The notes beneath the pieces were generated by a model. It saw only the letters and a program-made list of their open reading frames with translations. It was not told the origin of the DNA and did no database searches. The position numbers and the translations under genes were made by a program. From an uncultured Fretibacterium sp. (GTDB lineage: Bacteria > Synergistota > Synergistia > Synergistales > Aminobacteriaceae), in contig CAMVMK010000002.1 of NCBI GenBank assembly GCA_947168585.1, positions 1 to 64,000 on the forward strand: DNA of 64,000 nt. Direction: 5' to 3'. This document shows, one piece after another, positions 1 to 64,000 of this stretch (positions are counted from its first letter, which is position 1; each line of letters begins with the position of its first letter).

Positions 1-187
1 CTTCGGCGCGACGGATTTTGTCTCTGAACTGGCGGGCAGCGTTCTGTCGTGCTTCTTTCAAAGAATTTTCAGCGTCTGCGCTTGCACGGTTAAGTTTCTT
101 TGCGGCATCTTCCTTAGCTTTCTGCACGGCGTTGGCAGCCTGAACTTCAGTGGCCTTGATCTCAGCGATCGTAGGGTTATCCGCCAT
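1..187 (-). CDS. V-type ATPase G/H-like subunit, N-terminal part (runs off the left edge)
   Basis: The first 62 codons of a minus-strand gene are present; the rest lies outside the window. The peptide begins MADNPTIAEIKATEVQAAN and continues as an alanine-, lysine- and glutamate-rich helix without proline after the first residues. This is the pattern of the peripheral-stalk G/H (AhaH) subunit of V/A-type ATPases, which holds the catalytic head against the membrane sector. The start is well supported by a GGGGAGGTGA ribosome-binding sequence 6-8 bases upstream. The family call rests on composition and length of helix only; another coiled-coil protein is possible. If correct, the rest of the ATPase operon should lie to the left. 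Confidence 0.55.
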   Translation of the reverse strand, partial: MADNPTIAEIKATEVQAANAVQKAKEDAAKKLNRASADAENSLKEARQNAARQFRDKIRRAE

Positions 188-301
188 GTTTATGTTCACC
201 TCCCCTTCCTAAATTAATTATGAATATTTTTTGAAATACAATCTGAACGAGATTAAATTATATATAAAATTTTAATCGATTCAAGCGTGATTTTAACGAA
301 A

Positions 302-326
302 TTAGGAGTGAGGGGTTAGGGGTTAG
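302..326 (+). repeat. Heptamer array (TTAGGAG/TGAGGGG/TTAGGGG)
   Basis: Three and a half consecutive degenerate 7-mers of the AGGRG type read on the plus strand, 22 bases before the TATAAT of element A. One of more than a dozen such arrays in the window. Confidence 0.8.
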
Positions 327-344
327 AAATTAAAATCAATTTAA

Positions 345-463
345 TGTTATAATTTCTTTAAGAAAAAAATTTCAGAATAAAATTTCAGAGAAAAAAATAT
401 TTTTCAACTACTTTTTCAACTACAAAAATCTCAAAATTTTTCAGCGTTAATAAATTCTCACGG
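345..463 (+). repeat. Doublet element A: extended -10, two TTT-N6-ACA 12-mers, CTCACGG
   Basis: TG-T-TATAAT lies at 345-353. A tandem 12-mer pair (TTTTCAACTACT, TTTTCAACTACA) occupies 401-424, followed by an A5/U5 hairpin candidate, and CTCACGG begins at 457, 33 nt after the pair. The same layout recurs on the minus strand before prfB and before the exported nucleosidase, and on the plus strand at 36.0 kb. The element would be transcribed towards the GGDEF gene. It may be a leader or a small RNA. Confidence 0.7.
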
Positions 464-580
464 ATTAAAAATTAAAATTAAAAATTCAAAAATTTTTCAG
501 CGTCTTTAATCTCAAAACTTAATATATAATTTCTATCGTAAAAAATAAAAAAAATTAAAAGGAGCTGTTCGATTTTTATT

Positions 581-1933
581 ATGCTGGCCGTTTCACTATT
601 AAGATTTTGGAATGAAACCACAGCGGCCTTAGTTACGACAGGCTACGGTTTATTTCATATTGAGGCTGAATTAGTCGCTACGATAGTTATAGCGATTATT
701 TTTAATCATCAGCTGAACACTTCTACGCAGACTGAAGCGAGAATTTATTGGCTGAGATTATTATTCGCTCAATTCATGTACTGCTTAACGTCAGTCTTTA
801 GAGTTTTAGTCAACGTCGGAATAATTTCAAATTCGCCGATGGTAGCTTATACGATTCTGGCTTTGAATTTCATGGCTATGCACGCGGCGGCGTGGCTTGC
901 TTTCGTTTACGTTGAAGTCAGCCAAAAGTCCCCTTTAGTCGGCTCGGTAAAATATAAAATTTTATCGGCAATTCCTTTAATGATAGAAGGCGCGATTTTT
1001 ATTTTCGCTCCGATGTCGGGCTTGACTATAAATTCTATGACGGGCTCATTGAAAATCGGCTCTCTGTTCCTGCTGATGATGACGACTGCACCGTTATATT
1101 ATTTCGCGGCGGCTGTGCTTGCTTGGTTCAGGCGTGCTAAAATGACACGCTATGAACGCGACACTACAGGCCCTATAGGAATTTATCCGACAGTTTTATT
1201 TATAGTGATCTGTATTCAGGCTATAAACTGGAAAATTCCGCTTTTCTGCAACGCTATAATGATCGCTGACGTTTACGTTTATATAAGATATTCCGACAGC
1301 CTCGTCTCGATTGACCCGCTTACGAAAATTCCGAATAAAAACGGCCTCACTATGATTTTAGCGGAATATATCAGGAAAATTAACACGGCTCCGGTCGAAA
1401 ATGACGTTGAAAACGAGAGAAATCTTTATGTATTTGCTGTAGATGTTGACGATTTGAACGACATTAACGCAAGTTACGGAAGAATAGACGGTGATAATGT
1501 TTTAATAACGGTGGCTCAGGCTCTTAAAAAATTCAGCGAGGAAGCTCACGAATGTTTTATCTCAAGATATTACGGCGATGAATTTATTTTAGTTGCTGAA
1601 ATCGCCGGGAAAAATGAATTTGATATGTTTATAGAACACGTTCGCAATTATATCGGAAATGCCGCGATAACTAAACGACTTCCGTATTATTTGCGCGTCA
1701 ATGTAGGCTGGGCAAAATATGAAAAGTTCAGCAAGTTAGAAACTGTTTCAGGTTTAATCGAAGAAGCTACGAGAGTTCTTAACGAAAATAAAGAACAGCG
1801 TAAATTCCAAAACTTTTGGCAGCAAGGAAGCAGCGACTCTCAGGGGGGGGGGTATCAATTTTATGAAAACGAGCATGTTAGCAATATTTATGACACTTTT
1901 TTTAACAACAACAGGAGACTCTATGGAAATTAA
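581..1933 (+). CDS. Membrane GGDEF-domain protein, probable diguanylate cyclase-like
   Basis: Residues 1-235 hold about six to seven hydrophobic segments. Residues 245-415 form a GGDEF domain, with the metal-binding stretch DVDDLNDIN and the signature at 331-335. The signature reads YGDEF instead of GGDEF, so cyclase activity is uncertain; GTP binding or a receptor role is also possible. No EAL or PAS domain is seen. AAGGAG lies 16 bases before the ATG, a long spacing. Near the 3' end a run of ten G (1843-1852) decides the C-terminus: as assembled the frame runs 71 bases into the next gene, whereas one more G would end it at an ATGA overlap with that gene's start. The last 25 or so residues are therefore doubtful. 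Confidence 0.8.
   Translation: MLAVSLLRFWNETTAALVTTGYGLFHIEAELVATIVIAIIFNHQLNTSTQTEARIYWLRLLFAQFMYCLTSVFRVLVNVGIISNSPMVAYTILALNFMAMHAAAWLAFVYVEVSQKSPLVGSVKYKILSAIPLMIEGAIFIFAPMSGLTINSMTGSLKIGSLFLLMMTTAPLYYFAAAVLAWFRRAKMTRYERDTTGPIGIYPTVLFIVICIQAINWKIPLFCNAIMIADVYVYIRYSDSLVSIDPLTKIPNKNGLTMILAEYIRKINTAPVENDVENERNLYVFAVDVDDLNDINASYGRIDGDNVLITVAQALKKFSEEAHECFISRYYGDEFILVAEIAGKNEFDMFIEHVRNYIGNAAITKRLPYYLRVNVGWAKYEKFSKLETVSGLIEEATRVLNENKEQRKFQNFWQQGSSDSQGGGYQFYENEHVSNIYDTFFNNNRRLYGN
1843..1852 (+). repeat. G10 homopolymer at the GGDEF / M13 peptidase junction
   Basis: Ten G lie 10 bases before the ATG of the M13 peptidase. G10 gives a 450-residue GGDEF product overlapping the next gene; G9 joins both genes into one frame; G11 or G8 gives a TGA that overlaps the ATG (ATGA). 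The run is also the only ribosome-binding-like sequence for the peptidase. It may be a slippage switch or an assembly miscount. Confidence 0.75.
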
Positions 1934-3917
1934 AAATAATATTCAAAAAGAAAGTCCGTGGCTTAATTCAAACATTATGGGCCGCGCGGCTTCGTTCGAT
2001 GTTCCGGCAGTGAAAGATGATTTTTATCTTTCAGTTAATTACGATTGGATTAAAAACGCAAAATTGAAACCCGGACGGGCGGCTCACAGCTCTTTTACGG
2101 ATCTTCAATACGAATTAGACGCTAATTTACGCGCTTTAATGACTGACGAAACTTTGAAAGGCCATGACGCTGATTTAATCAGAAATCTTTATGCTTTATG
2201 GCTCGACTGGGACGCAAGAAATAAAAACGGTCTCGGAAAATTAAAAACTCACGTTGAAGCAGTCGAAAAAATAAAATCTATTGACGAACTCAGCGAATAT
2301 TTTAAGAGTGATGAGTGTAAACTATACGGCTCTTCAATCGCTAATTTCAGCTTAGGTCTCGACAATGACGACCCGAATTTTTATAACATTGAAATTTCGG
2401 CGACGGGTTTAAGTCTCGGAGACTCTGCTGAATATAAAAATCTTTCAGCTAACGGCCAGCGCGTCAAAAAAATGTCCGAAGGAATAGCGTTATATATGCT
2501 TAAAAAACTCGGCTATGATGATGACGCGAGCAAAAAAATTCTTGAGCAGTCTTACGAGTTTGAAAAGACTATAGCCGCTTCAATGATGACCGTAGAAGAA
2601 TTAGCCTCTCCGGAGTCTTTGAAAAAACTTTACAAGAATAAAATTACTCTTGAAGAAATCCGCGAAAAATCTAAAATTTTTCCGTTCGCTGAAATTTTAG
2701 AGTCTTATAAAGTTTTCTCCGACCGTATGAATTTGCAGCAGCCTAAATGGCTTGAGGCTCTGAATAAAATTTATAACGAGTCTCAGCTTGAAAACATAAA
2801 ATCTTATTTAATCCGAAATATAGCTTCAGGAGCTATAACAAGAATTGACGAACAATCTTTCCGCGAATATCAAAGATTAAGCCGCCAGCGTTTAGGCATA
2901 AAAGAAAGCGCGCCGGATAATGAAATCGCAGCAGATTTTGTTCACGGACATTTATTAACGCCGCTGTCAAAAATTTATGTCGAAAAATATATCAGTCCCG
3001 AAACTAAGCAGGACGTTACTAATATAATTAACGAAACGATCGGATATTACCGCGAAATGTTAAAGAACGAGACTTGGCTCTCTGAGTCGACACGGGAAAA
3101 AGCTGTCGAAAAACTTGACGCAATTAAGCCGAGAGTTGCTTATCCGGACAAATGGCGCGACTACAGCGGACTCGATATTAAATCTAAAAATGACGGCGAA
3201 ACTTTAGAGACTGCTCTCGAAAAGTTAAATAAATTCGGCTGGGAAAATTTCTACAGCAAATTAAACACGAAAGTTGACCGCGAGATGTGGGGCGACAGCG
3301 ATGTAATAATAGTAAATTCTTATTATTCACCGTCAAAGAACGAAATTTTTATAATCGCAGGAATTTTGAGCGGAGATTTTTACGGCCCTCAGCGTTCACG
3401 AGAAGAAAATTTAGGCGGTATCGGAGCAGTTATCGGCCACGAACTTTCACACGCCTTTGACACTAAAGGTGCTCAGATGGATAAGAACGGAGCGATTAAG
3501 GACTGGTGGCAGCCTGAAGACTACGAGAGATTTCAAGCCCGTGCTGACAGATTAATAAAATATCTCAGCGGAATGAAAGTAACTCCCGAAGGAGATTTTT
3601 ATAACGGCTCTTTAGTCCAGACTGAAACTATAGCGGACATGGCCGGAGTAAAAGCAATGTTGGGACTTGCCTCGAAAATTAAAGCTGAAGGCGGAGATTT
3701 TGATTACGATAAATTTTTCAGGTCTTACGCCAGAGTTTGGGCGAATATCATGACCCCGGCGAGGCTTGATTATTTATTGAAGATTGATGTCCACGCTCTG
3801 CCGTATATCAGAGTAAACGCTGTCGTCCAGCAGTACGAAGAATTTTATAAAACTTACGGAATTAAGAGCGGCGACTTGATGTATCTTGCTCCGGAAGAAC
3901 GTGTAGCAGTCTGGTAA
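1863..3917 (+). CDS. M13-family zinc metallopeptidase (PepO / neprilysin-like), exported
   Basis: A full-length 684-residue M13 peptidase. The HExxH zinc site is HELSH at 526-530 and the third ligand is E588 in ETIAD; the substrate-binding NAFY-type motif is represented by NSYYSPSKNEIF just before, and the C-terminus ends in ERVAVW. Residues 1-20 look like a signal peptide, so the enzyme probably cleaves peptides in the periplasm. A second ATG at 1923 would remove the signal and is less likely. The gene follows the GGDEF gene across a G10 run and may be translationally coupled to it. Members of this family degrade small peptides; the substrate here cannot be read from the sequence. Confidence 0.92.
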   Translation: MKTSMLAIFMTLFLTTTGDSMEIKNNIQKESPWLNSNIMGRAASFDVPAVKDDFYLSVNYDWIKNAKLKPGRAAHSSFTDLQYELDANLRALMTDETLKGHDADLIRNLYALWLDWDARNKNGLGKLKTHVEAVEKIKSIDELSEYFKSDECKLYGSSIANFSLGLDNDDPNFYNIEISATGLSLGDSAEYKNLSANGQRVKKMSEGIALYMLKKLGYDDDASKKILEQSYEFEKTIAASMMTVEELASPESLKKLYKNKITLEEIREKSKIFPFAEILESYKVFSDRMNLQQPKWLEALNKIYNESQLENIKSYLIRNIASGAITRIDEQSFREYQRLSRQRLGIKESAPDNEIAADFVHGHLLTPLSKIYVEKYISPETKQDVTNIINETIGYYREMLKNETWLSESTREKAVEKLDAIKPRVAYPDKWRDYSGLDIKSKNDGETLETALEKLNKFGWENFYSKLNTKVDREMWGDSDVIIVNSYYSPSKNEIFIIAGILSGDFYGPQRSREENLGGIGAVIGHELSHAFDTKGAQMDKNGAIKDWWQPEDYERFQARADRLIKYLSGMKVTPEGDFYNGSLVQTETIADMAGVKAMLGLASKIKAEGGDFDYDKFFRSYARVWANIMTPARLDYLLKIDVHALPYIRVNAVVQQYEEFYKTYGIKSGDLMYLAPEERVAVW

Positions 3918-3920
3918 AAA

Positions 3921-4352
3921 ATGCAGTATAAATTTTACGGCTGTGAAAAAGCAAAAGAAATTCAAGCTATAAATCACGAATATAAAATTAAAACGCCGCT
4001 TGATTTATATGATGCTTTATTAAAAATTTGGTGCGAATATTCCTGCGCGCCTCGAATGAGAAATAATTGGAGCGAAGAAAATCCGACACTCGGACAATGT
4101 TCGATAACGGCTTTTTTAGCTCAAGATATTTTCGGCGGAAAAGTTTTCGGAGTTCAAAGGCCGTCCGGTGATGTTCATTGTTATAATGAAGTTGACGGAA
4201 AAATTTTTGATTTAACTAGTGAACAGTTTCAAGGCGAAGAATTAAATTACGAAAATAATCCGCAGCAATTTCGTGAAAAACATTTTGAGGCCAAGCCCGA
4301 GAAAAAAGAACGCTACGAATATTTGAAATCAGAACTTTTGAAATTGAAATAA
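3921..4352 (+). CDS. YunG-like small protein with Cys-His-Asp arrangement
   Basis: A 143-residue soluble protein starting 3 bases after the peptidase stop, so probably in the same transcript. Conserved-looking points are GQC60SITA, DVH86CYN and FD97LTSEQF, the order Cys-His-Asp seen in papain/transglutaminase-like folds and in the Bacillus YunG family, whose role is unknown. No signal peptide or membrane segment. The similarity to YunG is from memory of motif pattern, so it should be treated as a suggestion. No function is assigned. Confidence 0.6.
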   Translation: MQYKFYGCEKAKEIQAINHEYKIKTPLDLYDALLKIWCEYSCAPRMRNNWSEENPTLGQCSITAFLAQDIFGGKVFGVQRPSGDVHCYNEVDGKIFDLTSEQFQGEELNYENNPQQFREKHFEAKPEKKERYEYLKSELLKLK

Positions 4353-4360
4353 AAAATAAA

Positions 4361-4398
4361 AAAAGAGACCTCGAATTAATTTTCGGGATCTCTTTTAA
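4361..4398. terminator. Bidirectional intrinsic terminator
   Basis: AAAAGAGA pairs with TCTCTTTT, extended by an imperfect inner stem, with A and T tracts on both sides. It lies between two convergent genes and can serve both strands. Confidence 0.75.
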
Positions 4399-4412
4399 TT
4401 TGCGTAAAATTT

Positions 4413-5435
4413 TTAGTCAAACATCAACGAGATTTTTCTGATTGACGGGTCGCGGCTGTCTACGAAATCAAAAGCCTTTTGAGCTTCCAAGAACGGGAAT
4501 GTGTGAGAGACCGCGCCTTGAAGATCTACTTTGTGCTCGTTGACGAGTTTTATAACTTCGCCGAATTTTCTATTTTGAAGTCTTGAGCCTCTAATATCAA
4601 GCTCTTTTGAAGTAATTACAAACTGGTTAATTTCGTCCGGAGCAATGCTGAAGCCCATCGTAATAACCCGTGTTGCGTTGCCCGCAGCTTTGCAGGCGTT
4701 TAATAAACTTCCTTTAACGCAGGCCGCATCAATCGTAACTGTCGGGCCGTAGCCTCCTGTGAGTTCTTTAGCGCGTGCGATAAAATCCTCGCTTCTTGAA
4801 TTAATTTTTGCGGTTGCGCCGTTTTTCAAAGCCTCGTCAAGTTTAGCTTCGTCAATATCCGCCATGATAATGCTGTGAGGATTGAAAAGTTTTACAATTC
4901 TTAAAAGGCTGCTTCCTAATGCTCCCGCGCCGATGATTAAAACATCGTCTTCGCTTTCTAACTCCGCGCGTGAACATGCCTGTACTGCAATAGTTGTAGG
5001 TTCAATCATTACAGCGTCTTTGTATTCAAGAAAGTCCGGGATAACGTAGCAGTCGCTCTCAGGAACGGCCATAAATTCGCGGTAACCGCCGTCAATATGA
5101 ACGCCTCTAACCTGTAAATTTTGGCAGACATTCGGGCGCGATTTTCTGCAGGCGTAGCAGTGTCCGCAGGCTGTAACCTGATCGATTATTACGCGCTCGC
5201 CGACTTTTCTATTTTTGACGTTTGAGCCGGTTTCAACAATTTCGCCGACAATTTCATGACCGATAACTCTCGGATAGGTAGCGGCGGCGTTTGTTCCGTG
5301 ATAAATTCCTACGTCAGAGCCGCAGATTCCTGAAGCCTTTATCTTAACAAGAACGTTGTCATGCTCATTAATTTCGGGTTTGGGCATGTCGATAATTTTT
5401 AATTCGTTTGGTTTTACAATTTGTACAGCTTTCAT
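4413..5435 (-). CDS. Zinc-dependent medium-chain dehydrogenase, RspB / L-galactonate dehydrogenase-like
   Basis: A 340-residue MDR dehydrogenase. Catalytic zinc ligands are C38 (GICGSD), H60 and E61 (GHE); structural zinc ligands are C90, C93, C96 and C104; the Rossmann glycine motif is GAGALG near residue 168. The overall pattern resembles RspB and LgoD, which oxidise sugar acids such as L-gulonate or L-galactonate, more than alcohol dehydrogenases. It is the last gene of a TRAP-transporter operon, 12 bases after dctM, so the imported acid is a plausible substrate. Threonine or polyol dehydrogenase activity cannot be excluded. NAD as cofactor is inferred. Confidence 0.85.
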   Translation of the reverse strand: MKAVQIVKPNELKIIDMPKPEINEHDNVLVKIKASGICGSDVGIYHGTNAAATYPRVIGHEIVGEIVETGSNVKNRKVGERVIIDQVTACGHCYACRKSRPNVCQNLQVRGVHIDGGYREFMAVPESDCYVIPDFLEYKDAVMIEPTTIAVQACSRAELESEDDVLIIGAGALGSSLLRIVKLFNPHSIIMADIDEAKLDEALKNGATAKINSRSEDFIARAKELTGGYGPTVTIDAACVKGSLLNACKAAGNATRVITMGFSIAPDEINQFVITSKELDIRGSRLQNRKFGEVIKLVNEHKVDLQGAVSHTFPFLEAQKAFDFVDSRDPSIRKISLMFD

Positions 5436-5447
5436 AAAAATTGCCTC

Positions 5448-6731
5448 CTAAATTCCATAAAGTAAGCCTACGAGCCAGAGCGTAACCGGCGGGAAGTAAG
5501 TTACGAGTAATAATACCGCGAAATTGCAAATTAAGAACGGAACTATAGCTTTTGTTCCTTGAGCGATTGAGATTTTTCCGATTGAAGTCGTTATGAAAAG
5601 ACATACACCGACCGGCGGAGTTGTTAAGCCGATAACTAAATTCAAGACGCACATAACGCCGAATTGAATAGGGCTGACACCAATCGAAGTTACAACAGGA
5701 AGCAAGACCGGGAATAAAATTGTAAGAGCCGCTATAGTCTCCATGAAACAGCCTACGAAAAGCAAAAAGATATTTATAATTAATAAAATTATAAATTTAT
5801 TCTGCGTTACGGATAAAATCCAATTTGCTATCATTGTCGGAATTTGTTCTTTAGTAAGAACGTAAGCGAAAACGTTTGCAAATCCTACAAGAACCATGAT
5901 ACCTGCCGCACCGACCATTGAGTCGCGGATTACAGCAAGAGCAGATTTTATGCTGAGTTCTTTGTAAATAAAAAATCCTACGAATAAAGCATAAAGAACG
6001 GCTATAATACTTGCTTCAGTGGGCGTAACAATTCCCGTTAAAATTCCCGCCAAAATTATTACCATCATCAGCAAAGCCCAAAATGCCTCACGGCCGCTCG
6101 CAATAATTTCGCGGAAAGTTGCGCGTTTTTCATTCTTAGGATAATTGCGTTTTACTGAAATAACCCAAGCAACTATCATCATTCCAACGCCCATTAAAAT
6201 CCCGGGAATTACTCCGGCTACAAACATTTTAGAAACTGAAATTCCCGTTAAAGTTCCGGCCATAATCATCGGCACTGAAGGCGGAATTATAGGACCGATA
6301 CAAGAACTCGCCGCAGTTACTGCTACAGAATAATCAGCGTCATAACCGTCTTTTACCATTGCGGGGATTAAAATTCCTCCGAGTGAGGCCGCGTCTGCTG
6401 CCGCTGTTCCTGAAACGCCAGCGAAAATCATTGACGCTCCGATATTTGCAAGTCCCAGACCGCCGCGTATATGTCCGATAACTTTATCGCAAAATCTTAC
6501 GATTTGATAAGTTATTCCGCCGGTGTTCATCAAATTTCCTGCAAGCATGAAGCCCGGAATACAAAGAAGTGTGAAGCTGTCAAGACCTGAGAAAAATCTT
6601 TGAGCAAAAGTTACAAGCGGCATATTTTCTAAAATAAAATAAAGCAGGCTCGACACTCCGAGACAATAAGCTACAGGGAAGCCGATAAATAAAAATACTA
6701 AAAAACTCAAGAATAATACAGCTACGCTCAT
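5448..6731 (-). CDS. dctM: TRAP transporter large permease DctM
   Basis: A 427-residue, very hydrophobic protein with about twelve membrane segments and typical DctM stretches such as GVSGTAAADAASLGGILIP and GLTTPPVGVCLF. It is the sodium-driven membrane channel of a tripartite ATP-independent periplasmic transporter. The ATG overlaps the dctQ stop by 4 bases. Together with dctQ and dctP it imports an organic acid; the neighbouring sugar-acid dehydrogenase suggests a hexonate or hexuronate. Confidence 0.93.
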   Translation of the reverse strand: MSVAVLFLSFLVFLFIGFPVAYCLGVSSLLYFILENMPLVTFAQRFFSGLDSFTLLCIPGFMLAGNLMNTGGITYQIVRFCDKVIGHIRGGLGLANIGASMIFAGVSGTAAADAASLGGILIPAMVKDGYDADYSVAVTAASSCIGPIIPPSVPMIMAGTLTGISVSKMFVAGVIPGILMGVGMMIVAWVISVKRNYPKNEKRATFREIIASGREAFWALLMMVIILAGILTGIVTPTEASIIAVLYALFVGFFIYKELSIKSALAVIRDSMVGAAGIMVLVGFANVFAYVLTKEQIPTMIANWILSVTQNKFIILLIINIFLLFVGCFMETIAALTILFPVLLPVVTSIGVSPIQFGVMCVLNLVIGLTTPPVGVCLFITTSIGKISIAQGTKAIVPFLICNFAVLLLVTYFPPVTLWLVGLLYGI

Positions 6732-7270
6732 TGTGATACAACCTCCTCGATGTCATAATTTCCGATTGTCTGCTCTTCGGGGGATTTCAATAAATCTTTT
6801 GTGTCAGTGCCGAATAAAAGCAGAATTATTTTAATTGCGTAGGACACAGCCTGAAGAATTACAAATAATAAAATCGAGAAATTTATCCACTGCATGGGAA
6901 GCTGCATAGCTGTTGATACCATTCTGAAACGCAAAAATACAAATTTCGGAATTGAGTAATAAGCTAAATAAACATCAAAAATTATTAAGATTAAGCAGAC
7001 TAAAATCTCATAGAATTTTTTGAAACCTGCCGGAAATTTTGACGTTAAAATATCAACGCGGGCATATTCGTCTTTCATTGAGACAACGCCTGCACCGACC
7101 GCAACTGAATAAATAAAAAGATAACGCGCCGCTTCTTCTGTCCATGACGGTACAAAAGGCAGAAAAGTACGGCTGAAAACCTGAATTACAACCGCGCCGA
7201 TGTAGCCTATCATGCCTACAACAGCTAAGGCGGATAAAATCCAATAATAAATTTTTGTGAGAATTTTCAT
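6728..7270 (-). CDS. dctQ: TRAP transporter small permease DctQ
   Basis: A 180-residue protein with four membrane segments and the DctQ pattern (FLPFVPSWTEEAARYLFIY, then an acidic turn and RVDILTSKFP). It pairs with DctM in the membrane. A good ribosome-binding sequence (AAGGAGC) precedes the ATG. A heptamer array lies between it and dctP upstream. Confidence 0.92.
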   Translation of the reverse strand: MKILTKIYYWILSALAVVGMIGYIGAVVIQVFSRTFLPFVPSWTEEAARYLFIYSVAVGAGVVSMKDEYARVDILTSKFPAGFKKFYEILVCLILIIFDVYLAYYSIPKFVFLRFRMVSTAMQLPMQWINFSILLFVILQAVSYAIKIILLLFGTDTKDLLKSPEEQTIGNYDIEEVVSQ

Positions 7271-7320
7271 CTTTGGGAAGCTCCTTATTAAAAATAAATG
7301 AGGAATTTGGAATTAAAAAA

Positions 7321-7354
7321 TCATTCCTCACTCCTCATTCCTAACTCCTAATTG
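7321..7354 (-). repeat. Heptamer array between dctP and dctQ
   Basis: Four to five degenerate 7-mers (TTAGGAG, TTAGGAA, TGAGGAG, TGAGGAA) read on the minus strand, directly after the dctP stop. Confidence 0.8.
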
Positions 7355-7357
7355 CTT

Positions 7358-8347
7358 TTACTTCGGTTCTGCTGCTTTGATTTTGTCATAAAGCGGCTTG
7401 AGATATTTATATTCGCCCTCCATGAGTTTCTGCATAGCACTGTCAGCAAGTTTTGCAAAAGCGGCCTGATCAACGTCATTAATAATCGTCATGCCTTTTG
7501 AAGTTAAGAAACCTTCTAATTCGGCCTCGTCTTTCAAGAATAATTCATGTTCGTAAGCTTGCATTTCTTTGCCGACTTTCAAAACTATATCCTGAAGATC
7601 TTTGGGCAAAGCCTGAAAACTCTGCTCTGCCATTGCGAAATAAAGCCATGTTCTAAGATGTTCAGTTTTGTCGAGATATTTCTGAACTTCATAGAAATTT
7701 CCTGACTTAATCATAGCAAGCGGGTTTTCCTGTCCTTGAATAGTTCCGCTCTGAAGGCTTGTGAAAACTTCTGAGAATGCCATAGGCGTGGGCTTTGCTC
7801 CGAATGCTTCAAACGTTGAAACCGTGATTGTCGAAGCCGGAGTTCTGATAATCATTCCTTTAATATCATCGGGAGTTCTGACGGGCTTGTTTGATGTAAC
7901 GTTACGCGGACCTCTGACGAAATAAGCAAGGCATCTGAAACCCGCGCCGTCCATGAGCATTAAGTTTTCAATTTCTTTGCCGATTTCGCCGCCTGCAACT
8001 GCTTCAACGTGAGCATCGCTTGTCATAAGGTAAGGAACGCCCAAAATTCCAAGTTCAGGAACGTAAGTCATCATTGACTCGCCGGTGATAACGACATCAA
8101 CTCCGCCGCCTGTTAAAGCCGACTGGATAGTATCAATTTCGTTGCCGAGCTGGCTGTTAGGGTAAATTTTAACTTCGATTTTGCCCTCTGAACGTTTCTC
8201 GACTTCCTGCTTGAAAAATTCGCAGGCTTTGTGCCACGAGTGAGCCTCGTCTACGATGTGAGTAACGGTGATCGTGTAATCCGCAGCAAAAGCCGCCGCG
8301 CATGACGCGAGCATGATAACAAGAACAAGAGCTGAAAGTTTTTTCAT
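7358..8347 (-). CDS. dctP: TRAP transporter substrate-binding protein DctP
   Basis: A 329-residue periplasmic solute receptor. Residues 1-21 form a signal peptide ending AAAFA. The mature part starts ADYTITVTHIVDEAHSW and includes the family stretches YPNSQLGNEIDTIQ and GFRCLAYF, with the ligand-binding arginine in the IIRTPAS region near residue 168. It captures a carboxylate in the periplasm and hands it to DctQM. First gene of the four-gene operon dctP-dctQ-dctM-dehydrogenase. The ATG has GGAGGC upstream. Confidence 0.93.
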   Translation of the reverse strand: MKKLSALVLVIMLASCAAAFAADYTITVTHIVDEAHSWHKACEFFKQEVEKRSEGKIEVKIYPNSQLGNEIDTIQSALTGGGVDVVITGESMMTYVPELGILGVPYLMTSDAHVEAVAGGEIGKEIENLMLMDGAGFRCLAYFVRGPRNVTSNKPVRTPDDIKGMIIRTPASTITVSTFEAFGAKPTPMAFSEVFTSLQSGTIQGQENPLAMIKSGNFYEVQKYLDKTEHLRTWLYFAMAEQSFQALPKDLQDIVLKVGKEMQAYEHELFLKDEAELEGFLTSKGMTIINDVDQAAFAKLADSAMQKLMEGEYKYLKPLYDKIKAAEPK

Positions 8348-8489
8348 AAAAAATTGCCTCCTTAGGGAAAAATAGAAATTTATTAGTGATTAGAATTATA
8401 CGTGAAATAAAATTTTGAGGCAAGAGAAAATTTTATTCCAGCGAATAATTCACTTAATTTTTCTTATAAAATAAAAAAACGAAAAATTT

Positions 8490-9836
8490 TCATTCATATA
8501 TTAAATATGGTTTTCTTTGTTCCTTGAAAAATTCAACATCGCTTTTCCATGAAGCTTTAATCTCTTGAGCTGTTTTCCCTTCTTCTATCATGATCCGCAA
8601 TGAGGCAGAACCGCTCAGCTTATCGATCCAATAACGTCCCCGATCATCAGAAACTCCCCAAAAAGATTCATTAGGTACAACCGCTTTAACTGCTTTATAC
8701 ATGCTAACCAGGTAGTCAGGATTAATTCCATTGTTCCAAATATCTTCTATCGGAATATTTCTTAAATCAGCACCATAACAAACTTCCCCCTCGAATGGAG
8801 GATTCAAAGCACCGTCCATGCTTCGCGGCGTAAATGAAAAATCAAAACCGTCAACATCTTTTAAGTATGGACTGCCATAGACTTCAAAAGGAAAATCTGT
8901 CCCTCTGCCTACCGATGTAAGCGTATTTTCAAAGAAGCATGTAGAGGCATAAAGATAAACTGCTCTCATATCCTTGAGATTGGGAGAAGGACGTCTGATA
9001 AGAGATGTTTTTATTTCATGTGAATAATTTTTGCACGGTATCACTGTCAATTTACAAGCGTTCCGGCCTGCATTTAACCAGCCCTCACCGTTTATCATTT
9101 GAGCAAGTTCGCCCCAAGTCATGCCATATACGACAGGAATCGGAAGCTGTCCCACTACGGATTTATATGCTTCCTGTAAAATTGGGCCGCCAACATAAAA
9201 ACCGTTTGGATTAGGACGGTCTAAAATAATAACTTCTTTCCCTGCAGCAGCACAGGCATCCATCAGATAATATAAAGTAATATAGTACGTGTAATAACGC
9301 AGCCCTACATCTTGCATATCGACAACGAGTGTATCAAATTTTTCCATATCTTCCGAAGACGGTGAATGTGTATTATTGGCATAGAGTGATAATATAGGAA
9401 TTCCGGTTTTTTCATCTACGGAATTATCAATATTTGCTCCGGCATCTTCTGTACCGCGAAATCCGTGTTCAGGACAAAATATAGCTACAACATTTACATT
9501 TCTTTCGAGCAAGGCATCAAGAATATGTTCGCCGTAAACAATCTCATTTTCGTCTGCGTCGGTTCCAAATTTGATTAGTGATTGATCAATATCTGAACTA
9601 AAACCGGTTATCTCAGTACCGTCCTTCCTAAAAATCTTATCACCGACAATCCCTGTATGATTAGAATATAAAGCTATACGTTTACCATTCAAAATTGGAA
9701 TATACTTATCAAATTGTTCATTTCCAAGCAGAACACCATATAATTCTTCTTTAGATGAACCTCCACAGCCTTCGGAACTAACAACTATAAAAGATACAAA
9801 AATTAAGGCACAAATTATCATAAATTTTTTGTACAT
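8490..9836 (-). CDS. NamZ-like exo-beta-N-acetylmuramidase (DUF1343 / GH171), lipoprotein
   Basis: A 448-residue protein with a hydrophobic leader and a probable lipidated Cys24 (SSEGC, a poor lipobox). Family motifs are clear: PEHGFRG at 122-128, DMQDVGLRYYTY at 173-184 and LDRPNPNG near 205. The family includes Bacillus NamZ, which removes terminal N-acetylmuramic acid from peptidoglycan fragments, so wall recycling or foraging is likely. It stands alone on the minus strand. Its ribosome-binding sequence GAGGGGG is the 3' arm of the hairpin that ends the upstream operon, so expression may depend on read-through or on hairpin opening. Confidence 0.85.
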   Translation of the reverse strand: MYKKFMIICALIFVSFIVVSSEGCGGSSKEELYGVLLGNEQFDKYIPILNGKRIALYSNHTGIVGDKIFRKDGTEITGFSSDIDQSLIKFGTDADENEIVYGEHILDALLERNVNVVAIFCPEHGFRGTEDAGANIDNSVDEKTGIPILSLYANNTHSPSSEDMEKFDTLVVDMQDVGLRYYTYYITLYYLMDACAAAGKEVIILDRPNPNGFYVGGPILQEAYKSVVGQLPIPVVYGMTWGELAQMINGEGWLNAGRNACKLTVIPCKNYSHEIKTSLIRRPSPNLKDMRAVYLYASTCFFENTLTSVGRGTDFPFEVYGSPYLKDVDGFDFSFTPRSMDGALNPPFEGEVCYGADLRNIPIEDIWNNGINPDYLVSMYKAVKAVVPNESFWGVSDDRGRYWIDKLSGSASLRIMIEEGKTAQEIKASWKSDVEFFKEQRKPYLIYE

Positions 9837-9867
9837 AAAAAAACCCCCTCATAATTTTTTGAGGGAA
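9837..9867 (-). terminator. Intrinsic terminator of the ior operon, overlapping the namZ ribosome-binding site
   Basis: On the minus strand CCCTCA pairs with TGAGGG across an 8-base loop, followed by GG and seven T. The ATG of the NamZ-like gene follows at once, so the 3' arm GAGGGGG doubles as its Shine-Dalgarno sequence. Confidence 0.75.
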
Positions 9868-9900
9868 TTTTATCACATAAAAAAATTATAATTAAAAATT

Positions 9901-10335
9901 TTACAGTGCTGAGAGTGTCGGCTGATCTAAAAGCGTTACGCCCTCAAGTCGAAGAGCCGAAGCAGCTTTTTCGTTATCGCTCACTCTGAAAATCATGTAA
10001 GCAGTTTCGGATTTTTTATTGCCTAAAATTGCGTACATGTATTCAATATTAACACCGATCTTGTTGATGATGGTCAAAACTTTGTTGAGGCCGCCGGGAA
10101 CGTTAGGGACTTCAACCGCTAAAACTTCCGTCATGCTTGCGACAAAGCCCGCATCTTTCAAGACTGTAGCTGTGCCGATAACATCATCAACGATTAAACG
10201 GACTATGCCGAAATCGCTCGTTTCTGCTAATGAAAGTCCGCGCAAATCTATTTTTGCGTCAGCTAATGCCTGCGTCATTTCGTTAAGACAGCCGGGACGG
10301 TTTTCAAGAAAAACTGAAATTTGTTTCACGCTCAT
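9901..10335 (-). CDS. Tandem ACT-domain protein
   Basis: A 144-residue protein made of two ACT domains: MSVKQISVFLENRPGCL (residues 1-70) and VLAVEVPNVPGGLNKVL (72-140). ACT domains bind amino acids. In many anaerobes such a protein directly follows paaK and iorAB, and it is thought to sense the aromatic or branched amino acid being degraded. Last gene of the operon; 16 bases after paaK. Confidence 0.9.
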   Translation of the reverse strand: MSVKQISVFLENRPGCLNEMTQALADAKIDLRGLSLAETSDFGIVRLIVDDVIGTATVLKDAGFVASMTEVLAVEVPNVPGGLNKVLTIINKIGVNIEYMYAILGNKKSETAYMIFRVSDNEKAASALRLEGVTLLDQPTLSAL

Positions 10336-10351
10336 AAAAAATCACCCTTTC

Positions 10352-11653
10352 TTAAATTTTTCTGTTGTCGATTACACGGACGGCTTTGCCTTCACTGCGT
10401 ACGATTGTCTTAGGAGCAACAAGAGTAACTTTAGCTTTAAGACCGAGCATTGATTTCAAACCGTCAACGAGTTCGCTCTGGCGTTTATTAACTTCGCCTA
10501 AATTATCCGTGAACATTTCCGGAGTCATTTCGACTCTTACGTCAAGAGTATCAGTATTATTGACTCTGTCAACAATAATTTGATAATTCGCCGGGTAGCC
10601 CTGATTAATTAAGACTGTTTCAATCTGGCTCGGGAAGACGTTGACACCGCGAATTATTAACATGTCATCGGTGCGGCCTTTAAGTCTTGACATTCTTACG
10701 TGAGTTCTTCCGCAGGGGCATTTTTCGTACGACAAAGAAGTAATATCGCGTGTTCTGTAACGCAGGAGCGGGAAAGCCTCTTTATCGAGAGTAGTGAAAA
10801 CTAATTCGCCTAAACTTCCTTCGGGTAAAACTTCGCCGGTTTTAGGGTCAATAATTTCAGCAATGAAATAATCTTCATTAATGTGCATTCCGTGCTGGTC
10901 TTCACATTCAAACGAAACTCCGGGCCCGCAAAGCTCCGTTAATCCGTAAATGTCGTAGGCTTTAATTCCCATCGTGGCTTCAATGTCGCGGCGCATTTCT
11001 TCACTCCATGCCTCAGCACCGAAAATTCCGGCCTTCAAAGGAATCTGATCGGGAGTAAGCCCCATTTCTTTCATTCTTTCGCCGATAAAAGCAGCGTAAC
11101 TCGGAGTGCAGCATAAAATTGTTGCCGACAAATCTTTAATGAACATAATCTGCCGATCTGTGTTGCCTGACGATGTCGGAATTGTAAGAGAGCCTAATAA
11201 ATGGCTTCCTCCGTTAAGTCCGGGACCGCCTGTAAAAAGTCCGTAGCCGTAAGAAACTTGAACAACGTCCTCATTAGTTCCGCCTGCAGCAACGATAGCA
11301 CGGGCGCACATTTCTTCCCAGATGTGAATATCATGAAGAGTATAGAAAGCCACGACTCTTTGACCTGTTGTGCCCGAGGTTGACTGAATACGAACGCAGT
11401 CTTTTAAGGGTCTGCCCATGAGGCCGTAAGGATAAGCCTTTCTCAAATCGTCTTTAGTCAAGAACGGAAGTTTATGAAGATCATCAAGCGATTTAATATC
11501 GTCAGGGGTGAGGCCTTTTTCTTCCATTTTAGCGCGGTAATAAGGCACATCGTTCCAAACGTGGCGGACTTGCTTCAATAATTTTTCGTTCTGAAGCTCG
11601 CGGATTTTTTCATGCGGCATACACTCAATTTCTTGCTGAAAATATTTTCCCAA
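10352..11653 (-). CDS. paaK: Phenylacetate-CoA ligase family enzyme
   Basis: A 433-residue AMP-forming ligase. The phosphate-binding loop is STSGTTGQ near residue 91, followed by YGLTELCGPG near 237 and the C-terminal YRTRDIT and KGRTDDMLIIRG motifs. It activates an aryl acid such as phenylacetate or indoleacetate with ATP and CoA, or runs backwards to make ATP from the aryl-acetyl-CoA released by IorAB. In this operon the ATP-forming direction during amino acid fermentation is plausible. Full length. Confidence 0.92.
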   Translation of the reverse strand: MGKYFQQEIECMPHEKIRELQNEKLLKQVRHVWNDVPYYRAKMEEKGLTPDDIKSLDDLHKLPFLTKDDLRKAYPYGLMGRPLKDCVRIQSTSGTTGQRVVAFYTLHDIHIWEEMCARAIVAAGGTNEDVVQVSYGYGLFTGGPGLNGGSHLLGSLTIPTSSGNTDRQIMFIKDLSATILCCTPSYAAFIGERMKEMGLTPDQIPLKAGIFGAEAWSEEMRRDIEATMGIKAYDIYGLTELCGPGVSFECEDQHGMHINEDYFIAEIIDPKTGEVLPEGSLGELVFTTLDKEAFPLLRYRTRDITSLSYEKCPCGRTHVRMSRLKGRTDDMLIIRGVNVFPSQIETVLINQGYPANYQIIVDRVNNTDTLDVRVEMTPEMFTDNLGEVNKRQSELVDGLKSMLGLKAKVTLVAPKTIVRSEGKAVRVIDNRKI

Positions 11654-11678
11654 ATTAAAAACCTTCTTTCTAAAACAA

Positions 11679-11707
11679 TGAGGAGTTAGGAAGTAGGAAT
11701 TAGGAAT
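11679..11707 (+). repeat. Heptamer array between iorB and paaK, opposite to the genes
   Basis: Four degenerate 7-mers (TGAGGAG, TTAGGAA, GTAGGAA, TTAGGAA) read on the plus strand although both flanking genes are on the minus strand. Here the repeat cannot act as a ribosome-binding site. Confidence 0.75.
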
Positions 11708-12275
11708 TTTTACCTAACTCAAACGCTTTTTTATTAAGATCCAAAAATTTCGGCGGAACACATGCTTCAATAGCCTGCTGCCAAGCTTCCGGCTTAATAT
11801 CATTAAAATAATGGCTGAGTCTTCCAAGCAAAACTAAATTCACGGCCTTAGAACTTCCGGCCTGTTCAGCCAGTTTCAGACAGTCGAGAGCGTCAACTTT
11901 AACGCCCGTTGCTTTAATTTTTTCAAGCAAATTTTCAGGATAAGTCATCACGCCCGTTAAAACAGGCATGGGGTCAAGCTGTTGCGTTGAAGTTACGATT
12001 TGCCCGTCAGGCTTAAGATATTCGAGCCATCGGGCAGTCTCTAAAATTTCAAACGAGACAATAAAATCCGCCTCGCCTTTTTCAACGACAGGAGAATAAA
12101 CTTTATCACCGTATTTAACGTAAGTAACGACACTGCCGCCTCGCTGGCTCATTCCGTGAACTTCGGAGACTTTAACGTCAAAATTTTGACTCGTGAGCAA
12201 ATGCCCTAAGAGTTTGCTTGCTAAGACGCTGCCTTGACCGCCTACGCCGACAATCATAATATTTTTCGTTGACAT
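11700..12275 (-). CDS. iorB: Indolepyruvate ferredoxin oxidoreductase, beta subunit
   Basis: A 191-residue gamma-domain subunit of the 2-oxoacid:ferredoxin oxidoreductase family. It opens with MIVGVGGQGSVLASKLLG, the glycine-rich motif of the family, and contains VSEVHGMSQRGGSV. With IorA it converts aryl pyruvates, made by transamination of aromatic amino acids, into aryl-acetyl-CoA plus CO2 and reduced ferredoxin. Its ATG follows the coiled-coil gene's stop by two bases, so the three are one transcript. Confidence 0.92.
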   Translation of the reverse strand: MSTKNIMIVGVGGQGSVLASKLLGHLLTSQNFDVKVSEVHGMSQRGGSVVTYVKYGDKVYSPVVEKGEADFIVSFEILETARWLEYLKPDGQIVTSTQQLDPMPVLTGVMTYPENLLEKIKATGVKVDALDCLKLAEQAGSSKAVNLVLLGRLSHYFNDIKPEAWQQAIEACVPPKFLDLNKKAFELGKNS

Positions 12276-12277
12276 TG

Positions 12278-12973
12278 TTATTTAGCCTCCTGTCCGACTG
12301 CCAATTCTGCAATATGTCTGCTTATAGCAGCATTTATCATCGGCTCAATATCTTCATTTACGAAACGTTTTCTATCTTCGCTCATAAATTGTTTAACGTC
12401 TTCAATAGTTACTGACGGTTCAAACAGTTTTTTCAAAAAGCCCATTATCATCGGAGCAAATATCGCCGCCGCAAGAATAACGCCAAAGCCGCCGATGCCC
12501 CAGTAAACGACATCAACCATATTATCAACGCGTCCTTCAAGCACTCTGACTTCTGCTTTAAGCCCTTGAAATTCACTTGTTAGATTCGAACGAACCTGCT
12601 GAATTTCACCTTTTACTTCAGCGACAGCAGCGTTATTTTCTGAGCGTACTTGTTGAATTTCGCTTTTAAGTTCAGCAATAGAAGCATTAGTTTCTGAGCG
12701 TACTTGTTGAAGTTCACCTTTTACCTGCTGAATTTCGCCTTTTACTTCAGAAATAGCAGCGTTATTTTCAGTACGAACTTGCTGAATTTCGCCCGTCAAG
12801 TCTGAGCGGAGTTGTTGAATTTCGCCTTTAAGTTCATTTCTAAGGCCGTTAATTGAGTTATCGATATACGCTTTTAATTCAGTACCGTTTTTCTCAATTA
12901 AAATTTCAAGCCTGTCCATTCGCGCGTCAAAAACATCACGGCGGACATAAACATCATTATTGTTTTCAGCCAT
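12278..12973 (-). CDS. Coiled-coil protein with one C-terminal-third membrane segment, between iorA and iorB
   Basis: About 231 residues from the preferred start MAENNNDVYV, which has GGAGGGAG just upstream and lies one base after the iorA stop; a longer frame to 13003 overlaps iorA and is rejected. Residues 20-145 are a long coiled coil made of tandem 18-residue units (11+7) of the form GEIQQVRSENNAAVAEVK, with short 7- and 11-residue variants. One membrane segment follows (VVYWGIGGFGVILAAAIFAP), then a charged tail. No enzyme motif. A shorter relative with the same YWG-type membrane segment precedes mutS2. Function unknown; placement inside the ior operon suggests membrane anchoring or simple insertion. 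Confidence 0.75.
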   Translation of the reverse strand: MAENNNDVYVRRDVFDARMDRLEILIEKNGTELKAYIDNSINGLRNELKGEIQQLRSDLTGEIQQVRTENNAAISEVKGEIQQVKGELQQVRSETNASIAELKSEIQQVRSENNAAVAEVKGEIQQVRSNLTSEFQGLKAEVRVLEGRVDNMVDVVYWGIGGFGVILAAAIFAPMIMGFLKKLFEPSVTIEDVKQFMSEDRKRFVNEDIEPMINAAISRHIAELAVGQEAK

Positions 12974-12974
12974 A

Positions 12975-14729
12975 TTATTCTCCCTCCTTTGAAATATTTT
13001 CAAAAGCGTTGAACTTGCAAAGCTGTTCGCAGACTCCGCAGCCTACGCAAAGAGTTGAATCAACGTGAGCTTTTCCCTCTTTAATCGAAAGAGCGGGGCA
13101 GCCGATTTTCATACAGGATTTACAGCCTACGCATTTATTAACGTCAACTTTGAGCGGCGGATTATGTTTGACATATTTCAATAAAGCACAGGGACGGCGC
13201 GAAATTATTACGCTTGACTCATCGGCGGCGAGTTCTTCTTTAAGAGCGTCTTCGCATTCTTTCAAGTTATAAGGGTCAACAACTCTAACGCGGTTGAAGC
13301 CCATAGCGCGGCAAAGATTTTCAAGATTAATTTTTCCTGCCGGATCGCCCTTAATGTTATAACCTGTCGTAGGGTTCTGCTGGTGGCCGGTCATGCCTGT
13401 TATAGAATTATCTAAAATTATTACAACAGATTTGCTTTGATTATAAGCGATATTCGCAAGCCCCGTCATTCCGGAGTGCATGAAAGTCGAGTCGCCGATT
13501 ACAGCAACGACATTTTTATTTTTATCAGCGGAATTTTCGAGAGCCTTATTAAATCCGTGAAGCGCGCTTACAGACGCTCCCATGCAAAGAGTCATATCCA
13601 TAGCCGATAACGGAGCGACCGCGCCTAAAGTGTAACAGCCTATATCGCCGAGTACCGTGCATTTATTTTTATTCAGTGTGAAAAATAATCCTCTATGAGG
13701 ACAGCCCGCACACATTACAGGAGGACGCGGAGGGATTTTCTCGTCTAATTTAATTCCCGATGTTGATTTATTTAATAATTTTTCAGCGATTATATTTTGA
13801 TTTAATTCGCCTTCAATCGGAAATAAATTTTTGCCCTCGCAATTAATTCCCAAAGTTTTGCAATGATTTTCAATGAACGGATCAAGTTCTTCAACGATAA
13901 TTAAACGTTTAACTTTTTTAGCAAAATCTTTAATTTTTTCGTCAGGTAAAGGCCATACCATTCCGATTTTTAAGACGGGATATAAATCTCCGCAGGCTTC
14001 TTTTACATATTGATAACTCGTTGAAGATGTAATTATTCCGATTGAATTATCTTGGCCTTCGTCAACATAATTCATTTTTGAAAAGTCCGAATAAATTTTT
14101 AATCTCATCATTCGCTCTTCAATAATCGGATGTCTTTTAATGGCATTGCCCGGCATCATGACATATTTAGCGATATTTTTTTCGTAAGATTTTTCGTTAT
14201 CGTCATCACGCTGTCCGAGTTCGACTAAAGACTGGGAGTGAGCAACCCTCGTACACATTTTTACGATTACGGGAGTGTCAAATTCTTCTGAAATATCGTA
14301 AGCAGTTTTGAAAAATTCGAGAGCCTCCTGAGAGTCTGACGGCTCAAGCATAGGAAGTTTAGCGGCCTCTGCATAATGACGGCTGTCCTGTTCATTTTGG
14401 GACGAGTGCATACCGGCATCATCAGCGACACAGATAACCATTCCTGCATTAATTCCTGTATAAGAGACAGTGAATAAAGGATCTGCGGCAACGTTTAAGC
14501 CTACGTGTTTCATTCCGCAAAAACTCCGGCGGCCTGCAAGAGACGCACCGAAAGCCGTTTCCATTGCGACTTTTTCATTCGGAGCCCATTCGCAGTAAAT
14601 TTCATTAAATTTCGCGGCTTCTTCAGTAATTTCAGTGCTGGGAGTGCCGGGATAACTTGATGCAACACAGCAGCCTGCCTCGTAAAGTCCCCGGGCGGCG
14701 GCGGTGTTTCCTTGCATCAGCTTTTTCAT
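12975..14729 (-). CDS. iorA: Indolepyruvate ferredoxin oxidoreductase, alpha subunit
   Basis: A 584-residue subunit with, in order, the pyrimidine-binding domain (EAGCCVASSYPGTPSTEI), the thiamine-diphosphate domain (GDIGCYTLGA and GDSTFMHSGMTG) and two C-terminal 4Fe-4S clusters (CVGCKSCMKIGCP and CVGCGVCEQLC). It carries the catalytic centre that decarboxylates aryl pyruvates and passes electrons to ferredoxin in the cytoplasm. First gene of iorA-coiled coil-iorB-paaK-ACT, divergent from the ankyrin gene across 188 bases that must hold both promoters. Confidence 0.95.
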   Translation of the reverse strand: MKKLMQGNTAAARGLYEAGCCVASSYPGTPSTEITEEAAKFNEIYCEWAPNEKVAMETAFGASLAGRRSFCGMKHVGLNVAADPLFTVSYTGINAGMVICVADDAGMHSSQNEQDSRHYAEAAKLPMLEPSDSQEALEFFKTAYDISEEFDTPVIVKMCTRVAHSQSLVELGQRDDDNEKSYEKNIAKYVMMPGNAIKRHPIIEERMMRLKIYSDFSKMNYVDEGQDNSIGIITSSTSYQYVKEACGDLYPVLKIGMVWPLPDEKIKDFAKKVKRLIIVEELDPFIENHCKTLGINCEGKNLFPIEGELNQNIIAEKLLNKSTSGIKLDEKIPPRPPVMCAGCPHRGLFFTLNKNKCTVLGDIGCYTLGAVAPLSAMDMTLCMGASVSALHGFNKALENSADKNKNVVAVIGDSTFMHSGMTGLANIAYNQSKSVVIILDNSITGMTGHQQNPTTGYNIKGDPAGKINLENLCRAMGFNRVRVVDPYNLKECEDALKEELAADESSVIISRRPCALLKYVKHNPPLKVDVNKCVGCKSCMKIGCPALSIKEGKAHVDSTLCVGCGVCEQLCKFNAFENISKEGE

Positions 14730-14917
14730 TTTAATTTTTCCCCCTTCAAGTTTGAAGTGAATTTTAGCATTAGAAATTATTTTTTTAATGTCTCATGATT
14801 AAATCATAATCTCATAAAAGCGATTAAATTTTCAACGGTGTAAAAAAATAAAATCTATATTAAAATTTTACTAATAAAATTATAAGAAAAATATAAAAAA
14901 ATTTTGGGAGTTACAAA

Positions 14918-17584
14918 ATGCAAAGCAGATTTGAATTTCTTGAAGATCAAATTCCCAAATTAGCAGGCTACGGGAAAAACGCAGAAGAGGCTCTAAACTC
15001 TGATAATAATATCTGCCTGCTTAATCTCGGGCGCATTGCCGAAACTATCACGGAAACTTTATGCCGCGTCAATAACGTAGAAAAATTTTCAGACCTCTCA
15101 AGGTCTATAGACGAATTAGTCCGGCTCGAAATTATTGACGAAGATATAAGCCTGAAACTTAAAACTTTAATCGAAATTAAAAACGATGCTGAAGAAAATA
15201 ATTATGATTCTGAAACGGCCTGCGAACGTTTAATGACGACCGCTCACGATTTATGCGAGTGGTTTGTCCTTAAAGAAGTCGAAAATAAATTTGAATTTTT
15301 AGCTGAATTATATCCGCCGGATTTTATTCCGCCGCTTATAAATCTCGCAGAACTTGGCCGCGAAGCTGAGCAGAATTTATTTACTAACACACGCTATTGT
15401 TTAATTTGTCTCGGTGATGTCGGTGAAGCTATCGTTGATTATTTAATTACCGCGAACAGTGTTTCAGCTCAACGCGACCACTTAGACAGAATTAACGTCC
15501 TTTTTAATTTAGGAGTAATTCATGACGAGACTAAAGACGCTCTTCACAATTTAAGAATTTCAAGAAATAACGCCGTCCATGAACGCTATAATAATACTTA
15601 TACGTCCGAAGACGAAGCCGCACTCTTAGTTGAAGACGTTTTGAAATTATGCAGATGGATTTATAAAATCGTCTTGAAGCCCGGCTATATAGTCAAAGGA
15701 AAAATCGCGGAAATTAAAGAAGATTCTATTTCTGTTTTACTCGGTTCAATTCCGGCTGAAGTTCCTCTTGAGCAAATTCCTGAAGACCTGCCTGCCGACG
15801 GGCAAAACGAAAACGGCAGCTTAAAAAATTCCTACATAAAAGGGAAAAAATATCTTTTCAAAGTTCTTGAGAATGATAACGGCAAAATAATTTTAAGTCT
15901 CCGTGAAGCTGACGAAAATTATAAATCTAAAGTTCAGGAGATTAAACGCAAATATTCTCAATATAATCTCGGCCAAGAACTTAAAGCTAAAATAATAAGA
16001 ATAAGCAACTCAACAGGCGCGTTCGTCGAATTAAAAAACGGACTGCCCGCTCTAATTCCGCCGTCTGAAATAGTCGGACGGAAATTATATTCGATAGACG
16101 CTTCAGGAACTAAACACGTAAAATTTGATGTTGTTGCTCGTGTGAAATATATAAACCCTAAAAAATATCCGCCGATGCAGCTGACTTTGAGAGATCTTCC
16201 GGCTAAAAAAGCTAAGACCGAAACTACTCAGCTGCCTAAAATGAAAGATTTAGCTTTTATTTCGCTCTGCAAAAACGCCGGGCCGGATAAAATTTTAGAG
16301 GCTATCGACAAAAAAAACGCTGACCCTAACGCTAAAAATTCTAATAAATTTACAGCTTTAATGGAGGCCGCTCAATATAATAATCCAAGCGTCATAAAAA
16401 TTCTTTTAGAGGCCGGAGCAGAGGTCAACGCTAAAAACAAGGAAGGCAATACCGCTCTTCATTTCGCCGCTATGCAAAATTCTCACGATGCTATTGAAGA
16501 ATTAATTAACGGCGGTGCTGATATTAACGCTCTCAACAAAAAAAAGCATAAGCCCGTTTTTTATGCACGCTCAAATAAAAAATTAAATGATTACCCTTAT
16601 ATTATTGAACTTTTGACGGAGAAAAAAACTCAAGAGCCTGAGCCTGAAAATCTTTCAACGCCCGCGCCCGAAAAAATTGAAGAAAAAACGCCGCCGACTT
16701 CGCCCGCTGATGAAATTGTCCAGCCGGTTGCAATTAATTTAACTCTTATGAACGCGGTTAGAACAGGAACGCCGGAAGAAGTTTTAGAACTTATTAATAA
16801 CGGAGCTGATGTTAATTACAGAAATCAAACTCTTAACACTCCGCTGCATTTAGCCGCGCAACATAATAATTCTGAAACCGCAAAAATTCTGCTCGAAAAC
16901 GGCGCGGAAATTAACGCGAAAAATAATAATGATGAAACTCCTTTGCATCTTGCAATTCAGCCTAATCGTGATAATCTTGAAATTATCAAAACTTTATTGG
17001 CGTATAAACCTGATGTAAATGTAAAAAGCCAACCTTTAGGCAATACTGCGCTTCATTTTGCCGCAGGCTTAATAAACGAAAATAATGCTGAAGTTTGCAT
17101 AGAGCTTATAAAATCAGGAGCTTTGAATATAAAAAATAATAGAGGCGTTACACCGCTCGAAATCGCAAATAGAAGGGGATTGACTACAGTAGTGAATAAT
17201 TTATTACAGAAAAACTTTTTGAGAACCTGCCGCTCCGGGAGCAGCACGGAAATTGCCGAAGCTATTGCCGCCGGTGTCAACGTCAACGTAAAGAACAAAG
17301 AACTTAGAACGGCTTTAATGTTCGCGGCTTTATACAACACTGCCGAAGCTGTGAGTTATTTAATCGAGGCCGGAGCATATATTGACGCTCAAGATATTTA
17401 CGGGAGGACAGCTTTAATTTATGCCGCGTCAAGAAATACTGATGATGTCGTTGAACTTTTAATTGACGCGGGAGCAGAACTCGAATTAAAAGACACTTCG
17501 GGATTTTCGGCTTACGATTACGGAAGAAAAAATTACAGGCTCGCTGACACTGAAGCAATTAGAAGATTAGCCGGTGAAAATTAA
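14918..17584 (+). CDS. HEPN-like (DUF4145-type) / S1 / ankyrin-repeat protein
   Basis: An 888-residue multidomain protein. Residues 1-117 and 120-250 are two related helical units that resemble DUF4145/HEPN domains; the second ends in RNNAVH (216-221), matching the R-x4-H signature of HEPN RNases, while the first has lost it. Residues 255-330 and 348-420 look like two S1 RNA-binding barrels (GYIVKGKIAEI; LGQELKAKIIRIS). Residues 445-545 and 605-880 are ankyrin repeats of the form TPLHLAAQHNNSETAKILL. No signal peptide. The combination suggests RNA binding and possibly cleavage steered by ankyrin contacts. Domain limits are by eye. Single-gene transcript ended by a good terminator. Confidence 0.75.
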   Translation: MQSRFEFLEDQIPKLAGYGKNAEEALNSDNNICLLNLGRIAETITETLCRVNNVEKFSDLSRSIDELVRLEIIDEDISLKLKTLIEIKNDAEENNYDSETACERLMTTAHDLCEWFVLKEVENKFEFLAELYPPDFIPPLINLAELGREAEQNLFTNTRYCLICLGDVGEAIVDYLITANSVSAQRDHLDRINVLFNLGVIHDETKDALHNLRISRNNAVHERYNNTYTSEDEAALLVEDVLKLCRWIYKIVLKPGYIVKGKIAEIKEDSISVLLGSIPAEVPLEQIPEDLPADGQNENGSLKNSYIKGKKYLFKVLENDNGKIILSLREADENYKSKVQEIKRKYSQYNLGQELKAKIIRISNSTGAFVELKNGLPALIPPSEIVGRKLYSIDASGTKHVKFDVVARVKYINPKKYPPMQLTLRDLPAKKAKTETTQLPKMKDLAFISLCKNAGPDKILEAIDKKNADPNAKNSNKFTALMEAAQYNNPSVIKILLEAGAEVNAKNKEGNTALHFAAMQNSHDAIEELINGGADINALNKKKHKPVFYARSNKKLNDYPYIIELLTEKKTQEPEPENLSTPAPEKIEEKTPPTSPADEIVQPVAINLTLMNAVRTGTPEEVLELINNGADVNYRNQTLNTPLHLAAQHNNSETAKILLENGAEINAKNNNDETPLHLAIQPNRDNLEIIKTLLAYKPDVNVKSQPLGNTALHFAAGLINENNAEVCIELIKSGALNIKNNRGVTPLEIANRRGLTTVVNNLLQKNFLRTCRSGSSTEIAEAIAAGVNVNVKNKELRTALMFAALYNTAEAVSYLIEAGAYIDAQDIYGRTALIYAASRNTDDVVELLIDAGAELELKDTSGFSAYDYGRKNYRLADTEAIRRLAGEN

Positions 17585-17595
17585 AATTAATTTTT

Positions 17596-17638
17596 AACCC
17601 CTTCACCTGCATTAGGCGGACGGAGGGGTTTGTTTTTT
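17596..17638 (+). terminator. Intrinsic terminator after the ankyrin gene
   Basis: AACCCCT pairs with AGGGGTT around a loop of about 21 bases, followed by TG and six T. The 3' arm lies inside the last codons of the convergent yaaT gene. Confidence 0.75.
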
Positions 17639-18760
17639 ATTGCGGGACTTAAAATGCTTTTTGGGCTTTGAAGTCTGATTTTGTTTTTGCTTGGCCTGTC
17701 TGCCCTTAAATTTTTGATTTTTATTTTCGGGCTTGGCCTTTTCGCTTTGTTCTAATTTTCCTTTTACAATTTTAGGCATTAAAGACGAAGCATTAACTTT
17801 AACTCCTGCGGCGGCTTTTCTAAGCAAAGATCTTTCTTTCAAAGCTGCTACACGTTCGGCGGCGGCTTTTTTCTTTTCGAGCATTTCTTTATCTTCGCCC
17901 CATTCTTCGCCTCTTAAAATTGTTTCTTGAAAATCAGGAAATTCTGTAATTGCAACCGAAACTAAACGGCCGTTAGGAAATCTTATATTTACGTATTCGC
18001 GGCCTAAATCTAAACTTTCAAGAACATAAATTCCCTGATCCGTTTTTATTTTTGCTCCGGGGCCTGGAAGTCTTGACCAAAGTTCCGTGTAAAAATCTTT
18101 TTCGTAAGACATACAGCACATTAAACGCCCGCAAAGCCCTGAAATTTTCGTAGGATTTAATGCACTTCTCTGCTCTTTAACTATTCTGATACTTATCGGC
18201 GAAAAACCTCTAAGCCAATAACTGCAACAGCAAGGACGGCCGCAAGTCGAAAGTCCGCTGACTATACGAGCCTCGTCTCTAATTCCAACCTGACGCATTT
18301 CAATTCGGGTCTTGAACATATGAGCTAAATCCCGGACAAAAAGCCTGAAATCAACGCGCTGTGTTGCAGTGAAATAAAAATAAAATTTTTTTCGGTCAAG
18401 CATATATTCAACGTCAACGAGTTTTAAGTTTAATTTATGCTGCTCTAAAATTTCGCGTGAAACTATCAAGGCTTCTTCTTCGGCGCGGCGGCATTTATAA
18501 TAAGCCTCTGTATCAATGTCGTCAGCAACTTTCACGAATTTTACAGTTTGAAGCATAGCGTTGACGGCGTTCTCGAACTTTGAAGTTGCGCTTTTATATT
18601 TTTCCTGCTGTTCATCGGACAAAGGTCCGCCTAAAAATCCTAATTCATATCCGCGTTCGGACTTAATGACGATGCAGTTAGCATTTTTAATTTTTCTTTC
18701 GTCAACTTTCACGAGCCCGAGATAACGCGGCTTACCAAATATCGTCAAATATATTTTCAA
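17612..18760 (-). CDS. PSP1-domain protein (RicT / YaaT-like)
   Basis: A 382-residue protein with the PSP1 domain in residues 75-280, including the cysteine cluster GRPCCCSYW and GLCGRLMCCMSYE, which in Bacillus RicT takes part in iron-sulfur binding and RNA maturation with RNase Y. The C-terminal 90 residues are lysine- and glutamine-rich and disordered. It sits at the end of tmk-yaaR-holB-yaaT, an order well known from Firmicutes. Its ATG overlaps the holB end by 29 bases. Confidence 0.9.
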   Translation of the reverse strand: MKIYLTIFGKPRYLGLVKVDERKIKNANCIVIKSERGYELGFLGGPLSDEQQEKYKSATSKFENAVNAMLQTVKFVKVADDIDTEAYYKCRRAEEEALIVSREILEQHKLNLKLVDVEYMLDRKKFYFYFTATQRVDFRLFVRDLAHMFKTRIEMRQVGIRDEARIVSGLSTCGRPCCCSYWLRGFSPISIRIVKEQRSALNPTKISGLCGRLMCCMSYEKDFYTELWSRLPGPGAKIKTDQGIYVLESLDLGREYVNIRFPNGRLVSVAITEFPDFQETILRGEEWGEDKEMLEKKKAAAERVAALKERSLLRKAAAGVKVNASSLMPKIVKGKLEQSEKAKPENKNQKFKGRQAKQKQNQTSKPKKHFKSRNKKQTPPSA

Positions 18761-19487
18761 GATTTTGATTTTCTCCTTTTAATGTCATTATAATAACATC
18801 ACAAAGAAATAAAACAGTTAAATTTTTTTTCTCAGCCATAACTCTAAGACGGTCAATTTTGTCAGCTAAAATAAAATTTTTAGAAGATACCGCAAAATTT
18901 TCCCACGCTGATAAATCTTTCAAAATTGTTTCGAGTTCAGCTTTTCGTGTTTTTGCGAGCCATTCGAGCCATTCTGCTTCAGATTTAGGGAGCGGATAAG
19001 ATTCTTTTTCGTCTTCCATATAAATTACGCTGAAATGCGAGCGGCTTCGTAAAGTCGGCAGAAAAAATCTTCCGTCCTCCATTAAAAATAATAAATAAGC
19101 ATGAGCCGGAGGTTCTTCAGAAAGTTTCAATAAAGAATTTGCGGCGGGCTTCAATAATTTATCAGCACACATAATAACGCCCAAACGTCTTTTTGACTCT
19201 AAGGGCTTCAAAGCAATTTCCTCAATTAAACCTCGCGCCGAATTTTTATATTCAGCTTCGGTCATAGTGTCGGAATTTCCGATAGGAGCAGGCTTGTCAA
19301 CAGAGCCGATAATAATTAAATCCGGGTGTCCGGGCCTGTAACTTCCTAAAATTAAATCCGCTAAAGTTTCAATAATTTCAGCGTGAAATTTTTTAGGCGC
19401 GGCTATAGCCCTGCAGTGGGGAATATTTCCGGCTTCGGTTTCTCTTAAAATTTCCTGCCACGTTACATTAACAGAGAGATCAGACAA
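18732..19487 (-). CDS. holB: DNA polymerase III delta-prime-like subunit
   Basis: A 251-residue protein with the clamp-loader pattern: LKPLESKRRLGVIMCADKL, then NSLLKLSEEPPAHAYLLFL and LPTLRSRSHF. A nucleotide-binding P-loop is absent, as expected for delta-prime. It would load the sliding clamp with DnaX and HolA. Position between yaaR and yaaT supports the call. The protein is shorter than many family members, lacking most of the C-terminal collar domain. Confidence 0.85.
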   Translation of the reverse strand: MSDLSVNVTWQEILRETEAGNIPHCRAIAAPKKFHAEIIETLADLILGSYRPGHPDLIIIGSVDKPAPIGNSDTMTEAEYKNSARGLIEEIALKPLESKRRLGVIMCADKLLKPAANSLLKLSEEPPAHAYLLFLMEDGRFFLPTLRSRSHFSVIYMEDEKESYPLPKSEAEWLEWLAKTRKAELETILKDLSAWENFAVSSKNFILADKIDRLRVMAEKKNLTVLFLCDVIIMTLKGENQNLENIFDDIW

Positions 19488-19933
19488 CCCTTAATTTCCT
19501 CCATTAAAGCAAGAGCCTTAGTCCTGTTGCCCTCGTATAAAAAAGCCTCTTCAAGTTCTTCCATAGCTTCTTCAGCGCGTTCGATAGTTACATATAATTT
19601 TCGGTCTGTTTTGCGCCACCTCATATCGCGCTTAATTCTCATTCCTTGAGCGGCACGCTTTAATAATTCATGCAGGACGCTTCTATATTCTTCAATTAAA
19701 CGTCCGCCTGGAAAAACTGAAAGTCTATCAGAGAGTTCATAGAGCTGATCTAATAAATCTTCAAGCTCCGTAGACTCCATTACGGCCTCAAAAGAAAATT
19801 CCGAAGGCGTTACAGCTGAAGCCGGATCTGTGTGATGCCCCATTCCCCCGCCGCCGGATTCTATTCTGTGCTGAGGCGTTGAAGACGGAGACGGCTGGCC
19901 GTCCGTGCGCCTTTTAACTTGAATACCTGCCAT
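19463..19933 (-). CDS. YaaR family protein (DUF327)
   Basis: A 156-residue helical protein with a low-complexity N-terminus (residues 1-40) and the DUF327 core ELLKRAAQGMRIKRDMRWRK in the second half. Its role is unknown in any organism that I can recall. It overlaps tmk upstream by 20 bases and holB downstream by 25 bases, a tightly packed operon. Confidence 0.85.
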   Translation of the reverse strand: MAGIQVKRRTDGQPSPSSTPQHRIESGGGGMGHHTDPASAVTPSEFSFEAVMESTELEDLLDQLYELSDRLSVFPGGRLIEEYRSVLHELLKRAAQGMRIKRDMRWRKTDRKLYVTIERAEEAMEELEEAFLYEGNRTKALALMEEIKGCLISLLM

Positions 19934-20540
19934 TAGAATAACCCGCTCCGGCTGATAAAAACAGTCCTGTTATAATACGCTGAAAAACTTCGTCCTCGTT
20001 GAGATTATCGCAGAAAATTCTAATAAATCCCGCTAAAAAATTTCTGTAATAATCCGAAACTTTTTTAATTAGCTCTAAGCCTTCAGCTTCAAATTTATCA
20101 TTTTGATTATTTCGAGCCTTAACTCTTTCAAAAGCAATTTCGGGCGATAAATCCAAAAGAATTTTTACATCAGGCAGAGGAAAACAGCAGTCATTTATTA
20201 AATGCTCAACGATAAAACTATCAACTCCATGTCCGCCGGTTTGATAAGCGCGGGTCGAATCTTCATAGCGTTCGCAAATTACAAAATTTCCGGCTTCTAA
20301 ATTCGGCTTGATAATTTTTTCTACGTGTTCGGCACGGTCAGCTAAAAATAATAAAAGTTCGGACATTTTGCTTAAATCTTTGCGGCCTAAAATTAATTCA
20401 CGCAAATTATAAGGCTCGGCAGTTTTAATAACTTTCCGGCCTGTAGAGTCCTCTAAAAATTTTGCGAGTTTAACGGCCTGTGTAGATTTTCCGCAGCCGT
20501 CAACGCCCTCAAAAACTATAAATAATCCTTTACTTTTCAT
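19914..20540 (-). CDS. tmk: Thymidylate kinase
   Basis: A 208-residue kinase with the P-loop FEGVDGCGKSTQ at 10-21, the DR(Y/W) region FVICERYEDSTRAYQ and an LDLSPEIAFERVKAR motif. It phosphorylates dTMP to dTDP for DNA synthesis. It overlaps the S55 peptidase end by 11 bases. Confidence 0.95.
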   Translation of the reverse strand: MKSKGLFIVFEGVDGCGKSTQAVKLAKFLEDSTGRKVIKTAEPYNLRELILGRKDLSKMSELLLFLADRAEHVEKIIKPNLEAGNFVICERYEDSTRAYQTGGHGVDSFIVEHLINDCCFPLPDVKILLDLSPEIAFERVKARNNQNDKFEAEGLELIKKVSDYYRNFLAGFIRIFCDNLNEDEVFQRIITGLFLSAGAGYSNGRYSS

Positions 20541-22233
20541 TATTTTTTTCTCCTGAATTTACGTGAATAATTCTCTTCATCATGCCGTCAATAACATAAT
20601 CGGAACTGAAAATTTTTAGATTACCCTCTTTAATACGGCGTTCTTTTGTTTCGCTCAAAAATTCAAGTTCTTCGGGCAAAAAATCTTCTCCATCGTCATT
20701 TTTATTTTTATTCAGGGCATTTTTGAGAGCCTCGCCGAGAGTGTCGGAATTAATCTCGATAAATAATTCGTTAGCAGCGTCCGCCGCTTTGAACTCCGCG
20801 AACATTCTTTCAAGACTGTCAACGGTTTTCAAGCCCTCTTCAATAGCTATCTGGTGCATAGGTTCAACACCGCCGCCCCTTACAACAACTTCAACAACTC
20901 CTGAAGCATTTTCGGGGATTTTTAACTTAAAAATTTTTTCTGTGATTTCTTTGCGCCAGCTCCGCAATTTAATTTTAACTTCAACTTCTTCGCCGGGCTT
21001 GGCCGAATCCGGGACTATAACGTCTTCAATTCTTAAAACTTTAGGCTGTTGAGTAGCTTCGACAGTCAAAATAAATCCCGAAGGCATAATCTCATTAAAA
21101 GGCTGTGTCATGTAAGTATTAATAATTTCAATCGAGTCTTTCAAAGCCTCGTTCACAACGTCTTCATCAGAGAAAAAAATATCGCTCCTTGCAAAACCGT
21201 TTTTAATGTTAGCTCCCTCGACTCGCAAATTTATTTTCATTGTTCCCTGCCCTTTGCGTCCCCAAGCCTCAGTGATTAAACCTTTGTAAACTTCCTCGAT
21301 TAATTTTGCGCTCAAAAATTCGTCAGGAATAACTCGGAATTTATATTTACTCTGCTTCCCCGTGTCTAAATTTTTGAATTTTAATTCAGCCTCAAAAGAT
21401 TTAGCAAAAACTCCTGTCCGGCCTCCGATAACTTCTTCACGGTCTTGAGTTACTACACCGTTAATATATAAAGGGCTTGCGAGTTTGAAAGGAAAAGAAT
21501 AACTGTCGACAGTTTCATGAATAAAAGCCCCCGCTGACGGATAAGAGACACGGCCTCTATTTAAGAAATCGTGGCCGAAAGCTAAAAATTTTCCGTCTTT
21601 TGAAGTCGCGGTTACAGTTCCGGCGGCTGAAACTTCAACATCTCCCCAGACTAATAACGCGGCTACAGCATCGCCGGGCTTGAAATTTATATTTTTAATT
21701 TCGAGATTTCCTGAACTTAAAGAAATTCCCTGATTGACATTGAGGCCAAGAACTTTGCTAAGTCTTGAAACAGAGTCGGCATTAATTCCTGCGACAGAAA
21801 TATTAAAAGTTTTTAATTCCTCACTCCTCACTCCTAACTCCTCACCGCTGTTAAAACTTTTTATCATTGCTTCGATCGGAGTAACGACTGCTAAAGATTG
21901 GTCGGAATTATCCCAGCCGCTTCTGATACCGCCGATTAATTTATTTTTTATGAAAACGGGCGAGCCGCTCATGCCTTGAGCGAGTTTATTTCTGCCGGTG
22001 AATTTAATCAAAATTTTGTTTTTCATGATAGAGCCGGGCTTTTCGGGAATAACGCTGACAATTTTAACGGGCATTTTTACTGGTTCAGTGCCTTTCACGA
22101 CCGTCAAAATATAACCTGACATGCCGGGCTTAAGTTCTTGAGTTGTGATTATAGGTTGCTCAGGGACAAAATTTTCAGCACTAACCGGAGCAGACAATAA
22201 CATAATCATCAAAATATAAATAAATTTTTTCAT
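20530..22233 (-). CDS. SpoIVB-type (S55) serine peptidase domain protein, exported
   Basis: A 567-residue protein with a signal peptide (residues 1-19, ending PVSA) and an S55 domain whose nucleophile region is QGMSGSPVF at 86-94. In Bacillus, SpoIVB cleaves SpoIVFA during sporulation; Synergistota do not sporulate and the substrate is unknown. Residues 131-140, [10 protein letters not shown], are the translation of a heptamer array inserted in frame at 21817-21846. The ribosome-binding sequence (AAGGAGTTAGGA) is itself part of a heptamer array. First downstream neighbour of prfB, ahead of tmk. Confidence 0.85.
   Translation of the reverse strand: MKKFIYILMIMLLSAPVSAENFVPEQPIITTQELKPGMSGYILTVVKGTEPVKMPVKIVSVIPEKPGSIMKNKILIKFTGRNKLAQGMSGSPVFIKNKLIGGIRSGWDNSDQSLAVVTPIEAMIKSFNSGEELGVRSEELKTFNISVAGINADSVSRLSKVLGLNVNQGISLSSGNLEIKNINFKPGDAVAALLVWGDVEVSAAGTVTATSKDGKFLAFGHDFLNRGRVSYPSAGAFIHETVDSYSFPFKLASPLYINGVVTQDREEVIGGRTGVFAKSFEAELKFKNLDTGKQSKYKFRVIPDEFLSAKLIEEVYKGLITEAWGRKGQGTMKINLRVEGANIKNGFARSDIFFSDEDVVNEALKDSIEIINTYMTQPFNEIMPSGFILTVEATQQPKVLRIEDVIVPDSAKPGEEVEVKIKLRSWRKEITEKIFKLKIPENASGVVEVVVRGGGVEPMHQIAIEEGLKTVDSLERMFAEFKAADAANELFIEINSDTLGEALKNALNKNKNDDGEDFLPEELEFLSETKERRIKEGNLKIFSSDYVIDGMMKRIIHVNSGEKNNEK
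21817..21846 (-). repeat. Heptamer array translated inside the S55 peptidase gene
   Basis: Four 7-mers (GTGAGGA, GTTAGGA, GTGAGGA, GTGAGGA) read on the coding strand and yield [10 protein letters not shown], a peptide also found at the CobT C-terminus. Confidence 0.85.
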
Positions 22234-22307
22234 TCCTAACTCCTTTGTTTAAGTGAGAAATGAGGGATGAAGAATGTTTTTAACTCCTCACTCCTAACTC
22301 CTAACTG
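22231..22307. repeat. Heptamer arrays in both orientations between prfB and the S55 gene
   Basis: Minus-oriented arrays at 22281-22307 and 22231-22245 flank a plus-oriented stretch at 22253-22275, giving an imperfect inverted repeat. The prfB stop codon TAG and the S55 ribosome-binding sequence both come from repeat units. Confidence 0.8.
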
Positions 22308-23405
22308 TTTTTTCTTGCTTTTTGTTTTAGAAATTCCATTATAAAATCATTAATATCGCCGTCTAAAACTGCTTGAATATTTCCTTTTTCAAAATTAGTC
22401 CTGTGATCTTTGACGAGAGTGTAAGGGTGAAGAACATAGCTTCTAATTTGACTGCCCCAAGTAGATTCTTTTTTGTCGCCGACGATTGAATTTAATTCTT
22501 CCTGACGTTCCTGCAAAGCTAAATCATATAAACGGCTTTTCAAAACGTGCATAGCTGTCTGACGGTTCATTAACTGCGAGCGTTCATTTTGGCACGTTAC
22601 GACAATCCCTGACGGAATATGAGTAATTCTGACGGCTGAGTCAGTTCTGTTGACGTATTGTCCGCCCGCGCCGCTTGCCCTGAAAGTATCAATTTTCAAA
22701 TCTTCGGGCTTAATTTCTATATCAACATCATCAGAAAATTCCGGCGAAACTAAAACGGACGCGAAACTCGTGTGTCTTCTATGAGCCGAATCAAACGGAG
22801 AAATTCTAACGAGCCTGTGAACTCCGCGTTCAGCTTTCAAAAATCCGTAAGCATAAGAGCCGTTAATCATAACTGTTGCGTTTTTAATTCCTTCGCCCTC
22901 GTCAGCGGTTGCCTCGATAACGCTTGCTTTGAAACCCTCGCGTTCGCAGTATCTTAAATACATCCGCAATAACATTCCGGCCCAGTCTTGAGAGTCTAAA
23001 CCGCCGCTCCCTGCGTGGATCATTAAAATTGCGTTTGCGTTGTCGTGTTCGTCATTGAGTAATAATAAAAGGCTTGCGCGTTCTAATTCTTCGCGGAGTT
23101 TTGCGGCATTATCCTTAAATTCTTTTTCTAATTCGCTGTCATCGGACTCGGCTAATAATTCTTCGAGAGTTTCTAAGTCATCGAAAGAGTTTTTGATTTT
23201 CTTCCAGCTGTCGAGCCTCGAATTAACCTGCGATAATTCTTTCAAAATATCTTCATGAGATTTAGAAGTCCAGAAATCGGGCTTTGAAGTTTCTTCCGTG
23301 AGAATTTTCGAGCGCGCGCTTAAATTTTCGAGGTCAAAGACTGTCCTGCACGTTCTGAACAAGTCCGCGCAGTTCTTCCAGTTCTGATTTAATATTTATG
23401 TCCAT
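22301..23405 (-). CDS. prfB: Peptide chain release factor 2, with programmed +1 frameshift
   Basis: The full gene starts at ATG 23405 (MDINIKSELEELRG) and reaches an in-frame TGA at codon 24 (23336-23334) in the context CTT TGA C; the remaining 344 residues continue in the +1 frame as DLENLSARSKI. The product is about 367 residues and has the GGQ motif in GAGGQYVNRTDSAVR. RF2 reads UGA and UAA stops, and low RF2 favours the frameshift, so this is the classic autoregulation. AGGA lies a few bases before the slip codon. A frame starting at 23362 (MFRTCR) is an artefact. Doublet element B lies upstream, about 118 bases from its end to this ATG. Confidence 0.95.
23333..23348 (-). promoter_or_regulatory. 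RF2 programmed +1 frameshift site
   Basis: Reading on the minus strand, CAGGACAGT precedes CTT TGA C. CTT is codon 23, TGA codon 24; skipping the T gives GAC and restores the long frame. Confidence 0.93.
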
Positions 23406-23524
23406 AAAAAAATTTTTTGCTTCTTTCTAAAAGATTTCTAAATTTATTTTTTACCGTTGAAATTATATCTTAAAGAAATAAGAACGCGGAAAAAATTTTG
23501 AAATTTTAATTTGAAAATTAAACT

Positions 23525-23639
23525 CGTGAGCTTCGACAGGCGCGAAAAATTTTTGAGATTTTTGTAGTTGAAAATGTAGTTGAAAAAATTTTTTTCTCTG
23601 AGAATTTTTTTCGATAAAGAAATTTAATTTATTATAGCA
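23525..23639 (-). repeat. Doublet element B, reading towards prfB
   Basis: On the minus strand: TGC-TATAAT at 23639-23631, two identical 12-mers TTTTCAACTACA at 23586-23563, an A5/U5 hairpin candidate, and CTCACG starting at 23530, 33 nt after the pair. Closest to element A. Confidence 0.72.
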
Positions 23640-23681
23640 CTAAAAAATTTCTCACCCCTCACCTCTAACTTGATTTAAGCG

Positions 23682-23690
23682 TGCTATAAT
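23682..23690 (+). promoter_or_regulatory. Extended -10 promoter for the 23730 operon
   Basis: TGC-TATAAT 39 bases before the ATG at 23730, with no good -35 at the usual distance. Confidence 0.55.
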
Positions 23691-23729
23691 CTTGACGCAA
23701 AAATTTTTTAAGTTAAGGAGTGTTTTAAG

Positions 23730-23888
23730 ATGTATTTTGATCCGGGCATCGGAAGTTTAATAATTCAAGCCTTAGTCGGCATACTGGCCGTCGGGGGGGG
23801 GTACCTCGTTTTAGCGAAAACTAAAATAAAAGATTTCTTCTCAGGCAAAAAAGCAGACGACAACGCAAACCATGACGACGAACTCTAA
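23730..23888 (+). CDS. Small DPGxGS membrane protein, 52 residues
   Basis: Starts MYFDPGIGSLIIQALVGILA, continues with a single hydrophobic segment, and ends in a charged tail KADDNANHDDEL. Proteins opening with a DPGTGS-like motif commonly precede a methyltransferase and a sulfatase-like enzyme in surface-polymer loci; that is exactly the arrangement here. AAGGAG precedes the ATG. The stop lies 17 bases inside the next gene, so translation may be coupled. A run of nine G at 23793-23801 encodes GGG in the membrane segment; one G more or fewer gives an early stop. Function unknown. Confidence 0.8.
   Translation: MYFDPGIGSLIIQALVGILAVGGGYLVLAKTKIKDFFSGKKADDNANHDDEL
23793..23801 (+). repeat. 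G9 homopolymer inside the small membrane protein gene
   Basis: Encodes three glycines in the frame shown. G10 or G8 each lead to a stop within about a dozen codons, which would end translation before the overlap with the methyltransferase gene. Confidence 0.75.
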
Positions 23889-25245
23889 TAGAGAATTTAG
23901 TTCGTTCCGCGATCCTTCAGGTTGTGTCTTTGTCGAAAACAATGATGTTTACAGGCGAATCGCTCCGTCATACTTTGAACAGTATCACGCCTTAATGAGC
24001 GCGCTTTATGATGAGCTTATAAAGTTTAACGCCTTAATACCTCACGAGGAAATTCACGAAAACGAACAGGAAATTTTAATCAAGCCTGAAAAAATCCCTT
24101 TTATTTCTTATCCATATGAATGGTCATTCGGGGAATTAAAAGACGCGGCTCTCTTGACGCTCAAAATTCACCGCCGCGCAATGAAACATAATTTAATTCT
24201 CAAAGACGCAAGCGCGTATAACATTCAATTCCGCAACGGACAGCCGGTCTTAATCGATACTCTTTCATTCGATTTTTATAACGAGGGCGAACCTTGGGGA
24301 GCTTACGGACAATTCTGCAGACATTTTTTAGCACCGCTGCTTTTAATGGCTTACAAGGACATCAGATTGAATAAACTTTTGAGCCTTTTTATTGACGGCG
24401 TGCCTTTGGACTTAGCTGCGAGTTTGCTCGGAGGCAGGGGAGGATTTTTTGCGCTTCAGCATATCGTTTGGCATTCAAAGAGCGTTGCGAAACACGAGAC
24501 TGACGGACGGAAAAAATCAAAATTCAAGGACGTTAAAATCAAAATTTCACGCGAAAAACATTTAGCTTTAATCGAGGCTTTAATTCGCGGCATTGAAAAA
24601 TTGAAATTAAAGAATGTCGTTACTGAATGGGGCGATTACTACGCCAACACAAATTACACGCCCGAGTCGAGCGGCGCAAAAAGTAATTTAGTCCGGGAAT
24701 TTTTGAAAATTTTACAGCCCGTTTCAGTTTGGGATTTAGGAGCAAATGACGGAACTTATTCACGGCTTGCCTTAGAAAACGGCGCGAACGTTACAGCTTT
24801 TGACATTGACCCCGTAGCGGTCGAGAGAAATTATCAGAGCGTCAAAAAATCTCACGAGGCTATGCTTCCGTTAATTTTGGATTTAACTAATCCGAGTCCG
24901 GGCATAGGTTTTGCGAACAAAGAACGAACGACAATAACCGAACGTCAAGAACCTGACTGCGTTATGGCGTTGGCTGTGATACATCATTTAGCGATCTCGA
25001 ATAATTTGCCGTTAGAAATGTTAGCGGCGTGGTTTGCGTCAATGACGAGGGGATTAATAATTGAGTTTGTTCCGAAAGAAGATTCGCAGGTTGAGTTATT
25101 GCTTGCGACACGGCGGGACATTTTCCCGAATTACAAACAAGAATGTTTCGAGAAAATTTTTAGCGGGTATTTTAATCTCAAGAAGAAAGAGAATATTGAA
25201 GGCTCGAAGCGAGTTTTGTACTGCTTTGAACGAAAGGAGAAATAA
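23872..25245 (+). CDS. SAM-dependent methyltransferase of a surface-polymer locus
   Basis: A 457-residue protein. The second half holds a class I methyltransferase fold: VWDLGANDGTYSRLA near residue 284 binds S-adenosylmethionine, followed by VTAFDIDPVAVERN and CVMALAVIHHL. The first half resembles the nodulation-type methyltransferases found next to membrane phosphatases or sulfatases. No membrane segment. It overlaps the small membrane protein by 17 bases and is followed 3 bases later by the sulfatase-like gene. Substrate unknown; a lipid or glycan acceptor is a guess from context. Confidence 0.8.
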   Translation: MTTNSNREFSSFRDPSGCVFVENNDVYRRIAPSYFEQYHALMSALYDELIKFNALIPHEEIHENEQEILIKPEKIPFISYPYEWSFGELKDAALLTLKIHRRAMKHNLILKDASAYNIQFRNGQPVLIDTLSFDFYNEGEPWGAYGQFCRHFLAPLLLMAYKDIRLNKLLSLFIDGVPLDLAASLLGGRGGFFALQHIVWHSKSVAKHETDGRKKSKFKDVKIKISREKHLALIEALIRGIEKLKLKNVVTEWGDYYANTNYTPESSGAKSNLVREFLKILQPVSVWDLGANDGTYSRLALENGANVTAFDIDPVAVERNYQSVKKSHEAMLPLILDLTNPSPGIGFANKERTTITERQEPDCVMALAVIHHLAISNNLPLEMLAAWFASMTRGLIIEFVPKEDSQVELLLATRRDIFPNYKQECFEKIFSGYFNLKKKENIEGSKRVLYCFERKEK

Positions 25246-25248
25246 AAT

Positions 25249-26835
25249 TTGAGTTTCAAAATTTTGGGAAAAGATTCGCTGCGTGAGAAATTGCTTTGCG
25301 GTTTTGCTGTAGCGATGTTCAGTGTTGTAATATTTGCATACTTTTTTGCACAGAATACGAGCGAAGTTACCCCTCACACTGCTGCGATATTAGCATCGTT
25401 TATTTTTATATTTTCCATTTTGAGTTATATTCCATCATTAATAATTTTCAGACGTGCATTCCCGGCGATGGTATTTTGTGTTATTGCTTGGCTGGGATTT
25501 CATTTAAGTCCGTTGTTTTATAAAATTTTAGCAGATAATTGGCCTTGGTGGCGTGGAATAACTATTGCTATTACATCTTGCATAATCATCATAGCTTTTT
25601 TAGTTACTATAACAACTCGAAAGATTCGCGAAACTATTAGAATAACGCTTTTATTTATATGTGTACTTGCTGTAATTCTATTTATGAATTTAGGAACTTT
25701 GCTCGATGTAGCGTTAAATGGAAATATTGAATCAAATAGTAAAATTCAAATTAAAAAAAATTTTATTGTAGATTCAAATTCAAAATCTCCTAATATTTAC
25801 TGGATTCACCCTGACGGAATGTTAGGCGTTGATGCAGTAAAAAAATATTTCGGTGAAGATCAAAAAGAATTTTTAGCAGAATTAAAAGAACGCGGTTTTG
25901 AAATAAATCCTTCGGCAAACTTTGAGGCACGACATCTTACTGCTATTGCAGTACCTGTTTTAATGAATCCTTGTGCTTACGATAATTGGCTTCACAATGA
26001 AATTCTATTAGCACTCAATTCAAAACATAAAGATGATTATCAATATCAATTTTTAAGAACTCATAATGAATTTCAATATGCTTTGGCCGCAAAAAATTAT
26101 GCTATAAATATAATAGCTCCACTTTATGTTTATTATCCTGTTCATGGAGGACAAATTTGGCTTACAAATTTAGATTCGATTTTTTCATACGAAGATATAA
26201 ACTCTAACTGGGTAATTGACGCACTTAATTTTTCAAATCCGTATATTCAACAATTCATAAAATTTATTTTAAGTCGTTCAAATTTTAAGGGTAAAAATTA
26301 TCAAGTCAAAATTCCCAAAGAAAAACTCGAAAAAATTTTCATGAAAGGTTACGATGCTACTGCTCCAATAGGTTTTGCAGGAGGATTATATGACACACTT
26401 TACGGTAATTATTCTATACCTAAACTAACAATAATTCACGATGTAACCGTTCATTATCCGTTCATTCACTCAGAAAATGGATCGCTTATTCATAAATCCG
26501 ATAATATAAATCCGTTAGATTATTATTCACAGCACGTTTACGCAGGAAAAGTTTTAATAAGCATAATAGATATGATTTTAGGAAAAGACCCTGAAGCCGT
26601 CATTGTTATTCAGGCAGATCATGGCTTGCACGCTAACACAGAAGAAGAATTAAAAGCCGTATTTGGCAATGACACTGACCCGCGCGAAATTTGGAACAGC
26701 ACCATGAGCGCACTGCGAGTCCCGCCCGAATATAAAACCGGCGAGGAACATTACGCCCTCGAAACGCCGCTGAACATGACACGGTATTTAGTAAATAGTT
26801 TTGTCGGCAAAAATTACGAGTATTTGAAAGAGTGA
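25249..26835 (+). CDS. Membrane-anchored sulfatase-like / phosphoethanolamine-transferase-like hydrolase
   Basis: A 528-residue protein starting at TTG with AGGAG 10 bases upstream. Residues 15-155 contain four membrane segments; the rest is an alkaline-phosphatase-superfamily domain with IYWIHPDGMLG (metal ligand region) near 190 and VIVIQADHGLH near 445. The nucleophile normally found as Thr/Ser could be in HLTAIAVP. The domain faces outward. Base use is richer in A and T than in the two preceding genes, which may mean separate origin. The TGA stop comes from the first unit of a heptamer array. Confidence 0.75.
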   Translation: MSFKILGKDSLREKLLCGFAVAMFSVVIFAYFFAQNTSEVTPHTAAILASFIFIFSILSYIPSLIIFRRAFPAMVFCVIAWLGFHLSPLFYKILADNWPWWRGITIAITSCIIIIAFLVTITTRKIRETIRITLLFICVLAVILFMNLGTLLDVALNGNIESNSKIQIKKNFIVDSNSKSPNIYWIHPDGMLGVDAVKKYFGEDQKEFLAELKERGFEINPSANFEARHLTAIAVPVLMNPCAYDNWLHNEILLALNSKHKDDYQYQFLRTHNEFQYALAAKNYAINIIAPLYVYYPVHGGQIWLTNLDSIFSYEDINSNWVIDALNFSNPYIQQFIKFILSRSNFKGKNYQVKIPKEKLEKIFMKGYDATAPIGFAGGLYDTLYGNYSIPKLTIIHDVTVHYPFIHSENGSLIHKSDNINPLDYYSQHVYAGKVLISIIDMILGKDPEAVIVIQADHGLHANTEEELKAVFGNDTDPREIWNSTMSALRVPPEYKTGEEHYALETPLNMTRYLVNSFVGKNYEYLKE

Positions 26836-26850
26836 GGGGTTAGGGGTTAG
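26830..26850 (+). repeat. Heptamer array at the end of the sulfatase-like gene
   Basis: Three units (GTGAGGG, GTTAGGG, GTTAG) that provide the gene's TGA stop; between convergent genes. Confidence 0.8.
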
Positions 26851-26877
26851 AAAAATTTTCCTGCTCCTCATCTAAAT

Positions 26878-29238
26878 TTACTTAAAAGTAACGATCGTAA
26901 CGCCGTAGCCGCCCTCGCCCTCACCGCCGAGCCTGTAACTTTTTACGTAATGCAGACGCGAGCAAAGAGCGTGAACTTCTCTTCTTAAAATTCCCTCGCC
27001 GCGTCCGTGAATTACTGTAACAACAGAATGATTAGATCTATAAGCGCGGTCTAAATAACTTTCAACCAGTGGCATAGCTTCACCGACTAACATTCCTCGC
27101 ACCATTATTGACGGCGGAACACTCTCAGCGATAGGCAGTTTGCTTGTATCGGCCGGAGGGACAGCAACTTTTGCTTTTTTGTCCGTAGCTATCAACTGCG
27201 AGACCGGAACATCAACGCTCATCGGACCTGCTGTCATATAAGCCCGACCGTTTTTAATTTCGTTGATAACTCCGACAATGCCGCTTCCGGCTATCATTGC
27301 CGTAACACCCGGAGCAGGCTCAAAAGGTTTAGGACTGTTTTCAATTTCGCGCTGAGTCCGTTTTTTAGTCCGGCTTTCAATTACGCTCTTTAATGTTTTT
27401 AATTCACGTCTTTTCACGTTATAACCTCTTCTTGCTGCATCGCGTGCGGCTTCCTCCATACTGTTAATAATTTCTTTTGAAGTTTGTTCGGCTTGGGCGA
27501 TAAATTTTTCTGCTTTACGGTCAGCGGCCTGCATGATTTTATCGCGCTGTAAATCAATTTCGGCTACTCTGCTTTGATAAGCCTGCTTTAAGTCTTGAGC
27601 TTCTTTCATTATAGTTTGAAACTCGCGTTCGGCGTTATCGAGAGCGGCTTTTCGTTCATTTAACTCGCTCATTATGTCTTCCGCTGTTAGTTCTCTTGCG
27701 TCTAAAGAACCTTGAGCAAGCCTCAAAACTTCTTCGGGCATTCCGTAACGTTTAGCGATTAAAAGCGCGCTGCTGCGTCCGGGTATCCCCATTAATAAAT
27801 GATAAGTCGGCTGTAATTTTTCGATGTCAAATTCCATGCTTGCAGTTTCGACCCCGTCAGTCGTTAAAGCATACTGCTTAATCGGATTATGGTGGGTTGT
27901 TGCGAGCGTTACAGTTCCGTGTTCTTTCAGAGTTTCAAGGATAGCAACTCCGAGTGCCGCGCCTTCGTGAGGGTCAGTGCCTGCGCCTAACTCGTCAAGC
28001 AAAATTAAAGAATTTTTTGTCGAATTTTTAAGAATATGAATAATTTTTTTAAGATGAGCACTGAAAGTTGAAAGATTTTGCTCAATGCTTTGTTCGTCTC
28101 CGATGTCCGCAAAAATTTCATCGAAAGTGCCGATTACAGTTCCGTCTCTTGCAGGAACAGGAAGACCGAGCCAAGCCATAGAAATTAAAACTCCTGCGGT
28201 CTTTAGAGTTACAGTTTTTCCGCCGGTGTTCGAGCCTGTTATAACGAGTGTCGAAAATTTATCTCCGCATTCTGCATCAATCGGAACGGCTTTATCTTTT
28301 AATAACGGGTGCCGAGCCCCGATGAGCCTGAAAAAATTTTTTCCTGAAAGTTCCGGAATAACCCAGCGTTTATTTCTGATTAAAAAATCGCAGGCTCGTA
28401 ATAAATCAAAAGTCCCGATAACCTTTTCAGCGTTAATGATTGCGTTTTCGCGGCTTAAAATATTTCGTGTTAAATTTAATAAAATTACGCGCTCTTCGTC
28501 CTGTTCGTCTTTAGTTTTAATTATTAAATTATTATTTATATTTGAAAGTGCTTTAGGTTCCATGTAGACAGAATTTCCTGAACTTGAACGTTCAACGGCA
28601 AGACCGGGAAATCTATTTATAAATTCCTGACGTACTAACAATAAAAATCTTCCATCGCGCCACGACAATGAACGCTCTTGAAGCATATTATTAATATCAG
28701 AATCCTCGAATAATTTTTGAGCGATCCTGCGTCCTGTGCGTTTAAGATTTTCAATTTCTGTCCGTAAATCAAAAAGTTTTGTTGAAGCCGTATCAGCAAG
28801 CCGTCCGGAGTCTTCGATGACATTAAGAGCGTCAATTTCGGGAGCAAAATCTCTAATCCCGCGCCGAAGAGAGTCAATACTCTTAAATTTTTCGCCGGTT
28901 AAAATTTCTGCGAGACCTTCTTTAATTTGCTTGGCCGAATGTAAAAGCAGACGGACTTTTAATAATTCTTCGCCGGATAAAATTCCGCTTCGTTTAGCGT
29001 TTGCGAACATATAAGAGACCGGCTCAACGCTTGCATTAAAATTAAATTCGCCGCTTGTGTCTGTAAGTTCGAGCCATTCGCGCAAAAGTTTTTCACGCTG
29101 CTTTAATTCTTCAAAATTTTCGGCAGGTTGCAGAGAATCTAAAATTAACTCCCCTAATTCGCCGCTAAGATTTTCACGGAACGGGAGCAAAGTTTTTTTA
29201 AGTTCAAGAGTTTCGATGATATTTTCAGTAAGATGCAT
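26878..29238 (-). CDS. mutS2: MutS2 family ATPase / endonuclease
   Basis: A 786-residue MutS2. The Walker A motif is GSNTGGKT, Walker B is LILLDELGAGTDPHEG, and the C-terminus (about 705-786) is an Smr nuclease domain with VTVIHGRGEGILRREV. MutS2 proteins suppress recombination or, as shown more recently, rescue collided ribosomes. Its ATG follows the coiled-coil gene stop by six bases, so both are co-transcribed. Confidence 0.94.
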   Translation of the reverse strand: MHLTENIIETLELKKTLLPFRENLSGELGELILDSLQPAENFEELKQREKLLREWLELTDTSGEFNFNASVEPVSYMFANAKRSGILSGEELLKVRLLLHSAKQIKEGLAEILTGEKFKSIDSLRRGIRDFAPEIDALNVIEDSGRLADTASTKLFDLRTEIENLKRTGRRIAQKLFEDSDINNMLQERSLSWRDGRFLLLVRQEFINRFPGLAVERSSSGNSVYMEPKALSNINNNLIIKTKDEQDEERVILLNLTRNILSRENAIINAEKVIGTFDLLRACDFLIRNKRWVIPELSGKNFFRLIGARHPLLKDKAVPIDAECGDKFSTLVITGSNTGGKTVTLKTAGVLISMAWLGLPVPARDGTVIGTFDEIFADIGDEQSIEQNLSTFSAHLKKIIHILKNSTKNSLILLDELGAGTDPHEGAALGVAILETLKEHGTVTLATTHHNPIKQYALTTDGVETASMEFDIEKLQPTYHLLMGIPGRSSALLIAKRYGMPEEVLRLAQGSLDARELTAEDIMSELNERKAALDNAEREFQTIMKEAQDLKQAYQSRVAEIDLQRDKIMQAADRKAEKFIAQAEQTSKEIINSMEEAARDAARRGYNVKRRELKTLKSVIESRTKKRTQREIENSPKPFEPAPGVTAMIAGSGIVGVINEIKNGRAYMTAGPMSVDVPVSQLIATDKKAKVAVPPADTSKLPIAESVPPSIMVRGMLVGEAMPLVESYLDRAYRSNHSVVTVIHGRGEGILRREVHALCSRLHYVKSYRLGGEGEGGYGVTIVTFK

Positions 29239-29244
29239 TTTATA

Positions 29245-29580
29245 TTAAATATTCCTCATAGCTAATTCTTCACGGATAAGTGCTCTAATATCCCGGATAT
29301 TTCGAGGCGATAATTCTTCGCTTCTTTCAGATTTTTCTTTCCTAAAAGGGATAATTCCTACAAAAGCAATAATCACGCCTATAATAGCAAAGCCCCAATA
29401 GACAGAAGTCTGAATATGCGCCGTATCATTTTGAGTAATACGGATTTCGGTCATTAATTCGCTGCGTGTGTCTCGAATTTCCTGCTTAAGTTCTTTTATC
29501 TCGTTTTTAATTTCTTGAATACCGGCGTTAAACATTTCGACAGTTATAAAATTATTATTGTTTGCGTCATTGCTTGCCAT
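29245..29580 (-). CDS. Short coiled-coil protein with one membrane segment
   Basis: A 111-residue protein with a 40-residue coiled coil (EIKNEIKELKQEIRDTRSE) and one membrane segment (SVYWGFAIIGVIIAFVGIIP), then a basic tail. The order and the YWG entry to the membrane segment match the larger protein between iorA and iorB. AAAAGGAGC precedes the ATG. It leads the mutS2 transcript. Role unknown. Confidence 0.75.
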   Translation of the reverse strand: MASNDANNNNFITVEMFNAGIQEIKNEIKELKQEIRDTRSELMTEIRITQNDTAHIQTSVYWGFAIIGVIIAFVGIIPFRKEKSERSEELSPRNIRDIRALIREELAMRNI

Positions 29581-29745
29581 TTTTATTCAGCTCCTTTTGA
29601 AATTTAATTTTAGCATAACGGCAGCCCATTGCGGCAGGATAACTTCTAAAGCTCTAAAATTTTATAATTTTCCGCTAGGTGAATAATAATGACCGAAAAT
29701 TTCAGCGCAAATCCCCGTCTTGAGGCATTGGGCATTGGGAATATG

Positions 29746-30801
29746 TCAATATAACTTAAAATGCTGCCACTTATATTCAAGTTTCGGTCTTGATAAATGT
29801 ATGCTGGCACTGCGTACAAACGGTGCACTGGCAAAAGCAGTATAAATTATTACATCATAATTGCATAATTTCATAATATCTTCAAGACACAAAGGTCCGG
29901 CTTCAAAGCCGAAAAGCAAAATTCTTCCTGCGTTATAAACAGGATAACGTAAGAAATATGCTAAATTAGCTCCGATACCTGCACCGTGAGAACTGTATGA
30001 TTGTAAATTGCAATCTCCAAATATGGCTATCTTAGAAGAATTTGTTTCCTGATTCCAATAATTTACTTTCCGCATGCCGTTCATCAAATAAATTTTATCA
30101 CATTCTTCAGAAAGTATCTCCGGATTACCATAGTCTGACGAATAAATAAGAGCGGGCTCGCATAATAAATTAAAATTATTGTTAATGCCTATTGTAGTTT
30201 GTTTTATGTAATCAGAAATTGCCTTGCCTGCTATTTTTGCACCGAAAGTTGAAATGTGATGTTCCTTAGAAAATAAATTATTGTCATTTTTATGTTCCAT
30301 AAAAACAGGATACATATCTATCGTTTCTATACCAGCTTCAATTACATTTTTAATGTATTTTCTCCATTGAGGCGAATTATTTCTGATGGGGGGGGGGGTA
30401 AAATTATCGCAAATGATTGACGGGTAAATGCAGGCTTTATTTGGTAAAGCGGCATATATAAAGCGGGTATTGTGCTGCTTAAAAAATTCAGATATTATCT
30501 TCAAATGCTCATACGGATACAAACGCTTACCGTTCCAGCCTATTCTCTTAAAATCCATAGGAGATAAATAACTTATTATATGACCATCGATGATATCTCC
30601 GGAAGGAAGATTTACAATTTTGGATCTGAAACTTTTACGCAATAAATCAAATTTTATATATCGTTTTATGATATATTCCCTAAACGGCTTTAATTGATTA
30701 TACCAATTATTATAACCGCCGTTTTCTTTTTCTTCAGAAAGAAGATTTTCAATCTGTTTACTTTGAAAATCCTGAATTGCAGCGTTATTAGCTTTTAACA
30801 T
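29746..30801 (-). CDS. AlgX/AlgJ-type SGNH hydrolase-like protein, possible O-acetyltransferase
   Basis: A 351-residue protein with features of the AlgX/AlgJ SGNH family: FIYAALPNKACIYP, then EHHISTFGAKIAGKA (residues 180-194) where the family has a D-x-H-W motif, and IAIFGDCNLQSYS as the serine-like block, here with Cys and Ser. Such proteins acetylate extracellular polysaccharides. No clear signal peptide is present. Last gene of the surface operon. Three prolines at 136-138 are encoded by a run of eleven C; loss or gain of one base leads to early stops, so the gene may be phase-variable. Confidence 0.65.
   Translation of the reverse strand: MLKANNAAIQDFQSKQIENLLSEEKENGGYNNWYNQLKPFREYIIKRYIKFDLLRKSFRSKIVNLPSGDIIDGHIISYLSPMDFKRIGWNGKRLYPYEHLKIISEFFKQHNTRFIYAALPNKACIYPSIICDNFTPPPIRNNSPQWRKYIKNVIEAGIETIDMYPVFMEHKNDNNLFSKEHHISTFGAKIAGKAISDYIKQTTIGINNNFNLLCEPALIYSSDYGNPEILSEECDKIYLMNGMRKVNYWNQETNSSKIAIFGDCNLQSYSSHGAGIGANLAYFLRYPVYNAGRILLFGFEAGPLCLEDIMKLCNYDVIIYTAFASAPFVRSASIHLSRPKLEYKWQHFKLY
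30388..30398 (-). repeat. C11 homopolymer (G11 on plus) in the SGNH hydrolase-like gene
   Basis: Encodes the PPP at residues 136-138. C10 and C12 both reach stops soon afterwards, giving an on/off switch if slippage occurs. Confidence 0.78.
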
Positions 30802-30805
30802 AGTA

Positions 30806-31399
30806 TTAAAGACCCTTCATAATATTTATATCTCTGTCATTAAACGGCTTTTCACGTTCGGGATGCCACATAGTACCGACAATCGGGAGCGTTTTGTGTC
30901 TTATTTTTTCAATTACTCCGTCATCAGACTGCATTATAACTGATAACTCGTTATTTGCAAGTTCGGTGCATGCTTCATTATGATAGCTGTTTACTTCTGT
31001 TATTCCTTCAATACCGCTTATTTTGTGCCTTACAGCAACATGTCCGGAAACTTTTACTAAATCATTTCCGAAATAATCGAGTATTGACTGCATGCCGCGG
31101 CAAAATCCGTAAAGAGGTATTTTATTTTTTATTGATAATTCAATTAAAATTTTATCGGTTTCATCGCGTTCTGGAGCGTTTCCGCCGTATTTAACCAAAC
31201 TGTTGCCGCCTGTAAGAATTATTTTAGAAGGCTTAATTTCGCTGATAATTTTTTGCATAATTTCGGGTTTATTTGCAATCGGAACAGGTAAATATCCGCA
31301 AGTGTAAATAAAATCAGAAATTCTCTGGTCGGCACAATCACGCCGTTCGCCGTAAGATGTTATAAGCTCTACACGCTGTGTAAAAATAATTATCTCCAT
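30806..31399 (-). CDS. Class I glutamine amidotransferase-like hydrolase, candidate gamma-glutamyl-CDP-amidate hydrolase
   Basis: A 197-residue protein with the nucleophile C100 in GFCRGMQS, the oxyanion region ILTGGNSL and the His/Glu pair H179-x-E181 in MWHPERE. It lies 4 bases before the next gene and 2 bases after the kinase fusion. In Campylobacter jejuni capsule synthesis, Cj1417 of this family releases glutamate from gamma-glutamyl-CDP-amidate to give cytidine diphosphoramidate. The neighbour here supplies the two earlier steps, which favours that role over a general GABA-type hydrolase. Inference from family and context. Confidence 0.75.
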   Translation of the reverse strand: MEIIIFTQRVELITSYGERRDCADQRISDFIYTCGYLPVPIANKPEIMQKIISEIKPSKIILTGGNSLVKYGGNAPERDETDKILIELSIKNKIPLYGFCRGMQSILDYFGNDLVKVSGHVAVRHKISGIEGITEVNSYHNEACTELANNELSVIMQSDDGVIEKIRHKTLPIVGTMWHPEREKPFNDRDINIMKGL

Positions 31400-31401
31400 T
31401 A

Positions 31402-34194
31402 TTATTCAATCCTCAAAATTTTTTCGTGTTTGCAGTCTATAGTTATTTTTTTTGTATTAACTGCATAATTATAAAGATTTGTTCCGACACCTATTGCCGC
31501 AGGGACACTAAATTCAGCGCACCTAATTGCCATATGTGAAGCAGCACCTCCGTATTTTGTAATAAGCCCGGCCGGTTCTTTGGAAAATATCCAATCATAA
31601 CCCGGGTCGGCTTTTTCAATTATAACAATTTTGTTTTCAATTTCAATCTCATTTTTCGTGTCTTCATCGAGATTTACAATATTGCCTGTAATAATTTTTT
31701 CTGTAATAAAATTAGGGCGTGTATCAATATTTTCAATATAAGAAAAGTCCTGCTCCGAGCATATTACCGCAGGAAGAATGATTTCTGAATTTAATTTATA
31801 AAGTCCGCGCCGTTCTTTTATTATTAAGCTCCAAAATTCTTTAAGGCGTTCTATCGAGGTGTAGTATTCCGCCGCATAAATTTCCGGAATTTCGAGATAT
31901 GAAAGGTCTTGAACACTTATACCTGCTATTTTACCAATTTGCTTTATTAATTCTATTGCATAGCTTAAACTTTTTGTAAAAATAAATTTGAAATATTCCC
32001 GCTGTTCCGTTGCTTCTCTTATAAAATTAATTATATTTTCAGCTGTAATTCCATTAATTTTAGCGTCAGAGATTGCTTTATTCAATGCTTTTTCTATTAC
32101 AGCTGTATTATCATATTGTAATTTTGAGTATGTCTTACTTTCTTTTTTTACAAATAAATTATCCATTTGGTCGTAACGCGGGCTTCTAATATTATATGTT
32201 CCGGCGCGTAAATGTCCGTATTTCAAGCAGAAAGCCTCTTTAGACATCTGATTGTTCAAAACACTATGAAAATCTTTATCGTAATCAACAGCTACAGTAT
32301 TTATATTTGAAATAAATAAATTAAAATCTTCAGATCTTATATACCCTTCAGCAGCAAGAGAGCGGCACATAGATTTAGCAATAAAGGCACAACGAGCCTG
32401 TCTTGAAAATTGCCCGGTTCCAAAATTATTTATTGCGTTCAGCAGAGTTTGTATTGATTTTGCAAGCAGTCTGAAGTCGTTATTATCTTTAGTAATGCTT
32501 AAAATATCTAATCTAATGCTTTCCAATTTGTCTAAATCATTGCTGTCTTTTATAAGAATTTCGCTGTATGAATTTATAACTTTTTTAGTTAATTCCTGCA
32601 GGCTTCTTTCAAGCTCAAGAATTTCTTCGGTCGAAAATCCCTCCAGCATCAACTCTGCAAGACGTTTATGTGTTGAAAAATCGTAACAGTTATGAGAAAT
32701 TTCAAACTCTATTTTATCGTGAGCCGATAAATCCTGCTTTAATTTTTGTACATAATAATATTGAAGTCTTGCCGCAAGAGTATCTGAAACAGAAGCCGGA
32801 ATTAGAGCTTCAAAAGAACGTTCTATATTTATATAAGGCTTATTTCCAAAACGGAACATTAATTCTTCTGAAACCTGACGATAGCCCAGCGGGAGCAGTC
32901 CTTCATTCCATGCCCGTTTAGTGATAATTTCACGGTACAAAGAATAATCTAAATTTTTAGGATTATCTCCAATTATTTCAGCAGGATTCCAAAATGCCAT
33001 ATCGGAATAACAGGTTAAGCCGTTTACAGCTCGTTTTTTATAGTTATTCACAGCTTTTTGTGTTGCTTCGCTTACTATTTTATCGTGATTGCTGCGCCCG
33101 AATTTATACGCCGCCGCAAGAGGCCTGACCTGGAAAATTACAATTTCGGCATTGGGATTATTAGTTATTGCAAATTCTATATCTAAAAGTATTCCGGACA
33201 AAAAATCTTCTAATTCCCATACAGCTTCCATTAAAGATTTCCATTTTGAGGGCACATTTTCTCTTGCACTTGAGTGAGCTATCCATGCAGTTTTACCGCT
33301 GAAACCTGAAGTTACTGCATTTGTGCTTCCACTCTCGTCATAATTTATTACATAATAAGGCCGGTTTCTTTGTATATCCCGTGTGAAAATTACCCCAGAA
33401 ATCAGCACATTTTCTGTCTGTTTTTGTATCAAAACCTGTTCATCATTTTGGATATTTTCTCCGTAAGATTCAAGAACGCTTGAAACTGCTGCATTAATTT
33501 TGTCTTTGTCTGCGCTGTTCACGTTCAATACTGAATTAAAATGCCCGGCGTTTGAGCCTTCAAATGCGTCTTCCTGCTTTGATGAACTTCTCACTACAAT
33601 TTTTTCGCCGTTGAAAGTATTTTTTATTTCTTCTGCAATTTTTTCCGCACCATTTCTAAATTCTCCGGCTGTAGTTATATAAATATCTTCTATTTTTGCT
33701 TTTTTTACTATACCCTTAAGAGCCTGAAGAGTGTTTGCTTTTGTAGAGATTATATTGCTGCTTAAATTTTTAGGGCTTATTTCATTTTTATTAAGCGTAT
33801 CCAAAATTGCCTGCGGGGATAATTTTTCGTAATAGTCTACTCTTATAACTTTTCCGCCTATTGTCTCTAAATATTTTTTTGCTCCGATTATTCCCCATTC
33901 ATTTCCTGAATATAAAGATATAACGGCTTCGGGATATTTTTCGTGAAGTTTTTTAAGATTGTCAAGCGGGTCAAACGTAACCTGATGCCATACTTCATCA
34001 ACATATTTTATTCCTTCAAGAACACTGCGGCGCTCTAATTCATTCGAGACATGCGCTCCGAACCAAGCTTCACAGGCTTCATCACTCACAAGCCCGAATA
34101 TGCTTAAATCCGAGCCGTCAGATGCTTTTTTAAGGGCTTTTATATGCCCGAAATGTATGAAATCGGCAAGACCGAAACTATAAGATATATTCAC
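31402..34194 (-). CDS. Cytidylyltransferase fused to PEP-synthase-like L-glutamine kinase candidate
   Basis: A 930-residue fusion. Residues 1-155 are a cytidylyltransferase of the glycerol-3-phosphate/phosphocholine type: H14-F-G-H17, ERRSVLEGIKYVDEV and a closing SSNIISTKA. Residues 160-360 are an ATP-grasp domain as in PEP synthase (VVRSSSKQEDAFEGSNAG). Residues 840-930 are the phosphohistidine swivel domain with H887 in GGAASHMAIRCAE. The 775-residue kinase part has the domain order of Cj1418, which phosphorylates the amide of L-glutamine. The fused transferase would then attach CMP. Start ATG has no strong ribosome-binding sequence. A different PEP-synthase-like activity is possible. Confidence 0.8.
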   Translation of the reverse strand: MNISYSFGLADFIHFGHIKALKKASDGSDLSIFGLVSDEACEAWFGAHVSNELERRSVLEGIKYVDEVWHQVTFDPLDNLKKLHEKYPEAVISLYSGNEWGIIGAKKYLETIGGKVIRVDYYEKLSPQAILDTLNKNEISPKNLSSNIISTKANTLQALKGIVKKAKIEDIYITTAGEFRNGAEKIAEEIKNTFNGEKIVVRSSSKQEDAFEGSNAGHFNSVLNVNSADKDKINAAVSSVLESYGENIQNDEQVLIQKQTENVLISGVIFTRDIQRNRPYYVINYDESGSTNAVTSGFSGKTAWIAHSSARENVPSKWKSLMEAVWELEDFLSGILLDIEFAITNNPNAEIVIFQVRPLAAAYKFGRSNHDKIVSEATQKAVNNYKKRAVNGLTCYSDMAFWNPAEIIGDNPKNLDYSLYREIITKRAWNEGLLPLGYRQVSEELMFRFGNKPYINIERSFEALIPASVSDTLAARLQYYYVQKLKQDLSAHDKIEFEISHNCYDFSTHKRLAELMLEGFSTEEILELERSLQELTKKVINSYSEILIKDSNDLDKLESIRLDILSITKDNNDFRLLAKSIQTLLNAINNFGTGQFSRQARCAFIAKSMCRSLAAEGYIRSEDFNLFISNINTVAVDYDKDFHSVLNNQMSKEAFCLKYGHLRAGTYNIRSPRYDQMDNLFVKKESKTYSKLQYDNTAVIEKALNKAISDAKINGITAENIINFIREATEQREYFKFIFTKSLSYAIELIKQIGKIAGISVQDLSYLEIPEIYAAEYYTSIERLKEFWSLIIKERRGLYKLNSEIILPAVICSEQDFSYIENIDTRPNFITEKIITGNIVNLDEDTKNEIEIENKIVIIEKADPGYDWIFSKEPAGLITKYGGAASHMAIRCAEFSVPAAIGVGTNLYNYAVNTKKITIDCKHEKILRIE

Positions 34195-34248
34195 TAATAA
34201 ATAACCCCCGCTTTTTTGAGAGTTATTATATACTTCAGGCCGTTTTTT

Positions 34249-34911
34249 TCAAGACAGGCATTTCACGCACCTAAATCCTTCTGCATATTCGACCTCATTA
34301 GCATAGCCCCAAATGTGATTTCGTTCTATATTTGTTTCAAAAAGACGGTTTAACCTGTTATGTTCAGAACTGTAATTTGATAATGCTTTCTTTTTTTGAT
34401 CTATATACCGGCTTATATCAAAAAAATAAGTAGGATAAAAAACATTATCCAATATATAACCGTTGCTTTGAAATTCAAATATATTTGCACAATGACGGGC
34501 GGCTGTTACACATATACGGCTTGCCTCGACGTGATCTTGATTCATGTCAGTCCCGAAATGAGTGAATAAAGTGTCTATATTGAGATCAAATATAACTTGC
34601 TCAACGCGCTGCATTATTTGAGTATTATAGCAGAGTTTAGAACACTCGACCGGCTCAAAATCACATAATTCAATCATTCCTAATTCTGCGGCAGCTGCTG
34701 CACTCTGCTTTTTAGATGAAGAAAAATCAACAAAAATATTTTTTTGCTTATAAGCTGTTACGTTATCCGTTAAAGTTAATTTATAGACGGTTTTGCCCAT
34801 AGTGCGCAATTTCAAAGCCGTTCCGCCGGCTCCTAATTCGCTGTCATCAAAATGGGCTCCCGCAATAAGTACGTTATTAATATTTTGCAGTAACATAGAA
34901 TGAACCAGCAC
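34249..34911 (-). CDS. PIG-L / LmbE-like deacetylase
   Basis: A 220-residue protein with the metal motif AHFDDSELGAGG at 19-30 (AHPDDE type, H20, D22, D23) and a later FGTDMNQDHVEAS that supplies another His. Family members remove acetyl groups from N-acetylglucosamine-containing molecules. The frame begins at GTG 34911, three bases after the glycosyltransferase stop; an ATG at 34896 is the alternative. Second gene of the surface operon. Confidence 0.85.
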   Translation of the reverse strand: MLVHSMLLQNINNVLIAGAHFDDSELGAGGTALKLRTMGKTVYKLTLTDNVTAYKQKNIFVDFSSSKKQSAAAAAELGMIELCDFEPVECSKLCYNTQIMQRVEQVIFDLNIDTLFTHFGTDMNQDHVEASRICVTAARHCANIFEFQSNGYILDNVFYPTYFFDISRYIDQKKKALSNYSSEHNRLNRLFETNIERNHIWGYANEVEYAEGFRCVKCLS

Positions 34912-34914
34912 TTT

Positions 34915-35772
34915 CTAGGGTTTTAACGATTTCCAAACTCTATACCATTGGTAAGGAGTACATCTTGAAAGTTTCCGTTTAACAGCTGACGGGCTCATTA
35001 ATTTTTCAAAAAATGTCTGATTATCTAATCTCCTTACTGTTTCATAATCTTCAAAACCTCTTATTGAATAATCGATACCAAGCGAATATTTTCTTTCAAA
35101 TTTCATAACGGCATCTTTATTCCATTTTCCTCGATGAATTATGCAGCCTTCCATTGGATCTCCGTATGAAAAAACAGGCTCAGCTCCCCTTATCAAAGTA
35201 TAAAATCTATCCTTGTAGCGTGCGGCTCTTTTAGAACCCCAAACTTCAAACTCCCAAGGGTTTTCGTGAGGTCTTATAAAGCTAATCAATTTTTCTCTGC
35301 GCCAAACAGCGGCTTGGGCATTCAGCTTAAATTCACACTTCGCCGGACGCAATTCAAATCTTTCAAATACATTATCTTTTATATTATTATTTCCGGCAGG
35401 ATAATATGAAAATGTTGCTATATCAGGATTTTCTTCCATCCAGCGTATAGTTTTTTCAAAAAAATCCACATCGACTTCCGAATCGAGCCAAAAATCTTCA
35501 AGAAAAAATAATATATATTTTGTTTTGATTCTTTTAAGTGTTTCAATAAGACGAAATCCCCAAGGAATATTAACGCCCGGCTTGAATAAAGAGAATGTTG
35601 TGATGTTTATGCCGGGAAATTCATAAGATTTTGACTCCGTATTCAACACGACTTTCATGTCAAAATTTTTCCAGTTATCCAGCAAAGCAGTAAAAAAAGC
35701 ATTCCAGCAATCTTCACCGTTATCGTAACTGCTCAAAAGAAAAGTACATAAATCGCTGCTCTCGTGTTTCAA
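34915..35772 (-). CDS. Glycosyltransferase-like protein of the surface operon
   Basis: A 285-residue protein starting MKHESSDLCTFLLSSYDNG. It has the feel of a GT-A fold: ILFFLEDFWLDSEVDVDFF near residue 90 as the metal-binding acidic block, AAVWRREKL and NPWEFEVWGSKRA later, as in small enzymes that decorate lipopolysaccharide. No membrane segment. First gene of the run 35772 to 29746. The sugar donor cannot be read. Ribosome-binding sequence AGGAGC is present 10 bases upstream. Confidence 0.7.
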   Translation of the reverse strand: MKHESSDLCTFLLSSYDNGEDCWNAFFTALLDNWKNFDMKVVLNTESKSYEFPGINITTFSLFKPGVNIPWGFRLIETLKRIKTKYILFFLEDFWLDSEVDVDFFEKTIRWMEENPDIATFSYYPAGNNNIKDNVFERFELRPAKCEFKLNAQAAVWRREKLISFIRPHENPWEFEVWGSKRAARYKDRFYTLIRGAEPVFSYGDPMEGCIIHRGKWNKDAVMKFERKYSLGIDYSIRGFEDYETVRRLDNQTFFEKLMSPSAVKRKLSRCTPYQWYRVWKSLKP

Positions 35773-35979
35773 GAGTATTTGCTCCTAACGTTAGAAATTT
35801 TTTTCGCAAAAAATATAAATCTACGAAAAATTATAAGAAATGTTTGATAATTCTAAGCTATGAAACTTAAATTTTCAAGATTTAACGAAAAATTTCAGCT
35901 TTTTTCATAAGTAGACGTGATTTTATTTTTTTACAGCAAAATTATAGTCAAATTGAAACTCGAATAATGATTCTAATTA

Positions 35980-36097
35980 TGATAGAATAAATTAATTTCA
36001 TTGAAAATTCTTGAAGTCAAAATAGAAAAATTTTTTTGCCACAACATTTGCCACAACAAAAATATTCGAATTTTTCAGCAGTAACAGCCTTCCCCGT
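35980..36097 (+). repeat. Doublet element C, with no gene downstream
   Basis: TGA-TAGAAT at 35980-35988, two identical 12-mers TTTGCCACAACA at 36035-36058, then AAAAAT-loop-AUUUUU hairpin potential and TCCCCGT at the place where the other copies have CTCACGG. Reads plus and faces only the 3' end of a minus-strand gene, so it would be a free-standing RNA. Confidence 0.6.
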
Positions 36098-36242
36098 ACA
36101 TAAAATTCAAAATAAAAATCACGAATTAAATTTATGAAGATATGAAAATTATTCGCAGTCAAAAATTTTTTCCTGGAAGCGTAGAGCAAGATTATTCAAA
36201 AGGAATTAAAAACTTTCGTGAAGTTATATTCTCTGAGAAACA

Positions 36243-36268
36243 AAAAAATAACCGGGATAATCCCGGCC
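36243..36268 (-). terminator. Intrinsic terminator of the thioredoxin gene
   Basis: CCGGGA-TAA-TCCCGG perfect stem followed on the minus strand by TTA and seven T. Confidence 0.9.
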
Positions 36269-36291
36269 TTCATAATCATTCATTATTAAAA

Positions 36292-36630
36292 TTAAAGTTT
36301 TATGCCTTTTGCATTGAAAATCTTAATAACTTCGTTCATGGATTTATATCCGACTTCCTGAGCTATTTCGTTGCCGTTTTCGTCTCTGAAAATTAAAGTC
36401 GGGACGTAGCGGACGTTATACTTTTTAGCGATGTCCGGATTGTTTTCGAGGTAGATATGAGCTGTGCTGATTTTGCCTTTATAATTTTTGTCGATTTCTT
36501 GCAGGACTTTTGCCATTTGAACGCATGCCGGGCAGGTTTTAGTTGACAGCATGGTAACAGACGGAGCCGCCAGTGCCGCAGACCCTAAAAGCAGAACTAA
36601 AAGTAACGCCGAAAAAAATTTTAATTTCAT
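36292..36630 (-). CDS. Exported thioredoxin-fold protein
   Basis: A 112-residue protein from ATG 36630; a GTG nine bases further up overlaps the ribosome-binding sequence and is rejected. Residues 1-22 are a signal peptide ending ALAA. The active site is CPAC at 33-36 and the cis-proline is in VRYVPTLIF. It probably reduces or oxidises disulfides in the periplasm. Single-gene transcript. An IS relic lies directly upstream and may supply or disturb its promoter. Confidence 0.88.
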   Translation of the reverse strand: MKLKFFSALLLVLLLGSAALAAPSVTMLSTKTCPACVQMAKVLQEIDKNYKGKISTAHIYLENNPDIAKKYNVRYVPTLIFRDENGNEIAQEVGYKSMNEVIKIFNAKGIKL

Positions 36631-36698
36631 AAAAATCACGACCTTTTTTTATTTATTGTTTAGAAATTTTATATTAAAATCATGAAAAAATAATGAGT

Positions 36699-36948
36699 AA
36701 TGAACTACCGCCACTTTCTTTATAGAAGCTGACAGCTTCCTGTAGTCCTCCCAACCTGAATATTTCGCAGCCTTCAGGATTGCTTTTTACGGGGATCAGT
36801 TTTCTAGGCTATGGGTTTTTTATGAGGCGAACCCTTCCCTACGCTCCATAGGTACTGCTGCCTTACGGACAACTTTTGAAAACCTTATGTTATTATATCA
36901 CATACGCAATTCATCTCTCGCTTTAGAATCGGGGGGGTTCTTGCGGGT
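36699..36948 (-). mobile_element. IS200/IS605-type relic with tnpB 3' end and omega-RNA-like scaffold
   Basis: About 250 bases of higher GC. On the minus strand they read, in order, an end-like AAGAACCCCCCCG...GAGAGATGAATTG, the last codons of a TnpB-type transposase ending in stop, several hairpins (GAAGCT/AGCTTC, CCTGAA/TTCAGG) and a terminal GGCGGTAGTTCATT. In this family the 3' end of tnpB and the right end encode the guide-RNA scaffold. No transposase body remains. Exact ends are not determined. The scaffold points towards the thioredoxin gene. Confidence 0.65.
36820..36893 (-). pseudogene. tnpB: C-terminal remnant of tnpB
   Basis: The minus strand encodes VRKAAVPMERREGFAS followed by TAA at 36822-36820, which I recognise as a typical TnpB C-terminal tail. 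Only about 24 codons are open before a stop. The rest of the gene is gone. Confidence 0.6.
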
Positions 36949-37014
36949 ATGATAATAAATATTATGCGCTATAATTTTCAATAATAAAAAAATAAAAGGA
37001 GCAAAAATTTCAAA

Positions 37015-38196
37015 ATGGACGAACAAGGGAAAATCATATGCAGCTGCGATATTGACGCTAATTTAGCCCTGCAAATGTGGACAAGAGGCAAAACTCCGCG
37101 CCTTTCAATTTTCAATAAAAATAAAAATTCCCGCAAACTTATTCACATAGCCTGGGTCGAAAAACGCGACAGAACTTTAGCTATAAACGGCAAAAAGCCC
37201 GGCGAAAGTTTTAATTATGTTGTCAAAGATTTTGAACCGGCCGTGCAAAAAATTTTGACGGATTTTGCGGCTAAAACTAATTTCAAAGTAAAATATTTCA
37301 AAGTAGTTCTTGACCTTGAAAAAGCATTAGCGCGTCCCGAGCCGGTCTCAAGCAAAAGTGATTTAGCAATGCTCACGGAAGAAAAACGCAGTTCTTTGTG
37401 GATAGCAGACTGCTCAAAAGATAAAAATTCCGGCGAATTCAAGCCTTTTTTCCCGCTCACTGACGATGAAGCAAAATTATTCACTGAAGGACGTTTGAAA
37501 ATTGCAAGTATTGCGGAACGCGGTACAGATAATTTAATTAAAACCGGAATAACAGCTGACTTACGGCAAATTAATCCCGAACGCTGGCATAATCCGATTA
37601 GAGTAGCGGCGGCGGCTATGCTTTTGGGGTTTTCTTATTGCGGAAATGACGGCACTGCAATGGCTGACGCTTTGTGGCTTGCGGGTGAAAAACAGAAAAA
37701 TACCAATCCTGCTCCCAATGTTGCAGTTATGAAAATTCCTGAAAAAAAATTAACGTTAAATGATCCGGGATTAATGCGTTTGGGCTTTAAGATGACTGCT
37801 TTCATGAGACATTTTTATATACTTGACCAAGTAAAAATTGATTATGTTGACGATGCCTTGAAATATTTGCAGGAAGCCGGTTATGAACGTCAGCGGCGAA
37901 TAGATTTCAACACAGGAACTCTCGGCGATGTACCATATAGAACTACTTTTTTTGAAAATGCAGACAGCGGCATGACAGCATTCGGCTGTAATCCGAGAAT
38001 GCAGACTGTAAGACATCGCGGCGATATGTTAATAACGCTTCCGACTGAAATTTACAAACAGGCTCTGAAAATGAATACAATGAGCGACAACGAAGATGAC
38101 TTTTTCACAATAACCCGTTTATTATGGGCAAAAGAATTTGCTTCGTGGTATGAAAATCTCAAACCTTACGTCAAGGGCTTTGCCGGCTTAAAATAA
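37015..38196 (+). CDS. Unrecognised 393-residue protein
   Basis: No family recognised. The protein is soluble, without a signal peptide, and starts MDEQGKIICSCDIDANLALQ. The first 130 residues are basic and beta-rich; a central part (res 195-230) is hydrophobic helical (VAAAAMLLGFSYCGNDG); the rest is mixed. AAAGGAG lies 13 bases before the ATG, a long spacing. It precedes four exported proteins on the same strand and may belong to their transcript, though the 28-base gap holds a heptamer array. Confidence 0.75.
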   Translation: MDEQGKIICSCDIDANLALQMWTRGKTPRLSIFNKNKNSRKLIHIAWVEKRDRTLAINGKKPGESFNYVVKDFEPAVQKILTDFAAKTNFKVKYFKVVLDLEKALARPEPVSSKSDLAMLTEEKRSSLWIADCSKDKNSGEFKPFFPLTDDEAKLFTEGRLKIASIAERGTDNLIKTGITADLRQINPERWHNPIRVAAAAMLLGFSYCGNDGTAMADALWLAGEKQKNTNPAPNVAVMKIPEKKLTLNDPGLMRLGFKMTAFMRHFYILDQVKIDYVDDALKYLQEAGYERQRRIDFNTGTLGDVPYRTTFFENADSGMTAFGCNPRMQTVRHRGDMLITLPTEIYKQALKMNTMSDNEDDFFTITRLLWAKEFASWYENLKPYVKGFAGLK

Positions 38197-38227
38197 GTTA
38201 GGAGTGAGAGGTTAGGGGTTAGGAATG
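38197..38227 (+). repeat. Heptamer array acting as ribosome-binding site
   Basis: GTTAGGA-GTGAGAG-GTTAGGG-GTTAGGA runs straight into the ATG at 38225, so the last unit contains the start codon's upstream GGA and the A of ATG. Confidence 0.8.
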
Positions 38228-39274
38228 AAAAAACTTATTTGTATTTTAGTTTTTGGATTAATATTAATTTCGCCGCCGGAAATATCTGCAGAAAATCAGC
38301 GCCGTCTTTCAGTTGTAATATTTCCGACGATAAACTCAACTGAACTCGAAGTTTGGGAGAGTAAATACTATCCTTACAATGTTCTTGAGCAGAAAATGTC
38401 GGAGTATTTAGAGCAGCTTTTTAAGTCGTCGCCTTTGATTGATGCACGTGTTCTTGACGAAGCTGCAATGAACAGATGGCTTTCAGGCTCGCGGCGCGGT
38501 GATGATATGGCCGTACAGCTTGAGTTATATCAAGCAATTATGAAAGAAAAAAATGTTTTAGGCACAGCGCAGACAGGCCGTGCATTGATAAGAATTAGAG
38601 TATATGACCGTGCAAAAGTTCAAGAAATAGGTGTCAGCAATGTTCGCGGTAAAGATACAAGATTTACACTCGACAACGAAGAGAATATTTATTGGTTTAA
38701 CGAAGCAGTAAGAGGGCTTGGAGTGCCGTTTGAATACGGTCTTGATTTATTCGGACTTACAAAAACAAGTTACAAAGGTCAGAAGATGAGCCGTCCTACA
38801 TGGGATCAATTTAAGAATACATCGCACTGGCAGTCGATTAAAAATGCAATCAACGAGGCTTATAGGCAGTCTATGACGCAGGTCCGCAACGTTATAAACA
38901 GCAATGAGCCTGACGCCAAATTAACTGCAAATGACAATTTTTCGAGTTCATATACAACGGTCGGAAGAATTTTAGCACCTACAGCAAAGTCTACACGCAA
39001 AAGACGCGAGTATATAATTTCGCTCGGCGCATATGCAAACGGAGCATTAGACGGCGTTCGTGTCGGAGAGATTTTAGACGTAATCCGCGCTGATACCTAT
39101 GTAACTGTAGTGCCTGAAAATCCTGTTGTAGTATTACCTAATGTAATCGGTAAAGTAAAAGTTATAAAAGTTTACGATGATAATGCGGTCGTCAGAGTTA
39201 TCCGCGACAATAAAAAGGAGCCTATAACTCTGAAAGACATAGTGATAAAACATACAAAAATTACAGGAAGATAA
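38225..39274 (+). CDS. Exported protein with FlgT/CsgG-like features
   Basis: A 349-residue protein with a signal peptide (1-22, ending ISA). The N-terminal part begins LSVVIFPTINSTEL, as in CsgG/GNA1162-type envelope proteins; the C-terminal 70 residues (GVRVGEILDVIRAD... GKVKVIKVYDDNAVVRVI) resemble the FlgT C-terminal barrel. No lipobox. Not firmly assignable. Start codon lies within a heptamer array. First of four exported proteins in a row. Confidence 0.6.
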   Translation: MKKLICILVFGLILISPPEISAENQRRLSVVIFPTINSTELEVWESKYYPYNVLEQKMSEYLEQLFKSSPLIDARVLDEAAMNRWLSGSRRGDDMAVQLELYQAIMKEKNVLGTAQTGRALIRIRVYDRAKVQEIGVSNVRGKDTRFTLDNEENIYWFNEAVRGLGVPFEYGLDLFGLTKTSYKGQKMSRPTWDQFKNTSHWQSIKNAINEAYRQSMTQVRNVINSNEPDAKLTANDNFSSSYTTVGRILAPTAKSTRKRREYIISLGAYANGALDGVRVGEILDVIRADTYVTVVPENPVVVLPNVIGKVKVIKVYDDNAVVRVIRDNKKEPITLKDIVIKHTKITGR

Positions 39275-39277
39275 AGC

Positions 39278-41242
39278 ATGAAAAAATTAATATTTGCAAG
39301 TTTTTTTTCAATAATTTTGTTGATTAATCCGCTTTATGCTGCTGAACTTGTCGTTGTAGAAGGCGATGACAGCACGCCTTATATGCCGTATCCCGAGCGG
39401 ATTGAAATTATAAAAACAGTGCCGGAAAGTGCTTCAAAAACTCCGGCAAATAACTCAAAAGTTAAGACTAAAAAAACTGCGCCAAAGAAAAAAACTACAA
39501 CGAAAAAGAAAACAACAAAAAAGCCCGTTTCTAAAAGTCCAAGTTCTCTTGAACGCGGAATAGCTTTAATGGAGGCTGAACGCTACGAAGCCGCAAAGCC
39601 GTATTTACTAAAAGCTATTCAAGAAGAGCGCAATAATCCAAACGCTTGGTATTGGTATGGAGTTTATCATGAAAAGACCGGAAAATTTAGTCAAGCGCAA
39701 TATTTTTATTCAAAAGCCGTAACGATTGACCCTGCCTTAGAACCTCTTTCGAGAGTTGTATATTATCCTAATGACGCTGAAAAAACGCCTCTTTGGGACC
39801 CGAAACGCCCTGCACGTGTCTATCCCGTTGAAACAAAAAACGATGGAATAACAGTAGGACGCGGGAATTTTCCATCAGCACCGAATGACCCTGAAGTCCC
39901 GAAAGTTCCGGTTTATACGCCTCCGGAGCCAGGCTCTACACCTATGGACGGCGATACATGGTCTCCGGCTTTGTATGTTCCTCCGTCTCCCGAAGAAAAT
40001 TATAGTATTCAAGAACCTTTAGTCCCTGAAGTTCCGGAAAATAACGAGAGTTATTCATACAAAATTCCCGGTTATTCAAACACTTATGCTGAAAATACTA
40101 ACATTGAAGATAACATAGTTAGAGCTGATTTACCTTTATATACTCCGCCTGAGCCGGGCAAAGTTGTTGCAAAAGCACCTGTCCAGAGCGAAATAAAAAA
40201 AGAAGTAAAGCCGCAAGCTAAAGAAGCAAAAAAAATATCGCAAGCTAAGTCGGCACCTCGAAAAATTGTAAAAAAATCTGATAATAAAACGCGAACGAAA
40301 AATACTAAAAGTAATCAAGCAAAAAATAATAAAAATACTAACACAAAAACTAAAAATAATGAAACAAAAAAACAACAGGGAACCCTAAAAACTGCAAAAA
40401 CTCAAGAAAAAACTAATAATAAGTCTGCTAAATCAGTACCAGCACCGAAAAAACAGCCTGAAGTAAAACAGGCTAAACAAGAACAGCCTAAAACTAAAAA
40501 GCCCGAAATAAAGCAGGAAACTAAGCAGACAACGCAGACAACAAAAACAGAAAATACAAATCCAAAGCCTCAAACTCAATCTAAACAAGTTACACAAGTT
40601 AAAGAAGTAAAGAAAGAAGAGCCTAAAACTCAAACTAAAAAAACGGAAGTTAAACCGGCTCAGCCTAAAACGCAGACTAAAACTGAGCAGGAACAGAAAA
40701 AGCCTCAAGAGAAAGCACAAAACGCACAACAGGAAAAGCCCCAGCCTAAGCCTGAAGTTAAGCAAGAAAATAAGCAGGAGATAAAGCAACAAAATTCAGA
40801 TACTGAGACAACTTCTGCGCCTAAACCGAGAGTAAGAATAAGACCTAAAACACAGCAAACGGAACAGTCAACACAAACGCAAACACAAATTAAAACGGAG
40901 CAAAAACAAGAAACAAAACCAGAAGTGAAGCCTGTAATAAAAGAGGTAAAACCTGAACCTGTTAAGCAAGAAAATCAAGTAAAACAGGAAACTCCCGCGC
41001 CTGCACAAATTCAAACAGAACAGGAGAATAAGCCTAAACCGAGACCGAGAATAAGAGTAAAAACTCCTGAACCTACAGACGAGCCGACGAAACCAGTTAG
41101 TAAGCCTGTTCAGCCGGTTAAGCCAGCTAAGAAAATTGAACAGGATACTAATATTGAATATTTGCCGCCTGTCGGTCAGTTTGCGCCTGATCCGGGAACT
41201 ATTGTAGAGCCTGAAATTCCGCCCGTAGGACAAGGCCGTTAA
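39278..41242 (+). CDS. Exported TPR protein with a long Lys/Gln/Pro-rich tail
   Basis: A 654-residue protein with signal peptide (1-21). Residues 84-150 form two TPR repeats (GIALMEAERYEAAKPYLLKA; NAWYWYGVYHEKTGKFSQA). Residues 190-300 repeat the motif YTPPEPG. From about 300 to 620 the sequence is almost only K, Q, E, T and P (for example KPQTQSKQVTQVKEVKKEEP), disordered and possibly spanning the wall or periplasm. The C-terminus repeats LPPVGQ/IPPVGQ. Many minus-strand open frames opposite this region are composition artefacts. Function unknown; a scaffold at the envelope is a guess. Confidence 0.75.
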   Translation: MKKLIFASFFSIILLINPLYAAELVVVEGDDSTPYMPYPERIEIIKTVPESASKTPANNSKVKTKKTAPKKKTTTKKKTTKKPVSKSPSSLERGIALMEAERYEAAKPYLLKAIQEERNNPNAWYWYGVYHEKTGKFSQAQYFYSKAVTIDPALEPLSRVVYYPNDAEKTPLWDPKRPARVYPVETKNDGITVGRGNFPSAPNDPEVPKVPVYTPPEPGSTPMDGDTWSPALYVPPSPEENYSIQEPLVPEVPENNESYSYKIPGYSNTYAENTNIEDNIVRADLPLYTPPEPGKVVAKAPVQSEIKKEVKPQAKEAKKISQAKSAPRKIVKKSDNKTRTKNTKSNQAKNNKNTNTKTKNNETKKQQGTLKTAKTQEKTNNKSAKSVPAPKKQPEVKQAKQEQPKTKKPEIKQETKQTTQTTKTENTNPKPQTQSKQVTQVKEVKKEEPKTQTKKTEVKPAQPKTQTKTEQEQKKPQEKAQNAQQEKPQPKPEVKQENKQEIKQQNSDTETTSAPKPRVRIRPKTQQTEQSTQTQTQIKTEQKQETKPEVKPVIKEVKPEPVKQENQVKQETPAPAQIQTEQENKPKPRPRIRVKTPEPTDEPTKPVSKPVQPVKPAKKIEQDTNIEYLPPVGQFAPDPGTIVEPEIPPVGQGR

Positions 41243-41260
41243 AATAAAGAGGTGAAAATT

Positions 41261-42130
41261 TTGTATAAAAAAATTTATATTGCAATATTATTTATAGTTT
41301 TTACAGCAGGCGCGGCATTTTGTGCTGAAAAACCTATTTTAGTAACACAGCCTGCGTATCATTCAATGAATTTTTATATCTTTAAGCCCGCTAATCTTCC
41401 GGGCGAGTTTTATTCGACATTCGACGGCTATTTAGTCTACAAAGATGCTAAGGGAGTTTGGCATTATGCTTCAGCTGAAAAATCCGGCATAAAAAAGACC
41501 GGCTATGTAGTCGGGTCCGTAATTCCGTCCGTTGTGAAATTAAAACCTTATGATGCAAATATCTCATCAGTCGCACCGGTTTTAGGGACTGATAAAGTTC
41601 CTAATTCTATTCCGATAAAACCGGCAGGAGCACTAATTTCTCCTAATGAAAATATCTCGTTAGAACTAAATACACCCGAAATTTTAGAAATTGATGTAAC
41701 GCCGATAACTGCGCCTGAATTTAACGCTAAAAATTCGTCAAAAAATCAGTATACACCGCCAGCTTCAAATTATATCCAAAATACGCAGGGAGTAATGCAA
41801 AATTCGGATTTTATGGCAATTAGTAAGTGGCAGAATACTGTTGACCGAATGGGAGTTCTTGATAACCCTAAAATTCCTGTAGCATGGAAAGGCGAGTATC
41901 CTGAAGTAATTTACGCTTGGACTGGAATACAATGGTATCAAATTTCACCGCGACAAAAACATTCAAGCGCACTCAACATAATACGCCGCGAAAATTATAA
42001 TTTAGTAGTTCATGCAAACAAAGCCAACGCATTAAATTGGAACGATAATGACAGCTATATTCTTTCTCAATATGCCATGAGATGGGGCTATCAGTGGCTC
42101 GGCGAGATTTCAATAAATAAGGAGGACTAA
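41261..42130 (+). CDS. Exported protein, paralogue 1 of a pair
   Basis: About 289 residues from TTG 41261, preceded by AGAGGTG at correct spacing; a GTG at 41252 has no ribosome-binding sequence. Signal peptide ends AFCA. The mature part shares with the next gene an N-terminal block (LVTQPAYHSMNFYIFKP, DGYLVYKDAKGVWHY, VVGSVIPS) and a C-terminal block (DFMAISKWQNTVDRMGVL, PVAWKGEYPEVIYAWTG, WGYQWLGEI), with about 50 extra residues between. No family recognised. Confidence 0.75.
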   Translation: MYKKIYIAILFIVFTAGAAFCAEKPILVTQPAYHSMNFYIFKPANLPGEFYSTFDGYLVYKDAKGVWHYASAEKSGIKKTGYVVGSVIPSVVKLKPYDANISSVAPVLGTDKVPNSIPIKPAGALISPNENISLELNTPEILEIDVTPITAPEFNAKNSSKNQYTPPASNYIQNTQGVMQNSDFMAISKWQNTVDRMGVLDNPKIPVAWKGEYPEVIYAWTGIQWYQISPRQKHSSALNIIRRENYNLVVHANKANALNWNDNDSYILSQYAMRWGYQWLGEISINKED

Positions 42131-42131
42131 A

Positions 42132-42887
42132 ATGAAAAAAATTTTAATTTTAGTTTTTGCATTTTGTGCGTTTTGTTCAAACGCTGAAGCGAAGCGTTAT
42201 ATCACAGAACCTTTGTTAGTGCCTCAATCGCCTTACGCAGGTATGACATTTTATGTTTACAAACCTTATAATATGCCCCAAGATTGGTATATAACTCTTG
42301 ACGGCTATCCTGTCAAGAAAAATCCTGACGGAATGTGGGTTTATGGAACATCTGAAGGGCCTAATCTTGTTGCAACAAATTTCGTTGTAGGCTCAGTTAT
42401 TCCGTCAATGGCCGGTATAACTAAATATGTAAGCGATGCTCAAATTTCAGAACTGCGTAAACTTCCTACTCAAGATATGTTGGCGGTACAACAAAAAACT
42501 TTCACACGTTCGCAAATGGCTCAAGGAAAAACACAATCGACATACATTCCTGATTGGACATTTAGCTATGATTTCATGGCTATTGGCAACTGGAAAGCCA
42601 CTGTTGACCGTATCGGAGTGCTTAATAAGCCCGCTGTGCCCGTAGCATGGAAAGGAAGTTATCCAAAAGTTATGTATGTTTGGGTTGGTAACGGCTGGCA
42701 TCAATTAACTTTAAGAGACGGCCAAAGACCTGTAAAAGCCTTAATGCGCGAAAATCTGAAAATCAGAAGATTATTGCGTCAAACTAATTTCAAGTGGTAT
42801 GAACAAGACATGCAAATTTTAGCTCAGCAAGCCAAAACATGGGGTTATTACTGGCTCGGAGCAATTAATATAGAAGGGATAAATTAG
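42132..42887 (+). CDS. Exported protein, paralogue 2 of a pair
   Basis: A 251-residue protein with signal peptide (1-20, ending AEA) and the same two blocks as its neighbour (LVPQSPYAGMTFYVYKP, VVGSVIPS, DFMAIGNWKATVDRIGVL, PVAWKGSYPKVMYVWVG, WGYYWLGAI). AAGGAGG precedes the ATG by 6 bases and the gene starts 1 base after the paralogue's stop. The pair looks like a tandem duplication that has since diverged. Function unknown. Confidence 0.78.
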   Translation: MKKILILVFAFCAFCSNAEAKRYITEPLLVPQSPYAGMTFYVYKPYNMPQDWYITLDGYPVKKNPDGMWVYGTSEGPNLVATNFVVGSVIPSMAGITKYVSDAQISELRKLPTQDMLAVQQKTFTRSQMAQGKTQSTYIPDWTFSYDFMAIGNWKATVDRIGVLNKPAVPVAWKGSYPKVMYVWVGNGWHQLTLRDGQRPVKALMRENLKIRRLLRQTNFKWYEQDMQILAQQAKTWGYYWLGAINIEGIN

Positions 42888-42888
42888 A

Positions 42889-44100
42889 ATGCCGTCAGTT
42901 TTATTTTTGTATAATGCGCATGAAAATTCTTTGCCCGTTTTGATGACAAAAGCAATAGCACAGCAGAGCAGCGATGATATTTTTAAGATTATTCACAAAA
43001 TCATAGCTATTGCTCACGAGAATAATTTTGCAGACGGAAATTTGTGGCATAATTATTTGACGTATTTTATTTTAAGCAACGAGAATGTTTTTTCGTTGTC
43101 ATGTGAACGCAGAGAGGCTTCTGAATATTCGTTAAAATTTCTTGCTGAGCATGATTTTGATATATTCATGAGGTTATTTAGTTTTTCAGATACAGTCATG
43201 GAACTTAGTTATATCAAAGAGTTTTCAGGGGAAATTAACACATCTCCAATAATACAATTAAGCGAAAAACTTGCAAATGCAATTAATGCCCAAGAATTTT
43301 TTGAATATATCACTGATTTTTACAAAGAATTTGGAGTTGGTATGTTTGCTTTTAATAAAGCATTCAGAATTAATGAAAATTCACTAATTCCAGTCCCCGA
43401 TAAAAATATCGGCAGCGTCAAATTTAATGACATCGTAGGCTATGAAATACAAAAAAGCGAATTAATCTCAAATACTGAGGCTTTTTTAGCGGGTAAGCCT
43501 GCAAATAATGTTCTGCTTTACGGGGACGGCGGAACAGGAAAATCAACCAGCGTCAAGGCTTTATTAAATGAGTATTTTGAAGACGGTTTGCGTGTCGTTG
43601 AAATTTACAAACATCAATTCAGAGACATTCTAAAACTCACAGAAGCACTCAGGAAGAGGAATTATAAATTTATAATTTTCATTGATGATTTATCTTTTGA
43701 AGAACACGAAATTGAATACAAATATCTCAAAGCTGTAATCGAAGGCGGTATTGAAACTAAGCCGGATAATGTCTTGATTTATGCAACATCAAACAGACGG
43801 CACATAATCCGCGAAACTTGGAACGACCGCAGCGACATGGAACACAACGGCGATATTCACAGATCCGACACTGTTGAAGAAAAATTATCGTTAGCGTCCC
43901 GCTTCGGAATTGCTATAAATTATTCTGCACCAACAAGAGACGAATACCACGAAATTGTACTAAAACTGGCTGAAAAATCAGGCTTGAATTTTAACCGCGA
44001 TGATTTATTGAAAGCCGCTGACGCATGGGAAATTAGGCACGGAGGAAAGTCAGGACGTGCAGCACGTCAATTTATAGATTACAATTTGGGGAGGAATTAA
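42889..44100 (+). CDS. AAA+ ATPase, DUF815 family
   Basis: A 403-residue protein. Residues 1-165 are helical; the ATPase domain begins near 180 with Walker A GDGGTGKST, Walker B FIIFIDDLSFE and sensor-1 like VLIYATSNRRH, then TVEEKLSLASRFGI and a C-terminal lid. DUF815 ATPases are common in anaerobes; their role is not settled. The ATG follows the paralogue's stop by one base, so it is in the same transcript as the exported proteins. Confidence 0.88.
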   Translation: MPSVLFLYNAHENSLPVLMTKAIAQQSSDDIFKIIHKIIAIAHENNFADGNLWHNYLTYFILSNENVFSLSCERREASEYSLKFLAEHDFDIFMRLFSFSDTVMELSYIKEFSGEINTSPIIQLSEKLANAINAQEFFEYITDFYKEFGVGMFAFNKAFRINENSLIPVPDKNIGSVKFNDIVGYEIQKSELISNTEAFLAGKPANNVLLYGDGGTGKSTSVKALLNEYFEDGLRVVEIYKHQFRDILKLTEALRKRNYKFIIFIDDLSFEEHEIEYKYLKAVIEGGIETKPDNVLIYATSNRRHIIRETWNDRSDMEHNGDIHRSDTVEEKLSLASRFGIAINYSAPTRDEYHEIVLKLAEKSGLNFNRDDLLKAADAWEIRHGGKSGRAARQFIDYNLGRN

Positions 44101-44101
44101 T

Positions 44102-46726
44102 TTGTATTTAATCACAAGCCACTTGAATACTGATTTTGACTCGCTTGCGAGCATGATTGCTATACAAAAATTATATCCTGAAGCTGTAATATGCCCGCCG
44201 GGTTCTATGAGCAGAAAAGTCCGTGATTTCATGTCCCGGCGCGGTCATCATTGGATGTCCAAAATATTAAAACCTAAAAAAATTCCTCTTGACGAAGTAA
44301 CTTTAATGATAGTTGTAGATACACGCTCACGTCAAAGAATTGGCATGTTTGCCGCACTTGCAGGCCGTCAAGATGTTGAAGTCCGTGTTTTTGATCATCA
44401 CCCGTCTACTAATGACGATATACCAACAGAATTTTTTATCTATGAGCCTATAGGCGCGGCAACCACAATGATTTTGGAGCAATTACTGAACGAACGCAAA
44501 GAAATTACACCCGAAGAAGCTACACTTTTTGCGCTTGGTATTTATGATGACACAGGAGCCTTGACTTATGACACTACAACAGAGCGTGATATAGCTGCTA
44601 TCAGTTATTTACGTGAATTAGGAGCGGACTTATCCGGCATTTTATCACAAGTTGAAACGGATATGTCTTCAGATGATAAAAAACTGCTCGATATTCTTGC
44701 TGAAAACACCCGTGAACTCTATATTAACGGCGCAAAAATTGATTTAACTTGGGCTGAAACAGAAAATTATGTGCAGGGATTATCTTTATTTGTAAATAAG
44801 CTGAAAGAATATTGCGATTCACACGTTACAATCGCTGTAGTGAACAACGGAGGCAAAAAGATAAATATCATTGCCCGAAGCGTTGAAGGTATTTTGAACG
44901 TTAAAGAATTTTTAGCTCCTTACGGCGGAAGCGGTCATTATCAGGCCGGAAGCGCAACAGTTTCAGGACGCAATGTTGTTGATTTACTGCAGGAAATTGA
45001 AAAAAGATTAGCAGGCGCAATTAAACCAATGGTAACAGTAAAAGATATTATGAATTCGCCTGTTATCGCTGTAAGTCCAGATGCTACAGTTGACGAGGCT
45101 TATAGAACTATGCTGCGTTTCGGCGTAAAATCTCTGCCGGTTGCAAATTCTGAGCGTGAAGTTGTTGGTATGATGACACGCAAAGATTTGGATAAGGCTC
45201 ATCTTCACGGATTAGACAGAGCGCAAATTTCTGATTTCATGACGCAAGGTATCATTAGTCTTTCTGCGGAAGCATCTATTGATGAAGCCCACAGAATGAT
45301 GGCAACTTACGGCTTTGAAAAAATGCCCGTTCTTGACGGAAATAGTAAATTAATTGGTACAATCTCGCGTGCCACGCTGTTAAAGGCTCTTTACCGTTCA
45401 GGACTGTTTTCAGGCGAAGAAAACTCACGCGATTCGACCGGCTTTTTATGGGTAGAAAATGTTGCAGATTTAATGGAAAATTCTTTCAGCTTAAAAACTC
45501 TCTCGCTCCTAAGACGGGTCGGCGCAAAGGCTCAAGAACTCGGAATGAAAGCATACTTAGTCGGCGGCACTGTCCGCGATATACTAATGGGCGTTCACAA
45601 CATGGACATTGATATTTCTGTTGAAGGAGACGCGGAAAAATTAGTAACATCATGGGACGAGCCCGGCTGTCGCTCTACTCTTCACGGAAGATATAAAACC
45701 GGAACTATCTCATTTCCTGACGGCGAAAAAGTAGACGTAGCAACAGCAAGACGCGAATTTTACGAATATGCGGCGGCTACACCAATCGTGCAGAACAGTT
45801 CACTAAAACAAGATTTAAGCCGGAGAGATTTCACTGTAAATGCAATGTCAATATCTCTCAGCGAAAACGACTGGGGGACGCTGACTGACAACTTCGGAGG
45901 ACGCGCAGACCTCAAAGATAAATTACTAAAAATTTTGCACAATCTAAGTTTTGTTGAAGACCCTTCGAGGGTATTAAGAGGCGTAAGGCTCGAGCAAAGA
46001 TTAAACATGAGCTTTGAAGATAACACCATGCGTTTACTGAAAAGTGCTGTGAGAGGCGGCCTGCTTGAATGCCTTTCTACAACAAGAGTGCGCGCTGAAC
46101 TTGAATTAATATCAAAAGAAACTTGTGCAAGAAAAATTGTAGTAAGAATGTGCGAACTTGGTATTTGGGAGGCTCTTTTTCCGGGCATGAAAGTTACAAA
46201 TACTGTCAATCAAAGGCTTCGTGTTATGGAACATTTTATGCAGCAAACTAAAAAACACGGTATTGATTTCAAAGGCATGGAATGGCTAATTGGTATCGCT
46301 GTAATTTTCACAGAAAGCAAAAATGACGTGAGATTTTCAGCTATGGACAGAATGAACTTAAATCCTCATGAACGCGAACAGCTTACTAAATGCTTTTTAC
46401 AATGGCCTAATGTTGAAAAATTCTGCTCCGTACGAAAAAATACTAAAAACTCCGATGCTTATCTATTCTTCAAAGATTACGGCTCAGTTCCCCTCCTTTA
46501 CTGGCTTATATGCCTTAGAACGCCTGAATCGCGGCGTTTAATAATCAAACATTTAGAATCTTGGATAGATGTAAAAGGCACGTATACAGGCAAAGACCTG
46601 CAGGCATTGGGATTAAAGGGTAAAGAAATCGGCGATACTCTTACTGCTATAAAACTTGCAATCATCGACGGCGAAATTAAAAATCATGAGGACGAAATCA
46701 ATTTTGTAAAAACACAAATTGGATAA
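44102..46726 (+). CDS. DHH-CBS-polyA polymerase head protein, tRNA nucleotidyltransferase (A-adding type)
   Basis: An 874-residue protein starting at TTG with GGGAGG upstream. Domains in order: DHH/DHHA1 phosphoesterase (res 1-310; VFDHHPST), two CBS domains (315-440; VKDIMNSPVIAVSP and ISDFMTQGIIS), and a class II nucleotidyltransferase head (475-690; AYLVGGTVRDILMG, DIDISVEGD) with its RNA-binding part after it. Proteins of this build add A, or CCA, to tRNA 3' ends; the role of the DHH part is unclear. The end overlaps convergent azlD by 29 bases. Confidence 0.9.
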   Translation: MYLITSHLNTDFDSLASMIAIQKLYPEAVICPPGSMSRKVRDFMSRRGHHWMSKILKPKKIPLDEVTLMIVVDTRSRQRIGMFAALAGRQDVEVRVFDHHPSTNDDIPTEFFIYEPIGAATTMILEQLLNERKEITPEEATLFALGIYDDTGALTYDTTTERDIAAISYLRELGADLSGILSQVETDMSSDDKKLLDILAENTRELYINGAKIDLTWAETENYVQGLSLFVNKLKEYCDSHVTIAVVNNGGKKINIIARSVEGILNVKEFLAPYGGSGHYQAGSATVSGRNVVDLLQEIEKRLAGAIKPMVTVKDIMNSPVIAVSPDATVDEAYRTMLRFGVKSLPVANSEREVVGMMTRKDLDKAHLHGLDRAQISDFMTQGIISLSAEASIDEAHRMMATYGFEKMPVLDGNSKLIGTISRATLLKALYRSGLFSGEENSRDSTGFLWVENVADLMENSFSLKTLSLLRRVGAKAQELGMKAYLVGGTVRDILMGVHNMDIDISVEGDAEKLVTSWDEPGCRSTLHGRYKTGTISFPDGEKVDVATARREFYEYAAATPIVQNSSLKQDLSRRDFTVNAMSISLSENDWGTLTDNFGGRADLKDKLLKILHNLSFVEDPSRVLRGVRLEQRLNMSFEDNTMRLLKSAVRGGLLECLSTTRVRAELELISKETCARKIVVRMCELGIWEALFPGMKVTNTVNQRLRVMEHFMQQTKKHGIDFKGMEWLIGIAVIFTESKNDVRFSAMDRMNLNPHEREQLTKCFLQWPNVEKFCSVRKNTKNSDAYLFFKDYGSVPLLYWLICLRTPESRRLIIKHLESWIDVKGTYTGKDLQALGLKGKEIGDTLTAIKLAIIDGEIKNHEDEINFVKTQIG

Positions 46727-47027
46727 GAAACATATAAAGCCCTGTGCCTGCGATTATGCTTAACAACGTATTCCGCCGCCAAATATGCAGCGCAATTACA
46801 ACTATACACGCAATAATTTCAGGCACTCCGTGAGTACCACTGAAAAAATTTACGTTTCTTAAGCAATATACCGCTAACATCATCATTACTGCATAAGGCA
46901 GAAAACGACCGAGATACAAAATAAATTCAGGCGTTTTTTTACTAAATGCTATAAACGGCAAAAAACGAAGCAAACTCGTTACAGTTCCTGCAATTAAAAT
47001 TATATAACCGGCGTGAATGTCAAACAT
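46698..47027 (-). CDS. azlD: AzlD-family membrane protein
   Basis: A 109-residue protein with four membrane segments and the AzlD pattern (TVTSLLRFLPFIAFSKKTPEFILYLGRFLP). With AzlC it exports branched-chain amino acids. The start overlaps the azlC end by 8 bases. The 3' end overlaps the convergent tRNA enzyme gene and no terminator is visible between them. Confidence 0.88.
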   Translation of the reverse strand: MFDIHAGYIILIAGTVTSLLRFLPFIAFSKKTPEFILYLGRFLPYAVMMMLAVYCLRNVNFFSGTHGVPEIIACIVVIALHIWRRNTLLSIIAGTGLYMFLIQFVFLQN

Positions 47028-47685
47028 TTTCTATTCTTCTCCTTAAGGCAAAAAGCAAGACAGTTATTAAAATCATTGACGGAATTAAAAAATTTTCCGA
47101 GCCGAATACCAAAAGGCACAAAATACTAATTATTAAACCCGTCAACGCAGGATAATGATTTTCATGGGTAAGCCACTGTTCAACGCAAATAGTTACAAAT
47201 AATGCTGTCAATGCAAAATCTATTCCGCTTGTATTAAATGGTATTATCTCACCAAGAAGACCGCCTAAAAATCCCCCCGTAATCCAATAAATTTGGTCTA
47301 AAATTGATACCCAAAAACAATAATCTTTTTCGCTCTCATCGGCTTCGCAGACAAGTGAATAAGTCTCGTCTGTCAATGCAAAAATCATATACAACTTTTT
47401 AAGACCGTGAATATTTTTGTATCTATTTACCATAGAAATCCCGTAAAATAAATGCCTTGCGCTTACTATTAATGACGTTAAAGCAGTCTCTCCGAGCGGT
47501 GCCCCCGCAAATAATTCTATTGCTACAAACTGCATAGTTCCGGAATAAATTAACAAACCGGCCGCTAAAGACCATAAAGCATTATAGCCTTTAGCGTTCA
47601 TCAAAATTCCATAGCCTATTCCAAGAACTAAATAGCCGGTCATTACTGGAATTGTGGCTTTGAAAGCCCGCTTAAAATTCTTCAT
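47020..47685 (-). CDS. azlC: AzlC-family branched-chain amino acid exporter
   Basis: A 221-residue membrane protein with about six segments and the family stretch GLLIYSGTMQFVAIELFAGAP followed by NARHLFYGISM-like SARHLFYGISMV. It forms the exporter with AzlD. It lies 21 bases after clpC and may be read from the same transcript, though a separate promoter is possible. Confidence 0.9.
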   Translation of the reverse strand: MKNFKRAFKATIPVMTGYLVLGIGYGILMNAKGYNALWSLAAGLLIYSGTMQFVAIELFAGAPLGETALTSLIVSARHLFYGISMVNRYKNIHGLKKLYMIFALTDETYSLVCEADESEKDYCFWVSILDQIYWITGGFLGGLLGEIIPFNTSGIDFALTALFVTICVEQWLTHENHYPALTGLIISILCLLVFGSENFLIPSMILITVLLFALRRRIENV

Positions 47686-47706
47686 TTACTAATTTACTAA
47701 TTTACA

Positions 47707-50175
47707 CTAATTTGCTAATGCAAGTTCAAGTTCTTCACCCTGCAAATTTACATTTATTTGCGAGTTTTCATTTTCTATTTTCTCTGAGAGCATGAAATCA
47801 GCTAATTTATCTTCAAGCATTGACTGAATTGCACGGCGCAGAGGGCGGGCCCCGTATTTAGGTTTATAGCCGTTTTCGAGAATTTTCTCTTTTACTTCCT
47901 GCGTTATCTCAAGTTTTACACCCTTTACATCAAGTCTTGAGGCTAAATCTTCAAGCATTGTATCAATGATTTTCAGCAAATTCTCTTTCGATAAAGGCTT
48001 AAAAACAGCCGTTTCATCAATCCTATTCAAAAATTCCGGCCTGAATGTTTTATTTGCTTCCTCCAAAATTATATTTTTGGTACGTTCCCAATCGCGCTGT
48101 GATTTGCTTTCCGCGCTCGTTCCGAAGCCTAATGAATTGCCTTGCTGAGCCTCTTTTGCTCCAACATTGCTCGTCATAATTATTACAGTGTTGCGAAAAT
48201 CAACTTTTCGACCCTGTCCGTCAGTTAATTTGCCGTCATCAAGAACTTGCAACAAAATATTAAAAATTTCAGGGTGAGCCTTTTCAATCTCATCGAACAA
48301 AATTACACTGTAAGGTTTGCGGCGTACCTGCTCCGTCAATTTTCCGCCGTTCTCGTGGCCAACATAGCCGGGAGGTGCTCCTACCAATTTAGAAACTTCG
48401 TGGCGTTCCATAAACTCGCTCATGTCAATTCGTATCATTGCATCATCACGCCCGAATAAAAATCTCGCAAGACAGCGCGCTAACTCGGTTTTTCCTACTC
48501 CGGTCGGCCCCATAAACAAAAAACTCCCGATTGGTCTTCTTGGATCTCTTAAACCTGTACGGGCACGGCGAATTGCTCTCGAAACTGCGCTCACTGCCTC
48601 ATCCTGCCCGATTAATCGCCTCGAAATTTCTTCTTCCATTTTTAACAGTCTTGTTGTCTCTGCTTCTGTCAACTGCTTAACCGGTATTCCTGTCTGTTCA
48701 GCTACAACCGTTGCTATATCTTCACTCGTGATTGATTGACGGGTATTTTTGCGTTCTTCCTGCCAACTTTTAACTTTTTTGTCTAACTCGTCTGAAACTT
48801 TGCGCTCTTCGTCTCTAAGTTCAGTCGCAAGCTCATATTGTTCAGATAATACGGCTTCTTCTTTGCGTTTTTGTATATCTTCAAGTTTATTTTTGATTTC
48901 GGCGATATAATCAGGCATTTCGTAAGTTAAAAGCCTTGTCCTTGCTCCTGCTTCGTCAATTAAATCAATACCCTTGTCCGGCAAAAATCTATCTTGTATA
49001 TAACGCGATGAAAGTTTTGCGGCGGCGTCTATTGCGTCTTCTGTAAAAATTACATTATGATGAGTTTCGTAACGGTCTTTCAAGCCTTTTAGTATTAAAA
49101 TTGCATTTTCAACATCAGGCTCTTCAACTTGAACAGGCTGAAAACGCCGCTCCAATGCCGCGTCCCGTTCAACATATTTGCGGTATTCGTCCTGCGTTGT
49201 TGCTCCTATAAGCTGAAAAACTCCGCGCGAAAGTTCAGGTTTCAAGATATTTGCCGCGTCTGTTGAGCCCTCTGCGCTTCCTGCTCCTATAATTGTATGA
49301 ACTTCATCAACAAATAAAATCACTCCGCCTTGACTGTCAGTGAGTTCCTTAACTATACGACGCAAACGTTCTTCAAATTCACCGCGATATTTTGTTCCGG
49401 CTACTAATGTACCCATATTAAGCTGTACTATTCTTTTATCGATTAAAGGATCGGGAACAATTCCTGACGCAATTTGACGCGCTAATCCCTCAACAACCGC
49501 TGTTTTTCCTACTCCAGGTTCGCCTATTAAAACGGGATTGCATTTAGTACGCCGGCATAAAACCTGCATAACGCGCTTAATTTCTTTTTCACGGCCTATG
49601 ACTGGGTCTAACTCATTATTTTTTGCACGCGCCGTTAAATCTATACCCAAATGGTCGAGAGTTGGTGTCTTTACTTTGGCTTTTTGTTTAGTCTGCGAAT
49701 TTTTGTTATTAGTATTTGCTTTTTTACGGCCCGGCTTGTCCGCTAAAATTTCATTAATCTGCTTCAAAACTGAAAGCGGAGTTACTCCCATCGACTTAAA
49801 CTGCTGGACTATAAGGCCGCTGTCATCTGCTAAAATTCCTAACAAAATATGCTCAGTATCAACGTAATTTACTCCCATTTTTCGGGCTTCTGCAATAGCT
49901 AAATCAAGTGCCCGCTTCATTCGGGGACTTAAAGGAAGGTCAACAGGTTTTGAAATTACATCCTGCGAACGTCCAATTAAATCACGGATATGAGCCGCAA
50001 AATTTTCAGTGTCTACGCCAAGTTCAGTCAACGCTTGACAAGCTACTCCGCCTCCCTCCATTAATACACCCAATAACAAATGTTCAGGGTCTACCATTGT
50101 ATGGCCTAACTCTAAAGCCTCCTGCTGAGCGAGTTCAATTACTCTTTTTCCTCTATCTGTATAAAACTGCCACAT
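47707..50175 (-). CDS. clpC: ClpC-type Clp ATPase
   Basis: An 822-residue HSP100 chaperone. N-terminal Clp_N repeats ([31 protein letters not shown]), Walker A of the first ATPase [10 protein letters not shown] near 217, a UVR-like middle segment near 440, Walker A of the second ATPase [10 protein letters not shown] near 560, and a C-terminal D2 small domain. It unfolds proteins for ClpP. It follows ctsR by 15 bases, without mcsA or mcsB between them. Confidence 0.95.
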
Positions 50176-50190
50176 TAAAATTTTTCTCCT

Positions 50191-50676
50191 TTAGATTAAA
50201 ACACTTAACATAGTCCTCAACAAATCTGCTGTATCTTCGAGAGTATGTTTTACAGGCTGGTTTTTCAAAGCAATTTCTATCAGTAATCTCTCTCTGTCCG
50301 TTATTAAATCACGCTCTCTAAGAGCCTCTAAAAGCCTGCAGGCACTGCGCACGGAAATTTTATCGCCTACAATATCATTAATGTGATTTTGTCTTTCATT
50401 TTGGTTATCACAGCTTATACGCAAAATTTTTATGTAACCGTACTCTCCGCGCCTGCTCTCGATTAAATATCCGCGTTCAGGACTGAAACGGCTCCGCAAA
50501 ACGTAATTAATTTGGCTCGGAACACAGCCGAACATCTCTGCTAAATCTTTTCGGCGGAGACTGATAAAATTTTCATCGTCCTCATCATCGAAAAGTTCAA
50601 GAATATATTTTTCTATTCCGCTTGATAAATTATTTTCTCTTTCATAATCCGGCATAAAATTTTCAGCTCTTTTCAT
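50191..50676 (-). CDS. ctsR: CtsR transcriptional repressor of class III heat-shock genes
   Basis: About 161 residues from ATG 50676 (MKRAENFMPDYERENN); a longer frame from 50733 would begin inside the promoter and is rejected, and ATG 50655 is another option. The winged-helix block is LSSGIEKYILELF then RRKDLAEMFGCVPSQINYVLRSRFSPERGYLIESRRG, and the C-terminal dimer domain follows. It represses ctsR-clpC until heat or stress. No McsB arginine kinase is nearby, so its inactivation may rely on intrinsic heat sensing. Confidence 0.9.
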   Translation of the reverse strand: MKRAENFMPDYERENNLSSGIEKYILELFDDEDDENFISLRRKDLAEMFGCVPSQINYVLRSRFSPERGYLIESRRGEYGYIKILRISCDNQNERQNHINDIVGDKISVRSACRLLEALRERDLITDRERLLIEIALKNQPVKHTLEDTADLLRTMLSVLI

Positions 50677-50704
50677 AAAAAAATAATATTGACTATGAAA
50701 TATT

Positions 50705-50734
50705 ATTATATTTGTTAAGTCAATATTAATCAAA
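50705..50734 (-). promoter_or_regulatory. ctsR promoter with overlapping CtsR operator
   Basis: Minus strand: TTGATT, 17 bases, TATAAT. On the plus strand 50718-50734 reads AGTCAAT-ATT-AATCAAA, close to the CtsR operator (two RGTCAAA half-sites three bases apart). It covers the -35 box, as expected for autorepression. Confidence 0.75.
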
Positions 50735-50759
50735 TAAAAATTTTTTCAGCTAAGTTAAT

Positions 50760-52148
50760 TTATTTATTTTTTCTAAAAATTAACGACACTGACATAACTA
50801 TAAACGAGAAAATTATTCCGCAGGTTGAAGCATTTAATTTTATAAATCCGAAATCAACATCAGATTTTTTATAGAAAGTTATAAAAAGTGTCAACGCTAC
50901 TCCGGCAACAGCTGAAATAATTGCCCCGGCATTTGAAGCCCGTTTTGAAAATAATCCAAAAACTAACGGAGCAGAAAGAGAAACGCTCATCAATGAATAA
51001 AAAATCGTCAATGCTGAAATTATGCTCTCAAGACGCAAGGCCAAAACTACCCCTAAAATTCCGCAAATAATTGTCGTGAGGCGTGATAATTTTAATAAAT
51101 TTTTATCTGAAATTTCAGGATTGAAAAATCTTTTATAAATATCATTTGTCAAAGAACCTGCGAGCATATATAAAACAGTGTCGGCAGTGCTGACCTCAGC
51201 AGCAAAAATCGCAGCCAATGCTAAAGACGCGGCAAAAAAAGGCATCATGTTTTTCATAGCTGTCGGCAAAGCTAAATCTGCTCTCGTTAAATCCGGATAA
51301 CATGAGCGTGCCGCCATTCCGATAATTACGGGAATAACAGCGAAAACTAATTGAACGAGTCCGTTTAAGGCCGTGCCGGTTTTTATAGCGCGTTCGTTCT
51401 TGGCCGCAAAAACTTTTCCGATTAAGCCCGGCGATATAAAAAATGACGGAACTAACATAACTATGTAGCCGATTATAGCTGTGCTTCCCATTCCGTAAAA
51501 ATCAAAATAACTTGCGCTTGTAACATTAGCTTTTATTCCCTCAATGCCGCCGGAAAAATTCCAGACGAAAGGCAGAGCAACAACAAAACCCGCTAAAATC
51601 ACAGCAACTTCAATTATATTTACAAATGCTCCCGACAAAAGTCCGCCCGCAGCAAAATATAAAGTAGTTACTATTGCTCCCGTTATAACTCCGTAAATTT
51701 TAGGCACGCCTGCTACAACTTCTAAAATCCAAGCTATTCCGAGTAACTGCCCTGAAAATAATGCAAGAGTCCCGATGGCCATCATCAAAGAAATAATGCC
51801 GGAAAAAAATTTGCTGTAACGTTTATCTAAATAATCGCTTAAAGTATAAAAATTATTTTCGCGCGCTATTCTCCAAATTTTAGGACCGACTATAAAAGCT
51901 AAAATCATTGAGCCTATTCCAGCGCTGCCTATCCACCACCATGCGCTGAGGCCGTGAGTGTAAGCAAGAGCGGCAACCCCGACAGTCGAGCCCGCTCCTA
52001 AGTTCGCGGCTATTAAAGTCGTGAATAAAATTCCGGAATTAAAATTTCGTCCGGCTACAAAAAAATCTGAAGCGGACTGAGCTTTTTTCCCGACATAAAC
52101 TCCTATTGCTACTAAAATTAAAGCGTAAAGAATTATAAATGCAAGCAT
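50760..52148 (-). CDS. Sodium:solute symporter (SSS family)
   Basis: A 462-residue protein with about thirteen membrane segments and SSS-family stretches (SASDFFVAGRNFNSG; LGAGSTVGVAALAYTHG; AAEVSTADTVLYMLAGSLTND). It takes up a small solute with sodium. It follows the exported nucleosidase by 15 bases, which suggests uptake of a nucleoside breakdown product such as adenine or a methylthioribose-type sugar, but the family also carries sugars, amino acids and pantothenate. Confidence 0.88.
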   Translation of the reverse strand: MLAFIILYALILVAIGVYVGKKAQSASDFFVAGRNFNSGILFTTLIAANLGAGSTVGVAALAYTHGLSAWWWIGSAGIGSMILAFIVGPKIWRIARENNFYTLSDYLDKRYSKFFSGIISLMMAIGTLALFSGQLLGIAWILEVVAGVPKIYGVITGAIVTTLYFAAGGLLSGAFVNIIEVAVILAGFVVALPFVWNFSGGIEGIKANVTSASYFDFYGMGSTAIIGYIVMLVPSFFISPGLIGKVFAAKNERAIKTGTALNGLVQLVFAVIPVIIGMAARSCYPDLTRADLALPTAMKNMMPFFAASLALAAIFAAEVSTADTVLYMLAGSLTNDIYKRFFNPEISDKNLLKLSRLTTIICGILGVVLALRLESIISALTIFYSLMSVSLSAPLVFGLFSKRASNAGAIISAVAGVALTLFITFYKKSDVDFGFIKLNASTCGIIFSFIVMSVSLIFRKNK

Positions 52149-52163
52149 AAAAAAGTTTTCCTC

Positions 52164-52937
52164 TTAAAAATTTTTTACCATATATTCAGTTACATTAGCG
52201 CAAAGTTTCGCAGTTTGAGCTTCAAATTCGTGAAAATCCGGTGTTTCTGAAGAGTCGGCTTTGTCGGCTATTGCTCTAATAATTACAAATGGAACGTGAT
52301 TTAAGTAGCAGGTTTGAGCGATTACGCCGCTTTCCATTTCGCAGCAGTCTCCGCCGAAATTTGAAGTAATTTTATCTTTTTGTTCTTTCGCTGCTATAAA
52401 TTGATCTCCAGTGCAAACCCGCCCTTCAATTACTTGAATATCAGGCGCAGAATTTTTGACAGCTTCGACAGCCTTTTTTTTCATCAACTCATCAGATTTG
52501 AAAAATACAAGCCCGGTGTAAGGAATTTCGCCCTTCTTAAAACCTATCTGAACAACGTCATAATCATGCTGTACTGTGTCGGAAGCTACGACAATATCTC
52601 CGATGTTTAATTTATTATTAAGCGAACCTGCTACGCCCGTATTAATTACGTGAGTAACTCCGAATTTGCTTATTAAAATTTGCGTGCATATTGCAGCATT
52701 GACTTTGCCCATTCCGCACTTGACTATAACAACATCAACATTATCTAACATACCCTCGTTAAATTCCATGTCTGCTATTATGATTTTGTTTGAAATTTTT
52801 GCGTTTTGCTTCAGAGAATCGACTTCAATATCCATAGCTCCGATTATGCCGATTTTAATTTTATTATCAGCAAAAGCAGAAGAAGATATTAACGCCATAA
52901 TCATAACGATTAAAAAAGAAAATAAAAATTTCTTCAT
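52164..52937 (-). CDS. MTA/SAH nucleosidase with signal peptide
   Basis: A 257-residue protein. Residues 1-23 are a signal peptide (ending SAFA); the rest is a complete MTA/SAH nucleosidase: IGIIGAMDIEVDSL, the conserved NTGVAGSL, VQHDYDVVQIGF, CCEMESGVIAQTCY and IRAIADKAD. The usual enzyme is cytoplasmic and cuts S-adenosylhomocysteine or methylthioadenosine; this copy is exported. It precedes the sodium symporter in one transcript, a possible salvage pair. Doublet element D lies upstream. Confidence 0.9.
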   Translation of the reverse strand: MKKFLFSFLIVMIMALISSSAFADNKIKIGIIGAMDIEVDSLKQNAKISNKIIIADMEFNEGMLDNVDVVIVKCGMGKVNAAICTQILISKFGVTHVINTGVAGSLNNKLNIGDIVVASDTVQHDYDVVQIGFKKGEIPYTGLVFFKSDELMKKKAVEAVKNSAPDIQVIEGRVCTGDQFIAAKEQKDKITSNFGGDCCEMESGVIAQTCYLNHVPFVIIRAIADKADSSETPDFHEFEAQTAKLCANVTEYMVKNF

Positions 52938-53023
52938 AAAAAGTTTCCTTTCCTAAAAATTTTTGAAGAATTTTTTGAAAATCAGCGGTTATTATATCAA
53001 TTAAAAAATTTTTTTTCGTAAGT

Positions 53024-53134
53024 CCGTGAGCATTGATGATTAAAAAATAAAAACGCGGTTTTTGTAATAATAAATGTAATAATAAAAATAAACTCCCGAC
53101 TTTCGCCGGGAAATTTCTTGTAAGAATTATAGCA
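53024..53134 (-). repeat. Doublet element D, reading towards the exported nucleosidase
   Basis: Minus strand: TGC-TATAAT at 53134-53126, hairpin at 53111-53094, two identical 12-mers TTTATTATTACA at 53086-53063, AAAAACCGCGTTTTT hairpin potential, and CTCACGG starting at 53030, 33 nt after the pair. A further TATAAT (near 52995) lies between it and the gene. Confidence 0.68.
53085..53111 (-). terminator. Hairpin with T tract after the NYN gene, inside element D
   Basis: Minus strand: TCCCGGC-GAAA-GTCGGGA (one G-U pair, tetraloop GAAA) followed by GTTTATTTTT. It can end the NYN transcript, or fold at the 5' end of the element D transcript. Confidence 0.65.
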
Positions 53135-53142
53135 CAAACTTT

Positions 53143-54624
53143 TTAATATTTTAAGACCGGTTTATTTTGAAGGACTGCACCGCCGTTTTTGGCAAATCCT
53201 ATGGTCATATTCGTGATATATTTTTCGATGAACTGAGAAATTTCTGTTTCATTCATTTTCAAATCGATTTTCGACAAAGCACGGTTAATAACAGAAAATA
53301 AATTTAATTTGCTCAAATGAGTTTCTTCGATTTCGCGGATAACTTCCTGCAAAACTACTTCGGTTTTTAATTCAATATTTCCGGCTGAAAAATATTCGTC
53401 AATATAAAAGAACGGAACATCATTATTTTGCAATCTTTGATAATAAGCCTGCGAGCAGTTGTCATATTCAAGCATTACTAAAAATTTTACTTCCGGAGTT
53501 AATTCGATAAGGGGCCAAAAATCGCAGTCGCTTGAAATTATTATCGCCGAGTCTACGGGGTTTTCAGTGTTACGCAGCGCGGCAATTTCGCGGTAAAATT
53601 TTATTGTCAAAGCTACATCAACGGCTGATTTTTCGTCCTTAACTCTGTCGGTCAGATAATATTCGAGCGGCAAATTTTCATTTCGTCTTAAAGCCCGCCA
53701 TTGCGAAGAAGTATGTTCGTCATCAACAAGCAAAATTTTAGCAACTTTATTAACAAGTCCTTTAGCGTCTAAATCTTTCATAATCCCGATAACTTTGCAA
53801 GGATCAGCGTTTTCGCAGTCAACCGCAATAATAACCCGCTGGGAAGAAGCAAAAAAATCTTCAGGATTAGTCAAAGCCGCATCGCCTGCTTCAGTAACTT
53901 TGCTCATGTCGTAAAATCTATCATGATTACGCTCATAAAGGATCGGCAGAAATTTAGCATCGTCTCTTAAAATATTTCCGTCGCCCTCGTCAGGATTCCA
54001 GTTTATAAAAGACTGATACGGAAATAAATCCCGAAATTCGCTGTAAATTCTTGCGGCTTCTTTGTTGCCTTCAATGGTGTTGCCTTTATTAATAAAAAAT
54101 AAATTTCGGACATAAGGCCATTTAATCCATTCGGGCAAAAATTTTTGACAGTTCGGGACGTGAGGCAGCAAATAATTATGAACATCAACAATATACTCAT
54201 CGAGCCTGCGCCGTGCCCGTACGAATTGAATCCCGTCAGCCTCTAAAGTTTTCAGAGCGTCTTGGGGAACTAAGTCCGGTATTCCGTCAAGATTTTTAAT
54301 ATCGGAATTCATTTCCGTGTAAATAGCTTTGAAATTTCTTTGAATTTTTGTTCTAAGTCTGCAAAGATTGCGGACTATTCGAGCTTCTTTATCTTGATTC
54401 ATTTCGTCATAGACGCTTCTATAAAATTGAGGGTTCATATTTTCAGTCTGGTCTATACCGAAGTATCTGTCATCAATTCCGATTAAAAAAGCAATTCTTG
54501 AAACTATTTCGCGTTTAGTTTTGGGTGTTTCAGGTTGAAATTTTATTGGTAAATTTTCTGAAAAACTTTGCAATGAAACTCTTTTCTCATCATCGAGCAT
54601 ATTGCCTATGCTGAAATCGCTCAT
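53143..54624 (-). CDS. NYN/PIN-like nuclease-domain protein with unknown N-terminal half
   Basis: A 493-residue soluble protein. Residues 1-260 are helical and unrecognised. Residues about 265-400 resemble a NYN (PIN-fold) RNase: VIIAVDCENADPCK, KDEKSAVDVALTIKFY and SAIIISSDCDFWPLIE supply the expected acidic residues. A C-terminal 90-residue helical tail follows. NYN domains cut RNA; the role here is unknown. Single-gene transcript between element D and a heptamer array. Defence or RNA processing are both possible. Confidence 0.7.
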   Translation of the reverse strand: MSDFSIGNMLDDEKRVSLQSFSENLPIKFQPETPKTKREIVSRIAFLIGIDDRYFGIDQTENMNPQFYRSVYDEMNQDKEARIVRNLCRLRTKIQRNFKAIYTEMNSDIKNLDGIPDLVPQDALKTLEADGIQFVRARRRLDEYIVDVHNYLLPHVPNCQKFLPEWIKWPYVRNLFFINKGNTIEGNKEAARIYSEFRDLFPYQSFINWNPDEGDGNILRDDAKFLPILYERNHDRFYDMSKVTEAGDAALTNPEDFFASSQRVIIAVDCENADPCKVIGIMKDLDAKGLVNKVAKILLVDDEHTSSQWRALRRNENLPLEYYLTDRVKDEKSAVDVALTIKFYREIAALRNTENPVDSAIIISSDCDFWPLIELTPEVKFLVMLEYDNCSQAYYQRLQNNDVPFFYIDEYFSAGNIELKTEVVLQEVIREIEETHLSKLNLFSVINRALSKIDLKMNETEISQFIEKYITNMTIGFAKNGGAVLQNKPVLKY

Positions 54625-54699
54625 AATATTTTTTACATCTTCCTTTCTAAAATTTTAATTTATATTTTAATTTTAATATTTTAGGAGCAGAAATTTTTT

Positions 54700-54732
54700 C
54701 ATTCCTAACTCCTAATTCCTCATCCCTAATTC
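54700..54732 (-). repeat. Heptamer array between yitT and the NYN gene
   Basis: Minus strand: TTAGGGA-TGAGGAA-TTAGGAG-TTAGGAA, directly after the YitT stop. Confidence 0.8.
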
Positions 54733-54734
54733 AT

Positions 54735-55607
54735 TTACAGGCTTTTCCAACTCTTGAAGCCTTTTCCTAAAACTTCTGAAGCGTCGCATATTGAGACAAA
54801 AGCTTTTTCGTCTTTTGCTTTCAAAAATCTTTTCAAAAGTGCTACATGACGGGGCTCAAGCAAAGTTATTAAAACCGGTCTTTCTTGGCCTGTGTAGCCT
54901 CCGCGCCCCTCGAGTCTTGTTACTCCTTTGCCGAGAGAATTTATAAATTTGCTGACCTCGTCGGGAATATTCGTAATTATAATAGCCTGTTTTCTTTTAT
55001 CGAAATTATGATTGACTGTATCGACTGCAATTCCGTTGATATAAAGTCCGACTGCTCCGTAAACTACAGACTCAAGGCCGATAATTCCGATTGAAAAACC
55101 TAAAATTACAAAATTAATTAATATAGTGAAGCGTCCGATTTCAATTCCGTAACGCCTGCGCAGGGCAACGCCTAAAATATCCGTGCCTCCGCCGGAACCG
55201 CCCGTGTTAATCATCAGGCCGCCCGCAGAACCTTTTAATAATCCGACAATAACTGTAGCCATGAATTTATCATCAGGTAAAGGCAGAGGAATTTTCTCAA
55301 AAACTTTCAGCATCGTTGAAAGAGTCGAAAAAGCTATGAGAGTCAAAATTAAAAATCTTGTGTTCAAGTCTTTGCGGGCCCATAGAATAAGCAGAATATT
55401 TCCCGTCAAAATCACCCAGACAGGCGAAATCCCGAACATATAATTAGTAAGGACAGCTATTCCGGAAATTCCTAAATCCGGGAAACGGTAATGAAGCGTA
55501 AAATAATTTACGGCAAATGCTTGAATAGTACTCGCTATAAGTATAGTTAAAACTGATTTCCATTCTTTTTTAATTAAAGAAAATAACGAATTAAAAAATT
55601 TTTTCAT
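54735..55607 (-). CDS. YitT family membrane protein
   Basis: A 290-residue protein with five to six membrane segments (FPDLGISGIAVLTNYMFG; LLKGSAGGLMINTGGSGGGTDI) and a soluble C-terminal DUF2179 domain (QAIIITNIPDEVSKFINS). Members are widespread in Firmicutes and related phyla; transport is suspected but not proven. Single gene upstream of the NYN gene. Confidence 0.9.
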   Translation of the reverse strand: MKKFFNSLFSLIKKEWKSVLTILIASTIQAFAVNYFTLHYRFPDLGISGIAVLTNYMFGISPVWVILTGNILLILWARKDLNTRFLILTLIAFSTLSTMLKVFEKIPLPLPDDKFMATVIVGLLKGSAGGLMINTGGSGGGTDILGVALRRRYGIEIGRFTILINFVILGFSIGIIGLESVVYGAVGLYINGIAVDTVNHNFDKRKQAIIITNIPDEVSKFINSLGKGVTRLEGRGGYTGQERPVLITLLEPRHVALLKRFLKAKDEKAFVSICDASEVLGKGFKSWKSL

Positions 55608-55661
55608 TCATTAAAAAATCTCCTTCATAAAAATTTCGATTCAATAAATATTAACACACAG

Positions 55662-55700
55662 AAAAATAGCCGCGCCCGTTAAAATTCAGGTTGCGGCTTT
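55662..55700 (-). terminator. Intrinsic terminator of the OadB-like gene
   Basis: Minus strand: AGCCGC...GCGGCT with an inner CCTG/CGGG stem, followed by ATTTTTC. Confidence 0.7.
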
Positions 55701-55727
55701 AATGTTTCAGACTGTAATTAAATTTCT

Positions 55728-56936
55728 TTAGCGCGATAATAATGTAAGCATAACGCCCGCAGCAACTGCCGTACCGATAACTCCGGCGACGTTCGGGCCC
55801 ATAGCGTGCATTAATAAGAAATGTCCGGGGTATTCTTTCTGGACGCAGCGTTGAACAACGCGGGCAGCCATAGGAACTGCCGAGACTCCAGCCGCTCCGA
55901 TCATCGGGTTAATCTTTCCGCCGGATAAAATTTTCATAATCTGGCCGAAAACAACTCCGCCGAATGTGCTGAAAATGAAAGCGACAAGACCGAGACAAAT
56001 AATAGCAAGCGTCTGGCCGGTCAAGAATTTATCTGCCGCCATCGTAGAACCGACTGAAAGAGCTAAGAAAATCGTTACGATATTCATTAACTCGTTCTGT
56101 GCTGTGTTGCTGAGTCTTTCAGTAACTCCGCACTCGCGTAATAAATTTCCGAACATCAAAGTTCCTACAAGAGGCACGCAGGCCGGAAGAATTAATCCTG
56201 AAACTATTGTGCAGATAATCGGGAATAAAATTTTCTCGCGTTTGCTGACCTGACGAAGCTGACCCATGACGATGCCGCGGTCTTTCTTCGAGGTCATTAA
56301 ATAAATAACGGGCGGCTGAATCATCGGGACTAATGACATATAGCTGTAAGCAGCAACGGCGATTGCTCCTAAAATCTGAGTCTGTCCGAGCATGACTGTT
56401 AAATAAATACTCGTAGGACCGTCTGCTCCGCCGATGATAGCGATACTTGCGGCTTCTTTAATGTTGAATGAAACGAGGCCGTTCGTTAAAGCTCCGAGCC
56501 AGTTAGCTCCGATAAATGCAACGAAAACTCCGAACTGCGCCGCCGCTCCGAGCAAGAAAGTTATAGGATTAGCGATTAACGGTGCGAAGTCCGTCATTGC
56601 TCCGATGCCTAAGAAAATTAAAATCGGATAAATTTCAAATTCTGCGCCGTAATATAACGAACGTAAAAATCCGATAGTGTGGGTTGCTTCGTTGAACTCG
56701 TCCCAAATTCCTGAAAAAGGCAGATTGACGAGCAGACACCCGAAAGCAATCGGAACAAGCAATAACGGCTCAAAACCTTTGCCGATAGCAAGATATAACA
56801 GAACGAACGAAACAAGAATCATTATTATCGGTCCGTACATTTGAAGAGCGTTAGTGGCATTCGGATTAATCAAGCCCATAAAGCCGGACTTCATGAGAAG
56901 GTCTTTCAATGCCGTTAAATATACTTCAAAACTCAT
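55728..56936 (-). CDS. Sodium-pumping decarboxylase beta subunit (OadB/MmdB/GcdB family)
   Basis: A 402-residue protein with about eleven membrane segments and the family core IIGGADGPTSIYLTVML with its Asp, plus GFEPLLLVPIAFGCLLVN and GAAGVSAVPMAARVVQ. It would export sodium while a biotin carrier loses CO2. The carboxyltransferase, biotin and gamma subunits are not next to it, so partners must lie elsewhere. Confidence 0.9.
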   Translation of the reverse strand: MSFEVYLTALKDLLMKSGFMGLINPNATNALQMYGPIIMILVSFVLLYLAIGKGFEPLLLVPIAFGCLLVNLPFSGIWDEFNEATHTIGFLRSLYYGAEFEIYPILIFLGIGAMTDFAPLIANPITFLLGAAAQFGVFVAFIGANWLGALTNGLVSFNIKEAASIAIIGGADGPTSIYLTVMLGQTQILGAIAVAAYSYMSLVPMIQPPVIYLMTSKKDRGIVMGQLRQVSKREKILFPIICTIVSGLILPACVPLVGTLMFGNLLRECGVTERLSNTAQNELMNIVTIFLALSVGSTMAADKFLTGQTLAIICLGLVAFIFSTFGGVVFGQIMKILSGGKINPMIGAAGVSAVPMAARVVQRCVQKEYPGHFLLMHAMGPNVAGVIGTAVAAGVMLTLLSR

Positions 56937-57049
56937 ATTGAAAAATCAAATCCTTTCTAAATTCTAAAATGGAAAAAATTTTTTTATTTCTAATAATTAA
57001 CGTAATTTATATCACAGATTAAAGGACTTTGGCAAACATTAGAAAGGCA

Positions 57050-57081
57050 AGTAGGAGTTAGGAAGTAGAAAGTAGGAAGTG
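57050..57081 (+). repeat. Heptamer array upstream of the HIT gene
   Basis: GTAGGAG-TTAGGAA-GTAGAAA-GTAGGAA-GTG on the plus strand, 130 bases before the ATG. Confidence 0.75.
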
Positions 57082-57165
57082 AAAAAATTTTTAATCCTGT
57101 AAAATTCTAATTCAAAATTCAAAATAAAAATTAAGTAGATATATTAATTGTTAATTTTCGGACTT

Positions 57166-57174
57166 TGCTATAAA
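57166..57174 (+). promoter_or_regulatory. Extended -10 promoter for HIT-rpsU-yqeY
   Basis: TGC-TATAAA 36 bases before the HIT gene ATG; TTGTTA lies 15 bases further up. Confidence 0.5.
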
Positions 57175-57209
57175 ATCTTATCGTTATTTTTAGGAGGCTG
57201 TAAATTTTA

Positions 57210-57548
57210 ATGGACGATTGTATTTTCTGTAAGATAGCGAACGGCGAAATTCCCGCTAATTTCATTTATAGCGATGAAAAAGTCGTTGCGTTTAAGGATT
57301 CTAATCCTCAAGCGCCTGTTCATGTTCTTGTTATCCCCAAGAAGCATTATAAATCAGGGATCGCAGTTGATGATCCTGCAGTTTGGGCTGACTTGATGAG
57401 CAGTGCCGTGAAAGTTGCCCGTGAACTCGGCCTTGAAAAAGACGGTTACAGAATGGTAATCAATACAGGCGAACAAGGCGGGCAGACAGTACCTCACCTC
57501 CATCTGCATTTATTAGCAGGACGTAATCTCGGTTGGCCTCCGGGCTAA
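57210..57548 (+). CDS. HIT-family protein (HinT-like)
   Basis: A 112-residue protein with the zinc site C-I-F-C near the start, the FKDSNPQAPVHVLVIPKKH block and the catalytic triad HLHLHLLAGR at the C-terminus. HinT proteins hydrolyse nucleoside phosphoramidates such as adenosine 5'-phosphoramidate. That chemistry is of interest given the phosphoramidate-type operon at 30-34 kb, but HinT is nearly universal and the two are 23 kb apart. First gene of a three-gene group with rpsU and yqeY. Confidence 0.94.
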   Translation: MDDCIFCKIANGEIPANFIYSDEKVVAFKDSNPQAPVHVLVIPKKHYKSGIAVDDPAVWADLMSSAVKVARELGLEKDGYRMVINTGEQGGQTVPHLHLHLLAGRNLGWPPG

Positions 57549-57555
57549 CACCGAT

Positions 57556-57575
57556 TGCCTACCTGCCGTAAGGCA
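57556..57575 (+). promoter_or_regulatory. CCTGCC-GTAA-GGCAGG hairpin before rpsU
   Basis: A perfect six-base-pair hairpin 34 bases before the rpsU start. It has a short loop and no T tract, so it is not a plain terminator. It may be an RNA processing site or a repressor target. Confidence 0.45.
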
Positions 57576-57607
57576 GGCCGAAAGAATCCGAAGGGAGGGA
57601 TTTTAAC

Positions 57608-57805
57608 ATGACGACAGTAACCCGTAAGGAAGGCGAGTCTCTCGAGGATACCCTCAGAAGATTTAAGCGAGAGGTAGCAAGAGTAGGGACGCTCCGCGAA
57701 GCGCGAAAACGCGAACATTACGAGAAACCCAGCGACGCTAAAAAAATCAAACGCGCTGAGGCAGCACGTAAACGCAAGAGTATGCGCCACAGGAATCCAG
57801 GTTAA
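57608..57805 (+). CDS. rpsU: Ribosomal protein S21
   Basis: A 65-residue basic protein: [20 protein letters not shown], then [20 protein letters not shown], the full S21 pattern. S21 joins the 30S subunit near the anti-Shine-Dalgarno sequence and helps initiation. Ribosome-binding sequence GGGAGGG is strong. HIT-S21-YqeY order is common. Confidence 0.97.
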
Positions 57806-57811
57806 TTTTAT

Positions 57812-57865
57812 AGGAGTGGGGAGCAGGGAATTAAAAAAATTTTTTAGCTCCCCGCTATTTTTTAT
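57812..57865 (+). terminator. Intrinsic terminator after rpsU
   Basis: GGGGAGC pairs with GCTCCCC across an AT-rich loop, followed by GC and a T-rich stretch. Confidence 0.75.
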
Positions 57866-57898
57866 TTTTCTATAATTTCAAAAGGAGAAAAATTTTTC

Positions 57899-58348
57899 AT
57901 GTCATTAACTCAAGATATTACACACGATTTAACGCAGGCAATGAAAGAAAGAACAGAGCCGAAACTCTCGACTCTCAGAATGTTGAAAGCAGAACTTCAA
58001 AAACTTCAGGCCGATAAAGGCAAATCCGCCGAAATTACAGACGATGATGTCTATACGGTCATCAAAAAATTAATTAAGCAGCGCAAAGACGCCGCCGAGC
58101 AGTATAAAGCCGGAGGAGCTGAAGACCGCGCAGAGTCTGAACTCGCTGAAATTAAAATCCTTGAGCCTTATCTGCCGAAACAGTTAAGCGATGAAGAAAT
58201 TGACGCTTTAGTCTCTAAAGCCGCAAAAGAAATTAATGCTTCATCGCCTAAAGACATGGGAAAATTAATGAAAGCTGTTATGGCAAAAGCTAAAGGCCTT
58301 GCAGACGGTTCAAGAGTTAAAGATAAAGTCAGCGCATTTCTTAATTAG
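57899..58348 (+). CDS. GatB/YqeY domain protein
   Basis: A 149-residue protein with the YqeY pattern: LRMLKAELQKLQ, VIKKLIKQRKDAAEQYKAGG, ILEPYLPKQLS and a C-terminal DMGKLMKAVMAKAKG. It resembles the tRNA-binding tail of GatB but acts alone; its function is not known. AAAAGGAG precedes the ATG by 9 bases. Confidence 0.93.
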   Translation: MSLTQDITHDLTQAMKERTEPKLSTLRMLKAELQKLQADKGKSAEITDDDVYTVIKKLIKQRKDAAEQYKAGGAEDRAESELAEIKILEPYLPKQLSDEEIDALVSKAAKEINASSPKDMGKLMKAVMAKAKGLADGSRVKDKVSAFLN

Positions 58349-58378
58349 GAATAAAAAATCACGAACATTTTAGATTTT

Positions 58379-58424
58379 CACTCCTAACTCCCTGACTGCC
58401 GCCAGGCAGGCCTCACTCCTCACT
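58379..58424 (-). repeat. Heptamer array with an inserted hairpin
   Basis: Minus-oriented units at both ends, with CTGCC-GCCA-GGCAG between them. The inserted hairpin resembles the one before rpsU. Confidence 0.7.
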
Positions 58425-58444
58425 AAAATTAAAAGGTAAGTTCC

Positions 58445-58480
58445 GTGCCGGGGTCTTTTGAAATTCCCCGGCGCTTTTTT
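58445..58480 (+). terminator. Intrinsic terminator after yqeY
   Basis: GCCGGGG-loop-CCCCGGC followed by G, C and six T. Strong. Confidence 0.9.
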
Positions 58481-58578
58481 CACTGAAAAGTATGAGAAAA
58501 GATATTGTTTCTACGTGGACAATATATATTTGAATTGCATTGCGCGGAATTATATACGGCAAATTAAAATCTGTCAAA

Positions 58579-59835
58579 TCACTTAGAAAAATCTAAGTCA
58601 TTTTCTAATTCATTTATCGTTATATTCTGCGGTTCGATTTTCGTAACTTTCAAAACATAATCGTTAGAAACAAATTCAGTTTTCACCGGCAAAGTTACAG
58701 GAGCCATAAAAATATTTGTCATGTCGGCGTATGCTTTGATATTAATATTTTCGCGTGAAATTTTTGAAATTACTGACGGTCTGCCCTCAATCGTTATAGA
58801 AACATTCGGAGGATTAGCCTCCCAAGTCTGCAGAGGGTCAACGTTGCGGAGTTCGACAGGAATATTAGTCAATAAAGTTTCGGCGCGTGTCTCACTTAAC
58901 TGCAGGCTGACTTTAACTGAAGAATTATTGACGAGTGAAACTCCCTCAATTTCCGGCTGTCGTAAGGGCACGACTATAGATTGATTTTCATTTTCAGTGG
59001 CTGACGAAATATCTATAAGTTCAGTGTCAATAGCTTCGATTTTTGCTAAATCCTCACGATTTCCCTCAATTTGAATTTCAGACGGCTCTGTAGTAACGGA
59101 ACGGATTTCGTAATCGTCATCAAGTTTTCCGGTTAATCTTACGTTCACGGGGACTCTTTTGCGGGGAAGACCGCGAACTAAATTTCCATGAAAACGGACT
59201 TGAGCAGGCTCAACGGTTACATTTCCCTCAAAGGCTTCAGACTGCGAAAATTTCACGGCCATTAAACGCTCTCCGCCCTCTTGTAATTCTTCGATTGTCG
59301 GAGTTATACGGACTGAGCCGATTTTAACAACGTCATCTTCTGCGCCCCTGATGCCGACTTCCTTAGGGATTATTTCAACGCCCTCGATATAATGACCTTC
59401 CGGAATATTTTGCGGCAAAACTGTTTCGACAGTCATTAAACGCGTAACCTGCCGGACTAAATCTAAAGTTGCCTGCGACGGAAAACACGAAACTAAATAT
59501 ATATTAATAGGCAGATCTACGTTTATATTAGCGGTGTAACGTTTCCCTGGTGCTAAATTTCGGGCATCGACATAAGCCTTTACGGAATTATAGTCAAGGT
59601 GCATGATTGCTTCTTCAGGGCCTCGAATTTCAATATCGACTTCGGAAAGACGGCCGCGAACTATAGTCTGCGCATCAAGTCCGCGATATTCAATAGGGCA
59701 TGAAAACTGCCGCGTTATATATTCGCTTTCTTCAATGCCGGTAACGTAAATCCACATTCCGAGAGCAAGAAAAATCGAAAGAGCCCATAAAGTCCAAGAC
59801 GATGCTAAAATTTTATCGAAATTAAAATTTTTCAA
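58579..59835 (-). CDS. YbbR-domain protein (CdaR-like)
   Basis: A 418-residue protein with one N-terminal membrane segment (WTLWALSIFLALGMWIYV) and about four YbbR repeats outside the membrane, with phrases such as VEIRGPEEAIMHLD and VSITIEGRPSVISKI. In Firmicutes CdaR of this type binds and controls the diadenylate cyclase CdaA. Its start overlaps the cdaA stop by 4 bases, which supports that role. Confidence 0.92.
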   Translation of the reverse strand: MKNFNFDKILASSWTLWALSIFLALGMWIYVTGIEESEYITRQFSCPIEYRGLDAQTIVRGRLSEVDIEIRGPEEAIMHLDYNSVKAYVDARNLAPGKRYTANINVDLPINIYLVSCFPSQATLDLVRQVTRLMTVETVLPQNIPEGHYIEGVEIIPKEVGIRGAEDDVVKIGSVRITPTIEELQEGGERLMAVKFSQSEAFEGNVTVEPAQVRFHGNLVRGLPRKRVPVNVRLTGKLDDDYEIRSVTTEPSEIQIEGNREDLAKIEAIDTELIDISSATENENQSIVVPLRQPEIEGVSLVNNSSVKVSLQLSETRAETLLTNIPVELRNVDPLQTWEANPPNVSITIEGRPSVISKISRENINIKAYADMTNIFMAPVTLPVKTEFVSNDYVLKVTKIEPQNITINELENDLDFSK

Positions 59836-60677
59836 TTTACAAGACCTCCTGTTCTGTCAGGGTCTGTTATATCAGGATTTGTCCAGAAAAGTTTTTTAAG
59901 TTTTTCAAAACGGTCTTTCCAGCTTGAAACAGTTTTTTCACCGACGAAATAATACATTAAATTTTTTTCAACTTGAAAATCTTTAATATTTTTGTCGAGC
60001 CTCCCGGAAGCTGCTAAAGAAATTTCTCCGCGTTCTTCTGAAACTATAAAGACAAGAGCGTCAGTTTTCTGCGTAACTCCGAGTGCCGCTCTGTGCCGCG
60101 TTCCGTACCAGCGCGAAATTTCAGGAGCGTCAGCTAAAGGAAGATAACAGCCCGCCGCGATAATTTTGTAACGGTCAAGAACTATTGCGCCGTCATGCAG
60201 AGGATTACCGACCCAAAATATAGTCTCGATTAATTCCTGCGTTATATTCGCGTTTAATTGAATTGCCGTGTCTGTGTATTCACCGAGAGGATCATCACGC
60301 TGAAGAACAATTAACGCGCCGATTTTATTAGCCTTGAGATACTGCAGGGCTTTAGAAATTTGATTTACGCGGACTTCAGCTTCGTCCGTCGAGATTTTAC
60401 GCTTATAAAAACGTCCGCGCCCAAGTTCAACTAACATTTTTCTAAGTTCAGGCTGAAAGACAATCGGCACAGCTAAACTCAAAGCAACAAGCGAACTTCC
60501 TAAGAACCACGAAAGCAAACGGAATCTGAACATCGCCGCGAGCCACCATAAAAGCGCAAGAATTAAAACGCCCTTGACTAACTGCAAAGCCTGCGTTCCG
60601 ACAAGAACAACGAGTATTCTATAAATTATTAATGAAACAATCGCAATGTCTATTAAACTTCTTATATTCGTCCACAT
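59832..60677 (-). CDS. cdaA: Diadenylate cyclase CdaA
   Basis: A 281-residue protein with three N-terminal membrane segments and a DAC domain carrying the catalytic DGA (162-164) and RHR (194-196) motifs. It makes c-di-AMP from two ATP at the membrane. It overlaps ybbR by 4 bases. A heptamer array and pyruvate kinase lie upstream; in some bacteria c-di-AMP controls pyruvate metabolism, but that is not shown here. Confidence 0.95.
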   Translation of the reverse strand: MWTNIRSLIDIAIVSLIIYRILVVLVGTQALQLVKGVLILALLWWLAAMFRFRLLSWFLGSSLVALSLAVPIVFQPELRKMLVELGRGRFYKRKISTDEAEVRVNQISKALQYLKANKIGALIVLQRDDPLGEYTDTAIQLNANITQELIETIFWVGNPLHDGAIVLDRYKIIAAGCYLPLADAPEISRWYGTRHRAALGVTQKTDALVFIVSEERGEISLAASGRLDKNIKDFQVEKNLMYYFVGEKTVSSWKDRFEKLKKLFWTNPDITDPDRTGGLVN

Positions 60678-60690
60678 CTTTATTTTTTAT

Positions 60691-60770
60691 GGTGAGGGGT
60701 TAGGAATTTTTTTTAACTTCTAACGCCCGCCATTAGCGGGGAGGCCTAACTCCTCACTCCTAATCCTAAC
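60691..60770. repeat. Two opposed heptamer arrays between pyk and cdaA
   Basis: Plus-oriented units at 60691-60706 and minus-oriented units at 60743-60770 flank a CCCGCCATTAGCGGG hairpin. Together they form a long imperfect inverted repeat just after the pyk stop. Confidence 0.75.
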
Positions 60771-62539
60771 TAAACTACAAGCCTTACGACTCCGCGATAG
60801 ACAAGACCGCGTGTTCCGTCAACCGAAACTACATCATCGTCCATCAAAGTTGAAAAAGCGTCCGCAACTCCGACAATGCAAGGCAGGTTATAGTCCATTG
60901 CAAGAGCGTTGCCCTCCGAGAATAATAATCCGCTTTCAAATAAAACCGCTCCGACTTTATCGAGTACGGGTCTGTAATCTTCGCTTAACTGCCTCACGAC
61001 TAAAATACAGCCTGGTGTAACTTTTTCGATAGCTTCTTCCGGCGTTCTCGCTATGCAGACTTTTCCGACAGCGTTGCGGGCAGAAAGCGGCGTTCCTGAT
61101 AATAAAATTGTTCCTGTCGTTAAAACTTCTACAACGTTAGTTGAACCCGGACGGCCTACAGGAACTCCGGCAGTTATTACGACAAGTTCGCCTTCGGGCA
61201 GTAATTTTTGATGAACGCATGTAGTTATAGCTTCACGGGCAGCAACGTTAATATCCGACATTTCTGAAAGTCTTACAGGCTGGACTCCCCACCATAAAGC
61301 AAGCTCGCGCCAAGTCTGCTGGCTCGGAGTAACGCCTAAGATAGGACATTCGGGGCGGTGTTTGCTTATCATTTTTGCTGTGAGTCCGCTGCGGCTTAAA
61401 GAAATTATCGCAGGTGCTTTTATTTGTTTCGCTATTAAGACTGCTGCTCCGCTGACTGCGTCCGGGACAGGGATACCCTCAAGTTCAACGGGATTTTGCT
61501 CGTTGTTTTTATGATTGCCCCAAAGTCCTAATTCTTTTTCGGCACGGTCAACGATTCTTCTCATTGTAGCAACGGCCTGAACGGGATAACTTCCTGAAGC
61601 AGTTTCGCCTGAAAGCATAACAGCGTCCGTACCGTCAAGAACTGCGTTAGAGACATCGCTTGCTTCGGCTCTCGTAGGTCGCGGATTTCTAATCATCGAG
61701 TCTAACATTTGAGTAGCAACGATTACGACTTTACCGCGAACGCGGCACATCTCAATAATTTTTTTCTGGACTAAAGGCACGTCTTCCGTAGCAATTTCAA
61801 CGCCTAAATCTCCTCTCGCTACCATAACGCCGTCAACAACGTCAACGATTTCTTCAATATTTTGAACGGCCTGACGGGTCTCGATTTTTGCAAGAATTTT
61901 CATATTTCCGCCGTAACTTTGAATGAGCCTTCTAACGTCTTTAATATCTTGAGCAGTTTTTACGAACGAGACCGCTAAATATTCCATGCCGTGCTGAATG
62001 CCCCAAGCTATGTCTTCTTTGTCTTTTTCTGAAAGAGCCGGAAGAGTTATATCAGAGCCGGGCAGATTTATTCCTTTAGTGTTTCGCAGCGAGCCTCCTA
62101 CTATGACTTTGCAGTGAACATCATCGCCGTGAATTTTCTCGACTTCAAGATTTAATGTTCCGTCATCAATATAAATATTTTGTCCTGGTTCGACTTCGTG
62201 AGCCAATAATTTATAATTCACCCAAATTTTTTCGGGCGTTCCTTCAAAGGCCTGTTCGCATGAAGATAAAATAATTTTGTCGCCCTGATTCAAAAATATT
62301 TCGCCGTCTTTAACGTGGCCTGTTCTAATTTCCGGGCCTTTAGTGTCAAGTAAAGCGGCCAAGGGCTTTTTAGTTGAGCGTTCGACTCTTCGGATTAATT
62401 TTAATTTTTTCTCGTGTCCTTCGTAGTCGCCGTGAGAAAAATTTAATCTTGCGACATTCATTCCGGCTTCGGCCATAGCTTTTAGAGTTTCAAAATTATC
62501 GCTTGCCGGCCCTATGGTGCAGACGATTTTTACAAACAT
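60770..62539 (-). CDS. pyk: Pyruvate kinase with C-terminal PEP-utiliser-like domain
   Basis: A 589-residue enzyme. The barrel domain begins VKIVCTIGPASDNFETL; K and E ligands are in MVARGDLGVEIATEDVP near 240; a C-terminal extension (about 495-589) resembles the swivelling domain of PEP-using enzymes, but where the active His of PPDK would be it reads EGNALAMDYNLPC, so it is not catalytic. It makes ATP and pyruvate in the last step of glycolysis. It lies upstream of cdaA in the same direction. Confidence 0.96.
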   Translation of the reverse strand: MFVKIVCTIGPASDNFETLKAMAEAGMNVARLNFSHGDYEGHEKKLKLIRRVERSTKKPLAALLDTKGPEIRTGHVKDGEIFLNQGDKIILSSCEQAFEGTPEKIWVNYKLLAHEVEPGQNIYIDDGTLNLEVEKIHGDDVHCKVIVGGSLRNTKGINLPGSDITLPALSEKDKEDIAWGIQHGMEYLAVSFVKTAQDIKDVRRLIQSYGGNMKILAKIETRQAVQNIEEIVDVVDGVMVARGDLGVEIATEDVPLVQKKIIEMCRVRGKVVIVATQMLDSMIRNPRPTRAEASDVSNAVLDGTDAVMLSGETASGSYPVQAVATMRRIVDRAEKELGLWGNHKNNEQNPVELEGIPVPDAVSGAAVLIAKQIKAPAIISLSRSGLTAKMISKHRPECPILGVTPSQQTWRELALWWGVQPVRLSEMSDINVAAREAITTCVHQKLLPEGELVVITAGVPVGRPGSTNVVEVLTTGTILLSGTPLSARNAVGKVCIARTPEEAIEKVTPGCILVVRQLSEDYRPVLDKVGAVLFESGLLFSEGNALAMDYNLPCIVGVADAFSTLMDDDVVSVDGTRGLVYRGVVRLVV

Positions 62540-62600
62540 GATTTTTTACCCCCCGTGATGAAAATTTTGAATTTTTGATTAGATTATACAGGAAAAAAGG

Positions 62601-62634
62601 CAAGTAGGAATTAGGAATTAGGAAGTAGGAAGTA
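62601..62634 (+). repeat. Heptamer array upstream of pyk
   Basis: AAGTAGGAA-TTAGGAA-TTAGGAA-GTAGGAA-GT read on the plus strand, opposite to pyk. Confidence 0.75.
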
Positions 62635-62695
62635 AAAAACTTTGCGCGTGCTTAAAATTTTATTTTCAAGATAAACCTAAGTGCGAGGAAAAAAA

Positions 62696-62725
62696 CCTCA
62701 CCCCTCACTCCTAACCCCTAACTCT
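62696..62725 (-). repeat. Heptamer array at the cobT 3' end
   Basis: Minus strand: GAG-TTAGGGG-TTAGGAG-TGAGGGG-TGAGG, read as EELGVRSEG and a TGA stop at the end of cobT. Faces the array at 62601-62634 as an inverted pair. Confidence 0.8.
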
Positions 62726-63786
62726 TCAAAGGTTTTCATGCCGTTCATTATTGCTAAAGAATTTTCTATAATCTGCATAGCTAAAGGGCAGCCTGAGCCT
62801 TCGCCGAGCCTCATATTAAGATTTAAGAAAGGGTTTAATTTTAATTCTTCAGCCGCCGCAGAGTAAGCAGGTTCGAGAGATTTATGCGACGCGATCATAA
62901 AATCCCGGCATAAAGGATTAAATTTCGCTGCAAGCAGAGCCGCCGCTATTGATATAACTCCGTCAATGACAACAGGAACGCGGTATAAGGCTCCGCCTAA
63001 AAAAACTCCCATCATAGCCGCAATATCGAGCCCGCCGACACAGGATAAAATTTCGAGAACGTCATCTTTATCGGGCTTATGAAAATTCAGAGCCGCTGAA
63101 ATAATTTTTTTCTTTCTCTCGAATGCCTCATCAGTAAGACCTGCGCCGCGTCCTACTAAATTTTCGTCATAATTTCCAAGTGCCGCCATGATACACGCAG
63201 CCGCAGGGGTAGTGTTAGCCATTCCGACTTCACCTGCGCCGATGATATTAAAATCTTTATTTTTATATTCACGGACTAAATCAAGACCGAAATTTATAAT
63301 TTTTTCAGCCGTCTCGACAGTCATAGAACGTTCATGCAGAAAATTTTTTGTCCCATCGGGCATTAATTTATGAGTCGAGTCGATATTTTTATAATTAGAA
63401 AGATTTTTAACGCCTAAATCGAAAATTTTTAACTCTACGCCGCAGTTTCTGCAAAGTTCATTAATAGCTCCTCCCTCACCGCCCGCGTAAAGTTTCATTA
63501 AAACTTTCGTGAAATATTGCGGAGAAGATGAAACTCCCTCCTCAAAAATTCCGTGATCCGAGCCGAATAAAAAATGAATTTTTTTCGAGATTTTATTTTT
63601 TACTTTGCCCGTTATACCTGAAATTTGAATCGAAATTTCTTCGAGAGTTCCTAAACTTCCTTGAGGCTTCAATAATTCGTTCTGACGTTTTCGGGCGGCC
63701 TCCATAGCTTTAACATCAAGAGGCTTTATTTCAGTTTTAATCACGTCTGAAAATATCCCTCGTGTAAACTTTTTCTTCAACGTCAT
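62698..63786 (-). CDS. cobT: Nicotinate-nucleotide-dimethylbenzimidazole phosphoribosyltransferase
   Basis: About 348-362 residues. The core has the CobT pattern: [39 protein letters not shown] and [20 protein letters not shown]. It activates the lower ligand of cobalamin. The longest frame starts at ATG 63786 inside ugd without a ribosome-binding sequence; GTG 63744, overlapping the ugd stop, fits the family better. The last nine residues (EELGVRSEG) come from a heptamer array that extends the protein. No cobalamin riboswitch is visible. Confidence 0.88.
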
Positions 63787-64000
63787 CTAAGACTGGCTCA
63801 TATCTGTTAGCAATGATAGCGTCGCAGCTTCTCTTAAATCTTTCGATGTCATTGACGATTAAAGAACCGAAGAAAGTTTCTCCGTCCGGCAGAGTCGGCT
63901 CGTAAATAATAACTGTAGCACCTTTTGCTTTAATTCTTTTCATTACTCCCTGCACTGAAGACTGCCTGAAATTATCTGAATTGGCTTTCATTGTCAAACG
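63737..64000 (-). CDS. UDP-glucose 6-dehydrogenase, C-terminal part (runs off the right edge)
   Basis: The last 87 or so codons of a nucleotide-sugar dehydrogenase: [36 protein letters not shown] and [11 protein letters not shown], the UDP-binding C-terminal domain. The family makes UDP-glucuronate for capsule or surface polymers. It overlaps or abuts cobT. The N-terminal part lies outside the window. The ATG seen at 63997 is internal. Confidence 0.85.

Follow-up and report, generated by a model that had tools for sequence, protein, structure and literature searches.

A glutamine-kinase-type enzyme with a diverged cytidylyltransferase-like domain in a candidate phosphoramidate cassette of Synergistota

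Introduction

P–N bonds are rare in biology. In Campylobacter jejuni, the enzyme series Cj1418-Cj1417-Cj1416(-Cj1415) leads to CDP-phosphoramidate 3'-phosphate, on the route to the O-methyl phosphoramidate of the capsule. The joining of a nucleotidyl transfer activity to the first enzyme of a pathway has its precedent in phosphonate (P–C) synthesis, where Fom1 unites the CTP transferase of a later step with the first enzyme of the pathway. Canonical HxGH cytidylyltransferases (CTs; PF01467, such as TagD and the Fom1 CyTase) bind CTP through a conserved Lys, the Asp of a GDDW motif and residues of an SST/STT motif. Many PEP mutases carry a fused PF01467 or PF12804 domain, and in some cases a transferase of PF12804 type is encoded on its own close by (PMC6697681). 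The glutamine kinase was described as "C. jejuni-specific" in a 2022 review (PMC9561416), and phosphoramidate lacking the O-methyl group is known chemically from the lipopolysaccharides of Xanthomonas and Shewanella (PMC3907429). For Synergistota a search of the open literature showed no report of phosphoramidate, which is no proof of absence.

Here we analyse a window of 64,000 nucleotides from an uncultured Fretibacterium sp. of the Synergistota. Like the C. jejuni route, its genome has a homologous kinase, hydrolase and NTP_transf-type cytidylyltransferase, and relatives of the window locus keep the gene order kinase-hydrolase-Cj1416. Unlike that route, the window kinase bears an additional, diverged HxGH domain, the Cj1416-type gene is unlinked, a Cj1415-type kinase was not found in the genome, and no Cj1419/1420-type methyltransferase adjoins.

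Results

A reading made from the sequence alone had proposed a cytidine-diphosphoramidate pathway in the window, built on a fused cytidylyltransferase-kinase and a hydrolase; for both genes its coordinates, strand and lengths were correct. The features are as follows.

31402-34194, minus strand: gene of the CT-kinase fusion, 930 aa, GTG start
33781-34194, minus strand: CT-like domain, residues 1-138 (PF01467; Fom1 CyTase fold; diverged active site)
34144-34155, minus strand: H14-F-G-H17 of the CT-like domain
31411-33762, minus strand: L-glutamine-kinase-type domain, residues 145-928 (NF004508; tree; AF2)
31534-31536, minus strand: swivel histidine H887 of the kinase
30806-31399, minus strand: gamma-glutamyl-CDP-amidate hydrolase-type class I amidotransferase, 197 aa (NF045546; triad C100/H179/E181)
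29746-30801, minus strand: AlgX-like SGNH-fold protein, cassette-associated (PF16822, 3.9e-8)
34249-34911, minus strand: PIG-L family deacetylase (PF02585, 1.9e-9; BshB1-like at 58 bits, under cut-off)
34915-35772, minus strand: candidate glycosyltransferase (sole NCBIfam match TIGR04440, sub-threshold)

The five minus-strand genes run from 35772 to 29746 with successive gaps of 3, 54, 2 and 4 bp, the 2 bp separating kinase and hydrolase. Their GC content is 0.349, compared to 0.395 ± 0.011 in 6-kb windows elsewhere in the sequence (minimum 0.372). Tight spacing and low GC together suggest a compact, imported unit that is probably co-transcribed. Two of the neighbours named from the sequence, the deacetylase and the AlgX-like protein, are borne out by their domain matches, but the label of glycosyltransferase is unproven: the protein has no Pfam match, and its one NCBIfam match is far under cut-off (E 0.09).

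Assignment of the kinase part (residues 145-928) as a glutamine-kinase-type enzyme is well supported by its match to NF004508 (PRK05849), the family of the Campylobacter phosphoramidate enzyme, which reaches 775 bits at a cut-off of 501 and extends over model positions 7-787 of 789. On the same protein, PEP synthase models score at most 42 bits and that of rifampin phosphotransferase (RPH) about 28. Both identities are thereby ruled out, and the profile scores place the kinase with neither group. None of 14 control genomes exceeds the NF004508 cut-off. The family is present in 19 of 299 Campylobacterales genomes, our comparison set in place of C. jejuni itself, with scores of 841-1175 bits. 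Several of these kinases (at loci L118, L122 and others) adjoin genes for a methyltransferase, a hydrolase and Cj1416- and Cj1415-type proteins, and the gene order at L122 we take to be that of cj1420-cj1415.

Identity of the window kinase to the Campylobacterales kinases is about 35%, which leaves glutamine as a putative substrate and counts against the pathway assignment favoured below. Over 39 kinases, the window and Campylobacterales enzymes among them, 54 columns are invariant, including W402-N-P, H492-D-K-x-E-F, H661-x-R and R732-E-x2-K; the invariant residues common to the family reach beyond generic ATP and phospho-His motifs. H887, correctly singled out in the sequence as the swivel histidine, lies in a phospho-swivel domain matching PF00391 (2.2e-11); across 99 kinases its conservation is 97% or more, as is that of about 75 further columns. 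In the AF2 model (pLDDT 88.4), the kinase shows an ATP-binding part followed by a helical middle and a phospho-His domain, the same order as in RPH, which is the top whole-length fold match but shares 14% identity. A sequence search found no solved structure of the kinase family.

For the 197-aa protein, the gamma-glutamyl-CDP-amidate hydrolase model NF045546 ranks first of 18,950 NCBIfam models, with 112 bits and the runner-up at 41; a plain glutamine amidotransferase or PuuD is ruled out on these scores, and the proposed kinship to Cj1417 stands. Of the two outcomes named beforehand as contradicting the sequence-only reading, one for the kinase and one for the hydrolase, neither was observed. 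C100, H179 and E181, picked out in the sequence-only reading, are kept in 92 of 92 aligned relatives. The 112 bits lie below the equivalog cut-off of 250, which makes the protein a same-context homologue rather than a certified equivalog and weighs against the favoured assignment. Campylobacterales proteins from L118 (325 bits) and L122 (315 bits) pass that cut-off, a Helicobacter protein (L071) scores 237, and the window hydrolase is 33% identical over 195 aa to the L118 protein. A hydrolase gene lies close by or is fused at 82 of 90 kinase loci, some of which overlap one another. In a set of 25 sequences from Lachnospiraceae and Bacteroides, kinases of the same clade carry a hydrolase of the same family as a C-terminal fusion; unlike the window protein, these have no CT domain, and a Cj1416-type gene was not seen adjoining them.

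The evolutionary distance to the Campylobacterales enzymes (33-36% identity for kinase, hydrolase and Cj1416-type protein, a hydrolase score under the equivalog cut-off) could be taken to mean that the kinase acts on a substrate other than glutamine, with a different N- or O-phosphate being activated by CTP and freed by the gamma-glutamyl hydrolase-like protein. We consider this improbable: the kinase exceeds its family cut-off, it shares the invariant residues beyond the generic motifs, and the three partners recur together in many phyla in the Campylobacter order.

The third partner is encoded outside the window operon, which contains no Cj1416-type gene. Such a gene is found elsewhere in the same genome (G000 contig C15:1573-2355; PF12804, 9.9e-15), and its 260-aa product is 36% identical over 253 aa to the Cj1416-type protein of the Campylobacterales locus L118. 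It adjoins rho and, judged by eye, gspG/H-like genes. Its lack of linkage to the window operon in a draft of 110 contigs (93.9% complete) is a further point against the favoured assignment. A chimeric assembly is an unlikely origin, as the C15 Rho is 78-83% identical to full-length Rho of same-genus genomes and presence of the Cj1416-type gene tracks the kinase exactly. The kinase cassette occurs in 5 of 188 Synergistota and Cj1416-type genes (E ≤ 1e-40) in 4 of the 188, which are precisely the four having the CT-kinase fusion; we calculate a probability of ~1e-7 that the five kinase carriers would include all four by chance.

Cj1416-type genes are present at all 21 of the other CT-fusion loci with readable flanks (L058 was left out since its contig ends too early), mostly directly after the hydrolase gene, so that the usual order is kinase-hydrolase-Cj1416, as in Campylobacter. 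Cultured carriers of the CT-kinase architecture include Anaerovibrio sp. JC8 (L012) and Halanaerobium polyolivorans (L019). On their tree, the Cj1416-type genes of fusion loci are interspersed with those of the CT-less loci L069, L070, L078 and L079, and from this the Cj1416-type enzyme seems interchangeable between CT-fused and CT-less kinase settings.

The sequence-only reading had understood the fused domain as the phosphoglutamine cytidylyltransferase, with one polypeptide replacing Cj1418 and Cj1416. That idea draws on the PF01467 domain joined to the kinase and on the lack of a Cj1416-type gene in the window operon. The separate Cj1416-type gene, in this genome and at the 21 loci, speaks against it, as does the degraded active site described next, and we regard it as very improbable; replacement of Cj1416 by the CT domain is rejected on these grounds. 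What endures of the earlier proposal is the pathway itself, well supported at the level of homology by kinase and hydrolase, and not the fused domain as substitute for Cj1416. The fusion consists of a kinase and a diverged transferase-like domain, the probable phosphoglutamine cytidylyltransferase being encoded by a separate, unlinked gene.

The H14FGH17 motif noted earlier does fall inside a PF01467 domain (E 6.7e-5, passing the cut-off), and the closest fold to this domain in the AF2 model is the Fom1 CyTase (5x3d; TM 0.82, rmsd 2.4). The residues that bind CTP have largely been lost. The conserved Lys column is K or R in 27 of 27 other CTs and never K in the 22 fused domains; the GDDW Asp is present in 25 of the 27 as against 6 of the 22; and SST has become S-P. 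The window domain has F45 at the Lys column, GNEW in the Asp region, where E99 takes the place of the Asp, and SPQ for SST. Loss of these elements suggests that the fused domain is probably a diverged accessory domain. As in Fom1 and the fused PEP mutases, an N-terminal PF01467 domain is here attached to the first enzyme of a pathway; unlike in those proteins, the main enzyme is another one, the active-site motifs are lost, and the fused domains form a single clade of their own on a long branch. Descent from the PEP-mutase-fused CTs is disfavoured, since the AU test speaks against grouping the two sets (p 0.02; long branches).

Not all of the active site has decayed. Of the 22 fused domains, 21 retain HxGH and all retain R55, and Q71, D75, N79, Y121 and S126 are, like R55, nearly or fully invariant. 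Such constraint is strong, and the retention of HxGH in particular is hard to square with a domain devoid of any catalytic or nucleotide-related role. The fused domain might therefore be an active nucleotidyltransferase for another step, for example to activate the phosphate of an acceptor or carrier within this pathway, with phosphoglutamine left to the Cj1416-type enzyme encoded elsewhere. The Fom1 CyTase as best structural match is consistent with this, as are PEP mutase clusters that hold a fused and a separate transferase together (PMC6697681), and those loci of the kinase clade that have no CT domain have no Cj1416-type gene either. Against it stands the loss of the GDDW Asp, of the SST motif and of a Lys that is elsewhere invariant, and we judge an active enzyme to be possible yet rather unlikely. 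An accessory role is in keeping with a second kinase lineage (L007, L075, L076, L077, L116) that has a Cj1416-like domain at its N-terminus: inspected by eye in four sequences, the domain lacks the GxGxR motif, and all five loci have a Cj1416-type gene in addition, separate from the kinase. Two lineages with degraded N-terminal domains imply that transferase-like domains were added to the kinase at least twice.

On the kinase tree, the nearest sequences to that of the window are L011 (Lachnospiraceae) and L012 (Anaerovibrio), joined to it with support of 98, and two Synergistota sequences of the same genus lie apart; the closest kin of the cassette are thus in Firmicutes. Considered together with the low GC, this placement makes gain by horizontal transfer likely. 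The C15 protein is closest to the L011 gene on the Cj1416-type tree, and the genome of L011 also supplies one of the two closest relatives of the window kinase. From the match of the two trees, kinase cassette and C15 gene probably arrived together as one cassette and were separated later.

Discussion

Homology, gene order, co-occurrence and residue loss are the observations from which we infer the individual enzymatic steps, their product, its acceptor and the role of the additional domain. Genes for the three initial steps of phosphoramidate synthesis as in Campylobacter are probably present in the genome, with the kinase, the C15 enzyme and the hydrolase as their candidate catalysts and the fused domain as an accessory. 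The kinase would form N-phosphoglutamine from glutamine and ATP. Acting on this product, the C15 enzyme would add CMP from CTP to give gamma-glutamyl-CDP-amidate, and the 197-aa hydrolase would free cytidine diphosphoramidate from it. The window genome gave no match to a Cj1415-type kinase at E ≤ 1e-5, and the window operon contains no Cj1419/1420-type gene. Given the missing Cj1415-like kinase, the donor is probably CDP-phosphoramidate itself, which a putative transferase may use to decorate a surface glycan. The fused HxGH domain would not stand in for Cj1416; it most likely binds a nucleotide or a pathway intermediate, serving in control, docking or channelling.

The data indicate that the enzyme set is spread among gut and environmental bacteria. 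Tentatively, we suggest that a cassette for CTP-activated phosphoramidate may have been widely transferred across phyla, and that one large branch of the kinase gained a repurposed CT domain with a new function. Phosphoramidate surface chemistry would in that case not be peculiar to Campylobacter but extend to many phyla, gut Synergistota, Firmicutes and Gastranaerophilales among them, and the repurposed CT could serve for channelling, for allosteric regulation or for an additional nucleotidyl step, in parallel to the PEP mutase fusions. The window lends itself to direct testing, and the repeated joining of degraded nucleotidyltransferase domains to the kinase raises the question of how the pathway is controlled or its intermediates channelled.

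Presence of an N-terminal CT- or NTP-like domain and of a Cj1415-type gene look mutually exclusive. The gene accompanies 22 of 29 kinases without such a domain, against a split of 22 vs 0 for those with one (Fisher 1e-8), and most of the other genomes with N-terminal-domain kinases gave no match to it, one weak match of 28% being found. With no more than 2-3 independent contrasts on the tree, the exclusivity is a lead and no more.

The neighbours of the cassette vary. LicD is found in L012, L018, L020 and L023, a TagF-like protein in L011, sulfotransferase-like proteins in L019 and L022, and SGNH/AlgX-like proteins in the window and, within or adjoining the cassette, in L011, L023 and L070. 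By inference from their position, these may be considered candidates for transfer to different acceptors. The AlgX-like protein of the window has G-D-C at the expected position of the nucleophile.

Kinase architecture and setting

The γ-glutamyl-CDP-amidate hydrolase-type protein forms the C-terminus of the L-glutamine kinase-type protein, within one polypeptide, in 25 kinases (among comparison loci L024-L057 and L061) that are hosted by Lachnospiraceae, Clostridia and Bacteroides, as exemplified by:

L033:6989-10021, kinase-hydrolase fusion

In these 25 fusions the HxGH cytidylyltransferase-like (CT) domain (PF01467) is absent, as is a Cj1416-type phosphoglutamine cytidylyltransferase gene (PF12804) from their vicinity; the fused pair, operating without either, might release free phosphoramidate with no nucleotide step involved. 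A conserved gene neighbourhood, with neither hydrolase nor Cj1416-type gene in the vicinity, surrounds the Lachnospiraceae kinases of L041, L044, L045, L051, L055 and L056. Kinases of L007, L075, L076, L077 and L116 carry an N-terminal Cj1416-like domain, from which the GxGxR motif is missing in the four that were read by eye, and they are adjoined by an intact, separate Cj1416-type gene. Kinases of this family also occur on two contigs labelled viral (L006, from IMG/VR; L126, MT837632.1), both of which are short and may be bacterial.

PF01467 fusions in Synergistota

PF01467 is additionally fused to PEP mutase in Synergistota, once as a triple fusion with PF12804:

L153:589-1881, PEP mutase-PF01467 fusion
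L158:472-1776, PEP mutase-PF01467 fusion
L162:487-2493, PEP mutase-PF01467 fusion

The CT domains of these proteins likewise have a degraded SST motif. Synergistota genomes of the same genus as the window (L141, L142, L146, L147) encode what appears to be a radical SAM enzyme with a C-terminal PF01467-type cytidylyltransferase domain.

Accessory proteins of the cassettes

The AlgX-like SGNH proteins of the cassettes show G-D-C or G-N-C at the position of the serine nucleophile of SGNH enzymes, the L023 gene lying in two frames as an apparent split:

window 29746-30801, AlgX-like SGNH protein
L023:10449-11571, AlgX-like SGNH protein
L070:9849-10928, AlgX-like SGNH protein

Within kinase cassettes, a family of ~190 residues without Pfam match is repeatedly followed by a formyltransferase-like protein:

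L069:5014-6305, ~190-residue family and formyltransferase-like protein

Similar pairs are present in L063, L064, L068, L072, L073, L079 and L086.
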